Below, in pieces: positions 1 to 62,154 of a stretch of 62,154 bases of DNA (positions are counted from its first letter, which is position 1; the number at the start of each line of letters is the position of its first letter). The stretch lies in the IMG/VR virus record IMGVR_UViG_3300009183_004163, positions 1 to 62,154 of that record, one strand, 5' to 3'. Below the pieces are notes generated by a model. That model did not search any database. It was not told the origin of the DNA and saw nothing but the letters and a program-made list of their open reading frames with translations. A program made the translations under genes and the position numbers. Source of the stretch: a virus.

Positions 1-1
1 G

Positions 2-253
2 TGTGCTCGTCGTGGCACACTTCAAGAAGAACTATGTAACGACATCGCAAGAGAAATAATGCGAGCGACCGAAAGTGAAAATGTAGGTGTGTATATCCAA
101 GCCACACATGGTTGTTGTGAGAATCGTGGCATTATGGCACACTCAAGCCTAACACAGACCACAGTATTAAAAGGAGCTTTCAACGCAGACCCGGGAACAA
201 AGAAAGAGTTCATGGACAATATCAAACTACAACAGGACTTTGCACCAAGATGA
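2..253 (+). CDS. folE: GTP cyclohydrolase I, C-terminal part (5' end outside window)
   Basis: The frame is open to the left edge, so only the last 83 residues are visible. They match the C-terminal half of FolE: VGVYIQATHGCCENRG corresponds to the zinc-cysteine/active-site strand (VHYCVKARG in E. coli FolE), followed by the SLTQTTVLKGAF strand and the EFMDNI helix. FolE converts GTP to 7,8-dihydroneopterin triphosphate, the entry to folate and to 7-deazaguanine bases. With queD and queE downstream on the same strand, the 7-deazaguanine role is the better guess. Its stop overlaps the next start (ATGA), so the two genes are translationally coupled. Confidence 0.85.
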   Translation, partial: CARRGTLQEELCNDIAREIMRATESENVGVYIQATHGCCENRGIMAHSSLTQTTVLKGAFNADPGTKKEFMDNIKLQQDFAPR

Positions 254-678
254 TCCAGCCCTTGAAAGATGATCTCATGGTGCAACAGCAGTTGCCGGCA
301 GGATTAGACAATCTCCGTGGTGCTTGGCAACACATGGTGGCTGTGATCATGCTGAATCAGACCGGGCGTAAGCCTGTAAAAACCGTATTTCCTGTATTCA
401 TGGATCGCTGGTCGCATCCGCTTGAGTTACTGAAAGCCACCGAACAAGAAGTAAAAGATGTGATTTGGCCTCTGGGCATGGTCAATGTACGTTATAAAAG
501 ACTACGCAAGATGACAGAGGACTTTGTGACTTGGAACTGTGATGATGCCACCGAATTATATGGTATTGGCAAGTACGGTTCAGACAGCTATGAAATATTT
601 TTCAAGAACAATTATGCCGTAGAGCCTACCGACAAAGAACTAAGACGCTATTTAGAAGAAGAAGTTTTTGTATCATAA
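250..678 (+). CDS. HhH-GPD DNA glycosylase, MBD4-like
   Basis: A 142-residue HhH-GPD base-excision glycosylase. The closest pattern I recognise is the catalytic domain of MBD4 (thymine/uracil glycosylase for G:T and G:U mismatches): VIMLNQTGRKPVKTVFPVF, then WPLGMVNVRYKRL, then YGIGKYGSDSYEIF, where D112 is in the place of the catalytic aspartate. After that, the NYAVEPTDKELRRYL tail also follows MBD4. No C-terminal four-cysteine iron-sulphur motif is present, unlike EndoIII/MutY. The start overlaps the folE stop by ATGA. It probably removes a damaged or foreign base from DNA; the exact substrate is not readable. Lying between folE and queD, a link to modified-base metabolism is possible but inferred. 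Confidence 0.8.
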   Translation: MIQPLKDDLMVQQQLPAGLDNLRGAWQHMVAVIMLNQTGRKPVKTVFPVFMDRWSHPLELLKATEQEVKDVIWPLGMVNVRYKRLRKMTEDFVTWNCDDATELYGIGKYGSDSYEIFFKNNYAVEPTDKELRRYLEEEVFVS

Positions 679-690
679 AGGAGAAACACA

Positions 691-915
691 ATGAATAATG
701 TAAGCATATTGGCCGCAGAGGCTATTGAACGGGCAAAAAATTTACAAGAATTTGCTGTATTCCGCGACATGGAAGATATTGTGTTTTGCGGTACACCAAT
801 CCCTTATACGCTTAATCATGTTATGGGTGAACAGGTAGAAATTACAGTGCCGGCAATCAGCCAGGACGAAGCTGAACAGCGTGTAAATGATTGGTTGCGT
901 GGGCAAAGAGCTTAA
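691..915 (+). CDS. Small protein of unknown function (74 aa)
   Basis: A clear ribosome binding site (AAAGGAG) lies just upstream of the ATG, and the gene follows the glycosylase gene by 12 bases on the same strand. The protein is acidic and probably alpha/beta, with no cysteine cluster, signal peptide or membrane segment that I recognise. I cannot assign a function. It ends 21 bases before the HIT-family gene and probably belongs to the same transcript. Confidence 0.7.
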   Translation: MNNVSILAAEAIERAKNLQEFAVFRDMEDIVFCGTPIPYTLNHVMGEQVEITVPAISQDEAEQRVNDWLRGQRA

Positions 916-936
916 AATTTTTTGTAAAAATCACCT

Positions 937-1305
937 ATGACAACATTACTAGAAGCACAGCAGGCAGGTATAGCACCTTGGAACAATCAGATAAAAGACC
1001 GTCCGCTGGTTGCAGTATATTTGGACAAGTATCCGTGTACTCCAGGACATAGATTATATGTGCCCAAGAATGATCATCCCAACTGGATTGTGCAGGCCAT
1101 GGAAGAAGCCCTATCTGACGGCAATCAAATGATCAAGTCGGGCGAGTGTAACGGATTTAACATTGGATTTAATTCAGGTGTAGCAGCCGGACAAACTGTA
1201 ATGTATCCACATGTTCATCTTATTCCACGCAGAACAGGCGATGTAGAAGATCCTGTGGGCGGAGTACGCAATACTATACCCGGCAAAGGTAACTATCAAA
1301 AATGA
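937..1305 (+). CDS. HIT-family (histidine triad) nucleotide-binding protein
   Basis: 122 residues, typical for HIT hydrolases/transferases. The C-terminal signature is TVMYPHVHLIPRRTGD with H92 and H94. In the usual HxHxH triad the first histidine is replaced by Y90; the middle histidine, the nucleophile in the family, is kept (H92). HIT proteins hydrolyse or transfer nucleoside monophosphates from dinucleotides or nucleoside phosphoramidates. The tail GGVRNTIPGKGNY is typical of bacterial and phage members. The ATG has only a weak ribosome binding site. Its stop overlaps the next gene (ATGA). The exact nucleotide substrate is unknown. Confidence 0.85.
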   Translation: MTTLLEAQQAGIAPWNNQIKDRPLVAVYLDKYPCTPGHRLYVPKNDHPNWIVQAMEEALSDGNQMIKSGECNGFNIGFNSGVAAGQTVMYPHVHLIPRRTGDVEDPVGGVRNTIPGKGNYQK

Positions 1306-1460
1306 TCATTGAACTTATTGGAACATGGATAGTTATTGGATTTTTTAGTGCAATCGGTTGGGGCACTGCTCAAAAAACCGTGGTTGAACCCTATCTCAAT
1401 CCAGCAATAGATCAAGTTATGCCTCCGACAAAACCTCAATCGCCTGCTGAACAAAAATAA
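1302..1460 (+). CDS. Small membrane protein (52 aa)
   Basis: Starts in an ATGA overlap with the HIT gene, which supports translation. Residues 2-21 (IIELIGTWIVIGFFSAIGWG) form one hydrophobic segment, probably a transmembrane helix; the C-terminal part is polar and proline-rich (NPAIDQVMPPTKPQSP). No known family recognised. Phages often carry such single-span proteins; a holin or inner-membrane role cannot be shown from this alone. Confidence 0.65.
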   Translation: MIIELIGTWIVIGFFSAIGWGTAQKTVVEPYLNPAIDQVMPPTKPQSPAEQK

Positions 1461-1485
1461 ATAATTTTATTAAGAAAGAGATATT

Positions 1486-1710
1486 ATGAGCCAAAAACGC
1501 ACATTTGTATTACAATTAAAAAACGATCAAGCTATTACACTTGAATTTTCATCAATAGAAGCTACTGGTGATCGACTATGGCAGATGTTTGCTACAACCG
1601 AAGCACTTGATACTGTGCAACAGTTAATCAACACAGGTGATGTCACTCAAACCAAGTCAGCTAGAAAAACAACACCAGAAAATTCTGTAGTCGCCAAAAA
1701 GAAAAAATAA
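1486..1710 (+). CDS. Small protein of unknown function with lysine-rich tail (74 aa)
   Basis: Preceded by AAGAAAGAG at a ribosome-binding distance. The first half (RTFVLQLKNDQAITLEF) looks like two beta strands; the tail is polar and ends in four lysines. No family recognised. An ATAAATAA box lies about 15-25 bases upstream of the ATG and could be a late-type promoter, but this is weak. Confidence 0.6.
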   Translation: MSQKRTFVLQLKNDQAITLEFSSIEATGDRLWQMFATTEALDTVQQLINTGDVTQTKSARKTTPENSVVAKKKK

Positions 1711-1762
1711 TATTCATTACCGGCCTTTCGGTGTCATCCCGGTTTATAAACTCTGCCATCTA

Positions 1763-1783
1763 TGCTATAATCTAACATAGGAG
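1763..1783 (+). promoter_or_regulatory. Extended -10 promoter and ribosome binding site of queD
   Basis: TGCTATAAT at 1763-1771 is an extended -10 box (TG at 1763-1764, TATAAT at 1766-1771) with no good -35. AGGAG at 1779-1783 precedes the queD ATG at 1790. A short inverted repeat (ACCGG...CCGGT, about 1720-1744) lies just upstream and may be a weak terminator of the preceding gene. Confidence 0.6.
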
Positions 1784-1789
1784 AATACA

Positions 1790-2239
1790 ATGGCAAAATA
1801 TTATTCAACAAAACATTACGGACACAACATTGGACTGAGTGCGGTATTCCGTCAACCCAATGCTGATCATAGCCACTGTCATTTGTTGCATGGTTACAGT
1901 CTAGCGTTTACATTTACATTTGGCTGTGACACATTAGACGACAAAAACTGGGCGGTAGACTTTGGCGGACTCAAACCGCTCAAGGCCTGGTTAGAAGATA
2001 GTTTTGATCACAAGCTGGCTCTGGATCAACAAGATCCACACTTGGCCAAGTTCCAAGAACTGGCGGCATTGGACCTGGCAGAGATACGTATCTTTGATGG
2101 TGTGGGTGCAGAGAAGTTTGCCGAACATGCTTTCAACTTTGCTGATGCCCTGATTAGAGAAAAAACTAATAATCGTTGCTATTGCGTTAGGGTAGAATGT
2201 GCAGAACACGGTGCCAATAGTGCCATATATGAAGGTTAA
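1790..2239 (+). CDS. queD: 6-carboxytetrahydropterin synthase (QueD / PTPS family)
   Basis: 149 residues, normal length for QueD. It turns dihydroneopterin triphosphate (FolE product) into 6-carboxy-5,6,7,8-tetrahydropterin, the QueE substrate. Visible signatures are YSTKHYGHNIGLS near the N terminus, CHLLHGY at 30-36 (C30 in the catalytic cysteine position, H34 in the zinc motif), VDFGGLK at 56-62, FDHKLAL at 72-78 and a C-terminal VECAEHGANSAIY. The textbook HGH zinc motif reads HGY here. It has its own extended -10 promoter and AGGAG site. The pathway neighbours folE (upstream) and queE (7.3 kb downstream) are on the same strand. Confidence 0.88.
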   Translation: MAKYYSTKHYGHNIGLSAVFRQPNADHSHCHLLHGYSLAFTFTFGCDTLDDKNWAVDFGGLKPLKAWLEDSFDHKLALDQQDPHLAKFQELAALDLAEIRIFDGVGAEKFAEHAFNFADALIREKTNNRCYCVRVECAEHGANSAIYEG

Positions 2240-2265
2240 CTTTTATACACGCAATAAAGTACGCA

Positions 2266-2273
2266 TATAAATA
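2266..2273 (+). promoter_or_regulatory. TATAAATA box (T4-type late promoter-like)
   Basis: TATAAATA ends 8 bases before the ATG at 2282 and there is no ribosome binding site between them. The box matches the T4 late promoter consensus from memory. If used, the transcript would start at or within a few bases of the start codon. Confidence 0.5.
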
Positions 2274-2281
2274 TTTCTACA

Positions 2282-3118
2282 ATGACAAACGAATACCGAA
2301 TAGCCATATTATTACCCACACGAGGTCGCACAGCAGCATTATCTCGTAGTATCCAGAGCCTAGTCACTTTAGCAGAAGATGTTGACAGTATACAAATTAT
2401 GCTAGGATTTGATAATGACGATGCCGTAGGCGTTGAATATTTTCAATCAGAACTACAACCGTGGCTAGATCAGCATCGTGTTAATTACACTGCTATGACA
2501 TTTGAACCTATGGGGTATATACGTCTTAACGAATACGTTAACACCCTAGCAAAAAATTCATCTGCAGACTGGTTGGTCTTTTGGAATGATGATGCTTTGA
2601 TGGAAACTCAAGATTGGGATCGTGAGATTGCTAGCTACACTGGAGAGTTTAAAATTTTAGCATTTAGGACCCACAACGATCATCCTTACAGCATTTTTCC
2701 TATAGTGCCGTGCGATTGGCTGACTGTGTTAGGGCATCTCAGTCCACACCAAATATCAGACGGCTGGATCAGCCAAGTTGCCTATTGTATAGATATCATG
2801 CAACGTATACCGGTACAGGTCAAACATGACCGTGCTGATCTTACTGGAAATAATCTAGATCAAACTTATAAAAATAGACCCATGCTTGAAGGCAATCCTA
2901 GCAGTCCACATGACTTTCATCATTACACATGGGCTGCTAAAAGGGCAAAAGACTGCGACACATTAACTGCCTACATGAAATCCAAAGGTCTAGATACTGA
3001 TTGGTGGGAAAACATCAAGCAAAATAAACAAGACCCTTGGGAAAAATTACGCATTAATGATGTAAACGATCAAATGCGCCAATTTAGTATCGGTCGAGAT
3101 GGCAGGTTAAAAGCATGA
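2282..3118 (+). CDS. Glycosyltransferase, GT-A fold (family 2-like)
   Basis: 278 residues. The N terminus IAILLPTRGRTAALSRSI resembles the first strand and loop of GT2 nucleotide-sugar binding domains, and LVFWNDDALM (99-107) is a plausible DxD-type metal/sugar-nucleotide motif. It is probably a cytoplasmic glycosyltransferase; donor and acceptor are unknown. It is the first gene of a sugar cluster running to about 8.8 kb, with each gene overlapping the next by 4-7 bases. The C-terminal 90 residues are charged and unassigned. Confidence 0.7.
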   Translation: MTNEYRIAILLPTRGRTAALSRSIQSLVTLAEDVDSIQIMLGFDNDDAVGVEYFQSELQPWLDQHRVNYTAMTFEPMGYIRLNEYVNTLAKNSSADWLVFWNDDALMETQDWDREIASYTGEFKILAFRTHNDHPYSIFPIVPCDWLTVLGHLSPHQISDGWISQVAYCIDIMQRIPVQVKHDRADLTGNNLDQTYKNRPMLEGNPSSPHDFHHYTWAAKRAKDCDTLTAYMKSKGLDTDWWENIKQNKQDPWEKLRINDVNDQMRQFSIGRDGRLKA

Positions 3119-3894
3119 CAAAATCTCTAGAACAACGTATTCGAGATTACTGGAACAACCAACCTTGCAATGTTCGCCACAGTAAAAATGCCCCGGGAAG
3201 TTTAGAATTTTTTCAAGACGTATCTGCTCGTCGATATCGCGTTGAGCCACATATTCCAGAATTTGCTGGCTTTTATCTTTGGCAAGGTCGACAAGTATTA
3301 GAAATTGGGCCTGGCATTGGATCAGATGCAGCTGAGTTTGCTCGCAATGGCGCGGATTACTATGGTATAGACTATTCAGATGAAAGTGTTAAATTAGCAC
3401 AACAAAGATTCAAAGTTGAAGAACTCGAAGGTACATTTGTATGTGGTGACTCTAGTGATATCGAATCATACAGCACATTACCCAAGATGGACTTGGTGTA
3501 TAGTTACGGAGTGATACATCATTTTCCAGCCATAGATCGTATTATTGATAATGTGTACAATATTCTCAAGCCCGGTGGTGAATTCCGTTTTATGGTCTAT
3601 GCTAAAAATTCCTGGAAACAGGCCATGATTAACAAAGGGCTAGATCAGTTTGAAGCACAAGCCGGTTGTCCCTATGCTAAAAGTTATACCAAGGATGACA
3701 TCACTGACTTGCTAGGGTCAAAATTTCAACTAGAAAGACTACGGCAAGATCATTGTTTCATGTACAATGTGGACGCATACAAGCAAGGTCGTTACGAATT
3801 GGAGCCATGGTTCGAAGCCATGCCCGAGGCCATGCGCGAAGCAGTCAAAGAATATCTTGGTTGGCACCTATTAGTTAAAGCTCGACGACTGTGA
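3115..3894 (+). CDS. Class I SAM-dependent methyltransferase
   Basis: 259 residues. Motif I VLEIGPGIG at 61-69, acidic motif II GIDYS at about 79-83 and post-motif PKMDLVYSYGVIHHF are the hallmarks of a class I (Rossmann) methyltransferase of the Methyltransf_11/25 type. It starts in an ATGA overlap with the glycosyltransferase and its stop overlaps the GTG start of the next gene. Given the neighbours it may methylate a sugar or a glycan end, but the acceptor is inferred only from context. Confidence 0.85.
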   Translation: MTKSLEQRIRDYWNNQPCNVRHSKNAPGSLEFFQDVSARRYRVEPHIPEFAGFYLWQGRQVLEIGPGIGSDAAEFARNGADYYGIDYSDESVKLAQQRFKVEELEGTFVCGDSSDIESYSTLPKMDLVYSYGVIHHFPAIDRIIDNVYNILKPGGEFRFMVYAKNSWKQAMINKGLDQFEAQAGCPYAKSYTKDDITDLLGSKFQLERLRQDHCFMYNVDAYKQGRYELEPWFEAMPEAMREAVKEYLGWHLLVKARRL

Positions 3895-4841
3895 AAAAAA
3901 TTGTATATGTAACTGGATGTTTAGGATTTATAGGAGTTCATGTTACCCAACAATGTTTAGAACGTGGATGGTATGTGCTTGGCATAGACAAAGGTACTTA
4001 CGCCAGTAATTGGAATTTTTTAGAACAATTTAATAAAAATCCCAATTTCAAATTTATTAACTCAGACATCAATGACATTGATCGGTTGGTCGATTGCGAC
4101 TATGTAATCAACACCGCTGCAGAAACACACGTGGATAATTCAATCATGAGTTCTGACGTGTTTATTCGTAGCAACATCAACGGTGTACATCATTTATTAG
4201 AGTTGATCAAACAACAACCTTTGTACAAGGCTCCAATATTTTTACATTTTAGCACCGACGAAGTCTACGGAGATATTGAAGCCGGAACTCATACCGAAAC
4301 GGATTTACTCAAACCCAGTAATCCGTATTCGGCCTCAAAAGCGGCAGCCGATATGCTGATACTGGCCTGGGCTAGAACCTATGGTATCAAGTACGTCATA
4401 ATTCGTCCAACCAACAATTACGGAATCGGACAGTACGTAGAAAAACTCATACCCAAAAGTATTAAATATCTTGAGCTAGGCAAGCCAATCGACTTACACA
4501 ACCGAGGTAACCCTATACGCACTTGGCTACACGCCGGCGATACAGCCGCAGCAGTGCTGACTATCATTGATTCAGGTTGTAAAAACGAAATATTCAACAT
4601 TAGTGGTAACACTGAGTTGCCCAACTGTGAAGTAATTAAAAAAATATTAAAATTGTATTACGGTGTCGACCATAACAGCGACTGGGAATCATTTACTATT
4701 CCTAGTGCAAGGCAAGGTCAGGATGTACGCTATGCCATTAATGATAACAAATTAAAACTATTAGGATGGCAACCACAGGCTCAGTTTGATCAGGAACTGG
4801 CAAATGTAGTTGAATACTATCGGAATAATTTTGTATGGTAA
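3891..4841 (+). CDS. NAD-dependent nucleotide-sugar dehydratase/epimerase (dTDP-glucose 4,6-dehydratase-like)
   Basis: 316 residues, extended SDR. The GxxGxxG motif GCLGFIG is at 9-15, the 4,6-dehydratase signature STDEVYGD at 121-128 (T122, D123, E124) and the YxxxK pair is Y146/K150 (YSASK). RPTNNYGIGQYVEKLIPKS follows the RmlB pattern RPTNTYGP..FP.KLIP. It probably makes a 4-keto-6-deoxy nucleotide sugar, the kind of substrate the E1/RfbH-like gene downstream needs. The start is GTG (3891) overlapping the previous stop. Whether the donor is dTDP, CDP or another nucleotide is not readable. Confidence 0.85.
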   Translation: MKKIVYVTGCLGFIGVHVTQQCLERGWYVLGIDKGTYASNWNFLEQFNKNPNFKFINSDINDIDRLVDCDYVINTAAETHVDNSIMSSDVFIRSNINGVHHLLELIKQQPLYKAPIFLHFSTDEVYGDIEAGTHTETDLLKPSNPYSASKAAADMLILAWARTYGIKYVIIRPTNNYGIGQYVEKLIPKSIKYLELGKPIDLHNRGNPIRTWLHAGDTAAAVLTIIDSGCKNEIFNISGNTELPNCEVIKKILKLYYGVDHNSDWESFTIPSARQGQDVRYAINDNKLKLLGWQPQAQFDQELANVVEYYRNNFVW

Positions 4842-5560
4842 AAAACTATCTTATAGGTGCAGTTAGACCGGTAACTGATAATTGGATGGATCAAGCCAGT
4901 GCTAATTTATATTCTGATTATTCAGAAATGTATCAAATAAGTTTAGCTAGTTTTCAACACTTTGTTCAGGAACCATTTGAAACAATACTGTGGACTGACC
5001 CGGTGGCCAACAATGAAGAATATGCTCTAGCCAATTGGAAAGCCACTGTGGAACTTCGCAACAGCGGCCCGTGTAATATATTTTGGGCCGGTGCTGATAC
5101 TATGATGGTACAACCTACTAGTCTTTTTTCAGATCGATTTTCAGAATACAGATTGTTTAACTTCACTGATCCTAAAAATCATAATGAATTTCCACGCTAT
5201 TTTAACGACGACCTAATGTATTACCCACACACCACCAGCGATAACGTTTGGGACCTTGGTGAACAATGGTGGAACAACATAGAGAATCATCCAAACCGCA
5301 GTTGGGGTTTTGATCAGTTAAGACACAATGCCATGTTTTGGAGCCAAGACATTCCAGAATCGGACAGACTACATCCAGAAATGGCTTATCAGGCTATAAA
5401 GTTTCGCAGTTTAGATGCTAGTGTTTTAAGGCAACATGATCAATGGAATGGTATAAGCATCAATTCCGCACACATACTACATTTTCATGGCAGCCGAGGC
5501 AGCCAGGCAGTAATTGAAATTATGAAACAACTATCTAACCACCTTGGAATTAAAATATGA
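4835..5560 (+). CDS. Putative glycosyltransferase (GT8-like features), unassigned
   Basis: 241 residues. No firm family match. CNIFWAGADTMMVQP (about 79-93) resembles a GT-A DxD loop, and the late ILHFHGSRGSQ resembles the HxxG(x)K/R region that closes the donor site in GT8/GT34-type enzymes. The position within the sugar cluster, overlapping both neighbours, supports a glycosyltransferase role. It could equally be a carbohydrate-related protein of unknown activity. Confidence 0.55.
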   Translation: MVKNYLIGAVRPVTDNWMDQASANLYSDYSEMYQISLASFQHFVQEPFETILWTDPVANNEEYALANWKATVELRNSGPCNIFWAGADTMMVQPTSLFSDRFSEYRLFNFTDPKNHNEFPRYFNDDLMYYPHTTSDNVWDLGEQWWNNIENHPNRSWGFDQLRHNAMFWSQDIPESDRLHPEMAYQAIKFRSLDASVLRQHDQWNGISINSAHILHFHGSRGSQAVIEIMKQLSNHLGIKI

Positions 5561-6876
5561 AACAAATATTGGAAGACATTAAAAAATACATTGACACTAA
5601 ACACGCAGACAAGACCTGGGTAGCCGGTAAGGACTTTGTCAACTACGCAGGTCCGCATTTTGACTCGGACGAGTATGTGGCGGCTGCAGAAGCCTTGCTG
5701 AATGGCTGGCTAGTTATGGGCAACAAGAGCCTGCGTTTTGAACAAAAATTCCCCAAAGAATTTGGCAAGACTCGCGGAGTGCTAACTAACTCAGGTAGTA
5801 GTGCTAACCTGCTGATGATGACAGCAATGAAGTCCAAGCGTGGCTATAACTTTCCATCAGGCACTAAAGTATTGATGCCCATTGCAGGATTTCCAACCAC
5901 ACTTAATCCAACCTTACAAAATGGATTTGTGCCAGTGTTCTGCGATATTGAAATTGATACTTTAAACATTGATCTGGATCAGGCAGAACAGATATTGGCT
6001 AACGATCCTGACATTAAAATTATTACCTTTGCACATGTGTTGGGTAACCCACCTAACATGGACAAAATAATGGAACTGGTCAATCGACACAATTTAATCT
6101 TATTAGAAGATTGTTGTGACGGGCTGGGTACTAATTATGATGGAAAGCCATTGGGCAGTTTTGGTCTAATGGCCAGTTGCAGTTTTTATCCAGCACACCA
6201 CATGACCATGGGTGAAGGTGGTTTTGTAGCCATGAATGATCCACAGCAAGAAATCATTGTGCGTAGTCTACGTGAATGGGGACGTGGCTGTTATTGTGTG
6301 GGGCCCGAGGCCAACAAGTTAAAATGTGGTACTTGTGGCAAGCGATTCAATGAGTGGATTCCCGAAATGCCAGATCAGATTTTTGATCACAAGTATGTGT
6401 ATGACGAAATTGGGTATAACTTAAAACCCATCGAACTACAAGCGGCCATGGGACTTGAGCAACTTAAAAAATTGCCAGAAATACATGCTTTGCGCCAACG
6501 CAATTACAATCTATTGTTTGCTATCTACGAAAAGTACGAAGAGTTTTTCCACTTGCCACGTGCTAGAGACAAAGCCGATGTTAGTTGGTTTGCGTTTCCA
6601 TTGACCATACGTGCGGATGCTCCGTTCTCCCGAATGGACATTGTTGACTATCTTGAAGAGAACTTGATACAGACACGCCCGTACTTTGCTGGTAATATCA
6701 TGTTGCAACCTGCATATAGTCATTTAATGAATCCTGAAGATGCACGTGACAACTATCCAGTGGCCACATTTACAATGAAGAACACTTACTTCCATGGCTG
6801 TAGCCCAGTTATCACGCCTGAACAGATTGCCTACATCGGAGAGAAGGTTGATGGATTTATGAGTTTATATCTATGA
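5557..6876 (+). CDS. rfbH: CDP-4-keto-6-deoxyglucose 3-dehydratase-like (E1/RfbH) PLP + 2Fe-2S enzyme
   Basis: 439 residues, DegT/DnrJ/EryC1 fold, matching E1 (RfbH/AscC) length. The lysine that normally binds PLP is replaced by histidine in SFYPAHHMTMGEGG (H214-H215), the mark of the coenzyme B6-dependent 3-dehydratases, which use PMP. C245, C247, C257 and C260 (CYC...CGTCGKRF) are the 2Fe-2S ligands expected in E1. LEDCCDGLGTNYDG (183-196) holds the cofactor aspartate. E1 removes the 3-hydroxyl of a CDP-4-keto-6-deoxyhexose to give 3,6-dideoxy sugars. The E3 reductase partner is not in the window. The gene overlaps the next by ATGA. Confidence 0.88.
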   Translation: MKQILEDIKKYIDTKHADKTWVAGKDFVNYAGPHFDSDEYVAAAEALLNGWLVMGNKSLRFEQKFPKEFGKTRGVLTNSGSSANLLMMTAMKSKRGYNFPSGTKVLMPIAGFPTTLNPTLQNGFVPVFCDIEIDTLNIDLDQAEQILANDPDIKIITFAHVLGNPPNMDKIMELVNRHNLILLEDCCDGLGTNYDGKPLGSFGLMASCSFYPAHHMTMGEGGFVAMNDPQQEIIVRSLREWGRGCYCVGPEANKLKCGTCGKRFNEWIPEMPDQIFDHKYVYDEIGYNLKPIELQAAMGLEQLKKLPEIHALRQRNYNLLFAIYEKYEEFFHLPRARDKADVSWFAFPLTIRADAPFSRMDIVDYLEENLIQTRPYFAGNIMLQPAYSHLMNPEDARDNYPVATFTMKNTYFHGCSPVITPEQIAYIGEKVDGFMSLYL

Positions 6877-7493
6877 ACAAACAAGATCTAATTGACTTTG
6901 AAACAGATATAGGTGAAACATTTAATCGTGGAGAAATTCGTGCTCCTATACATCTATATGCTGGCAGTGAAGATCAGATCATGCAAGTGTTTGAACACAT
7001 TGACGTCAAGAAAGATTGGATCTGTTGTACCTGGCGTAATCATTATCAAGCACTGTTAAAAGGTATTCCACCTGAAGTAATTAAAGAACGCATCATGGCT
7101 GGTAAAAGCATGGTTATGAATCTTCCAGAATACAAATTTATATGTTCAAGTATTGTAGGAGGCATTCCGAGCATTGCCACAGGACTGGCACTTGCTGCAA
7201 AACTTCGTGACACAGATGAACATGTATGGTGTTGGTCCGGAGATATGAGTGCCGAAACAGGTGCCTGGGCCGAAGCCTACAAATATTCTCGAGCACAAGA
7301 CTTACCAATTACATTTATTGTTGAAGACAATGAACTAAGCGTATTGACTCCTACGCACGAAATGTGGGGCCCTGATAAGTGGTATCTTCCTGTACAAAAC
7401 AAAGTTTGGTATGAAGATAAACATTTAATCTATTACAAATATAAAAATACAAAATATCCACATGCTGGCGCCGGAATAAGGGTGCAATTTTAA
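6873..7493 (+). CDS. Thiamine-diphosphate enzyme, alpha-type subunit (E1 alpha-like, short)
   Basis: 206 residues. It carries the TPP-binding motif GD...N: SGDMSAETGAWAEAY starts at 122 (G123, D124) and VEDNELSV supplies N153. The upstream ICSSIVGGIPSIATGLALA resembles the E1 alpha subunit of 2-oxoacid dehydrogenases. It is much shorter than dehydrogenase E1 alpha (about 320-360 residues), ending soon after the TPP motif. The next gene encodes the pyrimidine-domain half, so the two form a split transketolase-like enzyme. After RfbH, transfer of a two-carbon unit to a deoxysugar is a reasonable guess. Confidence 0.8.
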   Translation: MNKQDLIDFETDIGETFNRGEIRAPIHLYAGSEDQIMQVFEHIDVKKDWICCTWRNHYQALLKGIPPEVIKERIMAGKSMVMNLPEYKFICSSIVGGIPSIATGLALAAKLRDTDEHVWCWSGDMSAETGAWAEAYKYSRAQDLPITFIVEDNELSVLTPTHEMWGPDKWYLPVQNKVWYEDKHLIYYKYKNTKYPHAGAGIRVQF

Positions 7494-8026
7494 TGACCAC
7501 ACAACTGTATAATCAACAACTCAAAGCGGCAATGAATTGGATCGGTGCACAAGATCGTGTTATGATCCTCGGTCAAGCTGTTTGCTATGCTGGTACCGGC
7601 TGTTATGAAAGCATTACAGAAGTGTCTGATGATAAAAAAATGGAATTTCCTGTAGCAGAGAACTTTCAAATTGGTGTAAGCACAGGAATGGCAATCAATG
7701 GCATGGTGCCTGTTAGTGTTGTCCCAAGATGGAATTTTTTATTAAATGCTACAGATCAAATTGTTAATCATCTTGATAAAATGGAATCAATGAGTGACGG
7801 ACGTTGTAGACCCAAAGTCATTATTCGTGTGGCCAAGGGCAGTGAAAATCCCGTTGACCCTCAAGATCAACACAAAGGCAATTTTGCAGACGCATTTAGA
7901 TTAATGTGTAAAAATATTGACATTGTAGAGTTATACCAACCAGAAGATATTCTTCCAGCATATCAATCAGCCTACACTAGTAACCGTAGTACAATTTTAG
8001 TTGAATTTCCAGATTACGGTAAATGA
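7493..8026 (+). CDS. Thiamine-diphosphate enzyme, beta-type subunit (pyrimidine domain)
   Basis: 177 residues with PVAENFQIGVSTGMAINGMVPV (from 53), where E56 is in the place of the glutamate that activates the TPP aminopyrimidine in E1 beta and transketolase. The C-terminal transketolase domain (about 120 residues in E1 beta) is absent. TAATG overlap with the alpha gene implies equal expression. It probably forms an alpha2beta2 unit with the product of the gene before it. No lipoyl or E2 protein is nearby, so a free acyl or ketol transfer is more likely than an oxidative decarboxylation. Confidence 0.8.
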   Translation: MTTQLYNQQLKAAMNWIGAQDRVMILGQAVCYAGTGCYESITEVSDDKKMEFPVAENFQIGVSTGMAINGMVPVSVVPRWNFLLNATDQIVNHLDKMESMSDGRCRPKVIIRVAKGSENPVDPQDQHKGNFADAFRLMCKNIDIVELYQPEDILPAYQSAYTSNRSTILVEFPDYGK

Positions 8027-8832
8027 GAATATTATTAACGGGTGGCACTGGATTTATTGGAGGCTACCTTAAACAACATCTCAAACACGATGTTATTGCA
8101 CCCGCTTCAAAAGAAATTAATCTTTTAGATTTAAATTCAGTAACCAAGTTTTTAAAATCACAACAATTTGATGCTGTGGTACATTGTGCTGTGGTAGGCA
8201 GAGAAAGTGTGTATGCTATAGATCCCAAGATCGAAGAAAATAATCTGAGGATGTTTTATAATTTAGCTGTCAATAAAACATATTACGATAAGTTTATTAA
8301 TTTTGGCAGTGGTGCAGAGTTTGATATTGACACTGATATTTGTGAAGCGTCCGAGGAAGAAATTTGGACCAGGAATCCCAATCATAGCTATGGGCGTAGT
8401 AAAAACGTCATAGCCAAGTTTGCACAAACCATGCCAAATTTTTACAATCTACGAATCTTTGGTTGTTTTGATAGCAGTGAAGGCAACACCCGCCTGTTAC
8501 AATTGTTTACTAAAAAATGCCAACTCAACGAATCATTGTTGATTTCTAAAGACCGTTTGTTTGATATGATCAGTGCTCAGGACCTATTAACTGTGGTCGA
8601 AGCCGTTTTGGCTAAACAAATACATGACAACGACCTAAATATAGTGTATAATAAAAAATATTATCTTAGTGAGATCGTAAAAATGTATGCACAGTTACAC
8701 CATCTAGACAGCAAGTTGATTCAAGTGTCTGGGCACGACACAAACTCATACACCGGTAACGGAACCCGACTGAATCAGTATCAACTACCGTTATTGGGTT
8801 TAGAACAATCTCTTAAAATTTACAACACATGA
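8023..8832 (+). CDS. NAD(P)-dependent sugar reductase/epimerase (extended SDR)
   Basis: 269 residues. GGTGFIGG at 7-14 is the cofactor motif; FGSGAEF (94-100) and Y123/K127 (YGRSK) complete the catalytic site. Length and pattern fit 4-ketoreductases or epimerases that finish deoxysugars. As last enzyme of the run dehydratase, E1-like, TPP enzyme, SDR, it may reduce the remaining keto group. It overlaps both neighbours by 4 bases. Confidence 0.8.
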   Translation: MRILLTGGTGFIGGYLKQHLKHDVIAPASKEINLLDLNSVTKFLKSQQFDAVVHCAVVGRESVYAIDPKIEENNLRMFYNLAVNKTYYDKFINFGSGAEFDIDTDICEASEEEIWTRNPNHSYGRSKNVIAKFAQTMPNFYNLRIFGCFDSSEGNTRLLQLFTKKCQLNESLLISKDRLFDMISAQDLLTVVEAVLAKQIHDNDLNIVYNKKYYLSEIVKMYAQLHHLDSKLIQVSGHDTNSYTGNGTRLNQYQLPLLGLEQSLKIYNT

Positions 8833-9326
8833 AAAAAATCTACTATTCCTGGCAAGATGTTGAATGTCAAACACAAGAAATCCTACGTCAACTACAACGT
8901 GATGCATGGATACCCGATTATGTAGTAGGTCTTACCCGTGGCGGATTGGTTCCAGCTAACCTTATTAGTCAATATCTAGCAGTTCCAATGGAAACGCTCA
9001 AAGTAAGCCTGCGTGATGATAACAGTCAGCCCGAAAGCAACTTGTGGATGGCCGAGGATGCTTACAATGGTAAAAAGATCCTTATTGTAGACGACATTAA
9101 CGATTCAGGTGCTACTTTAAACTGGATCAAACAAGATTGGCAAGATAACTGTTTGCCCGAAGCCGACCGCTGGTTTAAGTTATGGGGCGACCATGTACGT
9201 GTTGCTGTGTTGGTAGATAACGAAGCAAGCGCCAGCGAATTAAATATCAATTACAATGCTGTTGACCTAAATAAAGCTGAGGAGGATTGCTGGGTTGTGT
9301 TTCCTTGGGAGGATTGGTGGAAATGA
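8829..9326 (+). CDS. Phosphoribosyltransferase (hypoxanthine/xanthine-type)
   Basis: 165 residues. The PRPP-binding motif KILIVDDINDSGATL (83-97; D88, D89) and VVGLTRGGLVPANL (32-45) define a type I PRTase. Such enzymes couple a purine or related base to PRPP to form a nucleotide. With queE/queD near, salvage of a purine or a 7-deazapurine is imaginable, but the base is unknown. ATGA overlap with the next gene. Confidence 0.85.
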   Translation: MKKIYYSWQDVECQTQEILRQLQRDAWIPDYVVGLTRGGLVPANLISQYLAVPMETLKVSLRDDNSQPESNLWMAEDAYNGKKILIVDDINDSGATLNWIKQDWQDNCLPEADRWFKLWGDHVRVAVLVDNEASASELNINYNAVDLNKAEEDCWVVFPWEDWWK

Positions 9327-9532
9327 AAATACATTATAGAGAACCTACTGTAGTAGAACAGATGAATAATGCCATTAAGGTCAGCGACGAAGCTAATAGA
9401 AAACCCATTGATTATTTTGAATTAACCAGCCAGGAGCTGAATTCTAACTACAGCAATTTTGATAAAACTACGGGCAAGGACAATACAACTGCCTATTCAT
9501 ACAAGGGCGTTGCAATAAAGGTTAAAGAATGA
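9323..9532 (+). CDS. Small protein of unknown function (69 aa)
   Basis: The ATG at 9323 overlaps the stop of the phosphoribosyltransferase gene (ATGA), which decides the start over a longer upstream option. Polar protein (MKIHYREPTVVEQMNNAI...), no family recognised. Its stop overlaps queE by ATGA, so it is inside one coupled operon. Confidence 0.65.
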   Translation: MKIHYREPTVVEQMNNAIKVSDEANRKPIDYFELTSQELNSNYSNFDKTTGKDNTTAYSYKGVAIKVKE

Positions 9533-10392
9533 AAATTAAAGTCAGCGAATTATTTTATAGTCTTCAAGGAGAAGGTCGATTTGTTGGGGTACCCAGCGTG
9601 TTCTTAAGAACATATGGTTGCAATTTTACGTGTAGTTCGTTTGGGTGCAAGCCAGGCGAAAAGTCAACAGGTGCAGATGAGGTGGCAGAAGTAGTTCACT
9701 TGTATGATAAGTTTACAGATTTGCCATTGGTGGAAACCGGATGCGATAGTTATGCAAGTTGGCATCCAGCATTCAAGCATCTAAGTCCTAACATGCCAAC
9801 AGAAGATCTAGTTGCCAACATGTTGTTGTTGACTCCCAACAACCATTGGATGCAAAACAACGGTAATGATGTACACTTGGTTATTACAGGTGGTGAGCCT
9901 TTGCTGGGCTGGCAACGTGCTTACGAAGAATTGCTAAGTCATCCTGACATGGCCGACCTCAAGAACATCACATTTGAAACGAACGGCACTCAAGCACTAC
10001 AAGACGGTTTCAAACATTATGCTTATAACAGACATTTGCTTAACGGCACAGAGTTTACATTCAGTGTGAGTGCTAAATTAAGTGCGTCTGGCGAGAAAGC
10101 CGAAGATGCTATTTGCCCTGACATTGTCAAAAGCTACCAAGATTTAAATGTTGGGCCTGTGTATCTTAAGTTTGTAGTTGAAACTGAAGAACACGTCAAC
10201 GAAGCGGTGCAAGCTGTAGATCAGTATCGTGCGGCAGGATTTACAGGGCTAGTCTATCTAATGCCACAAGGCGGTGTTGTTGATCCATATGAATCAAACA
10301 AGTTAAACATTGCCAACATCTGCTGTGAACGTGGATTTAACTATAGCCCACGCTTGCATGTGGACTTGTGGGGCAACGGCTGGGGCAAATGA
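9529..10392 (+). CDS. queE: 7-carboxy-7-deazaguanine synthase (radical SAM)
   Basis: 287 residues. QueE rearranges 6-carboxytetrahydropterin (QueD product) to 7-carboxy-7-deazaguanine using SAM and a 4Fe-4S cluster. SELFYSLQGEGRFVGVPSVF is the family N terminus. The cluster motif is split: C31 and C35 (CNFTC) are followed by an insert and then GCDSYASW with C72, which lines up with the usual third cysteine of CDTxY. I recall this insert from other phage QueE proteins. LVITGGEPLL (about 119-128) is the SAM-binding GGE motif. No queC is visible in the window. Overlaps the next gene by ATGA. Confidence 0.88.
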   Translation: MKIKVSELFYSLQGEGRFVGVPSVFLRTYGCNFTCSSFGCKPGEKSTGADEVAEVVHLYDKFTDLPLVETGCDSYASWHPAFKHLSPNMPTEDLVANMLLLTPNNHWMQNNGNDVHLVITGGEPLLGWQRAYEELLSHPDMADLKNITFETNGTQALQDGFKHYAYNRHLLNGTEFTFSVSAKLSASGEKAEDAICPDIVKSYQDLNVGPVYLKFVVETEEHVNEAVQAVDQYRAAGFTGLVYLMPQGGVVDPYESNKLNIANICCERGFNYSPRLHVDLWGNGWGK

Positions 10393-10625
10393 TGGGTGCC
10401 GGTTACTATTCTCCTGGTGTAGATGCTTACGATCACTTTTATCATAAAGCATTTTGGCGACTAAGATTTTTATGGTGGCCTAAACGTAGTGACATAACAG
10501 GACATTGGTTATGGTTACGCCAAGCGTACGAAGGTACGGCAATGTATCATGGGCCAGGCGAAGCTGTGTTTGAGTTTAGATATCACGAGCCCAAAGAACA
10601 TTTAATATGGAATTTAAAGAAATGA
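10389..10625 (+). CDS. Small protein, member of the phage small-paralogue family (78 aa)
   Basis: The ATG at 10389 sits in an ATGA overlap with queE. The protein is rich in W, Y and H (WRLRFLWWPKRSDITGHWLW) and ends VFEFRYHEPKEHLIWNLKK. That ending resembles the C termini of the small proteins encoded at 29.8-32.0 kb and 38.9 kb: a beta strand, an acidic turn, then an aromatic-x-L-basic ending. Function unknown. Confidence 0.65.
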   Translation: MMGAGYYSPGVDAYDHFYHKAFWRLRFLWWPKRSDITGHWLWLRQAYEGTAMYHGPGEAVFEFRYHEPKEHLIWNLKK

Positions 10626-11368
10626 AATTACAAGATCGTATCACCGCCTGGATTCGAGACTATGCCGCCACAGCTGGTATGCGCAGTTTAGTAGTTGGTA
10701 TCAGCGGTGGTATTGATAGTGCTGTAGTCAGCGCACTCTGCGCTAGAACTGGCTTGCACACAGTAGCAGTAACTATGCCTATTCGTCAACGTCCAGACTT
10801 ACACGATCTCAGTATGCAACAAGGTGTTTGGCTGACACAAAACTTTGACAATGTGCGCCACGACATCATTGATTTAACTTCAACATTTGATGAGTTTGAA
10901 GGCCGATTGGCTACCTACAACAGTTTGTTGGGGTTTGCCAACAGTCGTAGTCGACTACGCATGGTTACCCTGTATCAAATTGCTCAAACAGTTGGTGGTC
11001 TTGTGGTAGGCACTGGCAACAAGGTAGAAGACTTTGGTGTGGGATTTTATACCAAGTACGGTGATGGTGGGGTGGACATCAGTCCCATTGCTGACTGTTA
11101 CAAAACAGAAGTATGGCAAATGGGCCGTGAACTAGGTGTGTTACAAGATATTATCAATGCGGCACCCACAGATGGCTTATGGGATGATGGGCGTACCGAT
11201 GAAGATCAACTGGGTATGAGCTATGCTGATTTAGAAGTTGCTATGCGTATGGATCTAGGTGAAATTAAATCCGCTGTGCCAGAACTTGTGGCTAACTTGG
11301 AAAAATTTCGTACTATACAAGCCCGTAGTTTGCACAAAATGAATCCTATTCCTGTATTTAAAAAATAA
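10622..11368 (+). CDS. nadE: NH3-dependent NAD+ synthetase
   Basis: 248 residues from the ATG at 10622, chosen because it overlaps the previous stop by ATGA; an ATG 15 bases upstream is possible. The PP-loop VVGISGGIDSAVV is at the N terminus. GTGNKVEDFGVGFYTKYGDG, then SPIADCYKTEVW and PTDGLWDDGRTDEDQLG are NadE signatures. The enzyme amidates nicotinic acid adenine dinucleotide to NAD+ using ATP and ammonia. There is no N-terminal glutaminase domain. A phage copy may keep NAD+ up during infection or counter NAD-depleting defences; that part is inference. QueC was considered and rejected. Confidence 0.93.
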   Translation: MKLQDRITAWIRDYAATAGMRSLVVGISGGIDSAVVSALCARTGLHTVAVTMPIRQRPDLHDLSMQQGVWLTQNFDNVRHDIIDLTSTFDEFEGRLATYNSLLGFANSRSRLRMVTLYQIAQTVGGLVVGTGNKVEDFGVGFYTKYGDGGVDISPIADCYKTEVWQMGRELGVLQDIINAAPTDGLWDDGRTDEDQLGMSYADLEVAMRMDLGEIKSAVPELVANLEKFRTIQARSLHKMNPIPVFKK

Positions 11369-11387
11369 TAGGATTTGTTGGTATTGG

Positions 11388-11395
11388 TATAAATA
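11388..11395 (+). promoter_or_regulatory. TATAAATA box (late promoter-like)
   Basis: TATAAATA ends 5 bases before the ATG at 11401, with no ribosome binding site between, in the only gap (32 bases) between nadE and the endonuclease gene. It would give a leaderless transcript. Confidence 0.5.
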
Positions 11396-11400
11396 TATGT

Positions 11401-12069
11401 ATGAATACCACATACCAACCTTACACTTATTTGATCGGATGGCAAGAACAACAAAAATACTACTATGGCGTAAGATACGCTAAAAATTGTTCTCCTGGAG
11501 ATTTCTGGACCAAATATTTTACCTCATCTCCTGCTGTTTTGGCTATGCGGTTAAAGCACGGAGACCCAGATATTATACAAATTAGAAAAACTTTCTCAAC
11601 TAAAGAACAAGCAAGGCAGTGGGAAACACGAGTATTAACCAAAATGAAAGTTGTTGTTCGTGAAGATTTTCTTAACAAAAACGATGCTCCTGCACCTCCA
11701 ATTAATGATCGAGTTATGTCATCTGAAACCAAGGCAAAAATTAGTTCGGTTCATAAAGGAAAACCAAAATCAGAAGCACATAAACAAAAAATTAGAGAGG
11801 CCAGAGCACAGCAAGTAAATACTAGGAAGGGTATTCCAACATCTAAAGAAACAAAGCAAAAACTTAGAGAAGCAAACTTAGGAAAAACATATTCAGAAGA
11901 TGTTAATTCTAAAAAAGGTCAAAAAAAGGAATTGCATTGGACTTACGGAAAACCAAGAGCAGAAGAAACAAAGCAAAAACTTAGAGAAGCAAATTTAGGA
12001 AAAGTTTTGTCAGAAGAAACAAAACAAAAAATGCGTGGGCCAAGATTAAAATTAAAGGATATTGAATGA
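11401..12069 (+). CDS. GIY-YIG homing endonuclease with NUMOD3 repeats
   Basis: 222 residues. The N-terminal YTYLIGWQEQQKYYYGVRYA is a GIY-YIG nuclease core (Y-L-I-G ... Y-Y-G). From about residue 105, repeated SSETKAKISSVHKGKPKSE-type units (at least four) are NUMOD3 DNA-binding modules, as in Seg and group I intron endonucleases. Such genes copy themselves into unoccupied sites. It stands free between nadE and the sugar dehydrogenase gene, has its own TATAAATA box and ends in ATGA overlap with the next gene. No intron is obvious around it. The nuclease core is short for the class, so activity is likely but not certain. Confidence 0.85.
   Translation: MNTTYQPYTYLIGWQEQQKYYYGVRYAKNCSPGDFWTKYFTSSPAVLAMRLKHGDPDIIQIRKTFSTKEQARQWETRVLTKMKVVVREDFLNKNDAPAPPINDRVMSSETKAKISSVHKGKPKSEAHKQKIREARAQQVNTRKGIPTSKETKQKLREANLGKTYSEDVNSKKGQKKELHWTYGKPRAEETKQKLREANLGKVLSEETKQKMRGPRLKLKDIE
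11848..12003 (+). repeat. 39-bp direct repeat inside the endonuclease gene (two copies)
   Basis: Copies at 11848-11886 and 11965-12003 differ at one base. They encode two NUMOD3 units (ETKQKLREANLGK), so this is a recent duplication inside the DNA-binding part rather than a separate element. Confidence 0.85.
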
Positions 12070-13307
12070 AAAAATGTAAGGTGGGATTCATCGGAATTGG
12101 AAAATTAGGATTAGACTGTGCCGAAGTATTTGCTGAAAAGCACGAAGTACGCGGTTACGACATTTACCCACGCACTAGCGATTCAGTAAAAGTATGCAGT
12201 ATCAAAGAGCTTGTTGAAGAAAGCGAATGGATTTTTATTGCTGTTCCCACTCCACACGCCGAAGGTTACGATGGAAGTGTTCCGTCAAGTCATATGACTC
12301 CCCGAGACTTTGGGCATGATGCTGTTATTGATGCTATTACTAAAGTGAATCAATATGCTACTAGCCCCAAAAAAGTAGTATTGATTAGTACAGTACTACC
12401 TGGAACAACTCGCAACAAGTTTGTTCCACTACTAGATACTAAACACCAATTTGTTTACAATCCTTATTTAATTGCTATGGGTTCAGTTAAGTGGGACATG
12501 GTCAACCCTGAGATGATTATGTTGGGCACAGTGGATGGTAGTTTAACTGGCGTAGCTGGTGAACTTAAAGACTTGTACAAAACTATCATGCAAAACAATC
12601 CACGCTACGAAGTCGGCACATGGGATGAGTGCGAAGCTATTAAGATTTTCTACAACACATTTATCAGTGCCAAGGTCGGCCTAGTTAACATGGTACAAGA
12701 CTTTGCTATGAAGATTGGCAACATCAACGTTGACGTTGTTACAGATGCCCTGGCCAAGAGCACAATGCGTATCATGGGTCCCAAATACATGACAGCAGGC
12801 ATGGGTGATGCAGGTGCTTGCCATCCTAGAGATAACATTGCCTTGCGTTGGTTAGCTGAAGAGTATGATATTGGTTACGACTTGTTTGACACTGTCATGC
12901 ATGCTAGAGAAATTCAAGCAAAGAACTTGGCCTTGTTCCTAGTTGAGCAGGCCAAGAAACACAACTTGCCTGTGGTCATTCACGGTAAAGCCTACAAGCC
13001 AGATGTTGAATACTGCATCGGTAGTTATAGCACATTGGTTGGATTCTATGTAGCCGAGGCTGGGCATAGTGTCAGCTATGTTGATCCACTTGCTGATAAT
13101 TGCGACGATGTAGTTGTTACTGTAGATCACCCAGCAGTGTTTTTATGGGCACACAATCGTAAGATCACATACGAGTATACCGGTGACCAACTAGATACAC
13201 AACCGTATTGTACAATCTTACCAGGAAGTGTTATTGTTGACCCATGGCGCAAATTACCCGTTGACATGCAGGATATAACTGTAGTACACTATGGTAATAC
13301 TCGATAG
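12066..13307 (+). CDS. UDP-glucose/GDP-mannose 6-dehydrogenase family protein
   Basis: 413 residues. The N-terminal Rossmann motif is GFIGIGKLG (7-15); IFIAVPTP (56-63) is the second nucleotide signature; the catalytic cysteine is C252 in GDAGACHPRDN (family GGxCxPKD). HGKAYKPDVEYCIGS is the C-terminal UDP-binding region (usually KPxxxDxRxSP). The family oxidises the C6 hydroxyl of a nucleotide sugar to a carboxylate using two NAD+. The relaxed motifs suggest a different sugar from UDP-glucose. It starts by ATGA overlap with the endonuclease gene. Confidence 0.85.
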   Translation: MKKCKVGFIGIGKLGLDCAEVFAEKHEVRGYDIYPRTSDSVKVCSIKELVEESEWIFIAVPTPHAEGYDGSVPSSHMTPRDFGHDAVIDAITKVNQYATSPKKVVLISTVLPGTTRNKFVPLLDTKHQFVYNPYLIAMGSVKWDMVNPEMIMLGTVDGSLTGVAGELKDLYKTIMQNNPRYEVGTWDECEAIKIFYNTFISAKVGLVNMVQDFAMKIGNINVDVVTDALAKSTMRIMGPKYMTAGMGDAGACHPRDNIALRWLAEEYDIGYDLFDTVMHAREIQAKNLALFLVEQAKKHNLPVVIHGKAYKPDVEYCIGSYSTLVGFYVAEAGHSVSYVDPLADNCDDVVVTVDHPAVFLWAHNRKITYEYTGDQLDTQPYCTILPGSVIVDPWRKLPVDMQDITVVHYGNTR

Positions 13308-13313
13308 GAAACC

Positions 13314-13697
13314 ATGCTAAAAATATTTGACATCTTTAAAAAGAAAAAGGCCATTGCCGCCGAGCAACCAACGGCTCCACAAAAAACGGAGAAAGAGATT
13401 GCTAACGAAAAAGGCGAGCCTTATGTCAATATTGTTAGCATGGAGATTGACCCCGAAAACATACAAGCTGGCGCATTTGAACTAGACTGGAACGATAAGT
13501 TTGTAGCTAATCTAGTTCGTGCTGGCTACCAAATGGATTCTAAAGACACAGATGCTGATATTGTAGACCGTTGGTTTACAGCAGTATGTCGCAATGTGGT
13601 TTTGGAAACTTACGAGCAGTACGAAGCTATGAATCCCGAACGTGACCGTGTGGTAAAAACTCGCAACATTGGTGATGGCAGATCTGAAGTATCATGA
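13314..13697 (+). CDS. Conserved phage protein of unknown function (127 aa)
   Basis: A ribosome binding site (GGAAACC) lies before the ATG. The N-terminal FDIFKKKK is strongly basic; FELDWNDKFVANLVRAGYQM and CRNVVLETYEQYEAM are conserved-looking blocks that I associate with hypothetical proteins of T4-like cyanophages. No enzymatic motif. Stop overlaps the next start. Confidence 0.75.
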   Translation: MLKIFDIFKKKKAIAAEQPTAPQKTEKEIANEKGEPYVNIVSMEIDPENIQAGAFELDWNDKFVANLVRAGYQMDSKDTDADIVDRWFTAVCRNVVLETYEQYEAMNPERDRVVKTRNIGDGRSEVS

Positions 13698-14398
13698 TGC
13701 TATATGTCAACGGTGACAGTCACACTGCTGGTGCCGAGGCTGTAAATCCTCATGCATTTGCCGAAGACGATCCTGCCTTATTTTATCTAGGTCGTGCGCC
13801 GCACCCGGACAATCTTGCAGTCAGTTGGGGCAAGATATTAAGTTTGGCACTTAGATCGGGTCTTCGATGTGATGCTGAGAGTGCTAGTAGTAACGCTCGT
13901 ATCATAAGAACTACACGTAACTGGTTAGCCGGCGGCGGCAATGCCCATCCAGATCAGTTGGTCATCATACAATGGTCAACTTGGGAACGAGAAGAATGGT
14001 TGCATAACGAAACTTATTACCAAGTTGGTGCCAGCGGAATTGATCATGTTCCACAGGATTTGCAAGAAACGTATAGAAACTACGTGCTTGGTACTGATTG
14101 GAAAATCAAAACTGAACAGGCACATGAAGAAATTTGGCAGTTTCATGCCGAATTGAAAAACCAAGATATTAAACATATTTTTTTCAATGGCAATAATGAT
14201 TTTAGTAACATCACCGATCAAAAAAATTGGGGAGTTAATTACATTGGCCCGTATAATCCCGCTCAAACGTATGATGCTATTATCCGATCAACCGGCATAG
14301 AAACAGTCATGCCCAACTCATGGCATTTTGGACGAGATGGCCACTCAAGTTTTGCTCGTTTTATTCTCAATTACATCATGTCCAATAAGTTTGTCTAA
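13694..14398 (+). CDS. SGNH/GDSL-type hydrolase
   Basis: 234 residues. Block I LYVNGDSHTAG has the nucleophile serine in GDS; a middle block SSNARIIRTT supplies asparagine; the C-terminal DGHSSFARF gives the DxxH catalytic pair. These proteins are esterases or acyltransferases, often acting on sugars. Two adjacent ATGs exist (13694 and 13697); the first overlaps the previous stop by ATGA. Substrate unknown. Confidence 0.8.
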   Translation: MMLYVNGDSHTAGAEAVNPHAFAEDDPALFYLGRAPHPDNLAVSWGKILSLALRSGLRCDAESASSNARIIRTTRNWLAGGGNAHPDQLVIIQWSTWEREEWLHNETYYQVGASGIDHVPQDLQETYRNYVLGTDWKIKTEQAHEEIWQFHAELKNQDIKHIFFNGNNDFSNITDQKNWGVNYIGPYNPAQTYDAIIRSTGIETVMPNSWHFGRDGHSSFARFILNYIMSNKFV

Positions 14399-15486
14399 TG
14401 AATCTTAATACTTATTGTTCATTACCGTTTTCAGGTTTTGATAACAGAACCTCATCCGCATGTTGTTGGTTGAAATTAGATGAGAAAGTAAATTCATTTG
14501 CAGAAATGCAACAATCTACAGAAATACATGAATTACAACAAACATTATTGTCAGGAGTTAGACACTCTAAATGTGGTGCATGCTGGGAAAGTGAAGATTT
14601 CAATATTATAAGTATGCGTCAAACAGTTTTATTAAACAAAAATGAAGACGAAATTATTAAAGAAATCACGCATAAGAAATTAAAATATCTAGTTATTGAT
14701 AGCGGAAATGTTTGTAATCTTGCATGCCGTACGTGCGGGCCATCGGCAAGTTCAGGCCTTATAAAAGAATTTAGAGTAAGGTATGGGCAAGATTATTACC
14801 GTATAAAAAAAACAAAAATTGATTCTCTGCTAGAAGAGGATTACAGTGACTTAATTCGCATAGATATTCTAGGGGGTGAACCTTTTCAAAATTTAGATCA
14901 TTTAATGGTGCTTGAAAAAATTATTACTAATGGTAATAGTAAAAATATTACGCTTAGTTATACTACTAATGCTACTACAAAATTATCACCGCAGATTTAC
15001 AATTTATTCTCCAACTTTAAAAAAGTAAATTTAATAGTATCAATTGATGCTACTCATATGCAATTTGAATATATTCGAACCAATGGTATATGGAATGATG
15101 TTGTTAGTAATATTAATGAATGGCGTTCTAAGTTTTACAATATTAGATTGTCCGGTCACCCAACTATTAGTGCATTGAATGTTTTGTATCTTGATGAATT
15201 GTATACATGGTACCAAGCTAACAATATAGATTATAATTTTGTTATGGGTGCTAACATTCCTGAATATTCGTTTTCTTTATTCACAGACAACCAAAAAAGT
15301 CTAATTATCAGTAAATTATCTAACTCAATGTTTAACATGGCTCAGATTAAAGATCATGTACGCTCATCAAACTATGATTCTAGCCTACTAAGTAAATTTT
15401 ATGAATCTACTAATTTTACCAAATCTTTTAAAGGTCTTGATATTGAGGAGTATCTTCCACGGTTAACTGAATTATTAAAAAAATAG
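14398..15486 (+). CDS. Radical SAM protein with N-terminal cysteine-rich (twitch-like) region
   Basis: 362 residues. C106, C110 and C113 (CNLACRTC) bind the SAM cluster, and ILGGEPF is the GGE motif. The N-terminal 65 residues carry C7 (YCSLPF), C22-C23 and C59/C62 (CGAC), the layout that recurs in six genes at 53-62 kb and is usually taken as an auxiliary iron-sulphur region. Substrate unknown. It starts by TAATG overlap with the SGNH gene. Base composition looks richer in A+T than its neighbours, so it may have been acquired separately. Confidence 0.85.
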   Translation: MNLNTYCSLPFSGFDNRTSSACCWLKLDEKVNSFAEMQQSTEIHELQQTLLSGVRHSKCGACWESEDFNIISMRQTVLLNKNEDEIIKEITHKKLKYLVIDSGNVCNLACRTCGPSASSGLIKEFRVRYGQDYYRIKKTKIDSLLEEDYSDLIRIDILGGEPFQNLDHLMVLEKIITNGNSKNITLSYTTNATTKLSPQIYNLFSNFKKVNLIVSIDATHMQFEYIRTNGIWNDVVSNINEWRSKFYNIRLSGHPTISALNVLYLDELYTWYQANNIDYNFVMGANIPEYSFSLFTDNQKSLIISKLSNSMFNMAQIKDHVRSSNYDSSLLSKFYESTNFTKSFKGLDIEEYLPRLTELLKK

Positions 15487-15515
15487 TTGACTAAAAAATT
15501 TATTTTTGCTATACT
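15487..15515 (+). promoter_or_regulatory. Promoter of the exonuclease gene (leaderless)
   Basis: TTGACT (15487-15492), 17-base spacer, TATACT (15510-15515). The ATG at 15522 is 6 bases after the -10, so transcription should start at or next to the start codon. Confidence 0.7.
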
Positions 15516-15521
15516 TATAGC

Positions 15522-16523
15522 ATGAAATATGTACTTATAGATACTGCCAATTTATTCTTTCGTGCCAGACATGGTGCTTTTCGTGCCTCAGATACTTGGG
15601 AAAAAGTTGGCTTTGCACTACACGTTACCCTGATGGCTGCCAACAAAATGGCCCGTAGATTTGAAGCGGATCATGTGGTTTTTGCCTTAGAAGGGCGCAG
15701 TTGGCGCAAGGATCACTATAAGCCTTATAAAGCTAATCGCGCTGTAGCTAGACAAGCCCTAACAGAGGCAGAGCAAGAAGAAGATAAAATGTTCTGGGAA
15801 ACCTATGACAATTTGACTAAATACTTGAGTGAGAGGACCAACTGTAGTGTACTACGTTGTCCAACCGCAGAAGGTGACGATATCATAGCTCGCTGGATTG
15901 CTTTACATCCCCAAGACCAACATGTGGTAATTTCAAGCGACACCGACTTTGTACAATTGCTTGCTCCCAATGTAACACAATACAATGGCATTACAGATGA
16001 ATTACACACCATAGAAGGGATCTTTGATGCCAAAGGTAAACCAGTTATTGACAAGAAAACAAAAGAGCCTAAGACAATTCCTGATCCGCAGTGGCTTCTC
16101 TTCGAGAAGTGTATGCGCGGTGACAGCTCAGATAATGTGTTCTCGGCATTCCCTGGCGTTCGGACGAAAGGCACTAAAAACAAAGTTGGCCTTCAGGAAG
16201 CGTATTCAGACAAGAATCGAAAAGGCTATAACTGGAACAACATGATGTTGCAACGATGGACTGATCCAGATGGTGCGGAGCATAGAGTATTGGATGACTA
16301 CGAACGCAACAGAACGCTGATTGATTTAACAGCACAGCCTGAAGAAATTAAGGCAACAGTAGATGCCGCCATACGCGAGCAGATTAGTCACAAAGACATA
16401 GGACAAGTGGGTGTACGATTTATGCAATTCTGTGGCAAGTATGAATTGAACAAGTGTAGTGAAAGTGCAGACAGTTTTGGACGTTGGTTAAACGAAACCT
16501 ATAAAGGTGTATTGAATGGCTAA
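15522..16523 (+). CDS. 5'-3' exonuclease / flap endonuclease (T4 RNase H type)
   Basis: 333 residues. Acidic metal-binding motifs of the FEN family are visible: VLIDTANLFFRARH (D7), FALEGRSWRKDHYK, AEGDDIIARW, SSDTDFVQL and GDSSDNVFSAFPGVRTKG, the last being the helix-hairpin-helix. T4 RNase H removes RNA primers and flaps behind the fork. The start is fixed by a promoter 6 bases upstream and the lack of a ribosome binding site. An insert (DAKGKPVIDKKTKEPKTIPD) separates the DTD and GDSSD blocks. Confidence 0.92.
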   Translation: MKYVLIDTANLFFRARHGAFRASDTWEKVGFALHVTLMAANKMARRFEADHVVFALEGRSWRKDHYKPYKANRAVARQALTEAEQEEDKMFWETYDNLTKYLSERTNCSVLRCPTAEGDDIIARWIALHPQDQHVVISSDTDFVQLLAPNVTQYNGITDELHTIEGIFDAKGKPVIDKKTKEPKTIPDPQWLLFEKCMRGDSSDNVFSAFPGVRTKGTKNKVGLQEAYSDKNRKGYNWNNMMLQRWTDPDGAEHRVLDDYERNRTLIDLTAQPEEIKATVDAAIREQISHKDIGQVGVRFMQFCGKYELNKCSESADSFGRWLNETYKGVLNG

Positions 16524-16716
16524 AGATTTATTTTGGATTACAGTAGCATCTAGTAGTGTTATTGTACTTGCGTTATTGGTATCAGCGTTCTGGCCTGGTA
16601 GTAAAGGCAATGTAGTTGTTGTAAAATACGATTGCAGTCAACTCATAGGTGGCTGGCATCCTGATATACCTCTTAGAGTTCAGGAACAATGTAGAAAAAG
16701 GGAGTTAGACAAATGA
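16516..16716 (+). CDS. Small membrane protein (66 aa)
   Basis: Overlaps the exonuclease stop by 8 bases. Residues 5-26 (FWITVASSSVIVLALLVSAF) are one transmembrane helix; the remainder is periplasmic or cytoplasmic and has two cysteines (C40, C59). No family recognised. Stop overlaps the next gene by ATGA. Confidence 0.7.
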   Translation: MAKDLFWITVASSSVIVLALLVSAFWPGSKGNVVVVKYDCSQLIGGWHPDIPLRVQEQCRKRELDK

Positions 16717-17165
16717 GCTTAATAGCACTGCCGGTGGTAGATAAACAGTATTGGATTTTGAAAGAAAACGATCGCAAGGTCGGCAATGTGGAAGCCTGTG
16801 CTGGCGGATACCAAGTCAAGATCAATGATCAGATTGTACAATTTAAAACAATCAAATTAGCAGCTCGAACTGCAAATATTGAATTTGAACCGGCGACTAA
16901 AATTGTCAAGCCCAAAACAAACATAGATCAGATCTACGGCTACGCTGTCACAGGTCGAGTGTACAATCCCATGTGGAATGTTGCACAACAATTGCCTGTG
17001 TATACCAAAACTAGCAAAAGCAAAAGTTGGTTTGCCGCTGGTTGGTATAATGTCAAAAAGGGTCGCAAATGGAAAGAGATACTTGCACCCAAGTTAATTA
17101 CACTACAGAGATATCCTTATCAAGGGCCATTTTATACTCAAGAGGAAGCTGATACTAATGACTGA
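16713..17165 (+). CDS. Conserved phage protein of unknown function (150 aa)
   Basis: Starts in ATGA overlap. Contains KQYWILKENDRKVGNVEA and YGYAVTGRVYNPMWN followed by PVYTKTSKSKSWFAAGWYNV, a beta-rich pattern I associate with uncharacterised proteins of T4-like cyanophages. No catalytic motif. It overlaps the MazG-like gene by 8 bases. Confidence 0.7.
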   Translation: MSLIALPVVDKQYWILKENDRKVGNVEACAGGYQVKINDQIVQFKTIKLAARTANIEFEPATKIVKPKTNIDQIYGYAVTGRVYNPMWNVAQQLPVYTKTSKSKSWFAAGWYNVKKGRKWKEILAPKLITLQRYPYQGPFYTQEEADTND

Positions 17166-17532
17166 AATGACAAATCCATTTTTAGACCAAGCACGATTTA
17201 TGCAACTATGCGGACAATCTGTAGCTACTGAAAACGTTGATCAATACGCACTATACTTAAATTTAATTAAAGAAGAAGTTCAAGAGTTAGAAGACTCAAA
17301 AACCCGCACAGACGATCTTGATGCCTTGATTGATATTCTTGTGGTTACAATTGGAGCCATCCACAGCGCCGGCTTCGATGGAGAAGCTGCATGGAAGGAA
17401 GTAATGCGTACTAACTTTGCCAAGATTGATCCTGTCACTGGCAAGATTCGCAAGCGTGGCGATGGAAAAATTCTTAAACCCGAGGGGTGGACTCCTCCCA
17501 ATCTAGAACCATTTGCACGACTTCCCGAATGA
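17158..17532 (+). CDS. MazG-like nucleoside triphosphate pyrophosphohydrolase
   Basis: 124 residues. All-alpha MazG/PRA-PH signature: LIKEEVQELEDSK (ExxE(D/E)) and DALIDILVVTIGAIHSAG (DxxD-type), followed by the family NFAKIDPVTGKIRKRGDGK tail ending in KPEGWTPP. The class hydrolyses NTPs or dNTPs to NMP and pyrophosphate; in phages it may adjust nucleotide or (p)ppGpp levels. It ends in ATGA overlap. Confidence 0.85.
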   Translation: MTEMTNPFLDQARFMQLCGQSVATENVDQYALYLNLIKEEVQELEDSKTRTDDLDALIDILVVTIGAIHSAGFDGEAAWKEVMRTNFAKIDPVTGKIRKRGDGKILKPEGWTPPNLEPFARLPE

Positions 17533-17738
17533 GCCTACACTTACAAAAGTTTGTTGATCGAGTGCGTGGACACGAAGCTCGTGGGTCAAAGGACTTTATT
17601 ATGACTCTAGCTGAGGCCAAAGATATGCATGCTGATATCACTAGACTACTGTTAGAACTGCACGATCTACGTGAACAGGTTAGTAAACCACAAACAGAAG
17701 AAGTAATAACAGTGCAAGTAGGTGGCGGCTCATTCTAA
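17529..17738 (+). CDS. Small protein of unknown function (69 aa)
   Basis: The ATG at 17529 overlaps the MazG-like stop (ATGA), which favours it over a longer upstream start. Predicted mostly helical (HLQKFVDRVRGHEARGSKDF ... ITRLLLELHDLREQV), possibly a short coiled coil. No family recognised. Confidence 0.65.
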   Translation: MSLHLQKFVDRVRGHEARGSKDFIMTLAEAKDMHADITRLLLELHDLREQVSKPQTEEVITVQVGGGSF

Positions 17739-17783
17739 ATATACCTATATTTCTAGATAAATAAAACATAGGAATATAATGCT

Positions 17784-18071
17784 ATGAGCCGACCAAAACC
17801 CAGCGTATTAATCGAACACACTAACAAATCTACCTACAAGACCGAACAAGTTTTGGCCAGCGAAGGTGTATGGGCTGTGTTTTTTGAATCCAAACCTATC
17901 AATTTAAAAACATCAAACATGTTGGTGCAATATCCTGGCCCCAAGTATAAAAAAGTTTCATTCAGTAATCCTGGGCATGCTAAAAACTTAGCCCGTAAGC
18001 TCAACACACAATTTAAAACTGACAAGTTCACAGTAGTGTTACTACGTGCTGGTGATCAGATATATCCATAA
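17784..18071 (+). CDS. Conserved phage protein of unknown function (95 aa)
   Basis: A weak AT-rich leader with ATAAATA (about 17757-17763) and TAGGAA precede the ATG. The protein is basic, with MSRPKPSVLIEHTNKSTYKT and SFSNPGHAKNLARKLNTQF, the latter perhaps a helix that contacts nucleic acid. No family recognised. Confidence 0.7.
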   Translation: MSRPKPSVLIEHTNKSTYKTEQVLASEGVWAVFFESKPINLKTSNMLVQYPGPKYKKVSFSNPGHAKNLARKLNTQFKTDKFTVVLLRAGDQIYP

Positions 18072-18444
18072 TGTGCGCGATAAAAAGAAACTTACTCAAG
18101 AACTTGTAGGCCTATTACCCGAGGCTCAACGCATGAGCCCGGCCTCAGCATTCAGCGCATGGTGGTACAACTTACGCAGTACCGGAGGTCTTAGATTGAC
18201 CACTCTAGGGTACATAATCTTTGTTGACTATCTTGATCTTGCACAATACGAATTCCGTATCGAAGATGCACACGAATTTAATCTACGCACTGTAATTGCC
18301 TTAGATCGACAACTGGAATTGCCTTACTATATTGTGATTAAAAAAGGTGTACCGGTTAGTGTGATATTTTTTGGCAGTAAAGAAGCCATGTTGGTTAACT
18401 TGTACGGCAATTTACAAAAGTTTCTTGACAACTATCAAACATAG
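18046..18444 (+). CDS. Conserved phage protein of unknown function (132 aa)
   Basis: Start uncertain: ATG at 18046 overlaps the previous gene by 26 bases; GTG at 18073 is an alternative right after its stop. The body (SAFSAWWYNLRSTGGLRLT, TLGYIIFVDYLDLAQYEF, ALDRQLELPYYIVIKKGVPV, IFFGSKEAMLVNLYGNLQKF) resembles a conserved hypothetical of T4-like phages as I remember it. No enzyme motif seen. The permuted tmRNA follows. Confidence 0.7.
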   Translation: MLVIRYIHNVRDKKKLTQELVGLLPEAQRMSPASAFSAWWYNLRSTGGLRLTTLGYIIFVDYLDLAQYEFRIEDAHEFNLRTVIALDRQLELPYYIVIKKGVPVSVIFFGSKEAMLVNLYGNLQKFLDNYQT

Positions 18445-18518
18445 TGTTATACTAAATACTCAATATGGGCGTGATCGTAATAAGTTTCAAGATGTTCACG
18501 CAAAAGGTAATCCTAAGA

Positions 18519-18547
18519 TTGACGGTAAGAATGTTAAAGGGTATAAT
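18519..18547 (+). promoter_or_regulatory. Promoter of the tmRNA gene
   Basis: TTGACG (18519-18524), 17-base spacer, TATAAT (18542-18547). Predicted start near 18554, about 30 bases before the T-arm of the tmRNA acceptor piece. Confidence 0.7.
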
Positions 18548-18793
18548 TAAAGAATTCGTTGAAGGTAGAAGTATGGCGATCAAGACTCGGGTGCAACTCC
18601 CGACATCTCCACCGGAGAGTATTAGATAGTATTCTGCGGTGGGGATGAATTAGAATCGATTGGCGCTAAAGGGCTACTGGAGGATCGGCAATGTAGAAGC
18701 CGTTAGGATTGGGACTACTCAGTCGAAGACACAAAAACTTTAAATGCAAACGCATCTAAAGGCGAAGTAACTGTAACTGGTAAGAATGTTAAA
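18524..18793 (+). repeat. 15-bp direct repeat, one copy in the tmRNA promoter, one in the tag
   Basis: GGTAAGAATGTTAAA occurs at 18524-18538 (spacer of the promoter) and 18779-18793 (tag codons GKNVK), in the same reading frame relative to the surrounding open frames. The two copies bracket 240 bases of tmRNA sequence. Confidence 0.9.
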
Positions 18794-18835
18794 TTCTCTG
18801 CTCGCACAGCACAACGCCAACCATTAGCAGTTTAA
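18746..18835 (+). other. tmRNA tag-peptide reading frame (29 codons + stop)
   Basis: Starts at the expected resume codon GCA after an A-rich stretch (ACTTTAAAT) and encodes ANASKGEVTVTG... ending QRQPLAV. The beginning (AN) is typical. The tag is long compared with the 8-16 residues of most species and ends LAV, where LAA is usual. The second half (NVKFSARTA) resembles cyanobacterial tags (NIVKFAR..) as I recall them. Confidence 0.7.
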
Positions 18836-18877
18836 TCACTGCTTAGGGGAATTATCCCTCGTAACAGAAAATAGTAG

Positions 18878-18902
18878 AACCCGCTTCGGCGGGTTTCTTT
18901 TT
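18878..18902 (+). terminator. Rho-independent terminator of the tmRNA
   Basis: AACCCGC TTCG GCGGGTT (stem 18878-18884/18889-18895) followed by TCTTTTT. Confidence 0.9.
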
Positions 18903-19026
18903 ATGCGTTGCTAACTCCTAAAAGTACCAAGAAAGTCTGCAAAAATTGCTAACCACTAGTAGTAACCACTAAATATTTGTCTAGGTTCACAGATCAGTGA
19001 ACTTTCTTTTAAAAGGAAATATTAGA
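18903..19026 (+). promoter_or_regulatory. Leader of the outer-membrane protein gene: direct repeats and hairpin
   Basis: TAACCACTA occurs twice, 13 bases apart (18950-18958, 18963-18971), next to CTAAATA, and could be a protein-binding site. GTTCAC AGATCA GTGAAC (18985-19002) is a perfect 6-bp hairpin in the probable 5' leader. AAAAGGAAA precedes the ATG at 19027. I see no consensus -35/-10 pair. Confidence 0.45.
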
Positions 19027-19479
19027 ATGAAAAAAGTAATCTTAACAGTAGCATTAACTGTAGCCGCCGGGGTTGCAAGCGCCGCTGATGTTGGTGTGTA
19101 TGGTGGTCGCAATATGGGTTCCGAAAACAATCTGGTTGGTATTTCAGTTGGACAGTCTTTTGGAAAAATTGGTGTTCAAGCCACAGCCGATCGTAGCACA
19201 ACTCAGCGTACCGATGTAAATCGTTACACTGCTAGTGCCAGCTATGATGTAATTAAATTAGGTCCAGTACAAACTAATGTTCGTGCAGGCGTTGCTTTTG
19301 TCGATCCACAAAGTGCAAAAGCATCCAATGGCGGTGCTGGTTTTATAGGTGCCGGTATTGCATACCCAGTTACATCTAAAGTTAATTTAGTTGCTGATTA
19401 TGCATATCAAAAAGGTAACAACATTACTAAAGCATACGATGGTAACATTGTAACTGCCGGTGTCAAGTACTCATTCTAA
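19027..19479 (+). CDS. Secreted outer-membrane beta-barrel protein (150 aa)
   Basis: MKKVILTVALTVAAGVASA is a classic Sec signal peptide with an AxA cleavage site before ADVGVYG. Mature residues alternate polar/apolar in strands (GKIGVQATADRST, YTASASYDVIKLGPVQTNVR, KVNLVADYAYQKG) and the protein ends in VKYSF, the C-terminal aromatic recognised by the BAM complex. About 130 mature residues fit an eight-stranded OmpX/OmpW-like barrel. A phage-encoded outer-membrane protein could block receptors or alter permeability; that is inference. The ATG at 19027 is chosen over an upstream one because of the AAAAGGAAA site and signal peptide. Confidence 0.8.
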   Translation: MKKVILTVALTVAAGVASAADVGVYGGRNMGSENNLVGISVGQSFGKIGVQATADRSTTQRTDVNRYTASASYDVIKLGPVQTNVRAGVAFVDPQSAKASNGGAGFIGAGIAYPVTSKVNLVADYAYQKGNNITKAYDGNIVTAGVKYSF

Positions 19480-19497
19480 TAGTTAATTAGAGTTCAC

Positions 19498-19527
19498 AAA
19501 AAAGCCTCCTAAGGAGGCTTTTTTTAT
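19498..19527. terminator. Bidirectional rho-independent terminator
   Basis: AAGCCTCC TAA GGAGGCTT with an A-run on the left and a T-run on the right, between convergent genes ending at 19479 (+) and 19531 (-). Confidence 0.9.
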
Positions 19528-19530
19528 TGA

Positions 19531-20409
19531 TTAAACCTTGTTAGGTTTTAGATTTGAAAATTGTATTTTTTTGTATTCGTATGACTCGGGGCAAAATTTA
19601 CATTGCGGAATAGGGTCATCTAGTGTACGGAAAAATTCTTCACCGCGTTCATCAAATTCATCTATACTCAACCCACGATAACTATGTATCAGTGCTCTGT
19701 CTTCATCCGATACATCAAATGGATACTGTTGATCAAACTGTTGCATTAACGGTGCCGGTCCACATTTATGAATTTTTCCATCAATGAAATGATAATTTTT
19801 CCACTGTACAAACCCACAATTGCTGTGTGCTTTTAATGGATCACTATTATATAATTTAAATTCACCGTTAGGACCTTCTATAATGTTGCTTTGATTAAAG
19901 TGATCACTAATCCATACATGAACTTCAACTCTATTAGCATCAATAAATTGAAATGTAGACCCAATGGGTGAATTTAAATCGTTAGTTTCTTTTATAGGAT
20001 GCACCAGATAATTTCTAATACGAGTAAAAATTGCATCTCGATCATCAAGCGAATGTAAACTAATTCCTATCCAAGCCCCGATTGCCTTGCACGAGTCGTA
20101 CAATCCTGGAACTAAATCAATCCTGGTACCGTTTGATTGTATTTGTGGTGCATAGTGATCTGGCCACAAGAGACGTATTCCTTCAATCCATTTAGTGATT
20201 GAAGGATTGAGTAGTGGTTCTCCGCCAAGAACCACTGGCTTAATAATATCAATTTTTTCCGCCCACTTTTTAAAAATTGGTTCGTAATCTTCCCATTTTT
20301 CCCATCCAGCAAATTTATAATTATTGTATCTATTGCAACCGGAGCAGGTTAAATTACATACATTTGTGATATAAAATTCTAGTTTATTAATGATTATTCG
20401 TTGTGTCAT
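19531..20409 (-). CDS. Radical SAM protein
   Basis: 292 residues from the ATG at 20409, which overlaps the upstream gene's stop (ATGA). C18, C22 and C25 (CNLTCSGC) bind the SAM cluster; VVLGGEPLLNP holds the GGE motif. Further cysteines near the end (NCGFVQW, HKCGPAP, QCKFCPE) may bind an auxiliary cluster. It lacks the N-terminal cysteine region of the 53-62 kb proteins. Substrate unknown. It pairs with the next radical SAM gene as a two-gene operon. Confidence 0.85.
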   Translation of the reverse strand: MTQRIIINKLEFYITNVCNLTCSGCNRYNNYKFAGWEKWEDYEPIFKKWAEKIDIIKPVVLGGEPLLNPSITKWIEGIRLLWPDHYAPQIQSNGTRIDLVPGLYDSCKAIGAWIGISLHSLDDRDAIFTRIRNYLVHPIKETNDLNSPIGSTFQFIDANRVEVHVWISDHFNQSNIIEGPNGEFKLYNSDPLKAHSNCGFVQWKNYHFIDGKIHKCGPAPLMQQFDQQYPFDVSDEDRALIHSYRGLSIDEFDERGEEFFRTLDDPIPQCKFCPESYEYKKIQFSNLKPNKV

Positions 20410-21431
20410 AGTGTTTGTTTGTTTACAGGAGGTTTCCACGATCCGCAAGTATTTACACAAGTATACAATCTGCCTTCTGCAATGCTTGGCATATCCCATG
20501 TGTGTTCAACACTATCAAACCATTTAATACAATCTTCCAATGACGATTCCAAGGCATTATTTCCTTGCACTAAAAGTTTTAATTGTTCATTGCCTGCGTG
20601 GTGCATGGTCTTTGGATAATAGCCAAGATAACAACATGGATATATTTCTCCATTTGCAGCAATATATAATTCTTGATTTCGTTTATGATTACACCCAATA
20701 TTCAGTGGAGTGATGTCTTTTGATGATTTAAATGTTTTTGCATCAAACCAAGTGATATGACTTTGTATCATGGAGATAATATCAGGCTCTATAGCAGTGT
20801 TGGGCCATGGTTCACCAAGCCAATGACTAAAATCCCCAGTACGACTATAAACTGGTCCATTGTTTCTTCCATCACTAATGTTATCAAAATATTTAAATCC
20901 TAATTCTTTGGCCAATTCTCTACACTCTTTTTCTTGATGTTGATTATGGGTAAATGGAATAAATCTCCAAATTGCAGTGCCGCCGGCGGCAATAAATGCT
21001 GTAGCATTTTTAATTACCGTATTCCAATCCGTATCCTGACGATAGAGAGAGTGCGTGTCTGCTAAGCCATCCAATGCAAATCCCACTTTGACTCCTGGCA
21101 GTGCTAACCGTGCCCACCAATCTGGAGTTCTCATGCTACCATTGGTGTAAATATTAACATTACAGTTATTATCAACTAGGTACCGAACAATCTCAATTCC
21201 GTCTTTGGCCAGTCCAAAATCTCCCAAATTACCATTAAACAACACATGGTCGATTTGCTTTAAAAAATCTGGTTTCAATATTTTTTTAATATCTTCTAAA
21301 GACAACTCAGTTATTGGATATCCGCTATTGTACTCAAGCCCCCGATAATTACGCATGCACATGGGGCATCGAGAGTTACAACGAGTAGTAAGTTCAATTT
21401 GAAGTCGAGTAATTTCGTGGAGTTTAAGCAT
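20406..21431 (-). CDS. Radical SAM/SPASM-type protein
   Basis: 341 residues from the ATG at 21431; a longer TTG start at 21461 is less likely. C18, C22, C25 (CNSRCPMC) form the SAM cluster motif. The GGE motif is replaced by LFNGNLGDFG. The C-terminal IGCNHKRNQELYIAANGEIY, then PCCYLGYYP and CVNTCGSW form a SPASM-like auxiliary cluster set, as in peptide- or sugar-modifying maturases. No precursor peptide is seen nearby. Unusual for this window in being on the minus strand between + genes. Confidence 0.85.
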   Translation of the reverse strand: MLKLHEITRLQIELTTRCNSRCPMCMRNYRGLEYNSGYPITELSLEDIKKILKPDFLKQIDHVLFNGNLGDFGLAKDGIEIVRYLVDNNCNVNIYTNGSMRTPDWWARLALPGVKVGFALDGLADTHSLYRQDTDWNTVIKNATAFIAAGGTAIWRFIPFTHNQHQEKECRELAKELGFKYFDNISDGRNNGPVYSRTGDFSHWLGEPWPNTAIEPDIISMIQSHITWFDAKTFKSSKDITPLNIGCNHKRNQELYIAANGEIYPCCYLGYYPKTMHHAGNEQLKLLVQGNNALESSLEDCIKWFDSVEHTWDMPSIAEGRLYTCVNTCGSWKPPVNKQTL

Positions 21432-21454
21432 GGAATATTTATGTACTATACTGG

Positions 21455-21483
21455 TTGACAAAGTATAAATACCCTTGTATAAT
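21455..21483 (+). promoter_or_regulatory. Strong consensus promoter before the candidate RNA/tRNA block
   Basis: TTGACA (21455-21460), 17-base spacer, TATAAT (21478-21483). The spacer also contains TATAAATA. It points away from the minus-strand radical SAM gene. Confidence 0.8.
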
Positions 21484-21489
21484 ACTTGC

Positions 21490-21652
21490 TATGATGAATA
21501 ATAACTTGCATCTTTCTTTGTCAACCCTACTCATTATTGGGCAATCCAATCTGTGGCCAGTGGTCTGCGAAGATGGTGCAAGGGGTTCTGAATAGAATAA
21601 GTTTTAAATCGTATTTAAGAACCCTGGACTTAACACTCCGGGGTTTTTTATT
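21490..21652 (+). ncRNA. Candidate small RNA between a promoter and a terminator
   Basis: About 160 bases run from the expected start of the 21455 promoter to the terminator at 21620-21652. No credible reading frame with a ribosome binding site is contained in it. I do not recognise it as 6S, RNase P, or a tRNA. It could also be a long leader with attenuation for the gene at 21669 and the tRNAs. Confidence 0.45.
21620..21652 (+). terminator. Rho-independent terminator or attenuator
   Basis: AACCCTGG/CCGGGGTT stem (21620-21627/21638-21645) with a 10-base loop, then TTTTTATTT. It ends 17 bases before the next ATG, so read-through would feed the tRNA operon. Confidence 0.8.
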
Positions 21653-21668
21653 TAGAGGAAAGGATAAC

Positions 21669-21842
21669 ATGACAGATTTTACAAAATTAAACGATCGTAT
21701 TGTGAGACAGGCTTGGGAATTTAGTAATTTAACACTGAGTGAAGAACTCAAGACCAAACTGTTTCAAGATAAGATTCGTAGGGCTGCAGACATGATTCAG
21801 GCTCGTGACCAAAGTCCGCTATATTTTAAAGTTAAAGATTAA
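21669..21842 (+). CDS. Small helical protein of unknown function (57 aa)
   Basis: AGGAAAGGA ribosome binding site before the ATG. MTDFTKLNDRIVRQAWEFSN and RRAADMIQARDQ suggest two helices. No family recognised. It directly precedes tRNA-Cys. Confidence 0.65.
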   Translation: MTDFTKLNDRIVRQAWEFSNLTLSEELKTKLFQDKIRRAADMIQARDQSPLYFKVKD

Positions 21843-21850
21843 TGTATTAT

Positions 21851-21928
21851 GGTGAAGTGGCCGAGTGGTCCAAGGCAAGTGACTGCAAATCTCTACAATC
21901 GTTGGTTCGAATCCAACCTTCACCTCCA
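21851..21928 (+). tRNA. tRNA-Cys (GCA), CCA encoded
   Basis: Acceptor GGTGAAG/CTTCACC, T-arm GTTGG TTCGAAT CCAAC, anticodon loop CTGCAAA (GCA), discriminator T (a cysteine identity base) and CCA at 21926-21928. One T-T mismatch in the anticodon stem. Confidence 0.85.
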
Positions 21929-21929
21929 G

Positions 21930-22003
21930 GTCGGTCTGGTATAATGGCATTACAGCGGTCTCCAAAACCGTTAATTGAGGTTCGATTCCTTAGACCGGCG
22001 CCA
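21930..22003 (+). tRNA. tRNA-Trp (CCA), CCA encoded
   Basis: Acceptor GTCGGTC/GACCGGC with one wobble, anticodon stem GCGGT/ACCGT with loop CTCCAAA (CCA), discriminator G, CCA at 22001-22003. It begins one base after tRNA-Cys. Confidence 0.88.
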
Positions 22004-22025
22004 ATCACAAAGAAAGGAGGCACAT

Positions 22026-22637
22026 ATGCCTAGTGTATTTTTAGTAAGCGATACTCACTTTGGTCACAAAGGTGTGTGCCACTTCACCCGTAATGATGGT
22101 GTAACCAAGTTGCGTCCATTTGACACTCCGGAAGAAATGGACGAGTTTATGGTCGAAGCGTGGAACAACCGTGTTCGCCCTAATGACAAAGTGTATCACT
22201 TGGGTGATGTGGTTATCAACCGCCGGGCTTTGCCTATCTTGAACAGGCTCAACGGTGACAAAGTTCTTATACGTGGCAACCATGATATCTTTAAAGACGA
22301 GGACTACACTCCTTACTTTAGAAGTCTACGTGGATACCATGTTATGAACGGAATGATACTTAGTCACATTCCGGTTCACCCAGAAAGCTTAGGACGTTTT
22401 GGAGTCAATATTCACGGACATACTCACGCAAATCGCGTAAAGAAAATTCGTGGAGTAAACGTCAAGACCGGAGAACTTCTTTACAGTGATGAGAACGATG
22501 TGCGCTACCACTGTGTTTGTGTTGAGCAAACTGATTTTGCTCCAATACTGTTCGAAGATGTAATTAAACGGATCGAAGCAGAAGGTGGTGTAATAGGTTT
22601 TCAAAACGGTAATGGTACCACACAAGTAACAATGTAA
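22026..22637 (+). CDS. Calcineurin-like metallophosphoesterase
   Basis: 203 residues. AAAGGAGG ribosome site. All metal motifs are visible: SDTHFGH (8-14), LGDV, IRGNHD, LSHIPVH and NIHGHTH. The fold covers phosphodiesterases and phosphatases; the size and motifs match small phage/bacterial phosphoesterases of the YfcE/MPP type. Substrate unknown. It lies between tRNA-Trp and another tRNA. Confidence 0.88.
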   Translation: MPSVFLVSDTHFGHKGVCHFTRNDGVTKLRPFDTPEEMDEFMVEAWNNRVRPNDKVYHLGDVVINRRALPILNRLNGDKVLIRGNHDIFKDEDYTPYFRSLRGYHVMNGMILSHIPVHPESLGRFGVNIHGHTHANRVKKIRGVNVKTGELLYSDENDVRYHCVCVEQTDFAPILFEDVIKRIEAEGGVIGFQNGNGTTQVTM

Positions 22638-22643
22638 AAATTA

Positions 22644-22720
22644 GCCCTGGTAGACAAACAGGTAAAGTCACCGGTCCAAGAAATCGGAATGTGGAGGTCC
22701 GAATCCTCCCCAGGGTACCA
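22644..22720 (+). tRNA. tRNA with atypical loops, anticodon reads AAG (Leu?)
   Basis: Full cloverleaf: acceptor GCCCTGG/CCAGGGT, D-arm GAC/GTC with GG in the loop, anticodon stem CCGGT/ATCGG, T-stem GGAGG/CCTCC, discriminator A, CCA at 22718-22720. Two normally fixed bases differ: C instead of T at position 33 (22677) and C instead of T at position 55 (22699). The anticodon falls as AAG. It may be decaying, or the isotype may be misread. Confidence 0.6.
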
Positions 22721-22783
22721 TGCTAACGGTCAACACACAAATTTTTATAACGAATGGAAACATTGAGACAAGCGGAATTGATC

Positions 22784-22791
22784 TATAAATA
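22784..22791 (+). promoter_or_regulatory. TATAAATA box (late promoter-like)
   Basis: TATAAATA covers the first base of an ATG at 22791, so the usable start is the ATG at 22797, 5 bases downstream of the box; again a leaderless arrangement. Confidence 0.5.
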
Positions 22792-22796
22792 TGGGC

Positions 22797-23414
22797 ATGA
22801 ACAGTGTCTATACTATTTTTTCTCCAGGAAGAACCGGAAGTCATATTATACTAGAGATGTTAGCAGGTACTCCGTTTAATAAAGGAGGATTAGCTGATGC
22901 GTACGGGCTATGGCTTCCGATGAATGAAAAAGAATGTCGGCAACATATTAAAGATCAAAATGTAGTAATACATCTGCATGACATTAATTTAATCAAAGAT
23001 TTAGATCCAGCAACTGTAACTTTAATAATAAGTCTCAGGAAAGATGTATTTGCTCAATTAATGAGTGTTATTGTAGCCAACATAGTCAATGAATGGAGCG
23101 GTAAAGATTATAGTAGCAAAGTTGTAGAGCCAACTGTCATTGACAAATTAAAATTTATTAATTTACTAAAATCAAAGCGTAGTTGGGACCATAAAGTTAA
23201 TTTATCTGTTTATAAAAAAGTTGTAACAATTTACTACGAAGATCTAATAGATCAAGGGGCAAAATTTCTTGCTGACGAATTGGGCTTAGAATACAATGAA
23301 TTGCGAGTTGGGAAGGTACATCAAAAAAGTCCTTATTTTTTTAAAAACATAATTTTAAATTGGGAAGAACTATATCAAGAATATTTAAATATAACAAATA
23401 AAGAGCCGGTATAA
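22797..23414 (+). CDS. Sulfotransferase-like protein
   Basis: 205 residues. YTIFSPGRTGSHIILEML resembles the 5'-phosphosulphate loop of PAPS-dependent sulfotransferases (here GRTGS). IISLRKDVFAQLMSVIVAN gives the R...S pair that binds the 3' phosphate, and VTIYYEDL is the following strand. The family transfers sulphate from PAPS to sugars or other alcohols; the substrate is unknown. A+T content looks high. Start chosen as explained for the TATAAATA box. Confidence 0.7.
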   Translation: MNSVYTIFSPGRTGSHIILEMLAGTPFNKGGLADAYGLWLPMNEKECRQHIKDQNVVIHLHDINLIKDLDPATVTLIISLRKDVFAQLMSVIVANIVNEWSGKDYSSKVVEPTVIDKLKFINLLKSKRSWDHKVNLSVYKKVVTIYYEDLIDQGAKFLADELGLEYNELRVGKVHQKSPYFFKNIILNWEELYQEYLNITNKEPV

Positions 23415-23463
23415 TCAACGTGCCGTTGTTCAATTTTAACAAGATCAAATGAGCATACTCATA

Positions 23464-23492
23464 TTGACATTGCCATCAATTTAATATATAAT
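23464..23492 (+). promoter_or_regulatory. Consensus promoter of the omega-like gene
   Basis: TTGACA (23464-23469), 17-base spacer, TATAAT (23487-23492); ACAGGAG lies just before the ATG at 23516. Confidence 0.85.
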
Positions 23493-23515
23493 ACACTTTT
23501 ACAACAGGAGATATC

Positions 23516-23743
23516 ATGAAAGCAAGAATTGCAAGTCGTGGCCCAGCGATTGATATGGAACAGTGTGTACGTCAAGCTGGCGGCGGACGTTATGACATGG
23601 TCCTAATTGGCGCACAACGACTGCGTGAACTCAAACGTGTTCACCGTGAAGACACCAACCGTTATGTGACCTGCGTAGATGCACTGCATGAAATCCAAGC
23701 AGGGCAGGTCAATTTAGTTGATTACTTAGCAAAGGTAAAATAG
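23516..23743 (+). CDS. rpoZ: RNA polymerase omega subunit homologue
   Basis: 75 residues. MKARIASRGPAIDMEQCVRQ followed by GGGRYDMVLIGAQRLRELKR and ALHEIQAGQVN follow the RpoZ pattern (VEDCV...NRFDLVLVAARRARQL...ALREIEEG). Omega helps fold and stabilise the beta' subunit and influences sigma choice. It has its own strong promoter. A phage copy could replace host omega and change host polymerase behaviour; that is inference. It is followed one base later by a small basic gene. Confidence 0.85.
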   Translation: MKARIASRGPAIDMEQCVRQAGGGRYDMVLIGAQRLRELKRVHREDTNRYVTCVDALHEIQAGQVNLVDYLAKVK

Positions 23744-23744
23744 C

Positions 23745-23906
23745 ATGGCAAAGCCACAACAAACATCAAGTGAATTAGGCCGTACCCTTGCAGGACAGTG
23801 GACCAAGAGTGAAAAACGCGAATCGGCTAGCCGTAGTATCATGGACGCCAACCAACGCATCAAAGCTATCAACAAGGCCATTAAGCAACAACAATTCATG
23901 AGGTAA
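23745..23906 (+). CDS. Small basic protein of unknown function (53 aa)
   Basis: ATG two bases after the omega-like stop; ends seven bases before tRNA-Glu. Helical, basic (MAKPQQTSSELGRTLAGQWT; AIKQQQFMR). No family recognised. Confidence 0.65.
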   Translation: MAKPQQTSSELGRTLAGQWTKSEKRESASRSIMDANQRIKAINKAIKQQQFMR

Positions 23907-23913
23907 AGTACAG

Positions 23914-23989
23914 GCTCCCGTCGTCTAGAGGCCTAGGACATTGCCCTTTCACGGCAAGTACACCGGTTCGAATCCGGTCGGGAGCGCCA
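23914..23989 (+). tRNA. tRNA-Glu (TTC), CCA encoded
   Basis: Acceptor GCTCCCG/CGGGAGC, anticodon stem TTGCC/GGCAA with loop CTTTCAC (TTC), T-arm ACCGG TTCGAAT CCGGT, discriminator G, CCA at 23987-23989. Confidence 0.93.
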
Positions 23990-23997
23990 AGTTGTAC

Positions 23998-24087
23998 GGA
24001 AGCGTGGGTGAGTGGCCGAAACCAGCAGATTACTAACCTGCCGAGGAGTTAAATCCTCCGTCCGTTCGAATCGGACCGCTTCCGCCA
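23998..24087 (+). tRNA. tRNA-Ser, anticodon reads ACT, CCA encoded
   Basis: 90 bases with the long variable arm of serine tRNAs (GAGGA...TCCTC), acceptor GGAAGCG/CGCTTCC, T-arm GTCCG TTCGAAT CGGAC, discriminator G. The anticodon loop is TTACTAA, giving ACT in place of the usual GCT, and there is an A-C pair at the loop end of the stem. Confidence 0.85.
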
Positions 24088-24113
24088 AGTTTTGTAGGGC
24101 AAGGATGTTTTGT

Positions 24114-24187
24114 GGACCTCTAGCATAATTGGTTATTGCCGCAAACTCATAATTTGTACTATTCCGGTTCGAGTCCGGAGGGGTCCA
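24114..24187 (+). tRNA. tRNA with CAT anticodon (elongator Met or Ile2), CCA not encoded
   Basis: Acceptor GGACCTC/GGGGTCC, anticodon stem GCAAA/TTTGT with loop CTCATAA, T-arm TCCGG TTCGAGT CCGGA, discriminator A followed by CAA, so CCA must be added. It lacks the GC-rich anticodon stem of initiator tRNA. Met versus Ile2 (lysidine) cannot be told from the loop. Confidence 0.85.
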
Positions 24188-24266
24188 CAAAACACCTTCA
24201 GGGCCCACCAGAATTTTAATTGCCAGCTATTCCAGTTATAAGTAAAATATAACACAAGGAAACAAC

Positions 24267-24470
24267 ATGGCAAAGACAGGACAAAAAGCTCGCAAATCAG
24301 ATCCAATGCGTACCAAGAATGGTCGGGAACGCTTAGGGCCGCTGAATGTAACCCAGTTAGAAAAGTTGCTGGTCAATGCTCGTAAAAAGACTGCACCAAA
24401 AATTCAACGCAGAATTGCAGTACTAAAAGCTCGCCCAGGATTCGTCGAAAAAGAGGTTGTAGCAGAGTAG
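24267..24470 (+). CDS. Small basic protein of unknown function (67 aa)
   Basis: CAAGGA site before the ATG. Very basic (MAKTGQKARKSDPMRTKNGR ... RRIAVLKARPG), likely nucleic-acid binding or ribosome-associated. Pattern resembles small T4-like phage hypotheticals; no family assigned. Confidence 0.7.
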   Translation: MAKTGQKARKSDPMRTKNGRERLGPLNVTQLEKLLVNARKKTAPKIQRRIAVLKARPGFVEKEVVAE

Positions 24471-24502
24471 CAAGACTAGACACAAAGAAAAAGGAACACG
24501 AA

Positions 24503-24670
24503 ATGTCAAAACTTTCTGACACAATTGCCAAAGCATTAGCAAAGAAACAAGGTCGAACTCACCCAGACAGTAGCGATGTTAATTCTGTTGTAGAGAAAAA
24601 AGCCAAAGTTAAACCCTCAGCTGGGCCAGCCAAGAAACCGCCAACTCGTAGTGCTGGCCGTGGACGGTAA
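24503..24670 (+). CDS. Small basic protein of unknown function (55 aa)
   Basis: AAGGAACACG precedes the ATG. Basic and proline/alanine-rich tail (KPSAGPAKKPPTRSAGRGR), probably disordered. No family recognised. The PP-loop gene starts 8 bases after its stop. Confidence 0.65.
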   Translation: MSKLSDTIAKALAKKQGRTHPDSSDVNSVVEKKAKVKPSAGPAKKPPTRSAGRGR

Positions 24671-24678
24671 TTTAACTT

Positions 24679-25926
24679 ATGCAGTTTTGTAACAAAGACC
24701 TAGAGCTCAATAAATTTATTGTCAAAGACAATCTAATAGAAACAGATATATCTAAAATCAAGAATCAACCACTTGATAGAGCTGTCTATTTCCGCCCATC
24801 AAATGCACCTATTATAAATATTGCCGATTCACAACTGGGTAGTTGTTGGGCTGGATATTTTATTCCCACTGGCAATTTCATCTACAGCCAAGATGGTGAT
24901 ATATTGTCTTGCACGCCTGTAACAAGAAATGTCAATTTAGAGTTTTATACACAACAGGTGCATGACCAAATAAGTCGGGCCATATCAAGCATATATCAAA
25001 GCCATGCACAAGTTACTCTTTGCTACAGTGGTGGAATAGATTCAATGGTGTTGTTGAGTTTTGTCATTTCGCAAAAACTGTTGCCAAGAACCAATATATT
25101 GTGTTTTGAAAATCGCACTCAAGACAGCGAGCTGAGTCTACATAACAATCTAGAAAACAAACACAAAGTTGATGCTCTTTTAAACAGGTTAGAATCACAG
25201 TGCAAATCTATTACCCGCATGACCATGACTGTAGAAGATATAGCCTATAGTTTTAACCATGGAGATTTACAGCACTTGAAGTGCTACACTACGCACAGCA
25301 TATTAAGAAAACATCGTGACACGGCGTTTATTTTTGGATTCCATGGCAACCAAATTTTATTGCACAAACCTGTATTTGTGGACGAGTTATTGTTGCAAGA
25401 CCAGGTAACTTCCGCCCAGGTCAAGGATTATTTAAACTCACAAACATTTTACACCCAATCTTTGAAATCCTATGATGTTTACAAACCCCGGATAGGTATA
25501 GATCGCACTCACTTGTTACAAAAACCCTGGGCGTTGATGGATGGAATAAATGGTAATAAAGTCTACAGTCCTATAGGTACAGATTTAACATTTGATCTGT
25601 TACGAAGGCTTGATTTTACCGGTGTTAGTTTGTCACACGTGGCCAATGCTACAATAGCCCAAGACATCATGTTTTCAAATGTAGATAATTTTTTGGAACC
25701 TTATATTGGCATTGAAAGCCTATACGACAATGACATGCTTAAAGACACCTTGATTCCGTTATCATTGTTGGATCAACAGTTGCTGACCATACCTGATTCT
25801 CTGTCGCACGACGCCGAAGGTCTTGACTATATTCAAGATCAAATTGCTCTTGCTCACACACACGGTCATATTCCTATCAATAGCTTGGTGGCCATAAAAA
25901 TGTTAAAATGGATTGATCAGTTATAA
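24679..25926 (+). CDS. PP-loop ATPase, asparagine-synthase C-domain-like
   Basis: 415 residues. VTLCYSGGIDSMVLLSF with S117-GGIDS is the ATP pyrophosphatase loop of the asparagine synthase/adenine nucleotide alpha hydrolase superfamily. FIFGFHGNQILLHKP may be the second ATP loop. The first 110 residues are not a glutaminase: there is no Cys2, so ammonia would have to be external or the reaction different (for example beta-lactam- or amide-forming). Substrate unknown. It is 200 bases upstream of the Bug receptor and has a PP-loop relative after it. Confidence 0.75.
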   Translation: MQFCNKDLELNKFIVKDNLIETDISKIKNQPLDRAVYFRPSNAPIINIADSQLGSCWAGYFIPTGNFIYSQDGDILSCTPVTRNVNLEFYTQQVHDQISRAISSIYQSHAQVTLCYSGGIDSMVLLSFVISQKLLPRTNILCFENRTQDSELSLHNNLENKHKVDALLNRLESQCKSITRMTMTVEDIAYSFNHGDLQHLKCYTTHSILRKHRDTAFIFGFHGNQILLHKPVFVDELLLQDQVTSAQVKDYLNSQTFYTQSLKSYDVYKPRIGIDRTHLLQKPWALMDGINGNKVYSPIGTDLTFDLLRRLDFTGVSLSHVANATIAQDIMFSNVDNFLEPYIGIESLYDNDMLKDTLIPLSLLDQQLLTIPDSLSHDAEGLDYIQDQIALAHTHGHIPINSLVAIKMLKWIDQL

Positions 25927-26057
25927 ATAATTCTAGCAACGCCGGATTCACCGACGTCGGATATATTACAGACGCCTGACATATTGATGTCTTTACTGTG
26001 TTAAAAACACAGAACGCCCACCGTGAGCGATATTCATCGCCAGCTTCTAAAAATTGC
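25927..26057 (+). other. Intergenic region with hairpins and a TATAAATA box
   Basis: Contains TATAAATA (25922-25929, overlapping the previous stop region), the perfect palindrome CCGACGTCGG (25951-25960), a 7-bp hairpin CTGTGTT/AACACAG (25996-26012) and a 5-bp hairpin GCGAT/ATCGC (26027-26040). No reading frame. Might be a structured leader or small RNA; nothing recognised. Confidence 0.4.
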
Positions 26058-26085
26058 TTGACATTTTTGCTATACATTGTATAAT
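26058..26085 (+). promoter_or_regulatory. Consensus promoter of the Bug receptor gene
   Basis: TTGACA (26058-26063), 16-base spacer, TATAAT (26080-26085). AAAAGGAG precedes the ATG at 26131. Confidence 0.85.
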
Positions 26086-26130
26086 AGTAAAACGTACGGC
26101 GAAAACATTTACAACATTAAAAGGAGTTTT

Positions 26131-27096
26131 ATGAAATATTTTGCAACAATTTTTTTGGGATTATTTTGGATAGTATCGCAAGCACAGACGCCTGCTTATC
26201 CGGTTAAACCCATTGAGTTTATTGTGCCATTCGGAACAGGTGGTGCATCGGATATCTTAGCCCGTGCCATAGCCAAATCCATGTCTAACTCTCTTGGACA
26301 GCCGTTGGTAGTAGTTAATGTAACCGGAGCAGGCGGATCTATAGGGTTGTCTCAGGTGTCAAAAGCAAAGCCTGATGGGTACACTATAGGCATGGGTACC
26401 GTTTCGGCCTTGGTTATCAGTCCGCAATGCGTCAAGAACGCACCTTATAATTCAGTTACTGATTTTACACCTGTGTCGCGGTTTGCAGCTTCGCCTATTG
26501 TATTAGCAGTGCCAAAAAATTCGTCTTTAAAAACTTTTCAAGAACTTGTCAGCACAGCAAGGCAAAATCCCAACAAGGTTAACTACGGCGCACAGTATTG
26601 CAACCATACGCATTTGATCATGGAAACTATTGCTTTTAAAACCAATACCAAATTGACCATGATTCCTTACAAGGCTGCTAATCAGATGTTGTTAGACTTT
26701 TTGCGAGGTGATTTAAATTCCATGGCTGAAATTATCATGCCCGTTAATCAACATATTGCCGCAGGCAGTGCTGTTCCTTTGGCCGTAGCTTGGCCGAACC
26801 GCTTGGCCGAACTACCAAACGTGCCCACGTTTACAGAATTAGAGTTGCCAGAAGCCAACATAGTTCCGTGGTATGGTATAATTGCTCCGGCTAATACGCC
26901 AGCTTATGTGATTGACCGGTTGAGAAATGCTATGCGTGTAGCCGCCAAGGATCCTGAGTTTTTAAATATTTTAGCCAAAAATATGGCCTATCCATTGCCA
27001 ATTACAGAATCCGCAGAGTTTTTAAAGATTATTAGCGATAGTATTCGTTCCAGTCGAAAAGTCATGGAAAGTTCAAACTTTAGCGAACAACAATAA
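26131..27096 (+). CDS. Bug/TctC-family periplasmic solute-binding protein
   Basis: 321 residues. MKYFATIFLGLFWIVSQAQ is a Sec signal peptide; the mature protein begins TPAYPVKPIEFIVPFGTGG, the first binding loop of Bug proteins, followed by SDILARAIAKSMSNSLGQPL and NVTGAGGSIG (second loop). Bug proteins capture carboxylates or amides in the periplasm, usually for a TctAB transporter. No transporter gene is here, so it would serve the host's, or bind something else. Full family length, intact motifs, own strong promoter and ribosome site all indicate expression. The family is highly expanded in Betaproteobacteria, hence the host hint. Confidence 0.9.
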   Translation: MKYFATIFLGLFWIVSQAQTPAYPVKPIEFIVPFGTGGASDILARAIAKSMSNSLGQPLVVVNVTGAGGSIGLSQVSKAKPDGYTIGMGTVSALVISPQCVKNAPYNSVTDFTPVSRFAASPIVLAVPKNSSLKTFQELVSTARQNPNKVNYGAQYCNHTHLIMETIAFKTNTKLTMIPYKAANQMLLDFLRGDLNSMAEIIMPVNQHIAAGSAVPLAVAWPNRLAELPNVPTFTELELPEANIVPWYGIIAPANTPAYVIDRLRNAMRVAAKDPEFLNILAKNMAYPLPITESAEFLKIISDSIRSSRKVMESSNFSEQQ

Positions 27097-27099
27097 TAG

Positions 27100-28257
27100 A
27101 TGACCGTCATGAGACAAAACCCCGATATGTTTGGCTTTTACCAAGTTGGTAATTGTCAGACCTACAGCAAACTGGAAGCCATCGAACTACATACCAAAAC
27201 AGGCATACATCCTCACTGGAATTTCAATGAGCAGGTTTACAATCAATTTGATTGGACAGTAGAGCCCAAGCAAAGTCTTAGTGAGTTGTATCGCCAACGT
27301 GCTGAACAAATACGCATAAATTATGACTATGTAATATTAGCCTACAGCGGCGGTGCAGACAGCAATAATATCCTTGATACTTTTGTAGACAACAACATCA
27401 AGATCGACGAGCTGTTTAGTTTTCATAATTATGAATACACCGGTGACGCAGACAACTTAGCCAATGCTGAAATATTCAAAGTGGTTACTCCTAAGTTTGA
27501 ACAACTCAAGGTTAAATGGCCTGATCTGCAGTTCAGAACAATTGATTTTACCCAGGATGTAATTGAGCGGTTTGAAAACTCTGACATGATAGAATCTTGG
27601 GGTTACGAAACCAATATACATAGAACTCCCTGGCACAGTTTTAAATATGGTTTAAAAGAACGCATACCCGAATGGAGAGATATTATAGATTCGGGTCGTA
27701 GGCTAGTCATAATTTATGGCCTGGATAAACCTCGAGTCACTCTTAAAGAAGGACGATATGCATTTAGATTTATCGAAAGTGTTGATATGGCAATTTCGGC
27801 ACGTGAACAAAAAGAAAATAAGGACGGCAATAACTATGAGCTTTTTTATTGGTCTCCAGAAGCTCCACTAATCCCAATCAAACAGGCTCATGTTATTAAA
27901 AATTATTTGCAACATGCCAATGAACGTACAGAATTTATGACAAAAACAAAATCAGATTTGGCTTACAAATACTTGTCAGATGGATCACAACTTTGGTTGA
28001 GTGCGTCTGGAGTGCATACCTTGATATACCCAAAATGGAACCCTACGGTGTATGTAGAAAGCAAAACTCCTAGCATCTTTTTTGCCCAACGCGACAACTG
28101 GTTTTTTTCCGCCAACAACAACGAAAAGGCTGCTAAAAATTTCTATAATAGCATGGCCAATATATGGAACAAAATACCAGACTACTGGAGAAACAACCCC
28201 AACAACATTTATTTTGGTCAAAAACTAAGTTTCAGTAAAGAGTATTTTTTAGAATAA
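27100..28257 (+). CDS. PP-loop ATPase of unknown function
   Basis: 385 residues. YVILAYSGGADSNNILDTF has the SGGxDS loop (83-88) of PP-loop ATPases. The middle part (RFIESVDMAISAREQ; NYELFYWSPEAPLIPIKQ) resembles an uncharacterised phage family related to asparagine synthase C-domains. It starts three bases after the Bug stop, so both are probably on one transcript. It may form an amide or modify a nucleoside; substrate unknown. Confidence 0.7.
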   Translation: MTVMRQNPDMFGFYQVGNCQTYSKLEAIELHTKTGIHPHWNFNEQVYNQFDWTVEPKQSLSELYRQRAEQIRINYDYVILAYSGGADSNNILDTFVDNNIKIDELFSFHNYEYTGDADNLANAEIFKVVTPKFEQLKVKWPDLQFRTIDFTQDVIERFENSDMIESWGYETNIHRTPWHSFKYGLKERIPEWRDIIDSGRRLVIIYGLDKPRVTLKEGRYAFRFIESVDMAISAREQKENKDGNNYELFYWSPEAPLIPIKQAHVIKNYLQHANERTEFMTKTKSDLAYKYLSDGSQLWLSASGVHTLIYPKWNPTVYVESKTPSIFFAQRDNWFFSANNNEKAAKNFYNSMANIWNKIPDYWRNNPNNIYFGQKLSFSKEYFLE

Positions 28258-28287
28258 ACAGTAGATAAACAGTATTCTCGCTGGTGG

Positions 28288-28316
28288 TTGACCATTAATT
28301 TCCATTTTGCTATAAT
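28288..28316 (+). promoter_or_regulatory. Promoter, first of a matching pair
   Basis: TTGACC (28288-28293), 17-base spacer starting ATTAATT, TATAAT (28311-28316), then AGTTGTATAGT. Spacer and downstream bases are nearly identical to the promoter at 33617. Confidence 0.85.
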
Positions 28317-28345
28317 AGTTGTATAGTAATTAAAAGGAGTTCAAG

Positions 28346-28555
28346 ATGGCTTACACCGTTTTCCAACATGATCCTAACTTTGGCCCACGTGCAGGCTTAG
28401 AAGGACCTTTTCATTACCCTAGTGGTGCTGTCCTATACTACGATCCCCGAGCTGGAGAGTATTATGACCCACGCACCGACTTCTATGTAAGCCATGAAGA
28501 TGTTGTCGTTTTACAACAGCAGATCTTTGACCGTTTGACACAAAAATCTCTTTAA
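28346..28555 (+). CDS. Small protein of unknown function (69 aa)
   Basis: AAAAGGAG before the ATG. Rich in Y, P, D (FHYPSGAVLYYDPRAGEYYD) with two YYDPR repeats; the last third is helical. No family recognised. The promoter of the MoxR gene overlaps its 3' end. Confidence 0.7.
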   Translation: MAYTVFQHDPNFGPRAGLEGPFHYPSGAVLYYDPRAGEYYDPRTDFYVSHEDVVVLQQQIFDRLTQKSL

Positions 28556-28564
28556 TAGTATAAT
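28535..28564 (+). promoter_or_regulatory. Promoter of the MoxR gene
   Basis: TTGACA (28535-28540), 18-base spacer, TATAAT (28559-28564) followed by AGTCGTATAGT, the same downstream pattern as the promoters at 28288 and 33617. The -35 lies in the preceding gene. Confidence 0.75.
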
Positions 28565-28612
28565 AGTCGTATAGTAGTTAATTTTAATCACAATTTATAG
28601 GACACAGCCCTC

Positions 28613-29698
28613 ATGTCAGAAACAAGAACCGTCACTTCGACTCAAGCTCGCAAGAGTCTACTCAAAGCATTTAAAAAACAACGCCCACTATTCCTGTGGG
28701 GCCCTCCTGGTATTGGTAAGAGTGAATTGGTAGCAGACATCACTGCTGAACTTGGTGGTGTAATGATTGACCTTCGTTTGGGTCAGATGGAGCCGACAGA
28801 CATTCGTGGTATTCCGTTTTATAATAAAGACAACGGCAAGATGGACTGGGCCGAACCTATCGATCTTCCTACAGAAGAATTCGCTAGCCAGCATCCTATT
28901 GTGGTTGTGTTCTTTGACGAACTCAACAGTGCGGCTCCTAGTGTACAGGCCGCGGCCTATCAGTTGATCCTAAATCGTCGTAGTGGCAAATACATACTGC
29001 CTGACAATGTAGTAATGGTTGCTGCTGGCAATAGAGAAAGTGACAAAGGTGTCACATATCGTATGCCAACTCCACTTGCAAATCGTTTCATTCATCAAGA
29101 AATGAAATGTGACTTTTCAAGCTGGCAAGAGTGGGCAGTGAACAAAAACATTCACAAAGATGTAGTAGGTTACATTTCATACGCCAAGCAGGATCTCTAC
29201 GATTTTGATGCCAAGTCAGCAAGCCGCGCCTTTGCAACACCACGTTCATGGACATTCGTAAGCGAATTGTTGGAAGATGACGACAGCGATGATGACACAA
29301 TCATGAACCTGATTGCCGGCACTGTAGGTGAAGGCCTTGCTGTTAAGTTTATGGCACACCGCAAGATTGCTGGTAAGATGCCTAAGCCAGAAGATATCCT
29401 GGCAGGCAAGGAAAAAGAGTTGAATGTCAAAGAGGTATCAGCTATGTATAGCCTGGTAATTAGTATGTGCTATGAGCTCAAAGCCGCAATTGAGCAAAAG
29501 GTATCTGACAAGCAGTTCCATGAAATGGCCGATAATTTCTTTGCTTACATGATGAAGAACTTTGAAACCGAGTTGGTTGTTATGGGTGCTAGAATTGCGC
29601 TTACCACATACAACTTACCGTTCCAGCCTACCAAGCTCAAGAACTTTGATGAATTCCATCAACGCTACGGCAAGTACATTTTACAGGCATCCGCCTAG
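28613..29698 (+). CDS. MoxR-type AAA+ ATPase
   Basis: 361 residues. Walker A GPPGIGKS (30-37), Walker B VVVFFDELNSA (D103, E104), sensor region VMVAAGNRESDKG and arginine region MPTPLANRFIH. MoxR ATPases act with VWA-domain partners as chaperones for metal or protein assembly. Here the partner is the HExxH/VWA protein at 33674, separated by about 4 kb but sharing promoter sequence. A tRNA-like hairpin lies just after the stop. Confidence 0.9.
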   Translation: MSETRTVTSTQARKSLLKAFKKQRPLFLWGPPGIGKSELVADITAELGGVMIDLRLGQMEPTDIRGIPFYNKDNGKMDWAEPIDLPTEEFASQHPIVVVFFDELNSAAPSVQAAAYQLILNRRSGKYILPDNVVMVAAGNRESDKGVTYRMPTPLANRFIHQEMKCDFSSWQEWAVNKNIHKDVVGYISYAKQDLYDFDAKSASRAFATPRSWTFVSELLEDDDSDDDTIMNLIAGTVGEGLAVKFMAHRKIAGKMPKPEDILAGKEKELNVKEVSAMYSLVISMCYELKAAIEQKVSDKQFHEMADNFFAYMMKNFETELVVMGARIALTTYNLPFQPTKLKNFDEFHQRYGKYILQASA

Positions 29699-29706
29699 TC
29701 GTCCAA

Positions 29707-29754
29707 GGAGGGTGGTGTAGCGGTATTACACGGGCTGTGTTCGCACCGCCCTCC
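29707..29754 (+). other. tRNA-like hairpin or tRNA remnant
   Basis: GGAGGGTGGTG (29707-29717) pairs with CACCGCCCTCC (29744-29754) with one wobble. The first 7 bp look like an acceptor stem, the loop contains a D-arm-like TGTA GCGGTAT TACA, and the stem is followed by AACC. Anticodon and T arms are not both present (48 bases in all). Possible roles: processing site, transcript stabiliser, weak terminator (TTTTAT follows) or degenerate tRNA. Confidence 0.5.
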
Positions 29755-29767
29755 AACCTTTTATACT

Positions 29768-30019
29768 ATGAACTATACCTTAGAAGACACTAGACCGAAC
29801 AATCATTTTAAGTATCTAATTAGGATAGGTCGAATGTTGGAGTTCCACTCAGTAAGGCAATGGCTATCGCAGACTTATGGACTAGCTGAACAGGTTGATC
29901 GTGATACTATATACAATCCGCATTGGGGATTTGAGATTAGACTAGCCGGCTGTACTGTTTACCTACGTGGCGACGAAGAATTGAGTTGGTTTAAGATACG
30001 GCACGGTAATCCGGTATGA
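29768..30019 (+). CDS. Small paralogue family protein 1 (83 aa)
   Basis: First of nine adjacent small genes. Ends with WGFEIRLAGCTVYLRGDEEL then SWFKIRHG: strand, acidic turn, aromatic-x-x-basic ending, the common pattern of the array. Overlaps the next gene by ATGA. Function unknown. Confidence 0.75.
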   Translation: MNYTLEDTRPNNHFKYLIRIGRMLEFHSVRQWLSQTYGLAEQVDRDTIYNPHWGFEIRLAGCTVYLRGDEELSWFKIRHGNPV

Positions 30020-30207
30020 AAATAGCTAGTGTTATGGCACCCATAGCAAATTCAGATCCAGTGTCAGGTCACAGATATCAAGGTTGGACACCTTGTATCA
30101 AATGGTGCGACGAGCATTGTGAAGGGCCTTGGTTGTTCATTAGCGAAGGTGTGTTTGAATTCGAATGGGATTCAGACTATGTGTTGTTTATGTTAAGGTG
30201 GTCATGA
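30016..30207 (+). CDS. Small paralogue family protein 2 (63 aa)
   Basis: ATGA overlap at both ends. Ends FISEGVFEFEWDSDYVLFML then RWS, the clearest form of the array's C-terminal motif (F-E-F, D-x-D, F-x-L-R-W). Two cysteines. Function unknown. Confidence 0.75.
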   Translation: MKIASVMAPIANSDPVSGHRYQGWTPCIKWCDEHCEGPWLFISEGVFEFEWDSDYVLFMLRWS

Positions 30208-30422
30208 TTAGAGTTAATGTCCTAGACGATGCGTTTAACCATGCATACTGGAATGCCAGGCGGACATTACCTGTTGAGAATTTAGAACAGCCTAGACAGT
30301 ACGGACGGCGTTGGCGTGAAGCGTTTAAGTGCAGGATTGATCCTAATAGTCCTGCTGAAACAGTTTACTATATATTCGACCGCGACGAAGATTACACTTG
30401 GTTCATGTTACAATGGGGTTGA
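30204..30422 (+). CDS. Small paralogue family protein 3 (72 aa)
   Basis: The ATG at 30204 is in ATGA overlap with the previous stop, preferred over an in-frame ATG 39 bases upstream. Ends ETVYYIFDRDEDYTWFMLQ then WG, the array motif. Function unknown. Confidence 0.75.
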   Translation: MIRVNVLDDAFNHAYWNARRTLPVENLEQPRQYGRRWREAFKCRIDPNSPAETVYYIFDRDEDYTWFMLQWG

Positions 30423-30631
30423 AGATCACAGTTAAAACAGCCCACGAGGCTTTCTTATACAACGATCAAATTGCAGATCAAGGCCTGCGTCGTGACGTTG
30501 ATTACACTTGGCGATTCACTCCGGCAGTAAATACATGGTTAGGCGATGATATAATAACTCCGGCCACAGTGGAGTTTGATTTTAAGGACAAACAATGGGC
30601 AACATATTTTCAATTGAAGTGGGCTAAATGA
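30413..30631 (+). CDS. Small paralogue family protein 4 (72 aa)
   Basis: Start ATG 30413 or TTG 30419 (TTGA overlap). Begins LKITVKTAHEAFLYNDQI and ends ATVEFDFKDKQWATYFQLKW, matching the array motif. The N-terminal VKT.HEAF..A resembles members 3 and 9 (VNVLDDAFNHAY). Function unknown. Confidence 0.7.
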   Translation: MGLKITVKTAHEAFLYNDQIADQGLRRDVDYTWRFTPAVNTWLGDDIITPATVEFDFKDKQWATYFQLKWAK

Positions 30632-30915
30632 ATTACTATTACGAAATAGATCCCAAGTATAACAGTACACCGCACGGAGACAAGTGGCGGTGGTGGTGTA
30701 TGGCCAACTGTAGCCCGGCAGACAATGGCAAGATGTGTTTTAAAACGCACGACGAGTTTGTGGCTCGCAGTAGTAGAGTATGGGTAGAAAATCGTAACGG
30801 TGTATACCAAGTACATCCAATCTGGCATGGACATCGGTCAGTGGATCCTCACGAGTTTACCTTAGTCAAGCTCAAGGCAAAAACAATCAAATGGTGGCAA
30901 GATGAGCCAGGATGA
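30628..30915 (+). CDS. Small protein in the paralogue array, divergent (95 aa)
   Basis: ATGA overlap with member 4. W/C-rich (KWRWWCMANCS); ends HEFTLVKLKAKTIKWWQDE, where the VKLKAKTIKWW resembles but does not fully match the array motif. Function unknown. Confidence 0.7.
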   Translation: MNYYYEIDPKYNSTPHGDKWRWWCMANCSPADNGKMCFKTHDEFVARSSRVWVENRNGVYQVHPIWHGHRSVDPHEFTLVKLKAKTIKWWQDEPG

Positions 30916-31177
30916 ATACTACATCAACACCGCCGCCAGATTAGACACTATCATAGGTGGTGACACTACACACTTCCTGCGCTTACAGCAAGTTAAGAAT
31001 GAATACGATGCACTAGCACAAGTGGTACCTGTTGGGCAAGGTTTTCTTACGTTCTACGACTATGTTAAAGAATACTATGGTGTTAAACTAGTTTATGATG
31101 GCGATGACATAAAGTTAGACTATGCCGTTATAGATGAAAAGAAGTACACCATGTTCCTATTAAAGTTTGGCCAATAA
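30902..31177 (+). CDS. Small paralogue family protein 6 (91 aa)
   Basis: Overlaps the previous gene by 14 bases. Ends LDYAVIDEKKYTMFLLKFGQ, the array motif. The ATG of the next gene overlaps its TAA (TAATG). Function unknown. Confidence 0.72.
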   Translation: MSQDEYYINTAARLDTIIGGDTTHFLRLQQVKNEYDALAQVVPVGQGFLTFYDYVKEYYGVKLVYDGDDIKLDYAVIDEKKYTMFLLKFGQ

Positions 31178-31425
31178 TGCATGTTAACAACTACACCCTA
31201 CCTAGACCTGCTGAATCGGCACTGGACCAATGTCACTTGGTTGTGGTCAACGATCCTGCGTTTCGTATGTGGGCAATGAAAAAATACTGTTGGGCAAATA
31301 AGTTAAGTTTAGTATGGTCAGAGTTGGTCGAAACATCGGATGTTAGTGCCTACTTTGATGAGGCCGCGGCCTTTTACTTTGTTGATCCAGCGGATGCTAC
31401 CTTGTTTAGATTGAAATACAAATGA
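31177..31425 (+). CDS. Small paralogue family protein 7 (82 aa)
   Basis: TAATG start. Ends EAAAFYFVDPADATLFRLKY then K. The middle part FRMWAMKKYCWANKLSLVWS is a helix plus strand. Function unknown. Confidence 0.75.
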   Translation: MHVNNYTLPRPAESALDQCHLVVVNDPAFRMWAMKKYCWANKLSLVWSELVETSDVSAYFDEAAAFYFVDPADATLFRLKYK

Positions 31426-31643
31426 TTGATCGTAATCCTAGATTAACTATTCCAGTTAAAACTTACACTCACTATACCGAGTGCGAGCTCTGGTGTCAAG
31501 TCAATATAGGTGTATGGAATGAGTCATGGTGGAAGGATTTTCCAGACATGACCATGGCAGTTGTAGTAGAGGGACCACACGAAGATTGTTATTGGTTTAG
31601 CAATGAGCAGGATGCCTTAATGTTTAGATTACGATTTGTGTAA
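31422..31643 (+). CDS. Small paralogue family protein 8 (73 aa)
   Basis: ATGA overlap start. Ends CYWFSNEQDALMFRLRFV, very close to the ending of member 7 (DATLFRLKY). Function unknown. Confidence 0.75.
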   Translation: MIDRNPRLTIPVKTYTHYTECELWCQVNIGVWNESWWKDFPDMTMAVVVEGPHEDCYWFSNEQDALMFRLRFV

Positions 31644-31646
31644 AGA

Positions 31647-31952
31647 ATGAAAACCACTGTCAAAAAGAATCTAATCATATTCCATAGTGTGCGTGAGTTT
31701 GAGGAACTACACCATCGCTTGTTGGAAGAACACGGTCGTGCCACCATGTTGGTCAGCTGGCGTATGAAACGTGAACTAGGATTTACCATACGTCATCACA
31801 AAGGTCTGGTCGAGCATGACAAAGACACGTGGGAAGTAATGAAAAGCGAAGGATTCCATAATCGTTATCATTATGAACCGCAGATACATCTGGACTTCTA
31901 TAACGAAGCTCAAATGAGCTTTTTTGTGCTTCGCTACCTAAATCATACATAA
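31647..31952 (+). CDS. Small paralogue family protein 9 (101 aa)
   Basis: Starts three bases after member 8. Basic first half (VKKNLIIFHSVREFEELHHR) and ending QIHLDFYNEAQMSFFVLRYL. It carries the motif but with an extra NHT tail. Function unknown. Confidence 0.75.
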   Translation: MKTTVKKNLIIFHSVREFEELHHRLLEEHGRATMLVSWRMKRELGFTIRHHKGLVEHDKDTWEVMKSEGFHNRYHYEPQIHLDFYNEAQMSFFVLRYLNHT

Positions 31953-31960
31953 GTATTAAA

Positions 31961-32611
31961 ATGAAACCCGTAATAATATTTGGCAATCAGGATTCGGCCA
32001 GCACTACTCATTATTATCTATCTGTAGACAGTCCTTACCAAGTGGCAGCATTTACCGTGGACCAAGACAGGATTACCAACTCCAGTTATGAAAACCTTCC
32101 AGTTGTGGCATTTGAAAACATACAGGAAGAATTTCCGCCTGACCAATTTGATTTTATATTTCCTGCAGGGTTTCAAATATCAAATCCTTACAACACCAAC
32201 GTGTTCAGACAAACTCGCTACGAGTTAATCAAGACCATGGGCTACCGGTTTATCAATTACATATCCAGCCAAGCCATGGTAGCAACGAATGTTAACATTG
32301 GTGAAAATGTATTAATATACGAAGGCGCCGTAGTGCAACCTTTTGTTACAATTGGCAACAACACAATCGTTCGTTCCGGTGTTAACTTAGGACATCACTG
32401 TGTGGTCAAAGACCACTGCTTCATATCAGCCGAAGTTACGGTGGGTAGCAGGACCACAATTGGTTCGCAAACATATATTGGTTTGAACACTACGGTATTG
32501 AATTCAATCATCATTGCTGATGGAAGTTTTATTGGCTCCAGTACCTTGATAAATCGCAACACGCAAGAATATTCAAAAAATCTTGGAATTCCCGGGCATG
32601 AGTATGATTAA
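31961..32611 (+). CDS. Left-handed beta-helix acyltransferase (NeuD/PglD-like)
   Basis: 216 residues. An N-terminal Rossmann-like part (VIIFGNQDSA) is followed by hexapeptide repeats (IGENVLIYEGAVVQPFVTIG, VKDHCFISAEVTVGSRTTIG) and the catalytic histidine in NLGHHCVVKD. The family O- or N-acetylates (deoxyamino) sugars such as sialic acid or bacillosamine. The gene overlaps the next glycosyltransferase gene, supporting a sugar role. Confidence 0.8.
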   Translation: MKPVIIFGNQDSASTTHYYLSVDSPYQVAAFTVDQDRITNSSYENLPVVAFENIQEEFPPDQFDFIFPAGFQISNPYNTNVFRQTRYELIKTMGYRFINYISSQAMVATNVNIGENVLIYEGAVVQPFVTIGNNTIVRSGVNLGHHCVVKDHCFISAEVTVGSRTTIGSQTYIGLNTTVLNSIIIADGSFIGSSTLINRNTQEYSKNLGIPGHEYD

Positions 32612-33596
32612 CGATTCAAGCATCTATAAGGACAACTTTGTAGTCGTTCACCAAGGAGCAGATCACCCAGAAATTTCCGTAGTCATGCCCATTTATAACT
32701 GTACGGAATTTGTTGCCGATGCAGTTGTTTCAGTTTTAGCGCAACAAGATGTAGTGGCCGAGATCCTGATATCAGATGACGCTTCTACCGATGATACTTT
32801 TGTTGTTGCATATCGGGCAGTAGTTGACTACATCAGTCAACATGGATCAAAACACACAGTCTTGATGCGTATTGGATCATCACAGTTAATAAGAGATCAC
32901 CTACACTTGTTGGCCAAAAAAGCATCCTGCGAGTTGGTGTGTCAAGCTCACGGCGACGACATCTCACACCCTCTTCGGTGTTCGGTTTTGATTAAGGCAT
33001 TCAACCAAGAAGATAAAACCGTATCTATGATTTTTGTGAATCCTTTAATGATTGACAGCCAAGGAAAAGCACTAGGCAAGCCAAAAGATTTTTCCTTATC
33101 TAATATAAAAGTAGAGTCTGTAAAATATGCCGATGTAATCACAGATCGAGATGACCGTCTGATTGGTAGTAATATGGCCTGGCGTAAATCGTTATTCAAA
33201 GATTTTCCATTATTGACAACATCTTATTGCACATACGGACATGATAAGGTAATGGCCTGGAGATCGTTTCTTGTAGGTGGTTGCTATGTGATAGATACCC
33301 CTTTACTGAAACGGCGTCTACATAAAAATCAGTTGCATAAAGAACTACTCTCGTTTGAACACGAACCTGCAAATTTTTTTAACTTTCAATTAATTAGATT
33401 GTCTGTATATTCAGCGATGAAAAAAGATTTAATTTTTTTAAAAGAGAACAATCTAATCAAAGAAGACAAATTTGATTGGCATATTAACGGGGTTAACGAT
33501 ATGATTCTTCAGGTGACTAAAATTTTAACAGGTATTGTAGGCAATCTTGTGGCTGATGGCTATGTTAATAAATGGATCAAAGAGGATCTATGTTAA
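32598..33596 (+). CDS. Glycosyltransferase family 2
   Basis: 332 residues from the ATG at 32598 (overlap of 14 bases; a second ATG is at 32604). ISVVMPIYNCTEFVADAVVS and EILISDDASTDDTF are the standard GT2 N-terminal motifs; CQAHGDDISHP gives the DxD-like site; YGHDKVMAWRSFLVGG is the late acceptor-side region. Cytoplasmic, no membrane helices seen. Acceptor unknown. Confidence 0.88.
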   Translation: MSMINDSSIYKDNFVVVHQGADHPEISVVMPIYNCTEFVADAVVSVLAQQDVVAEILISDDASTDDTFVVAYRAVVDYISQHGSKHTVLMRIGSSQLIRDHLHLLAKKASCELVCQAHGDDISHPLRCSVLIKAFNQEDKTVSMIFVNPLMIDSQGKALGKPKDFSLSNIKVESVKYADVITDRDDRLIGSNMAWRKSLFKDFPLLTTSYCTYGHDKVMAWRSFLVGGCYVIDTPLLKRRLHKNQLHKELLSFEHEPANFFNFQLIRLSVYSAMKKDLIFLKENNLIKEDKFDWHINGVNDMILQVTKILTGIVGNLVADGYVNKWIKEDLC

Positions 33597-33616
33597 AATA
33601 CCGCAATAACTAACGG

Positions 33617-33645
33617 TTGACCATTAATTCCATTTCGTATATAAT
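33617..33645 (+). promoter_or_regulatory. Promoter, second of a matching pair
   Basis: TTGACC (33617-33622), 17-base spacer beginning ATTAATTCCATTT, TATAAT (33640-33645), then AGTAGTATAGT. Compare 28288. Confidence 0.85.
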
Positions 33646-33673
33646 AGTAGTATAGTTAATAATTAGGACACTT

Positions 33674-34966
33674 ATGAGCACAGCTACTTCAGTAAACAAA
33701 AAAGAATCAGATAAGTTCAAAGATTTGTGTGGTCCTACTGATCCTAAATTGGATCGTGAAGTTCGTGAAAAATTGATCACTGCCCGTGTGGGTTTATTGC
33801 TCCGTGCCAGCTTTTTTGGTAACTTGGCCACTAGACTGAAATTAGTAAATGCTGACGAATGGTGTCCTACTGCCGCCACAGACGGGCGTAATTTTTATTA
33901 TAATACTCGATTTGTAGAGCTGCTCAAACCCAAAGAACTTGAATTCTTGTTTGGTCACGAGGTCTTGCATTGTGTGTATGATCACTTTGGTCGTCGTGGA
34001 GATCGTGATCCTATGCTGTTTAATATTGCCAATGATTATTGTGTAAATGGCGACTTGAAGAAACATCGGGTAGGCGAGTTTATTACCAGTGTGCCTTGTT
34101 TATATGATCACAAATACGAAGGTATGAGTTCAGAAGAGATCTATGATATCTTGTACGAAAATGCCGAAAAGATCGACATCAGCAGTTTGATTGACAAAAT
34201 GCTAGACGAACACTTAGATGGCGAAGGCAACGATGCCAGTGGTGAAGGTGATGGCGATGAAAAAAGTGGTAAGGGTAAAGGTCGTCCTAAAATAAGTGCA
34301 GAAGAAAAACAAAAAATACGTGACGAAATTAAAGAAGCTGTCTTAGCCGCAGCAAGTGCCAGTGATGGTGCAGGCAACTTGCCAGCCGGTGTCAAGCGTA
34401 TTATTGAAGACATGACTGCACCCAAGATGAACTGGCGTGAATTGCTCCGTATGCAATTAGAAAGCACTATCAAGAGTGACTACACCTGGATGCGCAACAG
34501 TCGCAGAGGTTGGCATATGGATGCCGTTATGCCCGGTATGAAGCTGGATCCAATGATTGATATTGCTGTCAGTATTGATGCTAGCGGGTCAATGGGCGAA
34601 CGCATGCTCAAAGACTTCCTAAGTGAAGTAGCAGGTATCATGGAACAATTTCCAGCATATCGCATTCATGTATTATCATTTGATACGCAGGTTTACAATC
34701 CTCGACAGTTTGATTCAGAGAACTTGGATGATATCACCGGCTATGAAATCCACGGTGGTGGTGGTACAGACTTTGATTCAGTATTTGAATACTTCAAAGC
34801 TAACGAAATTGAACCCAAGCGTCATATCATGTTCACAGACGGTTATCCTAATGGGTCGTGGGGTGATGAGCAGTATTGCGATACAGTTTTTATCATGCAC
34901 GGTACCACAAGCATTGTGCCACCGTTTGGTCAATACGCTTACTATGAAGAAGAAAGTCAACACTAA
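33674..34966 (+). CDS. VWA-domain protein with HExxH domain (MoxR partner, DUF2201-like)
   Basis: 430 residues. The N-terminal metallopeptidase-like part has HEVLH (95-99) after a helical lead-in (LLKPKELEFLFG). A low-complexity acidic/glycine linker (about 185-205) precedes the C-terminal VWA-like domain with MIDAS DASGS (302-306), a threonine in GGGGTDFDSV and TDGYP. This two-domain layout is the usual partner of MoxR ATPases. Whether it cuts proteins is unknown; many such domains serve assembly. ATTAGGACAC precedes the ATG. It is coupled to a micro-gene by TAATG. Confidence 0.88.
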   Translation: MSTATSVNKKESDKFKDLCGPTDPKLDREVREKLITARVGLLLRASFFGNLATRLKLVNADEWCPTAATDGRNFYYNTRFVELLKPKELEFLFGHEVLHCVYDHFGRRGDRDPMLFNIANDYCVNGDLKKHRVGEFITSVPCLYDHKYEGMSSEEIYDILYENAEKIDISSLIDKMLDEHLDGEGNDASGEGDGDEKSGKGKGRPKISAEEKQKIRDEIKEAVLAAASASDGAGNLPAGVKRIIEDMTAPKMNWRELLRMQLESTIKSDYTWMRNSRRGWHMDAVMPGMKLDPMIDIAVSIDASGSMGERMLKDFLSEVAGIMEQFPAYRIHVLSFDTQVYNPRQFDSENLDDITGYEIHGGGGTDFDSVFEYFKANEIEPKRHIMFTDGYPNGSWGDEQYCDTVFIMHGTTSIVPPFGQYAYYEEESQH

Positions 34967-35058
34967 TGATCGATATTGTACTTAATTTTGTTGCATTACT
35001 TTGTATCTTATACTTGTTTGTTGAGATTCCTGCATATGATCCTTGGAGTGAAAAATAA
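34966..35058 (+). CDS. Micro-protein, single membrane helix (30 aa)
   Basis: TAATG overlap with the VWA gene stop and with the next start. MIDIVLNFVALLCILYLFVE is one hydrophobic helix. First of four chained small genes. Confidence 0.6.
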   Translation: MIDIVLNFVALLCILYLFVEIPAYDPWSEK

Positions 35059-35225
35059 TGGCTGTCAAATCCTGGTACCTAAGTGTAGTAGATACTGCAA
35101 CTCACAAGCCGGTAGTACATAAAATGTTTTTTACGGCACCCGAAATGAATCGATTTATCAAAGAACAACGGATCGTTGAAGAATATACGAAGCCGCAATA
35201 TTACATCGTTAAGGAGAACTACTAA
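35058..35225 (+). CDS. Small protein of unknown function (55 aa)
   Basis: TAATG overlap at both ends. MAVKSWYLSVVDTATHKPVV... a short alpha/beta protein with a helix (APEMNRFIKEQRIVEEYT). No family recognised. Confidence 0.65.
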   Translation: MAVKSWYLSVVDTATHKPVVHKMFFTAPEMNRFIKEQRIVEEYTKPQYYIVKENY

Positions 35226-35296
35226 TGGCCATGTGGATTACTTTCGTATTGATTGCGGTAGTAATTATTATTGTTGCTGTGGATACTAGCGAATGA
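35225..35296 (+). CDS. Micro-protein, single membrane helix (23 aa)
   Basis: TAATG start and ATGA end overlaps. MAMWITFVLIAVVIIIVAV is a membrane segment. Very short, but the coupling on both sides supports translation. Confidence 0.5.
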   Translation: MAMWITFVLIAVVIIIVAVDTSE

Positions 35297-35412
35297 CAAA
35301 ACAATTTTGGATTGGATTTGCAGTATGTATGGCTATATGGGTTGGCATACTTAGTTGGCGCACCATACCAGAGTACACTGTAATCCATCGTAGTGAATGT
35401 TTAAAGACTTAA
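35293..35412 (+). CDS. Micro-protein, single membrane helix (39 aa)
   Basis: ATGA overlap start. FWIGFAVCMAIWVGILSW is a membrane segment; the tail WRTIPEYTVIHRSECLKT is polar. The next gene starts one base later. Confidence 0.55.
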   Translation: MTKQFWIGFAVCMAIWVGILSWRTIPEYTVIHRSECLKT

Positions 35413-35413
35413 T

Positions 35414-35641
35414 ATGAACGAGAATATTAACAAACTTAAACAGGCCGCAGGTATCGATGATAATCCTGATCAAGAAGGCTTAGACTTGTTTGCCCAATTG
35501 ATCATTCAGGACTGTGCTGACTTGGCCTACAGTTACAACATATTTGGCCGTGGTCGGCCTTGGAATCTCATTATCAAAGAACATTTTGGCCTGGCTATTG
35601 CAGACACAGACATACCACCATATTTGAGAGATACAAAATGA
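35414..35641 (+). CDS. Conserved small phage protein (75 aa)
   Basis: MNENINKLKQAAGIDDNPDQ, then ELIIQDCADLAYSYN-type helices. The pattern resembles small T4-like phage hypotheticals I remember. No catalytic motif. ATGA overlap with the SGNH gene. Confidence 0.68.
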   Translation: MNENINKLKQAAGIDDNPDQEGLDLFAQLIIQDCADLAYSYNIFGRGRPWNLIIKEHFGLAIADTDIPPYLRDTK

Positions 35642-36036
35642 TCGATTGTTTAATAATGGGTGATAGTATTGCTGTAGGAACTCATATGTTCAAGCAAGAA
35701 TGTGTAGCCTATGCCACCGGAGGACTCAATAGCAAACAGTGGGTCGATCGTAATGTAGGCAAAAGTCCTTATATTGCTAAAACTGTTATCATCAGTTTAG
35801 GATCAAACGATCACAAGTATATTAAAACAGAAAGTGAACTGCAAACTATACGACAGCTAACAAAAGCCAATCGGGTATATTGGATCTTGCCGGCCGTTAA
35901 GCCCGACATTCAAGAAATTGTTCGTAAGGTAGCAACAGAAAACGGAGATATAGTATTACCTATTACCCGACTACAACCAGATGGTATTCATCCAAGTTGG
36001 GCCGGATACAAAAACATTGTTAAGGAAACACCATGA
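35638..36036 (+). CDS. SGNH/GDSL-type hydrolase, small (132 aa)
   Basis: The ATG at 35638 overlaps the previous stop (ATGA), rejecting a longer upstream start. CLIMGDSIAVG has the GDS serine, IISLGSNDH the asparagine block, and PDGIHPSWAGY the DxxH pair. Compact esterase/lipase-type fold; substrate unknown. Second of three SGNH proteins in the window. Confidence 0.85.
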   Translation: MIDCLIMGDSIAVGTHMFKQECVAYATGGLNSKQWVDRNVGKSPYIAKTVIISLGSNDHKYIKTESELQTIRQLTKANRVYWILPAVKPDIQEIVRKVATENGDIVLPITRLQPDGIHPSWAGYKNIVKETP

Positions 36037-36224
36037 TTGTAGGATTTGAACATGTAGGTACTGATCACAATTGTAATGTATGCTCCTGTGAGTTTGCCGA
36101 CGACGAAGGTGGCATACAAGGACACTTTGGAATATTACCTGTAGCATTTTGCCCTACCTGCTACAGTTGCATGGTAGACATGGTTGGGCAGGATTTAGAA
36201 CTTAATAGAGAAGAAGATGAATAA
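36033..36224 (+). CDS. Small zinc-ribbon-like protein (63 aa)
   Basis: CNVC (14-17) and CPTC (40-43) are two CxxC pairs suited to zinc; a further C19 and C46 are nearby. Acidic tail. May bind RNA polymerase or nucleic acid, but not assignable. ATGA overlap with the SGNH gene. Confidence 0.68.
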   Translation: MIVGFEHVGTDHNCNVCSCEFADDEGGIQGHFGILPVAFCPTCYSCMVDMVGQDLELNREEDE

Positions 36225-36384
36225 ATTTAGACAGTGGTATCAAAGAAATTTTACAGAAATTAATTGGTTTATAATCGGTATTCTAGCAGCTGCCGGAGCA
36301 GAAAAATTTAGTCAAGGTGAATTTGATGCGGCATTGGTCTTCTGGGCTATCGCCGTTGCTAACTACTACTTAAACCGTAGATAA
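36217..36384 (+). CDS. Small membrane protein (55 aa)
   Basis: Overlaps the previous gene by 8 bases. Two hydrophobic stretches: INWFIIGILAAAGA and FDAALVFWAIAVANYY, probably a two-helix membrane protein. A terminator follows. No family recognised. Confidence 0.65.
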   Translation: MNKFRQWYQRNFTEINWFIIGILAAAGAEKFSQGEFDAALVFWAIAVANYYLNRR

Positions 36385-36402
36385 CTTTACATCAGTTTAA
36401 CC

Positions 36403-36429
36403 AAAACACCCCTAAATGGGGTGTTTTTT
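36403..36429 (+). terminator. Rho-independent terminator
   Basis: AAAACACCCC TAAAT GGGGTGTTTT (36403-36412/36418-36427) with a T-run. Confidence 0.9.
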
Positions 36430-36462
36430 GTTTAAAAAATAAATTAAGTACCTATATTAGTC

Positions 36463-36469
36463 GTAAATA
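36463..36469 (+). promoter_or_regulatory. GTAAATA box (late promoter-like, weak)
   Basis: Ends 5 bases before the ATG at 36475 with no ribosome site; directly after a terminator, so some promoter is expected here. Confidence 0.4.
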
Positions 36470-36474
36470 TCTAT

Positions 36475-36684
36475 ATGGATAATACACAAATTACAATTGC
36501 AGATCTTGATACTATTAAAAACATTATCGACCTAGCTTGCACTCGTGGTGCATTTCGCGGTGCAGAACTTAGTCAAGTGGGTGTGGTGTATGACAAGCTC
36601 ACTGTATTTTTAGAAGCAGTGATTGAACAGGCGAAAGCCCAAGAAGCAACAAACGCTGAAGCCGGCGAAACTCAAGGAGAATAA
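36475..36684 (+). CDS. Conserved small phage protein (69 aa)
   Basis: MDNTQITIADLDTIKNIIDL, then ACTRGAFRGAELSQVGVVYD and KLTVFLEAVIEQAKA: a helical protein whose GAFRGAELSxVGxxYdkl block I associate with T4-like cyanophage hypotheticals. Overlaps nothing; the next gene starts two bases later with a GGAG site at the end of this gene. Confidence 0.75.
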   Translation: MDNTQITIADLDTIKNIIDLACTRGAFRGAELSQVGVVYDKLTVFLEAVIEQAKAQEATNAEAGETQGE

Positions 36685-36685
36685 C

Positions 36686-37447
36686 ATGGCATTTATGAAA
36701 CACGTAGGTAAACACGGAGACCGTAAAGTCTGTATCCTGTTCCGCCAGGTCCCGGGCGAAGATCACATGTGCTTGGTCATCTATCCAGACACGCTACACG
36801 CACACTGGCAAGACTCAATCCAGAAGGCATTAGAAAGCGATGTGGCACAACAAAGCGAAGAGCTTGCCGATGCGCTACATCGTAGTTATTTGCCCGATGG
36901 TCGTCCTGTGTTAGAAACTCTACACCAAGAGCGTATGATTAAGAAACTTCGTACCAGTGATATTATTGTAACTCCAACACCAGATGCCAAGATTCGGTTG
37001 GATGAACTTAACAAGATGCTAAACGAAATGAAGCAGGGTGAAGCTGCTATCAAGAAGATGGCCGAAAATGATGCTAGCCGTGGTATGGTTGCTCCTGACG
37101 TTAAACGTGCCGCCGAAGCCGCTTACAAGGCCCAGCAAGTTGCTGCCGCTAACCCAGGCATGGTTGTACCTCCAACATTAACGGCTGGACAAGACGGTGC
37201 CTTAAGTGATCGCGACATTGCCGCTAATATGTTGTCGCAGGCTAAAGCCATGGAAATCAATGCTAGAAACATGGTAGCAGAAGCTGCTAGAATGAAGAAA
37301 GATGCAGAACGTATGGATCCTACAGTGTCAGCAAGAGCCGTAGCACCAAATGTACAATCCGAAGCCCCAGTTACGGAAGCGCCTAAGCGTCGCGGCCGTG
37401 GTCCTAACAAACCTAAGACTGTGGCGGCAGATGCAACACACGGATGA
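36686..37447 (+). CDS. Conserved phage protein of unknown function (253 aa)
   Basis: Start ATG 36686 has GGAG upstream; a longer start was rejected. MAFMKHVGKHGDRKVCILFR, VPGEDHMCLVIYPDTL and DELNKMLNEMKQGEAAIK recur, as I remember, in T4-like cyanophages. The second half is alanine-rich, helical and ends with a basic RRGRGPNKPK segment. Possibly a structural or chaperone-like protein; unproven. Confidence 0.75.
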   Translation: MAFMKHVGKHGDRKVCILFRQVPGEDHMCLVIYPDTLHAHWQDSIQKALESDVAQQSEELADALHRSYLPDGRPVLETLHQERMIKKLRTSDIIVTPTPDAKIRLDELNKMLNEMKQGEAAIKKMAENDASRGMVAPDVKRAAEAAYKAQQVAAANPGMVVPPTLTAGQDGALSDRDIAANMLSQAKAMEINARNMVAEAARMKKDAERMDPTVSARAVAPNVQSEAPVTEAPKRRGRGPNKPKTVAADATHG

Positions 37448-37733
37448 TTTCTTAACCCAATGGGAACACATTCTTGCTGATGTAAACAAAACTGATGTTC
37501 CCTTAGAATGTATCAAGAAAGTTGTAATTAAACTTGCAGGTGGTAAACAAAAAACTATCAATGTTCATACCTTGTTAAAGCAGGGCCTGGACCTAGCAGA
37601 AGTTGAACAGATGCTCACTAGATTTTTTAGTGAGAACGATCATCAAATTCGCGATGTAGACTTTGTGGTAGATGTTACTGCTGTGGCAAATCTTGTACAA
37701 CCCGAAACCGACAAGCTGTTAGGAAAAATTTGA
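37431..37733 (+). CDS. Phage protein of unknown function (100 aa)
   Basis: The ATG at 37431 overlaps the previous gene by 17 bases. MQHTDDFLTQWEHILADVNK, LAGGKQKTINVHTLLKQGLD and VDVTAVANLVQPETDKLL resemble a tail-assembly or recombination accessory protein, but I recognise no family. It overlaps thyX by TTGA. Confidence 0.65.
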   Translation: MQHTDDFLTQWEHILADVNKTDVPLECIKKVVIKLAGGKQKTINVHTLLKQGLDLAEVEQMLTRFFSENDHQIRDVDFVVDVTAVANLVQPETDKLLGKI

Positions 37734-38392
37734 AAGTCTCACTGGTTTCGTCGAGCCAACCTAGCGCAGAATTAGCGGCCCAGGGTATATTAAATGCCCA
37801 AGAGTTGGTTGCATTCTGCGCTAGAGTTAGCAATCCTGGTAATCAAACCAACACAGACACCAGCGAAAAGCTCATTCGCTATCTTATCAAACACCAGCAC
37901 TGGAGTCCATTAGAAATGGTGTCGGCTTGTTTAGAAATTGAAACCACACGCGATATTGCTAGACAAATCCTACGTCATCGTAGTTTCTCATTTCAAGAGT
38001 TTAGCCAGCGGTATGCTGTAGCAGACTTGGGCATAGAATACAAAGAAGCTAGACTGCAAGACACTAAGAATCGCCAAAACAGTATTGAAATTGAAGATCC
38101 TGCATTGAGTTCAGCCTGGCAATTAAAGCAACAACGAGTGGTCGAAACAACTCAAGAAGTGTACAACTGGGCTATTAGAAGTGGTATTGCTAAAGAGCAG
38201 GCTCGTGCTGTATTACCAGAAGGTATTACCACTAGTCGTTTGTATATGCAAGGCACTCTTCGTAGCTGGTTGCACTATATTGAATTGCGTAGTGGTCCAG
38301 AAACACAAAAGGAACATAGAGAAATTGCGCAGGCATGTGCCGTCGCACTCGAATTAATCTTCCCAATGGTCACTGAATTTCTTGTGAACTAA
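37730..38392 (+). CDS. thyX: Flavin-dependent thymidylate synthase
   Basis: 220 residues. The ThyX signature RHRSFSFQEFSQRY (82-95) fits RHRxxSxxExSxRY; further blocks HWSPLEM (57-63) and VLPEGITTSRLYMQGTLRSW match. ThyX makes dTMP from dUMP with FAD, NADPH and methylene-tetrahydrofolate. The start is TTG (37730), overlapping the previous stop. Common in T4-like phages for keeping up dTTP. Confidence 0.93.
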   Translation: MKVSLVSSSQPSAELAAQGILNAQELVAFCARVSNPGNQTNTDTSEKLIRYLIKHQHWSPLEMVSACLEIETTRDIARQILRHRSFSFQEFSQRYAVADLGIEYKEARLQDTKNRQNSIEIEDPALSSAWQLKQQRVVETTQEVYNWAIRSGIAKEQARAVLPEGITTSRLYMQGTLRSWLHYIELRSGPETQKEHREIAQACAVALELIFPMVTEFLVN

Positions 38393-38410
38393 CAGACTTT
38401 CTGTTATAAT
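38382..38410 (+). promoter_or_regulatory. Promoter of the nucleotidyltransferase gene (leaderless)
   Basis: TTGTGA (weak -35, 38382-38387), 17-base spacer, TATAAT (38405-38410). The ATG at 38417 is 6 bases downstream, with no ribosome binding site between. Confidence 0.65.
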
Positions 38411-38416
38411 GGTAGT

Positions 38417-38884
38417 ATGATATTCAATCACATACGTAAACTCAAAGAAGAAGGTAAAAAGATTGGCATTACCTTCAGTACCTTTGACATGTTACACGCA
38501 GGACATATTGCCATGTTGGCTGAAGCAAAGAATCATTGCGATTATTTGATTGCTGGCTTGCAAACAGATCCAACAATTGATCGTCCTGATACCAAGAACA
38601 AACCAGTTCAAAGTATTGTGGAGCGTCAAATACAGCTGGCTGCATGTCGTTATGTGGATGAAGTAGTAGTATATCAAACCGAACAGGATCTAGTAGACCT
38701 ATTGCTAATACTTCCGTTGGATGTTCGTGTACTTGGTGTTGAGTATCAAGACAAAGAATATACTGGTAAAAAAGAAGGAACTGTTCGCGGTATTGTTCCA
38801 ATTTTTAATGGACGAGATCATAGTTTTAGTAGTTCAGGACTGCGCCAACGTGTGGCAACAGCAGAATTGCACAAGAAAAAATAA
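38417..38884 (+). CDS. Cytidylyltransferase-like nucleotidyltransferase
   Basis: 155 residues. HAGH (27-30, in FDMLHAGHIAML) and the late FSSSGLRQRV (family ISTSxLRxR) identify the TagD/HldE-C/RfaE class. It joins a nucleotide to a sugar- or glycerol-phosphate. QSIVERQIQLAACRYVDEVV also fits. A sugar-activating role for one of the nearby loci is plausible; the sugar is unknown. Confidence 0.85.
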   Translation: MIFNHIRKLKEEGKKIGITFSTFDMLHAGHIAMLAEAKNHCDYLIAGLQTDPTIDRPDTKNKPVQSIVERQIQLAACRYVDEVVVYQTEQDLVDLLLILPLDVRVLGVEYQDKEYTGKKEGTVRGIVPIFNGRDHSFSSSGLRQRVATAELHKKK

Positions 38885-39124
38885 GTGCAAAAAATTACAT
38901 TCCATTCTTTTAGTATGGGCGATGTAGAGGATCCAGAACTCTATGTCGCACAACCATTATATGAGTGGCAACAAACAGAACAAGGTCAGTGGGCGATGAA
39001 AAACTGTTCAGACCCACAATACATTGTACGAGCCGATGAACACAACTGGGGACACAAAATCATTGTGTACGGTCTAGTAGAAGATCAATTAGCCACAGAA
39101 TACTTACTACGGTGGGGCAAATGA
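38885..39124 (+). CDS. Small paralogue family protein (79 aa)
   Basis: GTG start one base after the previous TAA. Ends KIIVYGLVEDQLATEYLLRW then GK, the same ending as the array at 29.8-32.0 kb. Overlaps the radical SAM gene by ATGA. Function unknown. Confidence 0.7.
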   Translation: MQKITFHSFSMGDVEDPELYVAQPLYEWQQTEQGQWAMKNCSDPQYIVRADEHNWGHKIIVYGLVEDQLATEYLLRWGK

Positions 39125-40698
39125 AAATAATAGAGTTTGAGCAACTTAAAAGTGATTTAAGTAAACAATATAAAGTTGATTGCTGGATCTTTCTTGAGGA
39201 TCTTGAACACAGTCCCAGTTCTACATTTTATAAAACCCTAGTATCATTTCAACAGACGGCCTACAACAACAATTATAGATTTATTTTATGTAATGCTAAA
39301 CCGTTACAACCGGCAACACTAGATCATGTTGCTAGTATAATTAACTATCTTGACATCAGTCCCTACTTTGTTGAAATTTATACCAATCAACATCAAACAG
39401 CAGATTTTTTTAGATCACTGACTTCTCCAATTACTGTACATCAAACACAGGTAACAAGAACTGACGTGCTGTGTTTAGATACAATTCCACTGTTCAACGC
39501 CAACAAAAAAATGTGTGCTCATGCCTGGGCTGGATTGCATGTCTGGACTGATGGCACAGCCGGAGTATGCTGTGATTACAAAGGAACAATCACAGACCCA
39601 GACGGTGTTCCGTACAATATCAAACAACACTCAATTGAAACCATAGTCTCTAGTGATTACATGAGCAATGTTAGAGATCAGATGAGAAACAATATTGATC
39701 CTGTGGGTTGTGCAAATTGCACCAAAAGAGAACAGATGGGCGTTGATTCGCGTCGTACATTGTCTTCTTATAGATTAGAAAATATTTGGGGACTAATTGA
39801 TTGGGAAAGCAATGATGTCTCAAACAACTTGCGTTATGTGGGTGGGCATCTTGGAAACTTGTGCAATCTAAAATGTCGCATTTGCGATCCAAGTTTTAGT
39901 TCAACTGTGGCAGCTGAGCAGTTGTCTCAGATACCACAAGATCAACGCAAACAGCATCCTGCTTATCAATGGACCGAAAACACCAGCTGGGCAAAAAAGA
40001 AAAACGAGTTTTGGGATTCACTTAAACAGCGTGCCGGGCAAATCAAAGTGTTTGAGTTTTTAGGTGGCGAGCCACTTATGCTAAAACAGAATTTAGATTT
40101 TATGCAGTATTTGATAGATCAAGGACACAGTCAGGACTGTATATTTGATATTACTACCAATGGTACTCTGTGCCCAGATATCTTTAAGCAAGTGGATCAA
40201 TTTAAAAGGCTAGTGGTCACTGTTAGTATAGACAACGTCGGGGAAAAATTCAACTATGAACGCAAGGGTGCTGACTGGGATTTGGTTGTTGCTAACCTAG
40301 ATCAGTTTAAACAGATAAGATCTGCCAACTCAAAATTAAAAATAGGCGTGTGTGTTACAGTAAATATTCAGAATGTATTTTATCTACCCGAACTGATTGA
40401 GTGGATAGACCGTCAACAGTTTGATCATTATTATCTAAACTTGCTGACTCATCCAGAGTATCTCAGCGTAAGTAATTTAACCGAGCAGGCCAGACTAATG
40501 ACCTTGAACAAATTGTCTCAGTGGAAATTCAACAACGAAGCCAGGAAAAAAATACAGTCGGTATTGTGCCTGCTACAAGAGCAAAAATACTCAGACAACA
40601 CAACATTTATACAAGAGATGAAGCAAAAGGATCATTGGAGAAATGAAAATTTCTCTAGTACACACAAAGAAATTGCCAAGGCCATGGGATATGATTAA
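39121..40698 (+). CDS. Radical SAM protein with extra N-terminal domain and twitch-like cysteines
   Basis: 525 residues from the ATG at 39121 (ATGA overlap). Residues 1-115 form an extra domain (NYRFILCNAKP, YLDISPYFVEIYTNQ) resembling the N-terminal part of the protein at 56982-58673. Then C132, C150-C151, C197 and C200 form the cysteine region; C248, C252, C255 (CNLKCRIC) the SAM cluster; FEFLGGEPLMLK the GGE motif. It overlaps a 2OG-oxygenase-like gene by 8 bases. Substrate unknown. Confidence 0.87.
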   Translation: MKIIEFEQLKSDLSKQYKVDCWIFLEDLEHSPSSTFYKTLVSFQQTAYNNNYRFILCNAKPLQPATLDHVASIINYLDISPYFVEIYTNQHQTADFFRSLTSPITVHQTQVTRTDVLCLDTIPLFNANKKMCAHAWAGLHVWTDGTAGVCCDYKGTITDPDGVPYNIKQHSIETIVSSDYMSNVRDQMRNNIDPVGCANCTKREQMGVDSRRTLSSYRLENIWGLIDWESNDVSNNLRYVGGHLGNLCNLKCRICDPSFSSTVAAEQLSQIPQDQRKQHPAYQWTENTSWAKKKNEFWDSLKQRAGQIKVFEFLGGEPLMLKQNLDFMQYLIDQGHSQDCIFDITTNGTLCPDIFKQVDQFKRLVVTVSIDNVGEKFNYERKGADWDLVVANLDQFKQIRSANSKLKIGVCVTVNIQNVFYLPELIEWIDRQQFDHYYLNLLTHPEYLSVSNLTEQARLMTLNKLSQWKFNNEARKKIQSVLCLLQEQKYSDNTTFIQEMKQKDHWRNENFSSTHKEIAKAMGYD

Positions 40699-41218
40699 AC
40701 TATATAAAAAATTAGATTGCGCAAATTATGATCATATCAATCAACAGATAAAGTCCTATGTGCAATCAACTGGCATTGTTGAATCAACTACTCAGTTTTG
40801 GAATCCCCTCAACACTGTGGAGTTTCTAAAGGCAGCTCCTGAATTTTATATCTGGGCCAACGGTGTGGGATTAAAGTTGCATTCTGTAGCACTGACTGTG
40901 GGGCAAACCAGAGAATGTTGTGGAATTCACATTGATACTCTGCCGGCTGTGAACAAGCTGAGTTGGCCTATACACAATACTGCTGGAACATTTAATCGAT
41001 GGTTCCGTACAACGGTTTTAAATCCTACTGTTACTGTAAATTCTCTAGGCGGACAACAGTTTACTAATCCCAACGAGCTTGAAGAAATTGGTCGTATGGA
41101 AGTGATTGCTCCGTGTGTTATCAACGCAGGAATACCGCATGATGTTTGGTGCGAAGAAAATATTGTATTTCCCAGACTGGGATTACAGTGCATGACATTT
41201 AATGAGCCAGAATTATGA
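40691..41218 (+). CDS. Putative 2-oxoglutarate/Fe(II)-type oxygenase
   Basis: 175 residues from the ATG at 40691 (8-base overlap). CCGIHIDTLPA gives H80 and D82, GIPHDVWCEE gives H150, and PRLGLQC R162 in the place that binds 2-oxoglutarate: the HxD...H...R set of the cupin-like oxygenases. Family assignment is from motif spacing only. It sits between a radical SAM gene and an epimerase gene. Confidence 0.6.
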   Translation: MIKLYKKLDCANYDHINQQIKSYVQSTGIVESTTQFWNPLNTVEFLKAAPEFYIWANGVGLKLHSVALTVGQTRECCGIHIDTLPAVNKLSWPIHNTAGTFNRWFRTTVLNPTVTVNSLGGQQFTNPNELEEIGRMEVIAPCVINAGIPHDVWCEENIVFPRLGLQCMTFNEPEL

Positions 41219-42174
41219 AAATATTAGTAACCGGCGGTTTAGGATTTATTGGACACAATGTAGTGGCTGCCCTGGAAGCAAAGGGTCATACCTGTGTGAT
41301 TACCGATACCAGAACTACCTATGGTATTGTGCCACAAGCAGAACTGGATTACTTGATAGCCGAGCGTCGTAAAAAGATTGTCACAGATAGAATTTATCAA
41401 ATTGATATCACTGATCGCGACGGAATTGATTGGGTCGTGCGTGAGCATAAACCAGATACAGTTATACACCTGGCTAGTTTTCCCAGGCAAAAAGTAGTCA
41501 ATGCCGATCCTGCGTGGGGTGCGCAAGTCATGATGGAAGGCTTGATTAATGTTCTAGAGAGTGCCAAACGTCATAAAGTAGAACGTGTTGTTTATATTAG
41601 CAGTTCAATGGTATATGGTGATTTTGAAGATCAGGTTGCCGAGGACAGTGAATGCAACCCTATTGGACAATATGGCATTATGAAACTGGCAGGAGAACAA
41701 CTGGTCAAAGATTACCATCGTCGCGGGGCTTTTGATTATACTATTATTCGTCCCAGTGCTGTGTATGGTCCTCTTGATGTCGAGGATCGAGTTGTTTCAA
41801 AATTCATGCTGTCTGCCATGCGCGGAGAAATCCTTCGAGTAAATGGTGCAGAGGAAACCCTGGACTTTACCTACGTTGACGACGTTGTTGACGGAATTGT
41901 CAGTGCCACTACCCGTATCATGAGTGCCAATCGCATATATAATATTACAAAATCACATTCAGTTACACTATTAAAAGCTGCAGAAATGATTGTTGAAATT
42001 GTAGGCAAAGGAACAGTAGAAGTTCAAGACAAAAGTGCAGACTTTCCCAGTCGCGGAGCATTAGATATCAATCGTGCTAGAGTAATTCTTGGCTACGATC
42101 CTAAAGTTGATGTTGAAGAAGGGTTCCAAAGGTACTATAAATGGATTAAAGATTCACCTTATTTTAATAGATAA
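41215..42174 (+). CDS. NAD-dependent nucleotide-sugar epimerase/dehydratase
   Basis: 319 residues. GGLGFIGH (7-14), ISSSMVYGD (128-136) and Y153/K157 (YGIMK) are the extended SDR signatures; RPSAVYGPLDVEDRVVSKF follows. Probably acts on a UDP- or GDP-sugar. The ATGA overlap joins it to the preceding gene and the DegT gene follows by two bases. Confidence 0.87.
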   Translation: MKILVTGGLGFIGHNVVAALEAKGHTCVITDTRTTYGIVPQAELDYLIAERRKKIVTDRIYQIDITDRDGIDWVVREHKPDTVIHLASFPRQKVVNADPAWGAQVMMEGLINVLESAKRHKVERVVYISSSMVYGDFEDQVAEDSECNPIGQYGIMKLAGEQLVKDYHRRGAFDYTIIRPSAVYGPLDVEDRVVSKFMLSAMRGEILRVNGAEETLDFTYVDDVVDGIVSATTRIMSANRIYNITKSHSVTLLKAAEMIVEIVGKGTVEVQDKSADFPSRGALDINRARVILGYDPKVDVEEGFQRYYKWIKDSPYFNR

Positions 42175-42176
42175 TA

Positions 42177-43262
42177 ATGAACGGGCTTAAAATTCCCTTT
42201 ACTGGGCTCAAAAAACAGTATAATAATCTCCGCACAGAGATCTTAGATGCCACCGATGAAGTGCTACGTTCGGGTCAACTCATGGCGGGCAATTATACTG
42301 CTGAATTTGAAAACTGGTTAGCTCGAAAGAATCACTCTAAGTATGCTGTGACCTGTCACTCGGGTAGTCAAGCCTTAGAAATAATAGCCGAATACTATCG
42401 CGCACAAACCAGCACAAATCCACCCAGGGTGGTCGTACCTGCAATGACTTATGTGGCCACTGCCAATGCATTTATGCGAGCTGGTTGGGAAGTATATATT
42501 GCCGATACAGACACACATGGCTTATTAAACAAAAATAAAATACCACACGACCTAAGCGTACAAGCAACTGTGTTGGTTGGCTTATACGGTGCAGCAGTAA
42601 ATGCTGATCGCTTTTGGGGCACAGATTTAATTATAGAAGATGGTGCTCAACATTGGTTAAGCAACAACTGTAATAGAATAGGTAATGCTACTGCCGTTAG
42701 TTTTGATCCTATGAAAAACTTAAATGCCTACGGCAATGGCGGCGCTGTTGTAACCGATGACATGGACTTGTTGGAATTTGCCCGCGAGTGGACAAATAAT
42801 GGAAAGCCTGCTCATACCAATATAGGAACAAATAGTCGTATGAGTGAAACAGAGTCTGCGCAAATGTTAATTAAAACACGGTATATTGATGCGTGGCAAG
42901 CTCGTCGCAAGACGATTGCATTATATTGGATGGGCCGTTTAAAGAATAGCGGAGTTAGAAGTTTAATTGATGCAAATAACTTTGAAACACATTGTTATCA
43001 CAAATTTGTTATTGATGTAGATGCTAGAGATATACTTGCACGTAATTTAGATATAAAAGGTATTGAAACTCGAGTACATTATCGACAGCCCTTGCACGAG
43101 TTACCTGCTTATTCAGATTATACTGGTACTGATATATTAAGTGTTGCTAGTAGTTTAAGTAGACGAGTATTAAGTTTACCCTTATATCCTGAATTAACAG
43201 ATCTAGAAGTAGAATACGTTATTGACTCGGTATTAGATTCCGCTTTAACAAAGCATAACTAG
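42177..43262 (+). CDS. DegT/DnrJ/EryC1 sugar aminotransferase
   Basis: 361 residues. Unlike the RfbH-like enzyme at 5557, this one keeps the PLP lysine: SFDPMKNLNAYGNGGAVV with K180; the cofactor aspartate is D155 (IEDGAQHW). It transfers an amino group to a keto sugar. The SDR upstream probably supplies the substrate. Its 3' end overlaps the minus-strand 801-residue gene by 44 bases. Confidence 0.88.
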   Translation: MNGLKIPFTGLKKQYNNLRTEILDATDEVLRSGQLMAGNYTAEFENWLARKNHSKYAVTCHSGSQALEIIAEYYRAQTSTNPPRVVVPAMTYVATANAFMRAGWEVYIADTDTHGLLNKNKIPHDLSVQATVLVGLYGAAVNADRFWGTDLIIEDGAQHWLSNNCNRIGNATAVSFDPMKNLNAYGNGGAVVTDDMDLLEFAREWTNNGKPAHTNIGTNSRMSETESAQMLIKTRYIDAWQARRKTIALYWMGRLKNSGVRSLIDANNFETHCYHKFVIDVDARDILARNLDIKGIETRVHYRQPLHELPAYSDYTGTDILSVASSLSRRVLSLPLYPELTDLEVEYVIDSVLDSALTKHN

Positions 43263-45624
43263 CCAACCAGGCCCAGTCATAGCTTTTCTTCAATTCAGCA
43301 AAGTCTCCCGCAACACTATCGTAATATTCCACAGCATCTTCTGCACCTTTAAGACTCCATTGTTCTTCGGTAGTATCTTTAGTAAGCCATTGACGTAAAC
43401 GATACTGACTTTCTACATCTGGACTATTTTGTAATTTAATACATTCTCTAAATGCTGTACGCCAGCATGACCAAGCATCTGTGTGATAATTAGCTGTTCC
43501 TGAAACGATAGGAACTACTTCGTGTGCTTGATCTAGGGTAAAGTCTAATCCCAGTGCAGTATTTTCCAATACCAATTGTTTATTATATGCTATCATGGCT
43601 TGATGTCCATATACTAATGCATTTACAGGATTTTGTGCATGAAAAATATAATGCTTAGGTTCCTGTAAACGATCAGGTTGCCAATTAAAATTAAATAAGG
43701 GATCAATTTTTAATTTAGCAAATACAGCAAAAAACCAAGGAGTGGTACTTAATTCTGCAGCCGCACGATAAGCTGCAACTCGACCCGTGACTCCTGAACT
43801 GCGATGTATTCGATTATTATTATTTGCGGTTGTTATATTTAAAAATGTCCAATTTTGTTCTGCATTCGATTCGCCATTATCTATAAACACTATGTCTAAC
43901 GGAGTATCTGAATATAAATGCCGCTGTGTACGAAGTATATTGGGATAATCATATAATTGCGTCTTTATATAAGGAACACACACTTTAGGAATTATAGTTA
44001 TTCCAGCGCCAGCACTTAACGGCACAATAGTTTTGGTCTTTTCTCTCCACAGCGGAACAGCGGGTATATTATAATCCGGCTTATCTTCGGTAGTAAAAAT
44101 AGCCAAGGGTCCATCGAAATTTATTTGTTTAACTGCTTCTACATGTGTATCATAATTATGTCGTACGATGGGCACGGGTCTGCGTGGCACACTCTTATCC
44201 ATATAATTAACATCATACCAATCCAATAACTGTAACTTATCTGCACGATATTGAAATGATGGAACATGCATAAAGAAAGTATCTCCAAACTTTTCTCCAT
44301 CACTGGGAAATACATGTAGCATACCTGCTTGCCATACTTCTGGATGCCATGTAAAGTCAAAATCTTTATAATCACAGATGCTGGAGCAAATCCAAACAAA
44401 CTCCTGATCATCTGGAGCATTTTTAGCTATGCGTTTTAATGTATCTAAATAATTGTCAAAATATCTAACAGTTCGAAACACATCAGCACGTTGCCCTGCA
44501 GCACCATCTAAATGATCTATTTCGTAGATAGCAGACGCAACACGCTCTGTTTTAATTTTAATTTGATCAATATATTTGATTTCTGTTGCGCCTTTAACAT
44601 GATATTGTGGGCCACCTGTGCGTTGATGCTGTGTACCAAATTGATATATGTAGGGTTGTTCTGTTGTGTCCGGATGCCAGGTAAAATCAAATGAACTAGT
44701 ATCTACATTATCCGGAATTGTCCAATTATTATCTTGCACAATTTTATCAGCTCTGGGTTCTGTAATGTACTTTATTTCCGTTGCACCTGCTACACGATAT
44801 TTAGGGCCACCAGTTTTTTGCCATTGTGTGCCGAATTGATATACCAACGGCGGATCTCCAGGATCGGGCACCCACGAATAATCAAATGTTTCTGCATCAA
44901 TATCTGCAGGTATTTCCCAATTATCTTGATTATTTTTAATTAGTAATTGTGCCCTAGGATAAGGCATATACTTTATTTCAGTTGCACCGGGCACAGTATA
45001 TTTTACTGTGGGCATTTTAACAGCAGGCCACCACTGATTACCAAATATGTAAATATAAGGTGGGTCGCCAGGATCGGGCACCCACGAATAATCAAACTCA
45101 CACGCAATTAAAGTCTGCCAACAATCGTCTTTGTTAGATAATAGCTCTGCTCTGGGAGTAAAAATATATTTTGTTTCTTCTGCGCCTGGCATCCGATATT
45201 CTACTGTGGGCATTTTATTTGCTGGATACCATTGATTACCAAAAACGTAATTAAATGGCGGATCAAACGGATGTGGTGCCCAGGTATAATCAAAGCCAAT
45301 ATTATCTTTTATTTTATTATAATTGCCGCTACTATCTCGATTTGGCAGTATTTGCTGATTAAAATAATATTGTATTTGTGTATTATTTACGGGTACAAGA
45401 TAAGTGCCCGAATACTCATGCCATTGACTGGGCCAAGTATGAGTATATTCTGCTTGCCACGGCACCGGCTCAAATAAAAAGTCAAAGTCTGTGTAGTCAG
45501 TTAAATAATTGGTCCACCAAAAATACCTAGTACGACTTAGAGTCCGTGCATGCTCTATATCTCGAGCTTCACGCTCGTGAGCAAATAAGTTGGGTTTAGT
45601 TCCCGAATAAAAGATATCAAACAT
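43219..45624 (-). CDS. Large repeat protein with W-x-P repeats and glycosyltransferase-like end (801 aa)
   Basis: At least six related units start at about residues 47, 111, 177, 247, 312 and 422, 64-75 residues apart except for a 110-residue gap before the last. The core is FDYSWVPDPGDPPYIYIFGN followed by QWWPAVKMPTVKY and GATEIKYMPYPRAQLL. The C-terminal 200 residues (LDIVFIDNGESNAEQNW; PWFFAVFAKLKID; WRTAFRECIKL) have the look of a GT2-like domain. It could bind or build sugars. The start codon lies 2 bases from the divergent start at 45627. Function not known. Confidence 0.7.
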   Translation of the reverse strand: MFDIFYSGTKPNLFAHEREARDIEHARTLSRTRYFWWTNYLTDYTDFDFLFEPVPWQAEYTHTWPSQWHEYSGTYLVPVNNTQIQYYFNQQILPNRDSSGNYNKIKDNIGFDYTWAPHPFDPPFNYVFGNQWYPANKMPTVEYRMPGAEETKYIFTPRAELLSNKDDCWQTLIACEFDYSWVPDPGDPPYIYIFGNQWWPAVKMPTVKYTVPGATEIKYMPYPRAQLLIKNNQDNWEIPADIDAETFDYSWVPDPGDPPLVYQFGTQWQKTGGPKYRVAGATEIKYITEPRADKIVQDNNWTIPDNVDTSSFDFTWHPDTTEQPYIYQFGTQHQRTGGPQYHVKGATEIKYIDQIKIKTERVASAIYEIDHLDGAAGQRADVFRTVRYFDNYLDTLKRIAKNAPDDQEFVWICSSICDYKDFDFTWHPEVWQAGMLHVFPSDGEKFGDTFFMHVPSFQYRADKLQLLDWYDVNYMDKSVPRRPVPIVRHNYDTHVEAVKQINFDGPLAIFTTEDKPDYNIPAVPLWREKTKTIVPLSAGAGITIIPKVCVPYIKTQLYDYPNILRTQRHLYSDTPLDIVFIDNGESNAEQNWTFLNITTANNNNRIHRSSGVTGRVAAYRAAAELSTTPWFFAVFAKLKIDPLFNFNWQPDRLQEPKHYIFHAQNPVNALVYGHQAMIAYNKQLVLENTALGLDFTLDQAHEVVPIVSGTANYHTDAWSCWRTAFRECIKLQNSPDVESQYRLRQWLTKDTTEEQWSLKGAEDAVEYYDSVAGDFAELKKSYDWAWLASYALLKRNLIPSQ

Positions 45625-45626
45625 AA

Positions 45627-46898
45627 ATGATTAGAATAGACGAAATATACAACAATACTTTCTGGCCCTGGATAGAGCAAAATAAATCTGGAACTAGAGT
45701 ATTTTTTTGTGATCCACCGGGCAATACCAGCCCTGATTGTTTATTTAACATGGGCAGTGATGATGCAGTAGAAACTGATTACATATACTTTCACGATCAA
45801 GAACCTGTACATTTGGACATTTTTAAACCGTTATTTGACGAAGTGCTGTTGAGAAATTACGATTTAATATTATCTCAAAACAGCATTGCAGATCACCTAG
45901 TTAACCCCAGATTAAACTGGCCCGATACTGACTATCAAGCACAGGCCAAACAAGCTATTATGAGTCAGCCCAGCAATGCTATTGATTTTTATAGAAATAG
46001 CCGTGATAAATTTACCGAGTTTAGAAAACACAATACCGAACTGTTTAACTTGGGACATATTGTAGTGTCAGAAAAGGGCGAATATGTTGAAGAATTGACC
46101 AAACAATACGGTTGGACAGCACACTATTATTTTTATCACGGATGGGCTTGTTTAGATTGGTTCCGCGGATATGATCAAACATATTTAATAGCCCGTGCAA
46201 GAGATCGAGATCCACAACAGACCTTTATGAGTCCCAATCGTATTGTGGGTGGTAAAAGAGATCATCGTGTGCTATTCCTTTATAACATATTCAAAAACAA
46301 CCTGCAACATAACCATATATCAGCACCAAGATTCTGCCAGTACGAAGGTGTAGATATAAGCCAAGTGGCTAGCAAGTATAATAACATATATCCCGACATA
46401 GAGCAAGTGTTTAAACAGGCTGATTTGCCCTGTACATTTGAGGGCGAAGCAGAACAACTGATGCACAGTTATCAATTGGGCAACTGGGCCGAAGCGGCCG
46501 ACAGTATGATATATGTGCCCACTGAAACAGTGTATTTTGGGCGCAGAACTCACTTGACAGAAAAAACATTCAAAGCAATAGCATTAGAAATGCCGTTTGT
46601 TCTGGTAGCACCCGCACACAGTCTCGAATACTTGAGAGAATACGGATTTAGAACATTTGCTCCGTATATAGATGAAACCTACGATACCATAACTGACCCA
46701 GTGCTAAGAATCGAGGCCGTGGCCCAGCTATTACTAGAGATAGATGCGCGAAGCGCTGCTGCGAAAAAGCAACTGCAACAAGATCTTTTGCCTGTAGTAG
46801 AGCACAACTGGAACCATTTCTACCGTGGTGGATTCAGGGATGTGCTAGAGGTTGAATTAAAGCAAATGTTAAAGACCCTATGTTCAGATTTGTCGTAG
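45627..46898 (+). CDS. Glycosyltransferase-like protein, TEK-motif family (1)
   Basis: 423 residues. The C-terminal THLTEKTFKAIALEMPFVLV and YLREYGFRTFAPYIDETYD are shared with the next gene and with the gene at 59994-61133. TEKxxxAI..xxPxV resembles the donor-site motif of GT10-type fucosyltransferases. N-terminal part unassigned (FFCDPPGNTSPDCLF). I call it a glycosyltransferase tentatively. Divergent from the 801-residue gene with only two bases between the starts. Confidence 0.6.
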   Translation: MIRIDEIYNNTFWPWIEQNKSGTRVFFCDPPGNTSPDCLFNMGSDDAVETDYIYFHDQEPVHLDIFKPLFDEVLLRNYDLILSQNSIADHLVNPRLNWPDTDYQAQAKQAIMSQPSNAIDFYRNSRDKFTEFRKHNTELFNLGHIVVSEKGEYVEELTKQYGWTAHYYFYHGWACLDWFRGYDQTYLIARARDRDPQQTFMSPNRIVGGKRDHRVLFLYNIFKNNLQHNHISAPRFCQYEGVDISQVASKYNNIYPDIEQVFKQADLPCTFEGEAEQLMHSYQLGNWAEAADSMIYVPTETVYFGRRTHLTEKTFKAIALEMPFVLVAPAHSLEYLREYGFRTFAPYIDETYDTITDPVLRIEAVAQLLLEIDARSAAAKKQLQQDLLPVVEHNWNHFYRGGFRDVLEVELKQMLKTLCSDLS

Positions 46899-48091
46899 AT
46901 CGTATCCAACGTGGGCGAGCATATCCCAATCTAGCTGTTCATGCCGCTGAACCGTATACACAGAGTTGGCGTGAGTTTTCACAATATCGACCGTATACAG
47001 TACCTGTTGAGTTGATCACACACTGTGAAGCGCATGGGTATCTTTTTGAGTTAAAGACTACCCTTGAGTATTTGCACAGTGCTAATACTGCGCGACACTG
47101 GTATCCTGTACAGTTTGGGTTCTTTTGTTTTGAGATAGACTATGTAGCACTGTTACCGCCCGACATTAAATGCGTATTAGCAGATAATACACGCAACCTA
47201 AGGATATTATTTTATTATCATGAAGGTGATGACCCGAAAAGGATAAAACAACGGTTAGATGCTCTATGTATCAAGAACGACTTGCCCGTGGACGTATATA
47301 GATTAGTGTCAGGAAACACAGCAGCAGATGCTATAGAACGCTGTGTACACTTCGCAGATCATGAGTTATTATATTATATGAGAAATAGTCAAATACCAGC
47401 AAAACAGCCAGAATTCCTTAAAACCGGGGTTCCCATGAGGTCAAGTTTTTTATTATTGTCTAGATCGCACAAGTGGTGGCGAGCGTCGGTTGTAACGGAC
47501 CTTAAACGCCAGGAATTGTTGCGATCAGCTGTGTGGAGCTATAATACAGCCATAACAGTAGGCGATCGTATAGAAGACTGTCCCGTCGAGCTTGATACAC
47601 TAGATATACGGTCAGATATAGAAAAGTTCTTAACAGCAGGTCCTTACACATGTGATGCGCTTGATAGCACACAGCACAATGATCACAGTCAACACGTAGC
47701 ACAACACTATGAGTCTACAGCGTGTAGTATCATATTAGAAACTCACTTTGATGCCGACGGGTCGGGCGGTGCTTTCCTAACCGAAAAGACCTTTAAGTGT
47801 ATCAAGCATGGTCACCCGTTTGTGTTGTTTGCACCAGCAGGATCGCTTGCTAGTTTACGTCGTATGGGCTATAGAACCTTTGACACAGTGTTGGATAATT
47901 CATATGATCATATTGCGGATAATACTCAGCGTTATCTAGCTGTAATCGCTACTATACGCAAACTACTACTAGTAGATCCTACTACACTGTATAATAGCTG
48001 TGTACGGGACTTAGAACATAATCAAGCATTATTTTTGGCCAGTAAATATGATCGTTTAAATAGCTTATACGAAAGATTACACAATGAATAA
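46880..48091 (+). CDS. Glycosyltransferase-like protein, TEK-motif family (2)
   Basis: 403 residues, overlapping the previous gene by 19 bases. GGAFLTEKTFKCIKHGHPFV then LASLRRMGYRTFDTVLDNSY match the first protein's C-terminal block. The N-terminal half has no clear resemblance to it, so donor domain conserved, acceptor domain different. Acceptor unknown. Confidence 0.6.
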   Translation: MFRFVVDRIQRGRAYPNLAVHAAEPYTQSWREFSQYRPYTVPVELITHCEAHGYLFELKTTLEYLHSANTARHWYPVQFGFFCFEIDYVALLPPDIKCVLADNTRNLRILFYYHEGDDPKRIKQRLDALCIKNDLPVDVYRLVSGNTAADAIERCVHFADHELLYYMRNSQIPAKQPEFLKTGVPMRSSFLLLSRSHKWWRASVVTDLKRQELLRSAVWSYNTAITVGDRIEDCPVELDTLDIRSDIEKFLTAGPYTCDALDSTQHNDHSQHVAQHYESTACSIILETHFDADGSGGAFLTEKTFKCIKHGHPFVLFAPAGSLASLRRMGYRTFDTVLDNSYDHIADNTQRYLAVIATIRKLLLVDPTTLYNSCVRDLEHNQALFLASKYDRLNSLYERLHNE

Positions 48092-49118
48092 TACCGAAGG
48101 AATCAGCAGTTATACCAGTTGGCAACCGCTTGAAGAAGTCATAGTAGGGCGGGCATATAGTCCTGACTATTTTGACTTTATTGACAATGCTCAAGTGCGG
48201 CATCAGTTGCAACAAATATTAGCCGAAACTGAAGAAGATTTAGATGCATTAAGTCGCGTTATAGAGACTTATGGTGCCCGTGTACGTCGTCCGGACTTGC
48301 CCAGCAAAGACTCATTTGTATGGCATCAGACTGCAGGTTCAGGAGCCCCGCTACCGCCCTTGACTCCGCGTGATTGGCAGATAAGTCTGGGTGATCGTTT
48401 GTTGCGTGTATTGGCCATGCCGGAACTGGATCGAATATGTGCAGACTTTGGCGATCAAGTTGTTAACCCACACAGGTCAGCGTGGGATACTGATTGCATA
48501 TTAAATGGTGCGTCAGCTAGTTGTATAGTACGTGTAGGGCGCGATGTGTTCTTTGATAATAGTGACTATTTGCGACCGGAACAGACAGCTTGGATAGTGG
48601 CGAATGTGCTGGATTCGCGTTATCGTATACACGAAGCAGTAACAGACGGACACGGAGATGCTGTATTTGCTATCCTCAAGCCGGGTGTTATATTAAGCAG
48701 TAAACACGACATGCATCTTGATCTGGCCAGAGACTTTCCAGGTTGGTCGGTATGCAAGGTGTGGGATTCGAGCATATGGGCGGCCATGGAAGTGGGCAAG
48801 TTCAAGTATGAAACTAGTCCAGGAGCATGGTATGTGCAAGGGTCAACACCCACGCCAGAATTTACTAGTTTCGTAGATACCTACCTGTCAAAGTGGACCG
48901 GCTTTGTGGCCGAAACAGTGTTTGATGTCAACTGCTTGGTCTTGGATGAATCTAATGTGATCTTCAGTGCTTATAACAAGCCAGTGTTTGACTTCTGTAG
49001 GAGCCACGGTATTGAACCCATCATTAGTGAACTGCGACATAGTTACTTCTGGGACGGTGGCATTTCATGCTGTACACAGGATCTACGCCGCCGCGGTGGA
49101 CTGGAACAGTATCTATAA
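48084..49118 (+). CDS. Amidinotransferase-like protein (GATM/StrB family)
   Basis: 344 residues. SWQPLEEVIVGRAYSP at the N terminus, NPHRSAWDTDCILNGASASC, TDGHGDAVFAILKPGVILSS and the late WDGGISCCTQDLRR follow arginine:glycine/inosamine amidinotransferases (catalytic cysteine in GG..C.T.D.RR). The family transfers an amidino group from arginine to an amine; related members act on guanidino compounds. Could modify an aminosugar made by the DegT enzyme. It overlaps the previous gene by 8 bases and ends 4 bases from the convergent gene. Confidence 0.85.
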   Translation: MNNTEGISSYTSWQPLEEVIVGRAYSPDYFDFIDNAQVRHQLQQILAETEEDLDALSRVIETYGARVRRPDLPSKDSFVWHQTAGSGAPLPPLTPRDWQISLGDRLLRVLAMPELDRICADFGDQVVNPHRSAWDTDCILNGASASCIVRVGRDVFFDNSDYLRPEQTAWIVANVLDSRYRIHEAVTDGHGDAVFAILKPGVILSSKHDMHLDLARDFPGWSVCKVWDSSIWAAMEVGKFKYETSPGAWYVQGSTPTPEFTSFVDTYLSKWTGFVAETVFDVNCLVLDESNVIFSAYNKPVFDFCRSHGIEPIISELRHSYFWDGGISCCTQDLRRRGGLEQYL

Positions 49119-49122
49119 TCTG

Positions 49123-49788
49123 TCAGGATTGAAGCCAGTCTTCAGCGGCTAGCCAAGGATAAAATTCCGACCTGGTGACCGATTCCAGACGGGACTGTGT
49201 AGGGCCACGGTGCAGATATTGTATCCCTATTGTGCGTTCATACAGTTTAATATCTGCATCCAAGAAGTTTTTTACCAACCGGGCATAATCATCGCTGTAT
49301 TTTTGTTTCAGCTTGGTCAGCTCGATTCGACCAGGTCGAGTGGTGGGTCTAGCATCTGTGATTCTAGGCACAGGAACGGCAATTTCTACTCCATGGCTGT
49401 GTAGATAGTTTTGTACCAGTTGCTCGTAGTCCCAATTGACCTGATCAATTATGAACCATGTGGTACGTTCGACAATGTGGGCTGGTATCATCTGACTCAC
49501 TGTATAGCTGTGCTGATCAAACACAGCTGACACCAGCAAGCGATTCACTTCAGGGTTGTGCAACAGGGCCAACTGACCAGTCTGCTCCAGAAACTCAATC
49601 ACACCCATGGTGTGTCTCACAGTGGGCCAACGTAGTAATCCAAAGAACTCCAACTGTGCAATATCCACAGTAGGTTTCCACAGGTCTTCTTTGACCCAGC
49701 CCAGATTGTCAAACACCCGCTCCCAACTACGACATGCGTTTTTAGCTATGCTGAGCCAGGCCACTTGATTATTGTGATGAAAGTACAT
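49123..49788 (-). CDS. Sulfotransferase-like protein (carbohydrate sulfotransferase family)
   Basis: 221 residues. WLSIAKNACRSWERVFDNLG resembles the IxKNACTS PAPS-binding loop of the sulfotransferase-2 family. The 3' phosphate site is less clear. C-terminal part is helical (YSDDYARLVKNFLDADIKLY). Likely transfers sulphate to a sugar; acceptor unknown. Last gene of the long minus-strand operon. Confidence 0.65.
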   Translation of the reverse strand: MYFHHNNQVAWLSIAKNACRSWERVFDNLGWVKEDLWKPTVDIAQLEFFGLLRWPTVRHTMGVIEFLEQTGQLALLHNPEVNRLLVSAVFDQHSYTVSQMIPAHIVERTTWFIIDQVNWDYEQLVQNYLHSHGVEIAVPVPRITDARPTTRPGRIELTKLKQKYSDDYARLVKNFLDADIKLYERTIGIQYLHRGPTQSRLESVTRSEFYPWLAAEDWLQS

Positions 49789-49830
49789 GCTAGCGGCAGT
49801 CCTGAGCGGTGGGTATAGGGAATACTGGTT

Positions 49831-50565
49831 TCATATGAGGTCGAATCCTGTTAGGTTGATTGTATGTAGTCCAGGACTATAGTTGTCTATAGCACTGATA
49901 ATAACCTGGGCTAGGGCCCGGTTGTTGTGTGCGTTCATGTGGTTGGCTCTGCCATCTTGTACAAAACTTCTCTCGTCTGCACCAGATTCTCTCTTAGAGA
50001 TCTCTATCAGCGGAGTAGTGTATACCATGCCCGGTAACAAGTCACTGTACTGGACCGTGTGCTTAAAACAATGAAAGTGTATGGTCTTTACTGTGCTGTA
50101 TTCGCGTGCCAGTTCGCGAAAGTACTGCTGTTGTGCCCAGTCCTGGAATTCATAATCGTGGAGGTGCATGAGCCACAACCGGCTTGCGTCAGCCAGTCCT
50201 GGATCATACGGCATGTTCTGCCTGACAGGATCATACAGCCGTGGAAAGTGCATTACAGTTAGATCTTTATTGGAGCTGTTTATTCTACCCGAATCTGTAT
50301 GACAAAATACCACAGCTCTAGTGCGGGCCAACAGGCCTGGATCCTGTTTGAGTGCTTGTTGCAACCGGTGGCGACTATACCACCAGCTTTTACCCCAATA
50401 GCCATGGCACACCAGTTCTGCTCGGTAGTGTTCACTAACCAAGGCCGGATGCCCAGGGCTATCTTTAACGTAGCATTGATGCCGCGGTCGTCCGCTAAAA
50501 TCATAGGTGCTTTGGTCTGTAGTGGCACAGTAGCTGTCACCCACAAATATAACGGCGCGGTCCAT
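49831..50565 (-). CDS. SGNH/GDSL-like hydrolase
   Basis: 244 residues. FVGDSYC near the N terminus carries the GDS serine; the C-terminal DGRANHMNAHNNRALA has the histidine of the catalytic pair. The middle is unlike the other two SGNH proteins. One base separates it from the carbamoyltransferase stop. Substrate unknown. Confidence 0.7.
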   Translation of the reverse strand: MDRAVIFVGDSYCATTDQSTYDFSGRPRHQCYVKDSPGHPALVSEHYRAELVCHGYWGKSWWYSRHRLQQALKQDPGLLARTRAVVFCHTDSGRINSSNKDLTVMHFPRLYDPVRQNMPYDPGLADASRLWLMHLHDYEFQDWAQQQYFRELAREYSTVKTIHFHCFKHTVQYSDLLPGMVYTTPLIEISKRESGADERSFVQDGRANHMNAHNNRALAQVIISAIDNYSPGLHTINLTGFDLI

Positions 50566-50566
50566 G

Positions 50567-52039
50567 CTAACTGTGTACCCTTATACCGTACAGTTGTTCA
50601 AAACGATCAGCATCTGCACGGTCGTTGACCATGGGTTCGCCACGTATGTTAAGACTGGTGTTCAACAGCATGGGACATCCTGTTCTAGCATACCAGGCTT
50701 CTAGTAAACATCTGATTCCTGATCCATCCGCCGGTACAGTCTGTACGCGACTGGTGCCATCAACATGGGTAACAGCAGGAAATAGGTCAGGATGCCTACA
50801 ACGACCAACGATCTGCATATACCTACTGTCAACCCAACCACCTGGCAAGTCAAAATACTGATCCACATGCTCCTCCAAAATGACTGGTGCAAAGGGTCTA
50901 AACTGTTGTCTACGTTTGATTCGATTTACTAACTCCTTTATATCTGGTCCGCGGGGGTCTGCCAGTAGGCTTCTATTTCCAAGAGCTCTGGGTCCAAACT
51001 CTGCCCGACCGCTAGCGACACCGCAGATTCTATCATGCTGTAAGCTATCACAGATGGCATCAACGGGATAGTCTCCAGCGATTTCTTGACCAAGGAATGC
51101 GTTGTTCCAGCAAAGTTGCTTTCCGTAGGCCAAGGCAGCAGCGCCAAGGCTAGAGCCAGCGTCGCCAGGGCAAGGCATAATCCAAACGTTTTCAAAGTAA
51201 TCACCTAAGTTTCTATTGGCCAAACAGTTGAGTGCAACACCGCCCTGATAGACCAAGTTAGTACTCCACTTGAAATCTCTAGCACGACGCATTATGTTAT
51301 ATATCAATTGTTCTGCAAGCACCTGGGCACTGGCAGCGATATCTGTATCTTTGGCATTGGGCAAGAACTCTGGGTCTAAACCCACATGTAAGTTCTCGTC
51401 TAGTAGGGCTCTAAGCTCTTCCACATAGCAGGGTTCGCCATATGCAGCCATGCCCATGGTTATGTACTCTTCATGCATGGGGTCAAGTCCAACACGTTGC
51501 GTAACAGCACTGTAAAACAGGCCTATGCTACGTGGGTAACGTTGTACCCAAAGTCTTTTATATACGGCACGACCCTGTCGGTCATACTCAGCGCCATATA
51601 TGCTCACGGTATCTAACTCGCCTACAGCATCTATTACTACTACTGTGGCACGTTCAAACGGACTGGTTTGGAATCCTGCAGCTGCATGGCTTAAATGATG
51701 TGGGTAGCTGACTTCACGATCTGCAGGCTTGTGATACCAGGCACCTAGATGCTGTTGTAATGCGCCGCGGGTGGTCCACGGTCCTAGTATGCGTTGTCCT
51801 GAATACAACTGTTGTAGGTTATGTAACCACGGACGCTCGTAGTAGGCCACTGTGGCATACTGGTAGTCACACAGTTCTGCTAGTAGGCCACTGGCAATGT
51901 TAGGATCATTCTTACATTTACTATAACGTTCACTGTGAGCAGCAAACACTACATTGCCCTGTACATCAACTACTGCAGCAGCCGCATCGTGGTAGCCTGC
52001 ACTGATGCCCAAGATATATTGATTGGGTGCCAGTTTCAT
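50567..52039 (-). CDS. Carbamoyltransferase (NodU/CmcH family)
   Basis: 490 residues. YILGISAGYHDAAAAVVD is the ASKHA-type N terminus; PHHLSHAAAGFQTSPF binds metal/carbamoyl phosphate; CGVASGRAEFGPRALGNRSL and KRRQQFRPFAPVI are the carbamoyltransferase C-domain. The family moves a carbamoyl group from carbamoyl phosphate (through carbamoyl adenylate) to a hydroxyl, often on a sugar. Somewhat short for NodU (about 560). Starts by ATGA overlap with the 33-residue gene. Confidence 0.92.
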   Translation of the reverse strand: MKLAPNQYILGISAGYHDAAAAVVDVQGNVVFAAHSERYSKCKNDPNIASGLLAELCDYQYATVAYYERPWLHNLQQLYSGQRILGPWTTRGALQQHLGAWYHKPADREVSYPHHLSHAAAGFQTSPFERATVVVIDAVGELDTVSIYGAEYDRQGRAVYKRLWVQRYPRSIGLFYSAVTQRVGLDPMHEEYITMGMAAYGEPCYVEELRALLDENLHVGLDPEFLPNAKDTDIAASAQVLAEQLIYNIMRRARDFKWSTNLVYQGGVALNCLANRNLGDYFENVWIMPCPGDAGSSLGAAALAYGKQLCWNNAFLGQEIAGDYPVDAICDSLQHDRICGVASGRAEFGPRALGNRSLLADPRGPDIKELVNRIKRRQQFRPFAPVILEEHVDQYFDLPGGWVDSRYMQIVGRCRHPDLFPAVTHVDGTSRVQTVPADGSGIRCLLEAWYARTGCPMLLNTSLNIRGEPMVNDRADADRFEQLYGIRVHS

Positions 52040-52137
52040 TTGTATATAAACGGGTCTCTCTTGCGCAGTTCTTTCAGCTTCTTACGATAGCGTATCTCTA
52101 GTTTAATTTGGTTGTATATGTTACGAATCCAGTTCAT
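52036..52137 (-). CDS. Very small basic protein (33 aa)
   Basis: MNWIRNIYNQIKLEIRYRKK, then LKELRKRDPFIYK: helical, basic, ending DPFIYK. It overlaps both neighbours by ATGA, so translation is well supported despite the size. I recall similar small proteins beside carbamoyltransferases in phages. It may be an accessory peptide of the carbamoyltransferase. Confidence 0.65.
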   Translation of the reverse strand: MNWIRNIYNQIKLEIRYRKKLKELRKRDPFIYK

Positions 52138-53165
52138 TTGAGTTCCTTTATTTGTTGTTGAGCATAGTCTGCATCAGTCCATGAATACGGGTAAACAGCT
52201 TGTGCTGTACTAGTACGTACGGCTGACACATTTAAACGAGTATTTAACTGAGCCCAGATTTCGCAATAATCTTCTGTACCAAAACTACGCCGCAAGTCAA
52301 CTTGACCAATCTTGGGATGTCCTATAGTAAGGGCGGGATCTTCTGGGTTCCAGCCGTTTGCAGTTAACCATTCACGGAACTGTTTTAACCGCGTTATCTG
52401 CCAATGATATGCGCCAGGATTGTTGGCCCATTCTATATCAAAGTCTGCACAGGCCAAGGTTTGTGCGGCCAAGCTGGTTGTGGTTAATTCACCTATCCTA
52501 CTGTCGCGCCCTTCATCCTGGAACACTTCCCAATGGTGCTTGCCCACGGCCTTGTTAACACCTGCATACACACCACCCAAGCTTCTGTTAATGGTGTCTA
52601 CGCCAAACAGCTCAAAATCTTCTCGGTCCAGTGTGTAGCGTGGAGCATTTAGCCAACACATGAGTTGGCTGGGACGCATCCATTCTGGTGCTGTGTGTAG
52701 CTTGCGCCAACTAAGTTGCCAAGATTCAAACTCGTGACATAGTAAGTTTAACTGACGTATATGCCAGCGTGTGGTAGAATCAGCGGTTGCATACAAAGGA
52801 CTAGGGCTACTAGCAGTGCCCTGTAAGTCTTCAAAGTAACGATGTAGTAGATTAAACTCTGAGTGATTAACTCCACCCTCTGAGTCTACGCTTTGAGCCA
52901 ATGTAAAGGTATGATCTATTGCATAGTCTACAGCACTGGCATTAATTGCACTGATACTGCGATTAATCTCTGCAATGAGTAATTCACCCTGGCGCGGCCC
53001 TTCTGCAAAACCTAAAAAGCAGTAGTTTTTTTCAAGATGCAAGTTATTGATTAATACTGCATTTAAAGCAGTTAACCAACGACGTGCTAGACTGTTATCG
53101 TAAACATCAATGTACACAGTGAGATCTTCTAAGTCCAACTCTATTTGATCAAGCAATGCTGTCAT
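52134..53165 (-). CDS. Conserved phage protein of unknown function (343 aa)
   Basis: Conserved-looking blocks are NLLHRYFEDLQGT, NLLCHEFESWQ, WLNAPRYTLDREDFELFGVD, LGGVYAGVNKAVGKHHWEVF and GQVDLRRSFGTEDYCEIW. The pattern reminds me of an uncharacterised phage protein found beside radical SAM genes. No catalytic motif assignable. It overlaps the 33-residue gene and the radical SAM gene, so expressed with them. Confidence 0.7.
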   Translation of the reverse strand: MTALLDQIELDLEDLTVYIDVYDNSLARRWLTALNAVLINNLHLEKNYCFLGFAEGPRQGELLIAEINRSISAINASAVDYAIDHTFTLAQSVDSEGGVNHSEFNLLHRYFEDLQGTASSPSPLYATADSTTRWHIRQLNLLCHEFESWQLSWRKLHTAPEWMRPSQLMCWLNAPRYTLDREDFELFGVDTINRSLGGVYAGVNKAVGKHHWEVFQDEGRDSRIGELTTTSLAAQTLACADFDIEWANNPGAYHWQITRLKQFREWLTANGWNPEDPALTIGHPKIGQVDLRRSFGTEDYCEIWAQLNTRLNVSAVRTSTAQAVYPYSWTDADYAQQQIKELK

Positions 53166-54453
53166 ACCATGCTCCTATTTCTGGGTCTTGATTTAATATT
53201 GTTTGTAAAGTCAATGTGTCTCCGCGGATTTGTTCTAACTGTAATATACGTTTTTTTCCTACTGCAATTTGCGCTGCGGCTTCGCCGTGGTTCCATTGTT
53301 CGGTAAACACGGGCCTACGTTTTAACTGTAGTAATACATCTCGTAAAGCACCGTTGGGTAGTTGAGTTATTATACGATCCACGGTCTTGTCTAATAACTT
53401 TCTGGGTAGTGCAAGTGGGCTCATAATGATATCTGGGGAGAAGCTGAATACTACTTTGGCTAAAATGTCTACATCAAGCTCTTCAGCTAATTGTTGGATA
53501 TTATGAACTTCGAACAAGCCAGGTAATGTTAGCGTAAAGTCTATACGCATTTGTCTACGTGTTTGTGCTAGTTCTAACCCTTGTTTAAAGTTAGCTAGCC
53601 AATCCACATAGTCCAATCCCGTTCTGATGTATTCTCCTGTTGGTCCTGTTCCGTCGAGGCTGGCGCAGATTTGCCAATCACGAATATGGGCAAGAATATC
53701 AGTATACAACCCAATACCCCTATAATTAACCCGACTAAGGTTAGTATTATATCTTGCGTAAACACGTGGTCCATCTCCTAATTCAATTATGCGACGCATA
53801 TAGCGCCAGTGCTGTTCATACATCAAAGGTTCGCCGCCTACCCAATATACTTCTTCTACACGGTGTTCTTCTACTGCTTGACTAAACTCTTGCTCAATTT
53901 GACTGTCTTGAAACCGAGTTATTTCTTCACGTACTTCTGGAAGCATCCAGTTATTCTTTGGGTTAGACCAGTTGATCATGTTGTTAGCACGTTGTTCTGA
54001 CTCCCAACTACTACTTAACATATCCCCGCACGTACGGCACTTAAAGTTACATAGGTTACTGAAGCGATAATCCCATGATACAGGTTGCATAGTAGTTGAC
54101 CCTGTATCATCTGTTTTAGCATAAATGTCATTGCGTAAGTGCCCAAACATACGGTTAAAGTAGCTACGGTACACGTCGGTATTAAGCAGTTGTTCATTGC
54201 ACACAGCGCATTCAGGTAAAGTTTCGTCGGCCATCATGCGCCGTCTTACACTGCGCATGTGATCGCCGTTCCAGTGTGCTTCTAATGTTGTAGGGTGGTA
54301 TGTACCTGTGCCTGCAACAGTATCTATATACTGTTCAAATGCCTGTGCAGGTTCTCTGCTGGCACAGCACATGCGCCTTTCGGTTTGTGGACTAAGATAT
54401 GTATGGACCCAGGGTGCTAAACACAGTCGATCAGATGTTGCCATTGGGTCCAT
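53149..54453 (-). CDS. Radical SAM/twitch-type protein (tandem array 1)
   Basis: 434 residues from the ATG at 54453 (an in-frame ATG three codons later is possible). N-terminal cysteine region: C11 (CLAPWVHTYL), C29-C30, C82, C85 (CAVC). SAM cluster: C135, C139, C142 (CNFKCRTC); VYWVGGEPLMYEQH is the GGE block. Substrate unknown; see the array finding. Confidence 0.88.
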   Translation of the reverse strand: MDPMATSDRLCLAPWVHTYLSPQTERRMCCASREPAQAFEQYIDTVAGTGTYHPTTLEAHWNGDHMRSVRRRMMADETLPECAVCNEQLLNTDVYRSYFNRMFGHLRNDIYAKTDDTGSTTMQPVSWDYRFSNLCNFKCRTCGDMLSSSWESEQRANNMINWSNPKNNWMLPEVREEITRFQDSQIEQEFSQAVEEHRVEEVYWVGGEPLMYEQHWRYMRRIIELGDGPRVYARYNTNLSRVNYRGIGLYTDILAHIRDWQICASLDGTGPTGEYIRTGLDYVDWLANFKQGLELAQTRRQMRIDFTLTLPGLFEVHNIQQLAEELDVDILAKVVFSFSPDIIMSPLALPRKLLDKTVDRIITQLPNGALRDVLLQLKRRPVFTEQWNHGEAAAQIAVGKKRILQLEQIRGDTLTLQTILNQDPEIGAWYDSIA

Positions 54454-55654
54454 TGTATCCTATTAATTCAGCAAATTCTGGCTCTACAGTTCTCAAGTCT
54501 TGACCACGTTTGCGATCCAGATCAGCTATTTTCATTCTTAACAGTTTCCCATCCAGGCTGGCACCGTTGTTCATAAAGTTAATGATACGTTCAAATTCTT
54601 GCGCAACGTCGCTCTTGCCGGTGCGTAGTTTTGCAGTAATATCTGCTTTTGCGGCTTCGGGCAATGTGCTGACGCTAAAGTAGTAGGCTTCGTGCATCAT
54701 GTTCCAATACACATAGTCAAATCCTTGTGCATAATTCCATTTGGCCAGTTCTGGCAAGTAATACACGTTAAACACATTCACTGTGCTACATACCTGTAGA
54801 GTCATATTAGAATGTTGGCTACGTAGAGTTTTAAAACGGGCTATATTGGCTTCTACTTCTGCCCAAAGAGCATTTGAGCGTTGATATTCAAATCTATCAC
54901 CCACATCGTCTATGCTGACGGCTATTTCTACATGCTGAAAGTGGCGCCATATCTCAGGGCCTTGCTCAGGGTATTGTGTACCATTGGTGTTGTAGTGTAT
55001 TTCTATGTTCTGGGCTAGGTCACGATCTACCAGGTCCTGCAACAGGTCAAAGTGTTCTTGTATCATAAAGGGTTCACCGCCGGTAAACTCTATATACTCA
55101 ATTTGATCGCTTACCTGAGCTATCTCCGACCAAAACTTGAGATTTTCTCTGGGCCAAGCGCCTTGACGTAGCATTTGATAATGATGATTTGTTTTACGAT
55201 CTTCCGTGGGTTCTAGATTGGCCAGTTCCTCTGCGGCAAATGTACTTGAACTCCATGATCCGCATATGCGGCATTTTAAGTTACATATGTTACCCAGCTT
55301 GAGATCTAAAAACATCAAGGGCTTGGCGTCTACGGTCCAGTCTGTTACGTGATCCAACATGTGCTTTAAACGATCTAAGGTATGCATACGTTTACTAGTG
55401 CGGCCTGCACGTTCTTCTCTCCAGCACTTGCGGCATGTTTGTGGCTGTTTCCGGTCAATGAACTCTTGACGCAACCGACGCATACCGTGGCTGTTTTGTA
55501 TAGTACTAAACTCAGCCGTGGCTAGATTAAACTTATCTCCAGCATTGTCTACCAGTTCGTCTTCAGCTAGACAACAAGGACGTACAGTACCTACGGGACT
55601 AGTTTCTAAACTAATCCAAGGTAGTACGCAGAATTTATCGTGTGGTAATGTCAC
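54431..55654 (-). CDS. Radical SAM/twitch-type protein (tandem array 2)
   Basis: 407 residues. C9 (CVLPWISLET), C27-C28, C74, C77 form the N-terminal region; C124, C128, C131 (CNLKCRIC) the SAM cluster; IEFTGGEPFMIQEH the GGE block. Closest in look to the protein at 39121 (FDYVYWNM / QVCSTVNVFNVYYLPELAKW). Overlaps the next upstream gene by ATGA. Confidence 0.88.
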   Translation of the reverse strand: MTLPHDKFCVLPWISLETSPVGTVRPCCLAEDELVDNAGDKFNLATAEFSTIQNSHGMRRLRQEFIDRKQPQTCRKCWREERAGRTSKRMHTLDRLKHMLDHVTDWTVDAKPLMFLDLKLGNICNLKCRICGSWSSSTFAAEELANLEPTEDRKTNHHYQMLRQGAWPRENLKFWSEIAQVSDQIEYIEFTGGEPFMIQEHFDLLQDLVDRDLAQNIEIHYNTNGTQYPEQGPEIWRHFQHVEIAVSIDDVGDRFEYQRSNALWAEVEANIARFKTLRSQHSNMTLQVCSTVNVFNVYYLPELAKWNYAQGFDYVYWNMMHEAYYFSVSTLPEAAKADITAKLRTGKSDVAQEFERIINFMNNGASLDGKLLRMKIADLDRKRGQDLRTVEPEFAELIGYNGPNGNI

Positions 55655-56979
55655 TTAAGGGGTATCCTTTTATCTTTGGGGCGATATTGGACAATGGCCG
55701 CCAACTCTGGAACCACACTCAATAAACTTTCACTACGGCTCCAATCCAGATCATTGACAGTTTCCCAAAATCCCTGTAACAAATGGCTGTTGTCAGTGGC
55801 CATCATAAACTCAATAGCTCCACGGAATCCACCAGTGGCACGTTGTATTCCGTCGATCGGCTCTAACCAACGGATGTGTTCTTCAAACTCTCGCTTGAAC
55901 TGTTGTTTGATATCAGTTGGCAACATATCTATACGATATTCTTGGGGACCTTGTAATATGTTCAAGTTAAAGTCTTGGGCTCGTATAAATCCTTGATCAA
56001 CCATGTAACGGTGGAATCTAGTAAAGTTCCAGATGTTCATCATGCTGAGTGTAGGGCTGATCATGAAGTCTATATGCGGACACTCACGCTTTAAATCTCT
56101 AATGTTTTGTTCTACTTGAGCCCAGTTTGTGCCTGACCGTATGATTTCAGCACGAGCTCCCATGTCGTCCAAACTGGCAGCCACGCACACATTGGGGAAA
56201 TGTTTCCATAGATCCAGTACTGATTCTCGTTTATAACGCAATTCATTCAAATTGGTATTGTAAATCAAGCGAACATTGGTATTACCTTTTTCTATCAGCA
56301 GCTTTAATATACGTGCATGTTCTTCCATGATCAAGGGTTCGCCGCCGGCAAAATATATTTGGTCCAGGTGCGGAACATGTTCTTGCATCTGTTCCCATAC
56401 ATCATTTTCATGACGACCAGCAAACTGCACACGTGGGCGCAGTTCTTTACCCCATAACTTGACATCATCATCATACCAACGACTGCTAAAGATACTGCCA
56501 CAACTACGGCACTTGAGCTGGCATATATTACTAAAGCGCACATCCCAGTAGTGCAATTGAAAGTTTGGCGTGGAACCGTCGGGCAATGTATCTTCTACTT
56601 CGGCAACGTGCTGTCCAAAGTTTTTGTTGCTGTTGTTGCGCATACTAGCGAAGCCGTACTCTTCTTGCTCGTAGCAGTCACTACATTCCTTGCAAGGCTG
56701 ATCATTGAGCATGTTGACTCGCATTTGCCGCATGGCGTCGTCGTTCCAAATTTCCTTCATGGATTTTTCTTTAAAGTTACCCACAGGATGTCGAGCATTG
56801 CCTAAACAACACGGATAAGCGCGGCCATCGGGCCATGCATGTAAGTGTATCCAAGGTAACATGCAAAAAGTTTTACTTTCCATTAGTCTATGCCGTTGAA
56901 TGTCGGTTAGCTGTTCTAACGGAATGTAACTGGGAATTCGATCTTGCCAGTTGTATTTGCCTATAATTTTATCAGTCAT
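55651..56979 (-). CDS. Radical SAM/twitch-type protein (tandem array 3)
   Basis: 442 residues. C39 (FCMLPWIHLHAWPDGRAYPC, C57-C58), C96, C99 and C102 make the N-terminal region; C153, C157, C160 (CQLKCRSC) the SAM cluster; IYFAGGEPLIMEEH the GGE block. Nearly collinear with array member 4, so the two arose by tandem duplication. Confidence 0.88.
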   Translation of the reverse strand: MTDKIIGKYNWQDRIPSYIPLEQLTDIQRHRLMESKTFCMLPWIHLHAWPDGRAYPCCLGNARHPVGNFKEKSMKEIWNDDAMRQMRVNMLNDQPCKECSDCYEQEEYGFASMRNNSNKNFGQHVAEVEDTLPDGSTPNFQLHYWDVRFSNICQLKCRSCGSIFSSRWYDDDVKLWGKELRPRVQFAGRHENDVWEQMQEHVPHLDQIYFAGGEPLIMEEHARILKLLIEKGNTNVRLIYNTNLNELRYKRESVLDLWKHFPNVCVAASLDDMGARAEIIRSGTNWAQVEQNIRDLKRECPHIDFMISPTLSMMNIWNFTRFHRYMVDQGFIRAQDFNLNILQGPQEYRIDMLPTDIKQQFKREFEEHIRWLEPIDGIQRATGGFRGAIEFMMATDNSHLLQGFWETVNDLDWSRSESLLSVVPELAAIVQYRPKDKRIPLK

Positions 56980-56981
56980 GA

Positions 56982-58673
56982 TTATTGTCTATATTGTTCG
57001 ATTAATGTCAATTCCGGAACTACGTCTAATAAACTTTCGGATCGAATGTGATCTAATTTGTCAGACGCCGACCAAAATTTAGGTAACAATGCAGAATTGT
57101 CTGTGGACATCAAAAAGTTGATAGCACTCTCAAACCCCACAGTTGCTCGCTGTAGTGAATCCAATGGGCGCAACCATTCCAAGTGTTCTTCGTATGCTAC
57201 TTGTATACGTTGCTTATATTCAACAGGTGCTATGTCTATTCTGAAATGCGTTGGGTCTTGCAAAATATTCACATTCAAGTCTTGCGGTTTAATAAATCCT
57301 TTGTCAACCCAGTTGCGGTGAAACTCTGGTAGGTGTAGTGCATTCATTATGCTTAGTGTAGGGCTTATATAAAAGTCTATATTGGGGCATATTTCTAGCA
57401 TTTGCGCACGATTGCGTTCTACTTGGTCCCATTCAGTGCCTTTTCGTATATACTCTGCACGTGGGCCCATAGCATCTAAACTGGCTCCTACCGCTACACT
57501 TTTAAAGCGTTTCCAATAATCAAATACTGTGCGATCCTTCAGCTTGACATGTGTAAAGTTAGTATTATATATCAGTCTGACATCAAACCGCCCACGACGT
57601 TCCAGTTCATCTAAAATGTTGTAGTGTTCCTTCATCATTAAGGGTTCGCCGCCAGCAAAGTAAATTTGCTCTACATAGTCCAGATGCGGAATCAACTGTT
57701 CCCACATGTCTGTCTCTGTACGGCCTGCATAGTTTAACACTTGGTTGCGATCTTTCCAATCACCACCAGCCAACTTGGCCTGATCTTGATACCAGCTAGA
57801 GCTGAATATATGCCCACAACTACGGCAACTTAGGTTGCATAAGTTACTGAAACGAATATCCCAGTAGCTCATTTGAAACTGATCATCATCGATACGTTTG
57901 ACATGGTGTCCATGGTGCTTGTTGGCACTCCGGCGACCGCTGAAGAAACCTGCTTCCTCCTGCTCGTAACAACGACCGCATGCAGGGTTTGGTTGCTCGG
58001 CCAGCATGTCCTTTCTTAGCTCACGCATGGGCGCATCACGATATATTTCTTCAAGGGTTTTAAATTTTGTATTGCCTACCGGATACGCCATTTCAGCATG
58101 ACAACAAGGATATGCCTCCCCAGTTGGATAAGCATGTAGATGTATCCAGGGGTAGATACAGAAGGTTTTACTTTCTGTAAGTAAAAATTTTTCTTGAGTT
58201 GTAAGCTCGTCTAATCGTATTTTTACAGGATCGACTGACCCATATTTATAAGTTTCCTGGCGTTTTGAATAATCTTTTATAATGTTTTGAGTAAATTTTC
58301 CATCGACAATTTCAACTGCCAATGGCACCGGGTCTTTGCTTAGTTCATTTATAATGTTCCACTCTTCTGCTATATTGTTATTGGTTGATACAACAATAAC
58401 AAAAAAGTTTGATATATCAACTGAATTTAAAATAACTTGTAAGTTTCTAAGTATAATCCCAGCTGTTGTTAAATCATCTTCTGTGTAAAAATCTGCCGAG
58501 TGTGTAAAAACAATACGCTCATTGTTTTTGTACGGATCCTTGTGCAGACGGCGACAGGTGTGCTCGAGCCAGTTTTTGCCTTCATTAATACTGTTACTCC
58601 ACTGGTCCAAATTTACCACGTCAATTACGTTGTACGCTGTTTTAAGTTCAATAATTTTATCATCTAAATTCAT
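56982..58673 (-). CDS. Radical SAM/twitch-type protein with N-terminal extension (tandem array 4)
   Basis: 563 residues. The first 165 form an extra domain (NNERIVFTHSADFYTEDD; VDISNFFVIVVSTNNN) related to that of the protein at 39121. C172, C190-C191, C232, C235 are the N-terminal cysteines; C279, C283, C286 (CNLSCRSC) the SAM cluster; IYFAGGEPLMMKEH the GGE block. Two bases separate its stop from the next start downstream. Confidence 0.88.
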   Translation of the reverse strand: MNLDDKIIELKTAYNVIDVVNLDQWSNSINEGKNWLEHTCRRLHKDPYKNNERIVFTHSADFYTEDDLTTAGIILRNLQVILNSVDISNFFVIVVSTNNNIAEEWNIINELSKDPVPLAVEIVDGKFTQNIIKDYSKRQETYKYGSVDPVKIRLDELTTQEKFLLTESKTFCIYPWIHLHAYPTGEAYPCCHAEMAYPVGNTKFKTLEEIYRDAPMRELRKDMLAEQPNPACGRCYEQEEAGFFSGRRSANKHHGHHVKRIDDDQFQMSYWDIRFSNLCNLSCRSCGHIFSSSWYQDQAKLAGGDWKDRNQVLNYAGRTETDMWEQLIPHLDYVEQIYFAGGEPLMMKEHYNILDELERRGRFDVRLIYNTNFTHVKLKDRTVFDYWKRFKSVAVGASLDAMGPRAEYIRKGTEWDQVERNRAQMLEICPNIDFYISPTLSIMNALHLPEFHRNWVDKGFIKPQDLNVNILQDPTHFRIDIAPVEYKQRIQVAYEEHLEWLRPLDSLQRATVGFESAINFLMSTDNSALLPKFWSASDKLDHIRSESLLDVVPELTLIEQYRQ

Positions 58674-60001
58674 AATGTGTTATACCAGTCTGCCAATTGA
58701 GGAAATGTTGCGGTAAAATTTTTGTTACGACGCTGATCGTATTGAGTATGAAACTGTTTAAAATCATTTAACAATTTAGGCATATCAAATGAATCCGAAT
58801 GCGGGGTCTTAACCACATCTAGATAATCAATCAACCGTTGTATGTGATTGAGCTCGTGCTCGTGTATGAATTTATTGTTGCGATTGCGATCCAGGAAGTC
58901 TTGTAATCGATCTTTATAGTGTGTGCGCAAGTCGTCAGGCAATACCAATGGACTTTGAAAACTAGGAAAACGCAAAATGTTCAGTGTAAAACTCACTCGC
59001 TCACGCCCGTACATTTGTTTAAATTCTAGCAATTGATACAGCAAGCTAGTCAAACTATCTAAGCATAATGCGTTGATAGTAGCCATGCAATGTACAGCTC
59101 TTACACAGTCGCTGTCTAGTAACTTTTGAACATTGGATATCCAAGCATCATAATCTAATCCATCTCGAATGTATTCAGCTTGATTGTATACGCTTTCTTG
59201 ACTAGTATAGATATCTACTTCTAATCCTTCTATGCTGTCTAGCAAACGATCTAAATCCACTTTTGCACCCAAGTTACTGTTGATGGCCAACCGAGTTGAG
59301 CTTTTACCTTTATTGGTTTTAAACCAATCCAACAGCTTCCAGGTTTCGCCACTCATTAAGGGTTCACCACCAGTGATCCTCAGCTCTTGAAGAGTCCGGT
59401 GAAGATCCGTTTCCCACCAAGCAAAGAACGCTTCAACATAGGGATTAGTTTCGCCAACGCGGTATAGTTGACTGCTAGGGTGATCGTGAGTAAAGTGGTT
59501 ACGCCCATCAGACACCAAGGACTCATAGGGACCGTTGGATCGTATGTCTTTAACCCATGTGCTACTGAAAGCAGGGTTACAATAGCTACAAGCAAATTGG
59601 CAAGTGCGATCGAACGCAATTTCCAGTGTACGTAAATTGACATCTGCTTGATGCGGAGTTTGATATGCTTCATCTAGGGCCTTTATAGGGTAAATTTTAC
59701 TTTTATATACACGGTCGCTAATACTATCGCGGCCCATGTCTTCAATCTTCCAGCAATATTCACACCCCTTAGGACGATTGCCCAACTGCATGTTCAATCG
59801 ATCTATTTTCTTTTCTACCGTGTTGTGTAATGCCTTTGGATTTGTTTTTAATTCTTCTAGATCAATCTTGTGTGCGGGTGGGTGATGACAACTTGTAGTC
59901 TGTCCTGAACCTAACCATATAGTAGCATTATACCACTTGGCTGCACAAAAGCTGGCACTCTTTGTGTCTAACACTTGTTGTTTGAATTCTAAATCATGCA
60001 T
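58670..60001 (-). CDS. Radical SAM/twitch-type protein (tandem array 5)
   Basis: 443 residues from the ATG at 60001, chosen because it overlaps the upstream stop by 8 bases; a longer start exists. C19, C38, C80, C83 are the N-terminal cysteines (a single cysteine replaces the CC pair); C134, C138, C141 (CQFACSYC) the SAM cluster; LRITGGEPLMSGET the GGE block. Related to array member 6 (NPYVEAFFAWW / NPYVEAFWAWW). Confidence 0.87.
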   Translation of the reverse strand: MHDLEFKQQVLDTKSASFCAAKWYNATIWLGSGQTTSCHHPPAHKIDLEELKTNPKALHNTVEKKIDRLNMQLGNRPKGCEYCWKIEDMGRDSISDRVYKSKIYPIKALDEAYQTPHQADVNLRTLEIAFDRTCQFACSYCNPAFSSTWVKDIRSNGPYESLVSDGRNHFTHDHPSSQLYRVGETNPYVEAFFAWWETDLHRTLQELRITGGEPLMSGETWKLLDWFKTNKGKSSTRLAINSNLGAKVDLDRLLDSIEGLEVDIYTSQESVYNQAEYIRDGLDYDAWISNVQKLLDSDCVRAVHCMATINALCLDSLTSLLYQLLEFKQMYGRERVSFTLNILRFPSFQSPLVLPDDLRTHYKDRLQDFLDRNRNNKFIHEHELNHIQRLIDYLDVVKTPHSDSFDMPKLLNDFKQFHTQYDQRRNKNFTATFPQLADWYNTL

Positions 60002-61133
60002 TGAATTGTTGATTAATAAATTGGTGGAAACGATCAGGAAACTCACTGCGGACTTTAATCCTTAACTCCGCAAGCAATTGTTGATTGTATTTACACACAT
60101 CTTTGGCTGCTGTTAAGAAAGCTGGAAGGTCCTGCCGGCAAAGATCCTCCACTACTTGAGTTATACGCTCAATTCTATCTTGACCATTTTCTATTTGATC
60201 AAAACTTTCGTCAATTAGGTGTCCAAAAGTTTTAAATCCTAGGTTGTGCATATCTCTATAATAGCCACGGTTAGTAGCGGCAATCCACGGATGTCCAATT
60301 GCTATAGGTTTCCAAATTTTTTCTGTTCTAAATGTATACGGATAATCAAATACTGTTTCGGTTACTAAACTAAAATAAGTGTCTAGGTAAGGCGCGGGTG
60401 CAATATAAATGTCGCCCCATTCGTTGTTAAACAAATATCGTTTGGCAGCCAGGTCGCCCGATAACTCTGTTGGCACTTTAACTGCTTGTTGTTGATAACG
60501 GTCGATCTCATATTGGGCTGGTAGATAGTGTACAGGAAATGGACTATTGATAAGATCTTGTCCGTTATGTTCTAATTTTAGTTTTGGTGGCTGACTATTT
60601 CTATGGTCTAGATTTGTCCAGAGACTTTGGTCTAACAACCCAGTTAATCTAAAATATTCTAATAGATATTTTCGGTGTACACGCAATCTACCATTTAAAA
60701 ATAAAAATTTGTAAGGGCGGTCGGTTGTTTTTCTGTTTTTATAATCTTCTATAGCTTTTATGTTTTCATCGTAATCTAATATCAACGGTAGAAAATGTTC
60801 ATGGTACATATGCGGAATACCATCGGGCAAATATCCGCCAGTGATAACAGCGGCATGTTTGGTAAAATTGCCTATTCCTAATGTCTGATATAACCAATAC
60901 ATTGACTCAGACCCCTCGGCAGGATTACATAATACTGCTCGTATAGTACCGCTATCAACTAATTGTTTAATAAGCTGTCGGTTAGTTGTAAATTGCTCTC
61001 GGCCAATTATGTATATGGCGCCTGGTACTATAGTGTGCTTGGTTAAATCGTAAAACTCGTCATCGGCAAATGGGCGGATAAGACGATCAATTTCACAAAA
61101 ATTGTTTAATACAATTTTATGATTGTTTAGCAT
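59994..61133 (-). CDS. Glycosyltransferase-like protein, TEK-motif family (3)
   Basis: 379 residues. FRTEKIWKPIAIGHPWIAAT then GFKTFGHLIDESFDQIENGQ is the same C-terminal block as in the genes at 45627 and 46880. The middle (YKFLFLNGRLRVHRKYLLEY) is distinct. It splits the radical SAM array between members 5 and 6 and overlaps both, so the radical SAM proteins and this protein are probably made together. Confidence 0.65.
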   Translation of the reverse strand: MLNNHKIVLNNFCEIDRLIRPFADDEFYDLTKHTIVPGAIYIIGREQFTTNRQLIKQLVDSGTIRAVLCNPAEGSESMYWLYQTLGIGNFTKHAAVITGGYLPDGIPHMYHEHFLPLILDYDENIKAIEDYKNRKTTDRPYKFLFLNGRLRVHRKYLLEYFRLTGLLDQSLWTNLDHRNSQPPKLKLEHNGQDLINSPFPVHYLPAQYEIDRYQQQAVKVPTELSGDLAAKRYLFNNEWGDIYIAPAPYLDTYFSLVTETVFDYPYTFRTEKIWKPIAIGHPWIAATNRGYYRDMHNLGFKTFGHLIDESFDQIENGQDRIERITQVVEDLCRQDLPAFLTAAKDVCKYNQQLLAELRIKVRSEFPDRFHQFINQQFNA

Positions 61134-62154
61134 AATATTTGCATTCTTTCCACCAAGCTGTCATTTCTGGAAAAGTTTTTAAGAAGTTTGTACTGTGTCT
61201 GCGATCAGCTTCTGCAAAGAATCTATAGAAGTCTGCTTTATTACAATTGATCACAGCAGGATCCAACTTTTGTCCATCACGCATCCAGGCAATATCTCTG
61301 TCCAAGCGAGCAATCTCGTAGTCTTTAAATCCGTGGAAACGAGTTTCTTCTGTTTCAATTTGACGAATCATCCAAGCCCAAAGTTGTTCAAGTTGATCCA
61401 CATACGATTCTGGTAGCAGTTGTAGGCTTTGCCATGTGGGTTGTCTGAGCACAGGTGTGTCAAACCACACACGCTGATATGTCTTGCTGTATAACTTACG
61501 CAGGCCTAGTATGCCAGCAAACAGGTGCGGTAATCCTGTTACACTAAGATTATTCATAGTCACAATAAAGGTAATTGAATTACGTCCAGGTATCTCTGTT
61601 AAGAATTGATTTACACGATCCCACAGCAGATCAAAGTCCAAGCCGTGTCTAATATATTCTGCTTGATCACCGAAGCTGTCCAGACTAACAAACTGCATAA
61701 AGTGTTCAATCCGCTCACCTTTGCATAATTCTTTTACATATCCCTTATACTTTTGCCAAGTCTTTTCATCTACACTGAAATTACTGGTTACGTTTAAATG
61801 CAAGTTGGGTTTAGGGTTGGCTAATACATAATCAAACACTCTATACGTGTTCTTGTCCAACATGGGCTCACCACCGGTCATACGAAAGTGCTCTAGTTCT
61901 GGATAAAGCGTAGGCCACCAGGCCCAAAAAGCTTCTACATAGGGATTATGCTCGCGAACTGGGATAGGCCGATTGCGACCAACAAAATGACTAGGATCGT
62001 TGTGTCTAGTGCTAGTAGGGTAAGCGCCATGCTGATCCATTTCTTGTTGCCAAGTTGAACTAAATTGAGGACTACAGTAACTACATGCCAAATTACAAGC
62101 ATGATTAAAGTTAACTTCCACATAACTAGGTATGACATCTTCATCTCCATTTGA
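61117..62154 (-). CDS. Radical SAM protein, 5' end outside window (tandem array 6)
   Basis: The frame is open to the right edge (reads SNGDEDVIPSYVEVNFNHAC before the cluster), so the N-terminal region is missing and the GTG at 62121 is not the true start. CNLACSYC is the SAM cluster and FRMTGGEPMLDKN the GGE block. NPYVEAFWAWW and DQAEYIRHGLDF match array member 5. About 345 residues are visible. Confidence 0.87.
   Translation of the reverse strand, partial: SNGDEDVIPSYVEVNFNHACNLACSYCSPQFSSTWQQEMDQHGAYPTSTRHNDPSHFVGRNRPIPVREHNPYVEAFWAWWPTLYPELEHFRMTGGEPMLDKNTYRVFDYVLANPKPNLHLNVTSNFSVDEKTWQKYKGYVKELCKGERIEHFMQFVSLDSFGDQAEYIRHGLDFDLLWDRVNQFLTEIPGRNSITFIVTMNNLSVTGLPHLFAGILGLRKLYSKTYQRVWFDTPVLRQPTWQSLQLLPESYVDQLEQLWAWMIRQIETEETRFHGFKDYEIARLDRDIAWMRDGQKLDPAVINCNKADFYRFFAEADRRHSTNFLKTFPEMTAWWKECKYYAKQS

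Follow-up and report, generated by a model that had tools for sequence, protein, structure and literature searches.

A phage permuted tmRNA gene with a long, conserved tag that lacks the usual Ala-Ala end

To our knowledge, it is not settled why phages keep tmRNA genes. The question is raised again by a locus in 62,154 nucleotides of viral DNA (IMG/VR virus record IMGVR_UViG_3300009183_004163, positions 1 to 62,154, handled here as G000), a stretch that is called the window below. An earlier note, made from the letters of this DNA, had described a complete-looking, circularly permuted ssrA gene in it, and the present analysis asked whether this gene is a working tmRNA and what would become of the proteins that receive its tag. 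Permuted ssrA in phages is not new, because a two-piece ssrA of phage Melnitz (an OM43 phage) has been published (PMC9004378) and because a generic permuted pattern matched at least 120 stretches in IMG/VR; the earlier remark that a phage copy would be notable is thus out of date. The Melnitz report lists 133 unique tmRNA structures from 402 of 18,146 phage genomes, 53 "of these" being two-piece according to ARAGORN (PMC9004378), and a tmRNA database holds 79 bacteriophage tmRNA sequences (PMC11915505). The new part of the window gene is its long conserved tag with an LAV end, which the earlier note left unremarked and which is seen so far in phages alone, within the collections searched.

The anatomy of the gene was read from the given (+) strand, on which all its parts lie. 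Positions 18554-18835 match the Rfam model RF04321 (tmRNA_permuted) over its full length (model positions 1-213 of 213) with 75.7 bits against a gathering cut-off of 47 (E 9.7e-13). Among the other Infernal models that the earlier note had recommended running, alpha_tmRNA (RF01849) came out just above its cut-off (51.1 against 50, covering model positions 80-179 of 355), whereas beta_tmRNA (RF01850) stayed under its own (50.1 vs. 84). ARAGORN, also recommended, called six tRNAs and no tmRNA in the window, a miss that is taken as a limit of the program and not as a defining property of the molecule. The T-arm (18587-18603, TCGGG-TGCAACT-CCCGA, its stem formed by TCGGG at 18587-18591 and CCCGA at 18599-18603) and the acceptor 3' strand (18604-18613, CATCTCC at 18604-18610 followed by ACC) precede the acceptor 5' strand GGGGATG (18641-18647), which is the permuted order first noted from the sequence and now borne out by the RF04321 alignment. 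All seven acceptor pairs form, the third being a G.U, so that the 5' strand carries the G3.U70 alanine identity pair. The CCA end is incompletely encoded, with ACCG after the acceptor. The P2 helix likewise forms: its 5' strand (18574-18583) pairs within 18660-18668, as UGGCG/CGCUA plus a 3-bp inner part that is UCA/UGG in the energy model (-7.9 kcal/mol) or CAA/UUG in the RF04321 alignment. The D-loop AATTAGAATCGA together with the P2 3' strand occupies 18648-18668 by sequence, RF04321 alignment and P2 pairing, and the segment 18588-18660 folds at -35.2 kcal/mol (z -6.6).

Between the two pieces lies an intervening segment (18614-18640) that forms part of a hairpin in the fold and is presumed, by analogy with known permuted tmRNAs, to be removed in processing. 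The window's spacer is a short hairpin only; spacers in other permuted tmRNAs of phages can carry a micro-ORF with a Shine-Dalgarno-like AAGG directly after the acceptor. Such micro-ORFs were counted in 29 of 219 distinct spacers, compared with a mean of 6.2 over 50 rounds of letter shuffling, a set in which some are close relatives and some frames continue into the tmRNA (e.g., L140, L147, L156, L197, L227, L230, L248, L287; several hydrophobic, such as MDQEAVLVVAFLLIGLLFVFL and MNDDLTPLAIGVVVVLVVFALVLL).

Downstream of P2, the hairpins CGGC/GCCG and GATTGGG/CTCAGTC (18686-18724, 5' of the resume codon) mark a possible pseudoknot region, in which the fold gives hairpins only, no better than shuffles (z -0.62). 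The tag frame begins with the resume codon GCA and runs for 29 codons, ANASKGEVTVTGKNVKFSARTAQRQPLAV, at 18746-18832 to the stop TAA at 18833-18835 (frame 18746-18835). As had been proposed for this locus, a stop-codon hairpin follows (18826-18843, AGCAGT-TTAATC-ACTGCT, -10.2 kcal/mol, z -2.2) and holds the TAA in its loop. The gene had also been described as enclosed by a promoter and a terminator. An intrinsic terminator stem is present at 18877-18896 by terminator search and fold, and the sigma-70-like promoter candidate TTGACG-17-TATAAT (18519-18547, 11 of 12 matches) exists; however, promoter-like matches in the region are no commoner than in its shuffles (10 vs. a mean of 8.1, sd 3.4), and the promoter is therefore unproven. 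Transcription from this candidate would be expected to start close to 18554, the first position of the RF04321 match. An exact direct repeat of 15 nt, GGTAAGAATGTTAAA, was additionally observed at 18524-18538 (within the promoter spacer) and 18779-18793 (inside the tag core); it is above chance expectation for the window, for a sequence that was picked after being seen, and its upstream copy would encode DGKNVKGYN and then a stop.

These features place the RNA among permuted tmRNAs of known kind, which is nearly certain. With the alpha- and betaproteobacterial permuted tmRNAs (RF01849 and RF01850, merged as RF04321; PMC11915505) the window gene shares gene order, acceptor stem, T-arm, P2 and resume codon context; it differs in having G55/A18 where the RF04321 consensus has U55/G18. 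Like the window, Melnitz and other aquatic phages carry permuted ssrA, for which a role in host or phage protein turnover has been predicted (PMC9004378). In Melnitz, the ssrA falls among alphaproteobacterial sequences and is associated with a predicted glutamine riboswitch (PMC9004378), whereas no Rfam riboswitch matched in the window.

Whether the gene functions was addressed with its relatives. A tag-core pattern search of viral records returned 71 stretches, 69 of which hold such tags (L126 and L172 do not), so that the earlier suggestion to look for the same locus in other phage DNA yielded 69 further viral stretches and, with the window, 70 tag-bearing loci. The acceptor could be placed in 69 of the 70, since L175 starts too close to a contig end. 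All seven acceptor pairs form in 69 of 69 loci, among which there are 11 different stems, pairs 4 to 7 varying in both strands; this pairing is partly selected, because the script demanded at least six pairs and a GG start. G3.U70, which the script left free, is likewise present in all 69. The T-stem adjoining the acceptor has five of five pairs in 66 loci and four in the other three, where T-stem pairing raised the script's score and was not a requirement. The acceptor is followed by ACCA in 34 loci, ACCT in 20, ACCG in 13 and AAAA in two. Across 157 distinct pairs of P2 halves, each half paired with its own partner at a mean of -5.48 kcal/mol, compared with -3.09 kcal/mol for swapped partners (sd 0.11, 20 shuffles). 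All 13 tag loci that were tested reached the RF04321 cut-off, as against none of six loci without such a tag. G3.U70 is also shared by all 153 distinct tRNA-like domains (TLDs) of phages, a count that is partly imposed because the generic permuted pattern fixes both positions, a constraint of which the 69 loci from the tag pattern are free. Among the same 153 TLDs, positions 55 and 18 (18593 and 18652 in the T-loop and D-loop of the window) read U55 with GG in 86, G55 with AG in 57 and G55 with AGG in 10, the last with an ambiguous register and all counted with kinship ignored; it looks as though the tertiary pair G18-U55 has been swapped for A18-G55 in part of the phage TLDs.

One explanation would make the locus a decaying captured ssrA without function, as the incompletely encoded CCA, the divergent D-loop and T-loop and the negative ARAGORN result might suggest, or else an inhibitor of host tmRNA, a role suggested for the tag-less TLD of mycobacteriophage DS6A (PMC4131195). 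Compensated acceptor stems that keep G3.U70, the P2 covariation and a conserved coding tag with its stop hairpin speak against decay, and this explanation is taken to be very improbable. Conversely, that 18554-18835 is a functional permuted tmRNA is held with great confidence.

The tag itself is the unusual part. At 29 amino acids, the window tag is longer than the commonest tag length of 10 amino acids in the tmRNA database (PMC11915505). At the DNA level the 70 loci hold 43 different tags, which encode 37 different peptides of 27-29 amino acids. The search pattern left eight codons free, namely those for VTVS, for the T/S that follows the core and for the final three residues. These codons form 23 distinct strings, which differ per pair by 0.85, 0.34 and 2.52 at the first, second and third codon positions, with a pN/pS of 0.35. 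Over the core, pN/pS was 0.20 in 26 cores whose tags were reached via other modules, a set preselected with a relaxed form of the motif and in which some loci also came from the tag pattern. Additionally, the core serine is encoded by both TCN and AGT. Combined, these patterns suggest that the tag is very likely under selection at the peptide level, beyond that on the RNA alone.

The end of the tag departs from the rule. An Ala-Ala end is what E. coli ClpX needs most, and this C-terminal feature of the canonical ClpXP degron is absent from the window tag, which ends in PLAV. In 69 of the 70 loci the tag ends in [LF]AV, L175 having LAA. A second scan provided a comparison: among the matches that it listed, 101 TLDs were placed at new loci and 86 tags were read, 62 of them 9-14 amino acids long, with ends of Ala-Ala in 78, Ala-Val in three and others in five. 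All three Ala-Val tags among these listed matches belong to the family of the window tag, and three of 86 understates the frequency of the family because loci already fetched by the tag pattern were left out. Since the final Val codon lies partly inside the stop hairpin, pairing may shape this end, and RNA pairing could account for part of the change from A to V.

Ordinary phage trans-translation would offer one account of such a tag, with host ClpXP or ClpAP reading it as a normal degron and the extra residues serving as a longer unstructured handle. An AAV version of the E. coli tag still leads to degradation of GFP, at a slower rate (PMC9382460), and the Ala-Ala end is kept in those 78 of 86 phage tags among the matches listed. 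The rescue machinery is, moreover, presumably the host's, because no SmpB was found in 17 tag-bearing phage records, some of them surely fragments, and this also suits a host reader. A passive linker, however, would not be expected to keep V-T-V-S-G-K-N-V-K-F-S-A-R with mainly third-position changes, or to lose Ala-Ala in 69 of 70 loci, so that ordinary host reading appears somewhat unlikely.

The tag family was then traced outside the viral records. In 84,980 species genomes the tag-core pattern matched four times, never with RF04321, and no bacterial tmRNA with the core was found; tblastn of one family tag against 50,697 GenBank phage records gave no match, and GKNVKFSAR did not occur in a literature text search. 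Comparison of the tag with Pfam and PHROGs returned no match and no known family. Against PDB profiles the tag had three weak matches, each of them to an Ig-like domain of myosin-binding protein C (best E 1.1). Mimicry of the HU C-terminus by the tag was considered and dropped for want of support in Pfam or among these PDB matches. An AF2 model had a mean pLDDT of 61, with three short strands at low confidence and no confident fold.

Tag and tmRNA body are swapped as modules, because one D-arm module bears differing tags: the window-type D-arm was found in 21 stretches, of whose 20 readable tags 15 belong to this family (two of them divergent) and five are short, one further tag being cut by a contig end. 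Other long phage tag families were also observed (FTGNTV, FEYFQV/FEYFTV, EAEVMTF, NVTFVNFG and EVTVP, at loci such as L024, L197, L204, L227, L243, L248, L042 and L015), some with a canonical short tag at their end. Several unrelated long families of this sort (FTGNTV and FEYF types) are what would be expected of functional modules, and they lend some weight to a non-proteolytic job in which the tag stabilises, sorts or inactivates proteins (e.g., as a partner-binding beta-strand module) or in which the peptide itself is active. The three predicted short strands point the same way, yet a low-confidence AF2 model is no evidence of a fold, and the searches of Pfam, PHROGs and PDB profiles found no homologue of the tag; a non-proteolytic role is considered unlikely.

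Proteases that might read the tag were sought in the same 17 tag-bearing records, in which, fragments included, no Lon was found. Clp proteins were found in the largest relatives. All three records of more than 300 kb (G002, G003 and G004) encode ClpP, ClpX and a ClpA-type ATPase. Each has two ClpP-family proteins, one of which is canonical in sequence: these canonical-looking proteins score 315.9, 309.3 and 251.4 bits against the subfamily cut-off of 249 (NF001368) and lie just under that of the stricter equivalog TIGR00493 (305.9, 293.9 and 232.1 vs. 308.6). ClpX scores 505.7-509.6 bits against an NCBIfam cut-off of 359 (NF003745), and the ClpA-type proteins that were scored (G004 and G005) have TIGR02639 as best match, under its curated cut-off. 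Of 16 placed records, eight extend 73 kb or more 5' of the tag, and every one of these has a ClpA-type ATPase at 44-61 kb in that direction; in the other eight, with 50 kb or less, none was found. In the three large records, ClpX is encoded approximately 141-148 kb 5' of the tag, two of them measured around the ends as if circular.

A Lon degron would be another way of accounting for a long tag. The ssrA tag of Mesoplasma florum is, like that of the window, longer and without the canonical ClpX ending (PMC8138137, PMC9382460), and it is a precedent for a long, non-Ala-Ala tag that came with a change of protease, the long tag replacing the ClpX degron and being read by Lon. That tag is bacterial and ends in NYAFA where the window tag ends in PLAV, and the phage group has Clp, with Lon not found (PMC9382460 for the florum tag). 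A Lon acting here would have to be the host's, because no phage Lon was seen in the 17 records, and this host is assumed to have ClpXP, unlike the Mollicutes. Reading by host Lon is accordingly regarded as decidedly unlikely.

ClpP as a marker of this particular tag was weakened by a control in which 9 of 20 records matched PF00574. Nineteen of the 20 bear other tags, two of which are in records with strong matches (G025 and G027); the remaining record, G017, has a tag of the window family and no PF00574 match. The weak matches (E about 1e-26 to 1e-34) may be head maturation proteases, like the second ClpP of G002-G004. The strong matches are in G025 (L017, 578,292 bp), whose permuted tmRNA has an ordinary-type tag, ANDNVAMDYAVAA, with an AVAA end, and in G027, which has a different long tag. 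G025 also has a ClpX above the cut-off, which was found in none of seven records of 157-278 kb with other tags, and a ClpA-type ATPase was also found in G019 and G023, which bear other tags. Because G025, G027, G019 and G023 have them, Clp genes accompany large phages widely and not this tag alone. The published jumbo phages Atu_ph07 (PMC6102473) and AP-J-162 (PMC11242549), like the large relatives here, encode their own Clp proteins, including ClpX, and AP-J-162, the one phage that a literature search turned up with Clp and tmRNA together, has one annotated tmRNA besides (PMC11242549). The passages of these two reports on which we draw make no link between Clp and a tmRNA tag (PMC6102473, PMC11242549).

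The phage ClpX proteins were compared at the loops that read the tag. In G002-G004 the IGF loop is kept, whereas the RKH loop, RKHP in four solved ClpX proteins in the alignments, reads RKV, RKS and RKT, and the position of pore-2 Thr199 holds T, A or S. According to Fei et al., KM for ssrA-tagged GFP rises strongly with H230A and with T199A, and it also rises when either of the two final Ala residues of the ssrA tag is mutated (PMC7652416). The phage ClpX may, by analogy, be a poor reader of a host-type tag. Co-evolution of the loop with the AV end was nevertheless weakened as an explanation, since the ClpX of G025 also lacks the histidine (its RKH loop reads KRG) although the tag of that phage ends in AVAA; the loop change is thus not specific to an AV tag. 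A pairing of the LAV end with the phage ClpX is put forward as a hypothesis from sequence comparison.

For the window phage itself, a record of 182,566 bp (G001) matches the window exactly over 8,801 bp, and in this record 18.8 kb lies 5' of the tag. No Clp gene was seen in that record, and with 18.8 kb available 5' of the tag this absence says little about the window phage. Judging by the relatives, all of which are virus records that may be fragments, its Clp genes would lie off the contig. Over 268 residues, the terminase of the window phage shares 79-82% identity with its counterparts in the three large records, and seven genes 5' of the window tmRNA keep their order in all three, the tmRNA lying 9-15 kb further on there. 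The best terminase match in GenBank is to Pseudomonas phage PA5oct and its relatives (58.9% identical), and similarity of the locus to GenBank phage records was confined to the terminator or to short, chance-level matches. Several other genes were noted along the way. The gene directly after the tmRNA terminator (18997-19479) encodes an outer membrane beta-barrel-like protein (Pfam OMP_b-brl, E 3.7e-5, under the curated cut-off), and the regions 9529-15486, 19531-21461 and 39112-40698 hold several radical SAM proteins, a QueE-like protein, an NAD synthetase and a UDP-glucose dehydrogenase. In the 182-kb record, the terminase frame (L318, 1402-2337) continues into CLSPDSVLTLKD, which resembles the start of an intein.

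The reading that we prefer joins these observations as follows. The window gene would be transcribed and processed into a permuted, presumably two-piece tmRNA that is charged with alanine; with host SmpB, it would enter ribosomes stalled in infection, free them and append the 29-residue tag. The tagged products would then pass to a reader that is not host ClpXP acting in its usual Ala-Ala mode, the best candidate being the phage group's ClpX and/or ClpA with ClpP, which would make up a private line of rescue and disposal. Direct support comes from the RNA anatomy, the covariation, the coding selection on the tag, its restriction to phages in the collections searched and the Clp genes of the three largest relatives. 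Taken as a whole (trans-translation by the phage with a private tag that most likely alters the fate of tagged proteins, and phage Clp as the best candidate reader), this reading is given somewhat less than an even chance. Within it, an altered fate of the tagged proteins is rather probable, and reading of the tag by phage Clp, a suggestion from gene content and sequence, is a tentative proposal. The most specific version, in which a jumbo-phage pathway runs apart from host ClpXP and its adaptors and a private, Val-ending degron would be destroyed by phage ClpX/ClpA-ClpP with altered loops, is possible though doubtful.

A conserved tag that is seen in phages alone and lacks the usual degron end, together with Clp in the relatives, turns the role of these genes into a testable question, namely whether the tag is a private degron, a stabiliser or something else. 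The several tag families additionally suggest that the tag frame of phage tmRNA is a fast-evolving, swappable module. If the tag is private, it would belong to a natural orthogonal pair of degron and unfoldase with value as a tool, and these phages would be taking over ribosome rescue as a whole pathway.
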